Shown here: positions 1 through 8,927 of the stretch, in pieces
Layout of the letters: each line of letters opens with the position of its first letter
Numbering within the stretch: the stretch's first letter is position 1
Assembly (NCBI GenBank): GCA_015491595.1
Contig: WFVP01000374.1
Span: 1 to 8,927 of the forward strand
Origin: Anaerolineales bacterium
GTDB lineage: Bacteria; Chloroflexota; Anaerolineae; Anaerolineales; DRMV01
DNA length: 8,927 nucleotides
Direction: 5' to 3'
The notes under the pieces: model-generated
What the model was told of the DNA's origin: nothing
What the model saw: only the letters and a program-made list of their open reading frames with translations
Database searches by the model: none
Made by a program: the position numbers and the translations under genes

Positions 1-761
1 GCCGCGCGGCCTTCGGCCACCACCGTGCCGTTGATGCGCACCCGGCCTTGGAGTTCCTGCCAGCGGGGAAGGACCTCCCATGCGCTCACCACTTCCGCGG
101 CCATGGCCGTGGCGAAGTTCTTGGCCTTTACCGGGCCGAAGCCCGAACGCATCTCCGCGGCCTGTACGTCTCGGGCGGAGAAGTCGTTGAGCACGAAGAA
201 GCCGCCAATGGCCTCCCGGGCTGCTTCGGGCGTGGCGTTACGCAGGGGTCGGACGATGACGAAGCCCAGCTCCAGTTCGTAGTCCAGGGCCCGGGTGTAG
301 GACGGCCAGGGCACGGTCTCGCCTTCGGTGATGAAGGACAGGGGGTTGCTCATGTAGTAGATGGGCCGTTGGTACCACAGCGCCGAAGGCCGCACCTTGG
401 GGTGGGGTTTCTTGAAGATGGCTTCGTACAGGTTCACCACCCGATAGGCCGTGGGCGCGAAGCGTCGCAGCCAGCCCTTGGTGGCCTGGATGGCGTGCGC
501 TTCAAAGAGCATGAAGTCTCGAAACGTCAGAGGGCGGAAGGGAAGCAGGGGCGTGGGGTCGAAGGGCTCCGGTTCCCGGCCCTGGGCCAGCAGGTCCTGC
601 AACTGGGCCTCCCCTTCGGGACCCTGAGCCAGCAGAGCCACCAGGTCCCGCGCGGCCTCCCCCAGTTCCTCTTCAAAGGCCGTCAGGGGGAACCACTGGT
701 CCTCCCACCACACGGCCACGGCATAAGAACCATCCTGCAGGCGCACCCTTCGGTACCGCAT
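1..761 (-). CDS. Fumarylacetoacetate hydrolase (FAH) family protein, C-terminus cut off by window edge
   Basis: The leftward frame is open from an ATG at 761 to the window edge, giving 253 codons with no stop. The start is supported by a perfect AAGGAGGT ribosome site at 767-774, five bases upstream. An N-terminal domain of about 75 residues is followed by the FAH fold. The segment FRDFMLFEAHA places Asp82 and His89 seven residues apart, like the metal Asp and catalytic His of mammalian FAH. DYELELG (160-166) gives the two metal Glu residues (162, 164), and LNDFSARDVQ (191-200) gives the third-shell Asp193. GPVKAKNF (209-216) supplies Lys residues. Such enzymes cleave C-C bonds in acylpyruvates or hydrate 2-keto-enoates in aromatic catabolism. 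The exact substrate cannot be read from sequence. It lies downstream of the cyclase-family gene on the same strand, separated by a heptad-repeat spacer, so co-transcription is likely. Family assignment is firm; substrate is unknown. Confidence 0.9.
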   Translation of the reverse strand, partial: MRYRRVRLQDGSYAVAVWWEDQWFPLTAFEEELGEAARDLVALLAQGPEGEAQLQDLLAQGREPEPFDPTPLLPFRPLTFRDFMLFEAHAIQATKGWLRRFAPTAYRVVNLYEAIFKKPHPKVRPSALWYQRPIYYMSNPLSFITEGETVPWPSYTRALDYELELGFVIVRPLRNATPEAAREAIGGFFVLNDFSARDVQAAEMRSGFGPVKAKNFATAMAAEVVSAWEVLPRWQELQGRVRINGTVVAEGRA

Positions 762-788
762 CCTCAACCTCCTTCGGGGGAAATGGGA

Positions 789-915
789 GCAGATAGCAGA
801 TGGCAGATGGCAGATGGCAGATGGCAGATGGCGGTTGGTGGTTGGTTAGGTGGCGGAACGTAAATGGTCCGTCGATTCTCCCCAACCTCCCACTATCCGC
901 CATCCGCTCTCCGCC
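789..915 (-). repeat. Heptad-repeat element 1, inverted arms around a core, between cyclase and FAH genes
   Basis: On the plus strand 789-830 holds one GCAGATA and five GCAGATG heptads, then variants GCGGTTG and GTGGTTG to about 851. After a core (852-885) containing AATGGTCC at 863-870, heptads of opposite sense (CTATCCG, CCATCCG, CTCTCCG) run to 915. That is directly against the stop codon of the leftward cyclase gene (916-918). Read in the direction of transcription, the CTGCCAT-type heptads end about 14 bases before the AAGGAGGT of the FAH gene. The two arms are partly complementary and could fold. No protein-coding role is supported. Confidence 0.85.
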
Positions 916-1674
916 TCACTCCAGGATGGCGACCACGCGCGCGGGGCCGGCGCTGGCGCCCTCGATTTTCAGGGGGAACGCAGCCACCTTGAAGCCATGG
1001 GGCGGCAGTTGGTCCAGGTTGACCAGCCGCTCGATTTGGGCGTAGGGCAGGTCCAGTTGGTGCGCGGCCCAGAAGATGCCCGGCTTTCGGGCCTCCAGCG
1101 CGGCCTGGGCCTGGATGTCCAGGGGTGCGTCCCAGCTCCAGGCGTCAATGCCCATGACCCGGATGCCCTGGTCGTAGAGCCAGCGAGTGGCCTCGGGGCT
1201 GACGCCGGGCCCCATGAGGAAGTAGTTGGGATGGTCGTAGAACTTGTCCATCCCGGTGCGCACCAGCACGATGTCCAGGGGCTTGAGGGTGTACCCGATG
1301 CGGTCCAGTTCCTTCTGGATGTCCTCCACGGTGATGACCTGGCCTCGTTCCCGGCCCGTCATGTCCAGTACCACGCCGTCGGCGAAGAACCACTCCAGGG
1401 GAAGTTGGTCGATGGTGGCCGCGGGTTTGCCCTGGATGCGGGAGTTGTAGTGGTAGGGCGCGTCCACGTGGGTGGCGTCATGGGTGCCCAGCCGGGTGAT
1501 GGTCTCCGTGGCCCAGCCCTCACCGTCCTTGAGGAGGTCGCGCGGCACCTTGAAGAAGTGCTCGATTTGGGCCGCGCCTTCTTGATGGCTGTGGTATTGG
1601 ATGTGCACCTGGAAGGGTTCGGGGGTTTCGGGAGGTGTGTTCCGAATGGGAGCCGACAGATCAATGAAACGCAT
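916..1674 (-). CDS. Cyclase-family (PF04199, kynurenine formamidase/isatin hydrolase-like) metal hydrolase
   Basis: This is a 252-residue protein of usual family length. Its signature LGTHDATHVDAPYHY (62-76) carries His65, His69, Asp71 and His75 with the spacing H-x3-H-x-D-x3-H seen in bacterial kynurenine formamidase (KynB), a Zn/Mn-binding site. The C-terminal half keeps GPGVSPEA, GIDAWSWD and a final PLKIEGASAGPARVVAI segment typical of the family. An upstream in-frame start would add 21 residues, but the ATG at 1674 is chosen because GGAGGT (plus 1681-1686) sits six bases before it and the protein then begins MRFIDLSAPI, the normal family start. Members hydrolyse amides, lactams or cyclic esters such as formylkynurenine and isatin. 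The partner FAH-family gene downstream suggests successive hydrolytic steps of one catabolic route; that is inference. A promoter lies at 1709-1737. Confidence 0.9.
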   Translation of the reverse strand: MRFIDLSAPIRNTPPETPEPFQVHIQYHSHQEGAAQIEHFFKVPRDLLKDGEGWATETITRLGTHDATHVDAPYHYNSRIQGKPAATIDQLPLEWFFADGVVLDMTGRERGQVITVEDIQKELDRIGYTLKPLDIVLVRTGMDKFYDHPNYFLMGPGVSPEATRWLYDQGIRVMGIDAWSWDAPLDIQAQAALEARKPGIFWAAHQLDLPYAQIERLVNLDQLPPHGFKVAAFPLKIEGASAGPARVVAILE

Positions 1675-1708
1675 CGTGCCACCTCCGGGAATATGATATG
1701 TTTGCCGC

Positions 1709-1737
1709 ATGATAGCATAGAGGGAAAATGGAGACAA
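1709..1737 (-). promoter_or_regulatory. Sigma-70-type promoter for the cyclase-FAH unit
   Basis: On the minus strand, TTGTCT (plus 1732-1737) is followed after exactly 17 bases by TATCAT (plus 1709-1714). These match the -35 consensus at 4 of 6 and the -10 consensus at 5 of 6. The predicted start near 1702 leaves a leader of roughly 28 bases that contains the GGAGGT site. No other promoter-like pair was seen for this unit. Confidence 0.6.
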
Positions 1738-1799
1738 GGGGTTTCAGAATGAAAAGCCCTGCAGGAGGTTTTCTCAGGTGAGCCCTTCGGGGATTTCGG

Positions 1800-1805
1800 T
1801 ATAAT
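1800..1805 (+). promoter_or_regulatory. -10 box of the tRNA-Leu gene
   Basis: A perfect TATAAT lies 13 bases before the mature 5' end of the tRNA. The expected -35 position (about 1777-1782, GGTGAG) is not consensus, so the promoter rests on the -10 box and its placement alone. Confidence 0.5.
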
Positions 1806-1818
1806 CGTGCAGGAACAT

Positions 1819-1902
1819 GGGCATGTGGCGGAATTGGTAGACGCGCGGGACTTAGGATCCCGTGCCGGCAACGGCGTGAGGGTTCGAGTCCCTCCATGCC
1901 CA
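1819..1902 (+). tRNA. tRNA-Leu (anticodon UAG)
   Basis: This is an 84-base class II tRNA. The acceptor stem GGGCATG (1819-1825) pairs perfectly with CATGCCC (1895-1901), with discriminator A at 1902. The D arm contains GGAATTGGTAGAC. The anticodon stem CGGGA/TCCCG encloses the loop CTTAGGA, giving anticodon TAG, which reads CUA and by wobble other CUN leucine codons. A long variable arm (about TGCCGGCAACGGCG) is followed by a T arm of GAGGG/CCCTC enclosing TTCGAGT. The 3' CCA is not encoded and must be added by CCA transferase. An intrinsic terminator follows 6 bases after the gene. Confidence 0.97.
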
Positions 1903-1908
1903 TGGAAC

Positions 1909-1936
1909 GGGGCGGTCCGTGGACCGTCCCTTTTTT
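1909..1936 (+). terminator. Rho-independent terminator after tRNA-Leu
   Basis: GGGGCGGTCC (1909-1918) pairs with GGACCGTCCC (1921-1930) through one G-U wobble, giving about 9 usable pairs closed by a four-base loop. Six T residues follow (1931-1936). It should end the tRNA transcript and separate it from leuB. Confidence 0.9.
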
Positions 1937-1938
1937 GG

Positions 1939-1944
1939 TATAAC
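1939..1944 (+). promoter_or_regulatory. Possible -10 box for the leuB unit
   Basis: TATAAC starts two bases after the T tract of the terminator and about 45 bases before the leuB start. The matching -35 region falls inside the terminator stem and has no clear consensus. A promoter is needed here if the terminator is efficient, but the evidence is only the -10 match and location. Confidence 0.3.
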
Positions 1945-1949
1945 TGCTT

Positions 1950-1963
1950 CCGTTCGAAAACGG
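1950..1963 (+). other. Small hairpin in the leuB leader
   Basis: CCGTT and AACGG form a perfect 5-bp stem around CGAA. It lies 9 bases before the leuB GGAGG site in the predicted leader. It has no T tract and is too short to call a terminator or riboswitch. It may shape the leader or mean nothing. Confidence 0.35.
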
Positions 1964-1988
1964 CCACGGTTGGAGGAAGGTGTTCCCC

Positions 1989-3074
1989 ATGGAGGCGCGA
2001 CTGGTTCTTCTTCCCGGCGATGGCATTGGCCCGGAGGTCATCGGGGCCGCGGCTGCGGTGCTCAGGGCCGTGGCGCGACGTTTCGGGCACGTCTTTCACC
2101 TGGAGGAGTACCCCATCGGAGGGACGGCCATCGAGGCCACGGGGGAACCCCTGCCCCCGGACACCCTCCAGGCCTGCCTGGAGGCCGATGCCGTGCTCCT
2201 GGGCGCGGTGGGGGACCCTAAATGGGACCGGCCCGACCTGCCCGTGCGACCGGAGCAGGGTCTGCTGGCCCTGCGGAAGGCCATGGGGGTGTACGCCAAC
2301 CTCCGGCCGGTCAGGGTGTTCCCGGCTCTGGTGCACGCTTCCCCCTTGAAGCCCGAAATCGTTCGGGGAACGGACTTCGTGGTGGTGCGGGAACTCACGG
2401 GCGGCCTGTACTTCGGACCCCGCCAGGAGCCCAGGGAAGGACGGGCTTACGACACCATGGTCTACACCGAAGCCGAAATCCGTCGGGTGGCCCGCGTGGC
2501 CGCGCGGCTGGCCCTGAAGCGCGGGCGCCATCTGGTGAGCGTGGACAAGGCCAACGTCCTGGCTTCCTCCCGGCTGTGGCGTCAGGTGGTCCAGCAGGTG
2601 GTGGACGAGGAATTCCCCCAGGTGACCCTGGAGCACATGCTGGTGGATGCTGCGGCCATGCATCTGCTGCGCCGTCCCACCACCTTTGACGTCCTCGTGA
2701 CGGCCAACATGTTCGGGGACATTCTGACGGACGAAGCCGCGGCCCTGGCGGGCTCTCTGGGGATGCTGCCCAGCGCCTCGTTGGGGGAAACCCACAACCG
2801 TCATGGGTTCCCCAGGGGCTTATACGAACCCGTCCACGGCTCCGCACCCGACATCGCGGGACAGGGCATCGCCAACCCCCTTGGGGCCATCCTGAGCGCC
2901 GCATTGCTCCTGCGCCACTCCCTGGGTCTGGAGGAGGAGGCGCGCGCGGTGGAGGAGGCCGTGGAACGGGTGCTGGAACAGGGCTACCGCACCGTGGACC
3001 TGGCCGTAGAAGAGGAACCCGTGGGCACGCGGGAGATGACCCGCGCGGTGGAAAAGGCTCTGACGCAGAGTTGA
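1989..3074 (+). CDS. leuB: 3-isopropylmalate dehydrogenase
   Basis: The 361-residue enzyme oxidises and decarboxylates 3-isopropylmalate to 2-oxoisocaproate with NAD+ in leucine synthesis (cytosolic dimer, Mg2+). Family marks in order are [10 protein letters not shown] (7-16), [10 protein letters not shown] (71-80) and substrate arginines in [15 protein letters not shown] (R96, R106). Next come [10 protein letters not shown] with R134 and Y141, VDKANVL with K187, Asp220, and [12 protein letters not shown] with D244 and D248. The adenosine-loop segment [18 protein letters not shown] follows. The leucine-type VGDPKWD and [10 protein letters not shown] argue for LeuB over homoisocitrate dehydrogenase. 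ATG 1989 is preferred over GTG 1980 because GGAGG at 1972-1976 lies 12 bases before the ATG but only 3 before the GTG, and family proteins start here. Residues 266-276 form an unusually long loop encoded by a palindrome. The other leu genes are not in this window. A heptad array starts right after the stop. Confidence 0.95.
2784..2813 (+). repeat. Palindrome inside leuB
   Basis: GGGGAAACCCA (2784-2794) and TGGGTTCCCC (2804-2813) form a 10-bp stem with one bulged A and a 9-base loop. It is in frame and encodes the stretch from GETHNRH to about FP, which corresponds to a loop longer than in the LeuB proteins I know. Confidence 0.6.
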
Positions 3075-3151
3075 CCGCGGACCGCAGTCCGCCGACGGCC
3101 AACGACCAACGGCTATCTGCCATCTGCCATCTGCCATCTGCTATCTGCCAA
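3075..3151 (+). repeat. Heptad-repeat array 2 between leuB and argC/lysY
   Basis: Exactly eleven consecutive 7-base units fill the gap from the base after the leuB stop to the argC ribosome site AAGGAGGT (3152-3159). The last six units are CGGCTAT, three CTGCCAT, CTGCTAT and CTGCCAA. The first five drift to CCGCGGA, CCGCAGT, CCGCCGA, CGGCCAA and CGACCAA but keep the 7-base phase. Bases 3077-3092 can also form a 6-bp hairpin. Unlike the other two elements this one has a single arm. Confidence 0.85.
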
Positions 3152-3162
3152 AAGGAGGTCAC

Positions 3163-4194
3163 ATGATTCGGGCATCCATCGTGGGCGCTTCGGGCTACAC
3201 CGGCGGCGAGTTGTTGCGTCTTTTGCTGGACCATCCCCAGGTAGAGGTCCACCAGGTGACCTCGCGACGGTATGCCGGGTACTACGTCTACCAGGTTCAC
3301 CCCAATCTGAGGAAGCGGACCCGACTCAAGTTCGTCCATCCCGACGCGCTGGAGCCCGTGGACGTGCTCTTCCTCGCCCTGCCCCATGGGGAAGCCCAGA
3401 AGCACATCGAGCATTGGGCCTCCCTGGCCACGTACCTCATCGACCTCTCGGCGGACTTTCGCCTCAAGGACCCCGACCTGTACCAGCGCTGGTATGGCGA
3501 ACCCCACCGGGCACCGGAATGGCTCTCCCGGTTCGTCTACGGTTTGCCGGAATTGCATCGGGAAGAACTGCGTCAGGCCCGCTATGTGAGCGGGGTGGGA
3601 TGCAACGCCACGGCCACCATCCTGGCCATCTGGCCCGCGGTGCGCGCGGGGTTGGTGGACCTGGAACGGGGGCTCATCGGTGAAATCAAGGTGGGGTCTT
3701 CCGAAGGCGGCGCGGACCCCAACCCCGGCTCTCATCACCCCGAACGGGCAGGCATCGTGCGCACCTACGCGCCCATCGGGCACCGCCACACCGCGGAAGT
3801 CATCCAGGAACTGGGCGTGACGGACGTCTACCTCACCATGACCTCGGTAGACCTGATTCGGGGGGCCATGGCCACGGTCCATGCCTGGGTCCGGCCGGGC
3901 GTGACGGAGAAGGACTTGTGGAAGGCCTACCGCGCGGCGGTGCAGGAGAACCCCTTCCTGCGGCTGGTCAAGGAACGGCGGGGGATTCACCGGGTGCCCG
4001 ACCCCAAGATTCTGGCCGGGTCCAACTACGCGGACCTGGGTTTCGCCCTGGATGAGGCCTCCGGCCACCTGGTCGCCATGTGCGCCATCGACAACCTGAT
4101 GAAGGGCGCGGCCGGGTCCGCGGTGCAGGCCATGAACCTCATGCTGGGCTTCGACGAGACCGAGGGCCTGACCTTCCCCGGATTGCACCCTTGA
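3163..4194 (+). CDS. N-acetyl-gamma-glutamyl-phosphate reductase family; probably LysY-type [LysW]-aminoadipate/glutamate phosphate reductase
   Basis: The 343-residue NADPH-dependent reductase belongs to the ArgC family, which turns an acyl phosphate into a semialdehyde in arginine or lysine synthesis. It has the Rossmann start VGASGYTGGELLR (7-19), SADFRLKDP (96-104) and the catalytic cysteine in GVGCNATAT (Cys147). It also has HHPERAG (191-197), GHRHTAE with the active-site His208, and AIDNLMKGAAGSAVQA near the end. Standard ArgC usually has GCYPT around the cysteine. The GCNAT, SRRYAG and HHPERAG forms and the ending FPGLHP match my recollection of Thermus LysY, which acts on substrates held by the carrier LysW. 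The ATG follows AAGGAGGT by three bases. Its stop lies 8 bases before hisA, so the two are tightly coupled. The ArgC family is certain; LysY subtype is likely, not proven, so no symbol is given. Confidence 0.9.
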   Translation: MIRASIVGASGYTGGELLRLLLDHPQVEVHQVTSRRYAGYYVYQVHPNLRKRTRLKFVHPDALEPVDVLFLALPHGEAQKHIEHWASLATYLIDLSADFRLKDPDLYQRWYGEPHRAPEWLSRFVYGLPELHREELRQARYVSGVGCNATATILAIWPAVRAGLVDLERGLIGEIKVGSSEGGADPNPGSHHPERAGIVRTYAPIGHRHTAEVIQELGVTDVYLTMTSVDLIRGAMATVHAWVRPGVTEKDLWKAYRAAVQENPFLRLVKERRGIHRVPDPKILAGSNYADLGFALDEASGHLVAMCAIDNLMKGAAGSAVQAMNLMLGFDETEGLTFPGLHP

Positions 4195-4202
4195 GGGAAG
4201 CC

Positions 4203-4958
4203 ATGGGTGTGTTGTTCGACGTCTACCCGGCGATTGACCTTCGCCACGGTCGGGTGGTGCGGTTGATGCAAGGGGACCCGGAGCGGGAGACGGCCTATGC
4301 CTCGGACCCGCGGGAGGTCGCCCGGCGGTGGCTGGAGGCCGGCGCCCGCTGGTTGCACGTGGTGAACCTGGACGCCGCGCTGGGCGAGGACGACGCGGCC
4401 AATCGGGCCTGGCTCCCGGCCCTGCTGGACCTGACGGCCCGATACGGCGCGCGCCTCCAGTGGGGCGGCGGTGTGCGCACGTATGAGGCCCTGGACAACC
4501 TGCTGCGCCTGGGGGTGCATCGGGTCATGGTGGGGAGCATGGCCCTGAAGCGCCCCCTGGACCTGAGCCGTGGCCTGGATACCTGGGGTTCGGCCCGCAT
4601 CGTGCTGAGCCTGGACGCCCGCGGCGGCAGGGTGCGCATCGCGGGATGGCGAGAGGAAACGGAGGTCTCCCCCCTGGACCTGGCCGAATTCTGGAACGAC
4701 CGGGGGATTCGTTTCTTCCTGTACACCGACGTGGCCCGGGACGGCACATTGCAGGGCCCCGATGTGGACACGGCCACGGCCATCGCGCGGCGGACCCGGG
4801 CCCACGTGCTGCTGGCGGGCGGCGTCAGTCGCCTGGAACACGTCCGCCAGGCCCGGGACGCCGGCCTGGCCGGGGTGGTCATCGGCCGGGCCCTCTACGA
4901 GGGCACCCTCCGGCTGACCGACGCCCTGCGCATCGCGAGAGGAGCAGATGGCGGATAG
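4203..4958 (+). CDS. hisA: Phosphoribosylformimino-AICAR-phosphate isomerase (ProFAR isomerase)
   Basis: The 251-residue (beta/alpha)8 barrel catalyses the Amadori rearrangement of ProFAR to PRFAR, the fourth step of histidine synthesis. Seen are PAIDLRHGRVVRLMQGD (9-25) with catalytic Asp12, WGGGVRT (87-93), VMVGSMAL (108-115) and LSLDARGG (135-142). YTDVARDGTLQGPD (174-187), LLAGGVS (203-209) and IGRALYEG (227-234) follow, covering both phosphate-binding halves. The open frame extends up to 4080, but that part overlaps argC. ATG 4203 gives the normal N-terminus, with GAGGG at 4193-4197 overlapping the argC stop, which suggests translational coupling. The last codons (Ala-Asp-Gly-Gly) and the TAG stop are made of the first two units of heptad element 3. 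The tail is therefore repeat-derived and only slightly longer than normal. No other his genes are in the window. HisA from a His-Trp dual PriA cannot be fully excluded. Confidence 0.94.
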   Translation: MGVLFDVYPAIDLRHGRVVRLMQGDPERETAYASDPREVARRWLEAGARWLHVVNLDAALGEDDAANRAWLPALLDLTARYGARLQWGGGVRTYEALDNLLRLGVHRVMVGSMALKRPLDLSRGLDTWGSARIVLSLDARGGRVRIAGWREETEVSPLDLAEFWNDRGIRFFLYTDVARDGTLQGPDVDTATAIARRTRAHVLLAGGVSRLEHVRQARDAGLAGVVIGRALYEGTLRLTDALRIARGADGG

Positions 4959-5070
4959 CGGATAGCAGTTGGCAGATGGTGGATAACAGAGAATGGTCCC
5001 CTATCCGCCATCCGCTATCTCTGCTATCTGCCAACTGCCAACTGCCAACTGCCAACTGCCATCTGCTATC
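4944..5070 (+). repeat. Heptad-repeat element 3, inverted arms around a core, between hisA and FAD oxidoreductase
   Basis: The left arm (4944-4985) reads GCAGATG, GCGGATA twice, GCAGTTG, GCAGATG and GTGGATA. The core contains AATGGTCC (4992-4999). The right arm (5001-5070) runs in the opposite sense: CTATCCG, CCATCCG, a two-base phase slip near 5020, TGCTATC, four TGCCAAC, TGCCATC and TGCTATC. Bases 4944-4958 are complementary to 5001-5015 at 14 of 15 positions, so a large hairpin is possible. The left arm overlaps the end of hisA and supplies its stop; the right arm ends 9 bases before the AGGAGG of the next gene. Confidence 0.88.
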
Positions 5071-5092
5071 TTCCCCTCCAGGAGGAACCTCC

Positions 5093-6397
5093 ATGCCTCA
5101 TGTGGCCATCATCGGCGCCGGATTCACCGGACTGGCCGCGGCCTACCGGCTGCGCCGGGCAGGCTGGCAGGTCACGGTCTACGAAGCCCGGGACAGGGCC
5201 GGGGGGCTGGCCGGGGGATTCCGGGACGACCGCTGGGACTGGTCCCTGGAATACTTCTACCACCACTGGTTCGCCTCGGACCGGCACATCCTGGGGTGGT
5301 TGAAGGAACTGGGCTTGCGGCACAGGGTACGCTTCCCCCGGCCCCTCACGGTGGTCTATCACCGCGGCCGGTTCTATCCCTTCGACTCGCCCCTCGCGCT
5401 GCTGCGCTTTCCGGGCCTGACCTGGCCGGACAAAATCCGCCTGGGCCTGGTGACGGCCTACCTGCGCCTCACGCCCCGGTGGCAATCCCTGGAGGGCAAG
5501 ACGGCCCACGAGTGGCTGCAGCGGGCCCTGGGCACCCGGGCCTACCGGGCCCTGTGGGAACCCCTGCTGGAAGGGAAGTTCGGCCCCTACTACCGGCAGG
5601 TGAACATGGCCTGGTTCTGGGCCCGCATCCACGCGCGCACCCCCCGGCTGGGGACGTACGAGGGCGGCTTCCAGGCCCTGGCCGACCAGTTGGTGGACCG
5701 CCTGCGGGCCCAGGGCGTGACCTTCCGCTTCCGCACCCGGGTGGAGCGGGTGTCCCCCCACGAGGGCCGGGGATGGACGGTGCGCACCACGACGGACGAG
5801 GCCCGGTACGACCGGGTTCTGGTCACCCTGGGGCCGCCCCAGGTGGCCCGCCTGGTCCCGGCCCTTCCCGAAGACGCGCGGCGGAAATGGGCCCAGGACC
5901 TGCCCTACCTGGGCGCGGTGACCCTGGTGCTGGCCCTGGACCGGGTCTTCAACCCCCAGGGCTTCTACTGGTACAACATCCCCAAGCGAGAGGGCTTCCC
6001 CTTCCTGATTCTGGTGGAACACACCCACTTCGTACCGCCCCGGCACTTCGGCGGCGACCACATCCTGTACGTGGGGGATTACGTGCCCCCGGACCATCCC
6101 TATCTCACCATGGAGCCCCAGGCCCTGCTGGAGCACTTCCTGCCGGGCCTGCGCCGGGTGCGCCCGGATTTCGACCTCGCGTGGGTGCGGCGGTTCTGGT
6201 GCTTCCGCACCGCTTACGCCCAGCCCGTGCCCCTGCTGCACCATTCCCGCCGCCTGCCGCCCACCCGCCTCCTCCCGGGCCTGTACTGGGCCTCCATGAG
6301 CCACGTCTACCCCTGGGACCGGGGCACCAACTACGCGGTGGAACTGGGCTTCCGGGTGGCGGGGGAGATGATGAACGATGCTATTATCTCATCATGA
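5093..6397 (+). CDS. FAD-dependent oxidoreductase, amine oxidase/protoporphyrinogen oxidase-like fold
   Basis: This 434-residue flavoprotein opens with the dinucleotide motif AIIGAGFTGLAAAYRL (G8, G10, G13), then VYEARDRAGGLAG with Glu31 for the FAD ribose and the R-x-G-G element at 35-38. The C-terminus has GLYWASMSHVYPWDRGTNYAVELG, the second FAD-contact region of the amine-oxidase superfamily, in which the chain folds back onto the flavin. The middle (LLEGKFGPYYRQVNMAWFWARI; YEGGFQALADQLVDRL) resembles uncharacterised relatives that often sit with glycan or isoprenoid genes. No membrane segment or signal peptide is evident. The start has AGGAGG at 5080-5085, seven bases upstream. The substrate is unknown: desaturation or oxidation of a lipid, carotenoid, porphyrin or sugar nucleotide is possible. 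It follows hisA across heptad element 3 and precedes the glpA-like unit by 63 bases, and nothing nearby fixes its role. Confidence 0.8.
   Translation: MPHVAIIGAGFTGLAAAYRLRRAGWQVTVYEARDRAGGLAGGFRDDRWDWSLEYFYHHWFASDRHILGWLKELGLRHRVRFPRPLTVVYHRGRFYPFDSPLALLRFPGLTWPDKIRLGLVTAYLRLTPRWQSLEGKTAHEWLQRALGTRAYRALWEPLLEGKFGPYYRQVNMAWFWARIHARTPRLGTYEGGFQALADQLVDRLRAQGVTFRFRTRVERVSPHEGRGWTVRTTTDEARYDRVLVTLGPPQVARLVPALPEDARRKWAQDLPYLGAVTLVLALDRVFNPQGFYWYNIPKREGFPFLILVEHTHFVPPRHFGGDHILYVGDYVPPDHPYLTMEPQALLEHFLPGLRRVRPDFDLAWVRRFWCFRTAYAQPVPLLHHSRRLPPTRLLPGLYWASMSHVYPWDRGTNYAVELGFRVAGEMMNDAIISS
6368..6395. promoter_or_regulatory. Inverted repeat upstream of the glpA-like operon
   Basis: ATGATGA (6368-6374) and TCATCAT (6389-6395) are perfect inverted copies separated by 14 bases. 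They overlap the last codons of the FAD oxidoreductase and lie just upstream of a TATACT box. The layout could be an operator, but two copies of a 7-mer of low complexity could also arise by coding chance. Confidence 0.25.
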
Positions 6398-6408
6398 CCG
6401 CCTCGTGT

Positions 6409-6414
6409 TATACT
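6409..6414 (+). promoter_or_regulatory. Possible -10 box for the glpA-like operon
   Basis: TATACT matches the -10 consensus at 5 of 6 and lies in the only AT-rich patch of the area, about 47 bases before the glpA-like start. No convincing -35 is present at 16-18 bases upstream, so either activation by a regulator or no promoter is possible. Confidence 0.35.
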
Positions 6415-6460
6415 CACCCATAACGCCATTCCGGGTGGGATGGCCCTTGAAGGGGTGAAC

Positions 6461-7651
6461 ATGTCCCGGGCATCCGATTTTCACGTGCTCATCATCGGGG
6501 GTGGGGCCACGGGCGCGGCCCTGGCTCACGACCTGGCCCTGCGGGGCTTTCGGGTCACCCTGGTGGAACGAGGGGAGGTAACCTCCGGCACCACAGGTCG
6601 GCACCATGGCCTGCTGCACAGCGGCGCCCGGTACGCGGTGCGGGACCCCGAATCGGCCCGGGAATGCATCGAGGAGAACTTCATCCTGCGGCGCATCGCG
6701 CCCGACAGTTTCGAGTTGAACGACGGGCTGTTCGTGGCCATCACCGAGGAGGACGAGGCCTACCTGGAACCCTTCCTGGAAGGCTGTGAGGCTTGTGGAA
6801 TTCCCACCCAGGTACTCACCCGGGAGCAGGCCCTCCAAATGGAACCCAACCTGAACCCCAAGGTGCGGGTGGCCGTGCGGGTGCCCGACGGTACCATGGA
6901 CGCCATGCGGCTGCCCCTGCGCTTCCTGGCCACGGCGTTGTCCAACGGCGCGGTGGTGCGGCCCTTCACCGAGGTGGTGGACCTGCTTCGCCGCAACGGA
7001 ACGGTGTACGGCGCACGCGTGCGCAACCACATCACCGGCAGGGAGGAAGACCTGCTCGCGGATGTGGTGGTCAACGCGGCGGGCCCCTGGGCCGGACGCA
7101 TCGCCGCCATGGCCGGGGTGGACGTGCCCGTGCGGCCTTCGCCCGGCGTCCTGGTCGCCGTGGAGGGGCGGTGGACGAACATGGTCATCAATCGCCTGCA
7201 CCCCGCAGGCGATGGGGACATCATCGTGCCCCAACGGGGCCTCTCCATCATCGGGACCACCTCGTGGGTGGTGGAGGACCCGGACCATCTGGACGTTCCC
7301 CCCGACCACGTGCGACGCATGTTCGAGAAGGGCGCGGAAATGGTGCCCGCGGTGGGCCGGGCCCGGCTGTGGGCCGCCTGGTCGGCCGCACGCCCCCTGG
7401 TGGGTTCCCGAGAAGCCTCCACCGGCCGGGAACTCAGCCGGACCTTCAAGTGTTTCGACCACGCCTCCGAAGGGGTGGAAGGCTTCGTGACCATCGTGGG
7501 GGGCAAGGCCACCACCGCGCGAGCCATGGCCGAAACCACTGCGGACGTGGTCTGCCGGAAAGTAGGCGTGTCGGCCCCCTGTCGTACCCGGGAGGTCACC
7601 CTGCTTCCCCACACGGCGTACTATGACCTGCTGACTACCCAGGGCTTTTGA
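6461..7651 (+). CDS. GlpA-like FAD-dependent glycerol-3-phosphate dehydrogenase, short form
   Basis: A 396-residue flavoprotein of the DAO/GlpA family, expected to oxidise sn-glycerol-3-phosphate to dihydroxyacetone phosphate and pass electrons to the quinone pool. LIIGGGATGAALAHDLALRG (10-29) binds FAD, and Glu36 follows in LVERGEV. SGTTGRHHGLLHSGARYAV (42-60) closely matches E. coli GlpA, as do the segments IEENFILRRIAP, VPDGTMDAMRL, VVVNAAGPWAG, LSIIGTTSW, ARPLVGS and TIVGGKATTARAMAE. E. coli GlpA is about 540 residues and ends in a Bfd-like [2Fe-2S] domain; this protein stops before it. ATG 6461, with AGGGG at 6451-6455, is chosen over ATG 6440, whose upstream spacing is poor. The SdhB-like gene follows after 19 bases, pointing to a GlpA-SdhB-SdhC complex rather than GlpABC. 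A related 2-hydroxyacid substrate is possible. Confidence 0.88.
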   Translation: MSRASDFHVLIIGGGATGAALAHDLALRGFRVTLVERGEVTSGTTGRHHGLLHSGARYAVRDPESARECIEENFILRRIAPDSFELNDGLFVAITEEDEAYLEPFLEGCEACGIPTQVLTREQALQMEPNLNPKVRVAVRVPDGTMDAMRLPLRFLATALSNGAVVRPFTEVVDLLRRNGTVYGARVRNHITGREEDLLADVVVNAAGPWAGRIAAMAGVDVPVRPSPGVLVAVEGRWTNMVINRLHPAGDGDIIVPQRGLSIIGTTSWVVEDPDHLDVPPDHVRRMFEKGAEMVPAVGRARLWAAWSAARPLVGSREASTGRELSRTFKCFDHASEGVEGFVTIVGGKATTARAMAETTADVVCRKVGVSAPCRTREVTLLPHTAYYDLLTTQGF

Positions 7652-7670
7652 AACCAAGGTGAGGGGAACC

Positions 7671-8393
7671 ATGCGCCGGAAGTTCCGTGTGTTCCGCTAC
7701 AAACCCGGGTGGTCCCGACACCGCTACGAGACCTACATGGTGGACCTGCCGGACACCGCCACGGTGCTGGAGGCCCTGATACGCATCCGTCGGGACCAGG
7801 CTCCTGACCTCACCCTCCGCCACTCCTGTCTCCATGGCTCCTGTGGCACGTGCGGCATGCGTATCAACGGCCGGGAACGCCTGGCCTGCCTGACCCCGGT
7901 CGCTGAACTGCCGGACCCCATCACGGTGGAGCCTCTGTACAACCTGGGGGTGGTGAGCGATTTGGTGGTGGATGTACCCGCCTTTTACGAGAAATTCACC
8001 CTGATTGAACGCCCCCTCCTGCGACGAAGCGAGGCTCCAGCCCAGGGAAGGCCGCCAGAAGGTATCCCGGCCTTTACCCGGCTGGAATCCTGCATCGAGT
8101 GTGGCCTGTGTCTCTCCGCCTGCCCGGTGGTGGCCACAGACCCCTACTACCTGGGTCCGGCGGCTCTGGCCGCGGCCTGGCGGTTGGTGGAAGAGCCCCG
8201 GGGCAAGGACCCGGCCGCAATCCTGGCTCTGGTCGACGACCCCCACGGCTGCTGGCGCTGCCACCTGGCCATGGAGTGTTCCGAGGTATGCCCGACGGGG
8301 GTGCATCCTGCTCAGGCCATTGTCTCCCTGCGGGCGACCCTGTCCGCTTCCCCCAAGATGCTATCCCAGGAGGAAAATCCTACCCATGCGTGA
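7671..8393 (+). CDS. Succinate dehydrogenase/fumarate reductase-type iron-sulfur subunit (SdhB family)
   Basis: This 240-residue electron-transfer subunit has the standard three clusters. HSCLHGSCGTCGMRINGRER with Cys53, Cys58, Cys61 and Cys73 is the plant-type [2Fe-2S] domain. CIECGLCLSACP (141-152) gives Cys141, 144 and 147 for [4Fe-4S] and Cys151 for [3Fe-4S]. RCHLAMECSEVCPTGVHP gives Cys197 and Cys203 for [3Fe-4S] and Cys207 for [4Fe-4S]. GPAALAAAWRL between them is also SdhB-like. An extra Cys194 is present. ATG 7671 with GAGGGG four bases before it is preferred over GTG 7659. The gene overlaps the SdhC-like start by 8 bases. In usual complexes this subunit links SdhA flavin to the membrane quinone site. 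Here the gene upstream is GlpA-like, so its flavin partner may be that protein. Assignment to family is firm; the partner is inferred. Confidence 0.93.
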   Translation: MRRKFRVFRYKPGWSRHRYETYMVDLPDTATVLEALIRIRRDQAPDLTLRHSCLHGSCGTCGMRINGRERLACLTPVAELPDPITVEPLYNLGVVSDLVVDVPAFYEKFTLIERPLLRRSEAPAQGRPPEGIPAFTRLESCIECGLCLSACPVVATDPYYLGPAALAAAWRLVEEPRGKDPAAILALVDDPHGCWRCHLAMECSEVCPTGVHPAQAIVSLRATLSASPKMLSQEENPTHA

Positions 8394-8784
8394 GACCCCT
8401 CCTTATTCCTGGCGTCCCGGTACCCGGGCCTGGTGGGACCCTCGGGGTCGGCGTCCCGGATACTGGGCCTTCGTCCTCCACCGTCTGACCGGAATCGGCT
8501 TAATTGCCTATCTCGTTCTCCACTTGTGGATGTTACGATTGTTGGCCCAGGGCCCGCAGGCCTGGGATGCCTTCATCCGGCTGGCCAAATCGCCGCTGTT
8601 CCTGGCATTGGATACGCTGCTTTTGGCCGGTTTGGTGTATCATGGCATCAACGGCTTGCGCCTCATCTGGGTGGGCCGGGGGCATCTCGGTCGCCACACC
8701 CACCGAGGCGCGTGGCTGACGTTCCTGCTTGCGGGCCTGTTGTGGCTTCTGGGAGTGGGAGCGTTGCTTTGGGCCGTGCGATGA
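8386..8784 (+). CDS. SdhC-type cytochrome b membrane anchor
   Basis: This 132-residue protein has three membrane segments at about 26-54, 69-96 and 109-131. The first contains LHRLTGIGLIAYLVLHLWML, with the family signature H-R-x-T-G (32-36) at the quinone site and His46. The second contains VYHGINGLRLIW, where His86 is the likely heme b ligand, equivalent to the HxxxGxR motif of SdhC. Arg-rich ends lie on the cytoplasmic side. ATG 8386 overlaps the end of the SdhB-like gene (CATGCGTGA), and AGGAGG at 8368-8373 lies 12 bases upstream, so translational coupling is expected. It would dock the iron-sulfur subunit and reduce quinone. A second anchor (SdhD) may be supplied by the next gene or be missing. 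Confidence 0.88.
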   Translation: MRETPPYSWRPGTRAWWDPRGRRPGYWAFVLHRLTGIGLIAYLVLHLWMLRLLAQGPQAWDAFIRLAKSPLFLALDTLLLAGLVYHGINGLRLIWVGRGHLGRHTHRGAWLTFLLAGLLWLLGVGALLWAVR

Positions 8785-8824
8785 GGTTCTCCCACATCAA
8801 ACGTCAAAAGCGGAGGTTGTGCCG

Positions 8825-8927
8825 ATGTCCGAAAATCCCCATCCCGAATTGAGGCCGGAGCCTTCCCCCGAACCTCAAATGGAAACCCAGGAGGCGCCCG
8901 AACCCTCACCCCCTTACGCCCGTGTCC
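8825..8927 (+). CDS. Start of an unidentified gene with a Pro/Glu-rich N-terminus, cut off by window edge
   Basis: Thirty-four codons are open from ATG 8825 to the right edge. GGAGGT at 8812-8817, seven bases before the ATG, gives a strong start, and the gene follows the SdhC-like stop by 40 bases. The visible N-terminus is dominated by Pro and Glu with no membrane segment or cofactor motif, like a flexible leader before a domain that begins outside the window. By position it could be a second membrane anchor (SdhD), a flavoprotein (SdhA or GlpB-like), or another subunit. No choice can be made from what is visible. Confidence 0.6.
   Translation, partial: MSENPHPELRPEPSPEPQMETQEAPEPSPPYARV

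Follow-up and report, generated by a model that had tools for sequence, protein, structure and literature searches.

Gene-edge-anchored heptad and octad arrays with an outward G-rich strand in the intergenic gaps of an Anaerolineales genus

The gaps between genes in a genus of Anaerolineales bacteria contain tandem arrays of seven- or eight-base units, which are mostly anchored at the gene boundaries and whose G-rich strand usually faces away from the gene, whatever the word that makes up the array. Their length changes mostly by whole units, one and the same gap may be filled or empty or hold differing words in different genomes, and the two arms found in some gaps vary independently within genomes. 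The favored explanation, which we give about an even chance of being correct, is that these are spacer arrays made by slippage at gene edges, confined and oriented by selection, with the G-rich strand mostly directed away from the gene. They are likely the product of repeated copying slips under selection, rather than a dedicated genetic switch.

The window, i.e., the whole stretch of 8,927 nucleotides that was analyzed, has heptad arrays in three gaps (789-914, 3107-3148, and 4944-5073; Table 1), as a preliminary description of this DNA had indicated, and CTGCCAT-type units lie ahead of all three downstream genes, the genes around array 1 being on the minus strand. The same description had every array starting at, or inside, the end of the upstream gene, which is true of array 1, which (in the gene direction) begins 1 nt past the cyclase stop and finishes 27 nt ahead of the FAH start, and of array 3, which begins 15 nt ahead of where the hisA stop codon ends and finishes 19 nt short of the FAD gene. 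It does not apply to the strict units of array 2, which begin 32 nt past the leuB stop and finish 14 nt ahead of argC; by word-free detection, this array extends back to the leuB stop. Degenerate CCAACGA/CCAACGG units are found directly upstream of the 3107..3148 arm. Arrays 1 and 3 have an additional mirror arm adjoining the upstream gene, while array 2 is a single arm, and no terminator-like site (a hairpin followed by a T run) was found inside the three arrays. The array-free codirectional junctions of the window are all short (8, 42, and 19 nt, and one overlap), including a further one of approximately 40 nt ahead of the final gene, which is uncalled, and the remaining gap with no array is the divergent tRNA gap.

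Table 1. Genes and repeat arms at the three array-bearing junctions of the window.
Feature	Position	Strand	Description
FAA_hydrolase-family gene	1..761	-	Downstream of array 1; truncated at window edge; Pfam PF01557
Array 1, long arm	789..844	+	GCAGATG-type heptads on the plus strand, i.e., CTGCCAT-type toward the start of the minus-strand FAH-family gene
Array 1, short arm	894..914	-	Next to the stop codon of the cyclase gene; the minus strand is the G-rich one
Cyclase-family gene	916..1674	-	Upstream of array 1; Pfam PF04199
leuB-type gene	1980..3074	+	Upstream of array 2; Pfam PF00180
Array 2, single arm	3107..3148	-	leuB/argC gap; CTGCCAT-type on the coding strand
argC-type gene	3163..4194	+	Downstream of array 2; Pfam PF01118, PF22698
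hisA-type gene	4203..4958	+	Upstream of array 3; Pfam PF00977
Array 3, left arm	4944..4985	+	Includes the final hisA codons, with the stop codon
Array 3, right arm	5002..5073	-	Units 5002-5015 and 5018-5073; stops short of the Shine-Dalgarno of the FAD gene
FAD oxidoreductase gene	5093..6397	+	Downstream of array 3; Pfam PF01593

The 14-base double unit GCRGWTRGCRGWTR had 29 matches in the 2.08 Mb of its own genome, and the same pattern read backwards had none. The contig of the window accounts for 21 of these matches, and the other eight, two of which fall inside called genes, are spread over five contigs. A probe bearing an array matched seven contigs of this genome through its array part, and an array was present in none of the 30 gaps of a small sample of unselected contigs (98 kb). 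Among 61 relatives, the word had 353 matches in 22 genomes, and the backwards control 44 matches in 16. In four draft genomes of the genus (G000 to G003), 1.08 Mb of stretches yielded 100 arrays of period 7 or 8 with a score of at least 12, in 87 of 548 gaps, and 84 of these arrays are of period 7. These loci combine stretches chosen by their hits (66 arrays) with unselected sequence of G002 (34 arrays), where 27 of 315 gaps have an array at a score of 12 and where word-free detection at a score of at least 8 found arrays in 38 of 324 gaps, versus two of 324 after shuffling. The genes were called by a purpose-made codon-score caller with a pooled gene model, not a standard program. Seven-base tandem units are concentrated between genes, with 49 strict-word arms being intergenic, five inside genes, and three at edges. 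The flanking genes are of mixed function, and some arrays follow stop codons or sit in convergent gaps.

Taking an array to touch a stop at up to 25 nt and a start at up to 45 nt, definitions which bound the distance ranges, outward arrays at a single boundary begin a median of 2 nt after a stop (range 0-12, n=25) or end a median of 16 nt before a start (range 7-26, n=14). At the stop side, 17 of 55 proximal arrays begin at least 7 nt ahead of where the stop codon ends, and two of 76 extend past a start. The G-rich strand is outward rather than inward in a ratio of 25:4 at stops and 14:1 at starts (14:2 and 5:1 in unselected G002 alone), in contrast with array-free control gaps, where the ratios are 117:114 and 143:95 once low-skew segments (86 stop, 109 start) are excluded. 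Heptads (15:4 at stops, 12:0 at starts) and octads (10:0 and 2:1) were also counted separately. Altogether, the 100 arrays comprise 39 outward and five inward at a single boundary, 41 that span a codirectional gap from stop to start, of which 36 are C-rich and five G-rich on the coding strand, two in symmetric gaps, eight that touch neither boundary, and five of low skew. These tests exclude gaps of less than 30 or more than 400 nt and duplicate gap sequences; one version of the orientation counts excludes zero-skew arrays and another the arrays (5/100) in which G minus C is less than 3. The counts given are unsplit, as any division of an array at its skew peak could only raise the number of outward pieces. 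A midpoint test of the strict word placed 43 of 49 genus arms outward and six inward.

The fixed intercistronic register of the preliminary description thus recurs in the genus loci examined, where the arrays are neither random in position and orientation nor as frequent within genes as between them. Orientation in the Acidobacteria and other named loci is biased by their recruitment with a two-arm pattern of one orientation, and this applies to the 46 outward and 16 inward Acidobacteria arms of the midpoint test (15 more in genes and 10 at edges), to the very few single arms (three outward, two inward), and to the gap-spanning arrays, which are C-rich in none of four cases and G-rich in all four. 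In 301 genomes of the phylum, the outward two-arm pattern was found at eight places and the inverse at one, which are small counts, with the inverse pattern being matched in four of the genomes.

The gap above argC contains four different arrays in four genomes of genus g5, two of these arrays having low scores (9.5 and 8.5), and the upstream protein there is 97% identical to that of G007. The argC-hisA gap contains an 83-nt array in G002 and is only 8 nt long in G000 and G001, so that a role in operon spacing, as proposed earlier, loses ground, given that a sister gap may do without the array. Five gaps that hold an array in G002 are 16-91 nt long and array-free in G003, and such differences between species, with array-free states of 8-91 nt, occur even between ribosomal-protein genes. 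In an alignment of G000 with G001 over 5.2 kb, each of the seven gap openings falls inside an array and 54 of the 55 mismatches fall elsewhere, with net length changes of -14, +27, -14, and -14 nt, all of whole units except for the 27-nt change, which is not a multiple of 7. A single conserved motif was rejected, since other words and octads occupy orthologous gaps, and the unrelated words also argue against protein binding to the word, another role raised in the preliminary description. Word profiles are slightly more similar within genomes than between them (0.229 vs 0.189; 2/500 shuffles), in loci that were partly selected.

One alternative is that each pair of arrays functions as an RNA hairpin between cistrons, similar to REP/BIME elements, which protects or processes the operon mRNA. 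It was prompted by array 3, with a predicted fold of -77.3 kcal/mol (z -8.3), although arrays 1 and 2 reach z values of only -1.9 and -1.0, and it agrees with the two-armed strict-word arrays of the genus, which are of the GCRG...CYGC kind in 7/7 cases. In 47 pooled elements from other taxa, own arms were the better match, at 0.799 against 0.605 for swapped ones (0/300 shuffles), though this swapping mixes genomes and words. Within one lineage, however, own arms are no more complementary than swapped ones (0.857 vs 0.872 in 38 Acidobacteria elements, 0.656 vs 0.629 in seven genus elements), with no compensatory pairing between arms in either set, and the lengths of the two arms are uncorrelated. 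Heptad arms are paired with octad arms in some gaps, many arrays have a single arm, and no array had an Rfam match at its gathering score. Given the independence of the arms within lineages, this reading was rejected as very unlikely, as was the folding role suggested by the preliminary description, since arms do not covary within genomes and their lengths change independently between G000 and G001. That the C-rich arm before a start is a translational enhancer or a regulator binding site, as for the TAACTGA repeats, would fit the C-rich coding strand of the gap-spanning genus arrays and the available part of the account of one Beggiatoaceae genome, where most of 170 TAACTGA sets face a start codon and there is one inverted repeat (PMC4679880). 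Even so, it is unlikely, given that orthologous genes have differing words or gaps with no array, that arrays also occur after stops and in convergent gaps beside genes of mixed function, and that the Acidobacteria spanning arrays are G-rich. As for the role in translation start that was suggested earlier, flipping a start-proximal C-rich array lowers the predicted openness of the ribosome site from 0.489 to 0.414, and natural arrays exceed flipped ones in 34 of 45 cases (p 2.6e-4), so that an effect is predicted, but only a modest one; against one shuffle each, natural arrays were more open in 30 of 45 (p 0.053), which is marginal.

The remaining alternatives invoke dedicated machinery. If the two 3' ends of a broken gap, situated at the gene edges, each gained a G-rich word and were then joined, the arms would read outward and be independent, which is consistent with the strand rule at stops and starts, the arm independence, the hybrid arms of different periods, and the outward two-arm pattern in the phylum. 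Nevertheless, these two-arm counts are small, no gradient of unit uniformity was seen from the gene edge toward the distal end of the array in the gap middle, and the data indicate no enzyme, making this reading quite unlikely. Ku was found in 0/14 genomes, as was reverse transcriptase (RVT_1), and both Ku end joining and reverse-transcriptase tailing were rejected on this basis. In a broader form, which we consider equally improbable, gene edges would act as DNA ends in many prokaryotic phyla, and a repair independent of Ku and reverse transcriptase would leave telomere-like outward caps; if so, the repair of broken gaps would rewrite intergenic DNA in single events, capping both genes. Spread of a mobile miniature element by a transposase, on the other hand, would account for the presence or absence of arrays at orthologous gaps and the slightly closer word profiles within genomes. 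This is extremely unlikely, however, as neither fixed termini nor a shared core was seen and one word can take the place of another at a given site. With regard to the terminal inverted repeats of a MITE-like element, mirror arms exist and vary independently. The IS200/RAYT-type family searched (Y1_Tnp) matched nine of 14 genomes, with one weak partial match in G001 and none in the incomplete genomes G000, G002, and G003, and RAYT was rejected because G002 and G003 are the genus genomes with the most copies of the word.

Under the favored slippage-and-selection explanation, DNA-polymerase slippage and the repair of non-essential spacer DNA would likely make, lengthen, and replace the arrays, a generator proposed because no dedicated enzyme emerged among the three families searched. 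Selection would then likely remove both the arrays that enter a gene and those that place their G-rich strand ahead of a start, with growth presumably being limited by the space from the last needed codon to the Shine-Dalgarno, and access to the ribosome site probably acting as the strand filter at starts. Given the opposite strand bias of the spanning arrays in the genus and in Acidobacteria, this filter may not be general across taxa. Several observations run counter to the explanation: a combination of slippage and selection at the ribosome site gives no reason to expect the outward strand at stops, the total change of words between close relatives is quicker than slippage in old arrays easily yields, and the gaps with two arms in mirror orientation, whether or not these share a word, are unaccounted for by slippage. 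The merely marginal gain in openness over shuffled start-side arrays, the 27-nt length change, and the lack of a uniformity gradient between the gene and the gap middle also count against it.

REP/BIME palindromes are intergenic and form hairpins, as two-armed arrays of the genus can, although the units here are tandem words of 7-8 bases and the RAYT-type domain was unmatched in three of the four genomes. Long simple sequence repeats in bacteria were reportedly addressed by Mrazek in 2007. In the literature examined here, as far as its available parts extend, the excess of heptads in bacterial genomes has no accepted cause. The heptamer satellites of bacteria, such as (GATAGRA)n in Chloroflexus aurantiacus, share the excess seven-base period, and gene-edge anchoring and a strand rule are absent from the accessible part of their description (PMC6749651). 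A close likeness, in the available sections of the source, is with the intergenic heptads GGGAATC and GGGGA(C/T)T of Xanthomonas and Nostoc, which form G-quadruplexes, are G-rich mostly on the coding strand after stops and the non-coding strand before starts, overlap some stop codons, are under-represented in divergent gaps, and differ in length and sequence between close relatives (PMC4692102). The genus arrays share these seven-base intergenic units, the G-rich strand near its 5' neighboring gene, the stop overlap, the variation between relatives, and the scarcity in divergent gaps. Unlike those heptads, as far as they are described there, they include octads that obey the stop rule, two-armed gaps, and wholly different words in relatives. 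As outward placement is already published for those heptads, the genus arrays are a broader, quadruplex-independent variant: GCRGWTR units give at most GG, unit joins included, although another G002 word, GCAGTGG, does produce GGG at the unit join. That the strand rule extends to words with no G runs speaks against both regulators specific to one word and an explanation by quadruplexes alone. Should the process be general, bacteria would gain new intergenic spacer DNA from it, between ribosomal-protein genes as well. The pairs of close relatives with a filled and an empty gap make the birth of an array directly testable.

The TAACTGA repeats of Beggiatoaceae, Cyanobacteria, and Bacteroidetes, for which a regulator binding site has been proposed, are also found within ribosomal-protein operons and differ by 7-nt indels in a pair of closely related Cyanothece strains, according to the available part of the report (PMC4679880). 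They consist there of one nearly fixed, mostly start-side word, whereas the words of the genus arrays vary between and within genomes and occur at stops too, though the start-touching arrays share the forward orientation. In a Microcystis sample from that part of the report, only six of 22 intergenic sets are forward to a start, so that the strand rule fails in this sample (PMC4679880). TAACTGA, as given there, is one base apart from the reverse complement of the genus word GCAGTTA.

The preliminary description placed heptad arrays in three gaps of the window, namely cyclase/FAH (array 1), leuB/argC (array 2) and hisA/FAD oxidoreductase (array 3), and all three were found there, with the families of the flanking genes confirmed by Pfam. 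In the window's own genome (G000), a 2.08 Mb draft of 450 contigs that is 81% complete, the double unit GCRGWTRGCRGWTR has 29 matches, 21 of them in the window's contig (C374); read backwards, the pattern has 0. A word-free detector of period 7 or 8 found, at score 12, no arrays among the 30 gaps of 20 unselected contigs of this genome, and the window is therefore an array-rich portion of it. Arrays 1 and 3 are two-armed: in the direction of the genes, the arm next to the upstream gene consists of GCRGWTR units and the arm next to the downstream gene of YAWCYGC units.

An 18-base word pattern recurs in 22 of 61 relatives (353 matches), including all four draft genomes of the genus (G000-G003), compared with 44 matches in 16 of the 61 for its backwards control. 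The word-free detection was run on stretches from these four genomes, and in 48 unselected stretches of G002 it located arrays in 38 of 324 gaps, against 2 of 324 shuffled gaps (25-400 nt, score of at least 8), comprising 31 of 247 codirectional, 4 of 41 convergent and 3 of 36 divergent gaps. At score 12, 100 arrays (84 of period 7 and 16 of period 8, with a median length of 59 nt) occupy 87 of the 548 gaps in all the genus loci, and 27 of 315 gaps in unselected G002 bear arrays. Given that some arrays or array-bearing matches sit at contig ends (L353, which is contig C354 of G000; contig C204 of G003), the arrays may interrupt these draft assemblies and thus be undercounted.

The arrays that touch a single gene boundary and are outward, with the G-rich strand reading away from the gene, begin 0-12 nt past the stop codon (median 2, n=25) or end 7-26 nt ahead of the start codon (median 16, n=14). 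Of the 100 genus arrays, 8 touch neither boundary, and 17 of 55 stop-proximal arrays begin at least 7 nt ahead of the end of the stop codon, while 2 of 76 overrun a start codon; the placement between stop codon and ribosome site, proposed for the window, is thus general within the loci examined.

Coordinates of in-gene arrays, nine-base repeats and the tRNA gene of the window
Locus	Position	Feature
L097	6727-6775	Heptad array within a long called gene
L103	8964-9033	Heptad array within a long called gene
L118	6095-6122	Heptad array within a long called gene
L148	1365	Nine-base mirror-armed repeat
L214	620	Nine-base mirror-armed repeat
L171	13413	Nine-base mirror-armed repeat
L177	1422	Nine-base mirror-armed repeat
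Window	1819-1930	tRNA gene in divergent gap, then terminator-like hairpin (9 pairs and T run)

The in-gene arrays, from three genus genomes, have similar flanks and are read through, with the G-rich units on the coding strand. The nine-base repeats, from G002 and G007, are CACGGAGAA-like and CAGATTACG-like and have a comparable layout. The hairpin at the tRNA gene is the longest of four terminator-like sites within 700-5200 of the window.

When a side is scored as outward if the strand reading away from the gene has G > C, the arrays in the genus loci that touch only a stop are outward in 25 cases and inward in 4, and those that touch only a start in 14 and 1, respectively (14:2 and 5:1 in unselected G002). 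The array-free control gaps gave 117:114 at stops and 143:95 at starts, so the strand rule at stops is not a general base-composition trait of gene ends. Octads are outward in 10:0 cases at stops and in 2:1 at starts, which are too few, and the arrays spanning a codirectional gap are C-rich rather than G-rich on the coding strand by 36:5. By gap midpoint, 43 of 49 strict-word (GCRGWTR-type) arms are outward, as are 46:16 in Acidobacteria chosen through the two-arm pattern, and a split test in another genus (g5), with different words, gave 4:0 at stops and 5:0 at starts. One inward case, L217, adjoins a small opposite-strand gene that was read from the sequence and is absent from the gene calls.

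The arrays differ in length and presence between relatives. Across 5.2 kb aligned between G000 and G001, all 7 gap openings fall inside arrays and 54 of 55 mismatches outside them, and in array 1 one arm is longer where the other is shorter, on either side of an identical centre. In G000 and G001 the argC-hisA gap measures 8 nt, whereas G002 has an 83-nt array there (L350), which reaches the start codon, with no Shine-Dalgarno visible. Five array gaps on one G002 contig are array-free in G003 (33, 16, 91, 43 and 38 nt), the G002 counterpart of the last including a stretch that resembles a mis-called start. That contig encodes the ribosomal proteins L3, L4, S3, L16, S8, L6, S5, L15-type and L13, with arrays in the L3/L4, S3/L16 and S8/L6 gaps, which means that essential genes tolerate an array between them.

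A single conserved motif was rejected, given that orthologous gaps above argC bear different words (GCAGATG heptads in G000 and G001, GCSGTTR heptads and octads in G002). Four other arrays occupy the gap above argC in G007, G010, G012 and G016 of genus g5 (upstream protein 97% identical to that of G007), those of G007 and G012 with low detector scores. In several gaps the two arms differ in period, one being a heptad and the other an octad array. A functional hairpin would find support in the predicted fold of array 3 (z -8.3), although this strength is about what words common to both arms would yield, and in 47 elements pooled from many taxa, whose arms match better than swapped arms, a result that word differences between genomes would equally produce. 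Within lineages (38 Acidobacteria and 7 genus elements), arms swapped between elements mirror each other at least as well as natural pairs do, the length of one arm does not correlate with that of the other, and the hairpin was rejected on this lack of mutual matching. On the start side, the predicted openness of the ribosome site fell from 0.489 to 0.414 when the natural C-rich array was reversed (a drop in 34 of 45, p 2.6e-4), the decrease was marginal when the array was shuffled (30 of 45, p 0.053), and 6 of 52 start-proximal arrays are G-rich; selection on predicted access to the ribosome site is a plausible filter there. The stop-side rule is explained by none of the tests run.

As for the generator, neither Ku nor RVT_1 was found in 14 genomes, which are incomplete, so that absence is not proof, and Y1_Tnp, matched in 9 of the 14, had one weak match in G001 and none in the incomplete G000, G002 and G003. 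Given these results, ordinary polymerase slippage with repair synthesis would be the least demanding means by which the arrays could be made.

Full-text searching yielded two close precedents. One concerns Xanthomonas and Nostoc, where G-rich heptads sit near the 5' neighbouring gene in any gene direction, on the coding strand past stops and the non-coding strand ahead of starts (PMC4692102); the Xanthomonas strand rule is the same as here, whereas the present words differ and are mostly non-quadruplex. The other describes TAACTGA repeats oriented mostly toward start codons in one Beggiatoaceae genome, also within ribosomal-protein operons, with no such preference in a Microcystis sample (6/22 forward; PMC4679880). 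The search found no paper that unites these cases, nor one on word replacement at orthologous gaps.

Finally, across the phylum (301 genomes), the two-arm pattern in its outward form occurs at 8 places in 5 genomes and in the inverse form at 1, with overlapping matches counted once; the backwards control of the inverse form matched in 4 genomes. In the window's orientation, the two-arm pattern occurs in at least 114 stretches of named genomes, and the 80 matches listed include Acidobacteria, Planctomycetota, Bacteroidales, Gammaproteobacteria, Patescibacteria, Gemmatimonadota, Rickettsiales, Chloroflexi, Prevotella, Akkermansia, Pantoea latae and a Methanoregulaceae archaeon; 31 of the 80 were inspected, and a few may be chance matches in coding DNA. 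One Acidobacteria gp7 genome (QHVT01 records, L221-L294) accounts for 34 of the 80, and these 34 records entered the Acidobacteria analysis. The Pantoea latae stretch (L289) carries approximately 16 consecutive GCAGTTG units close to its beginning.
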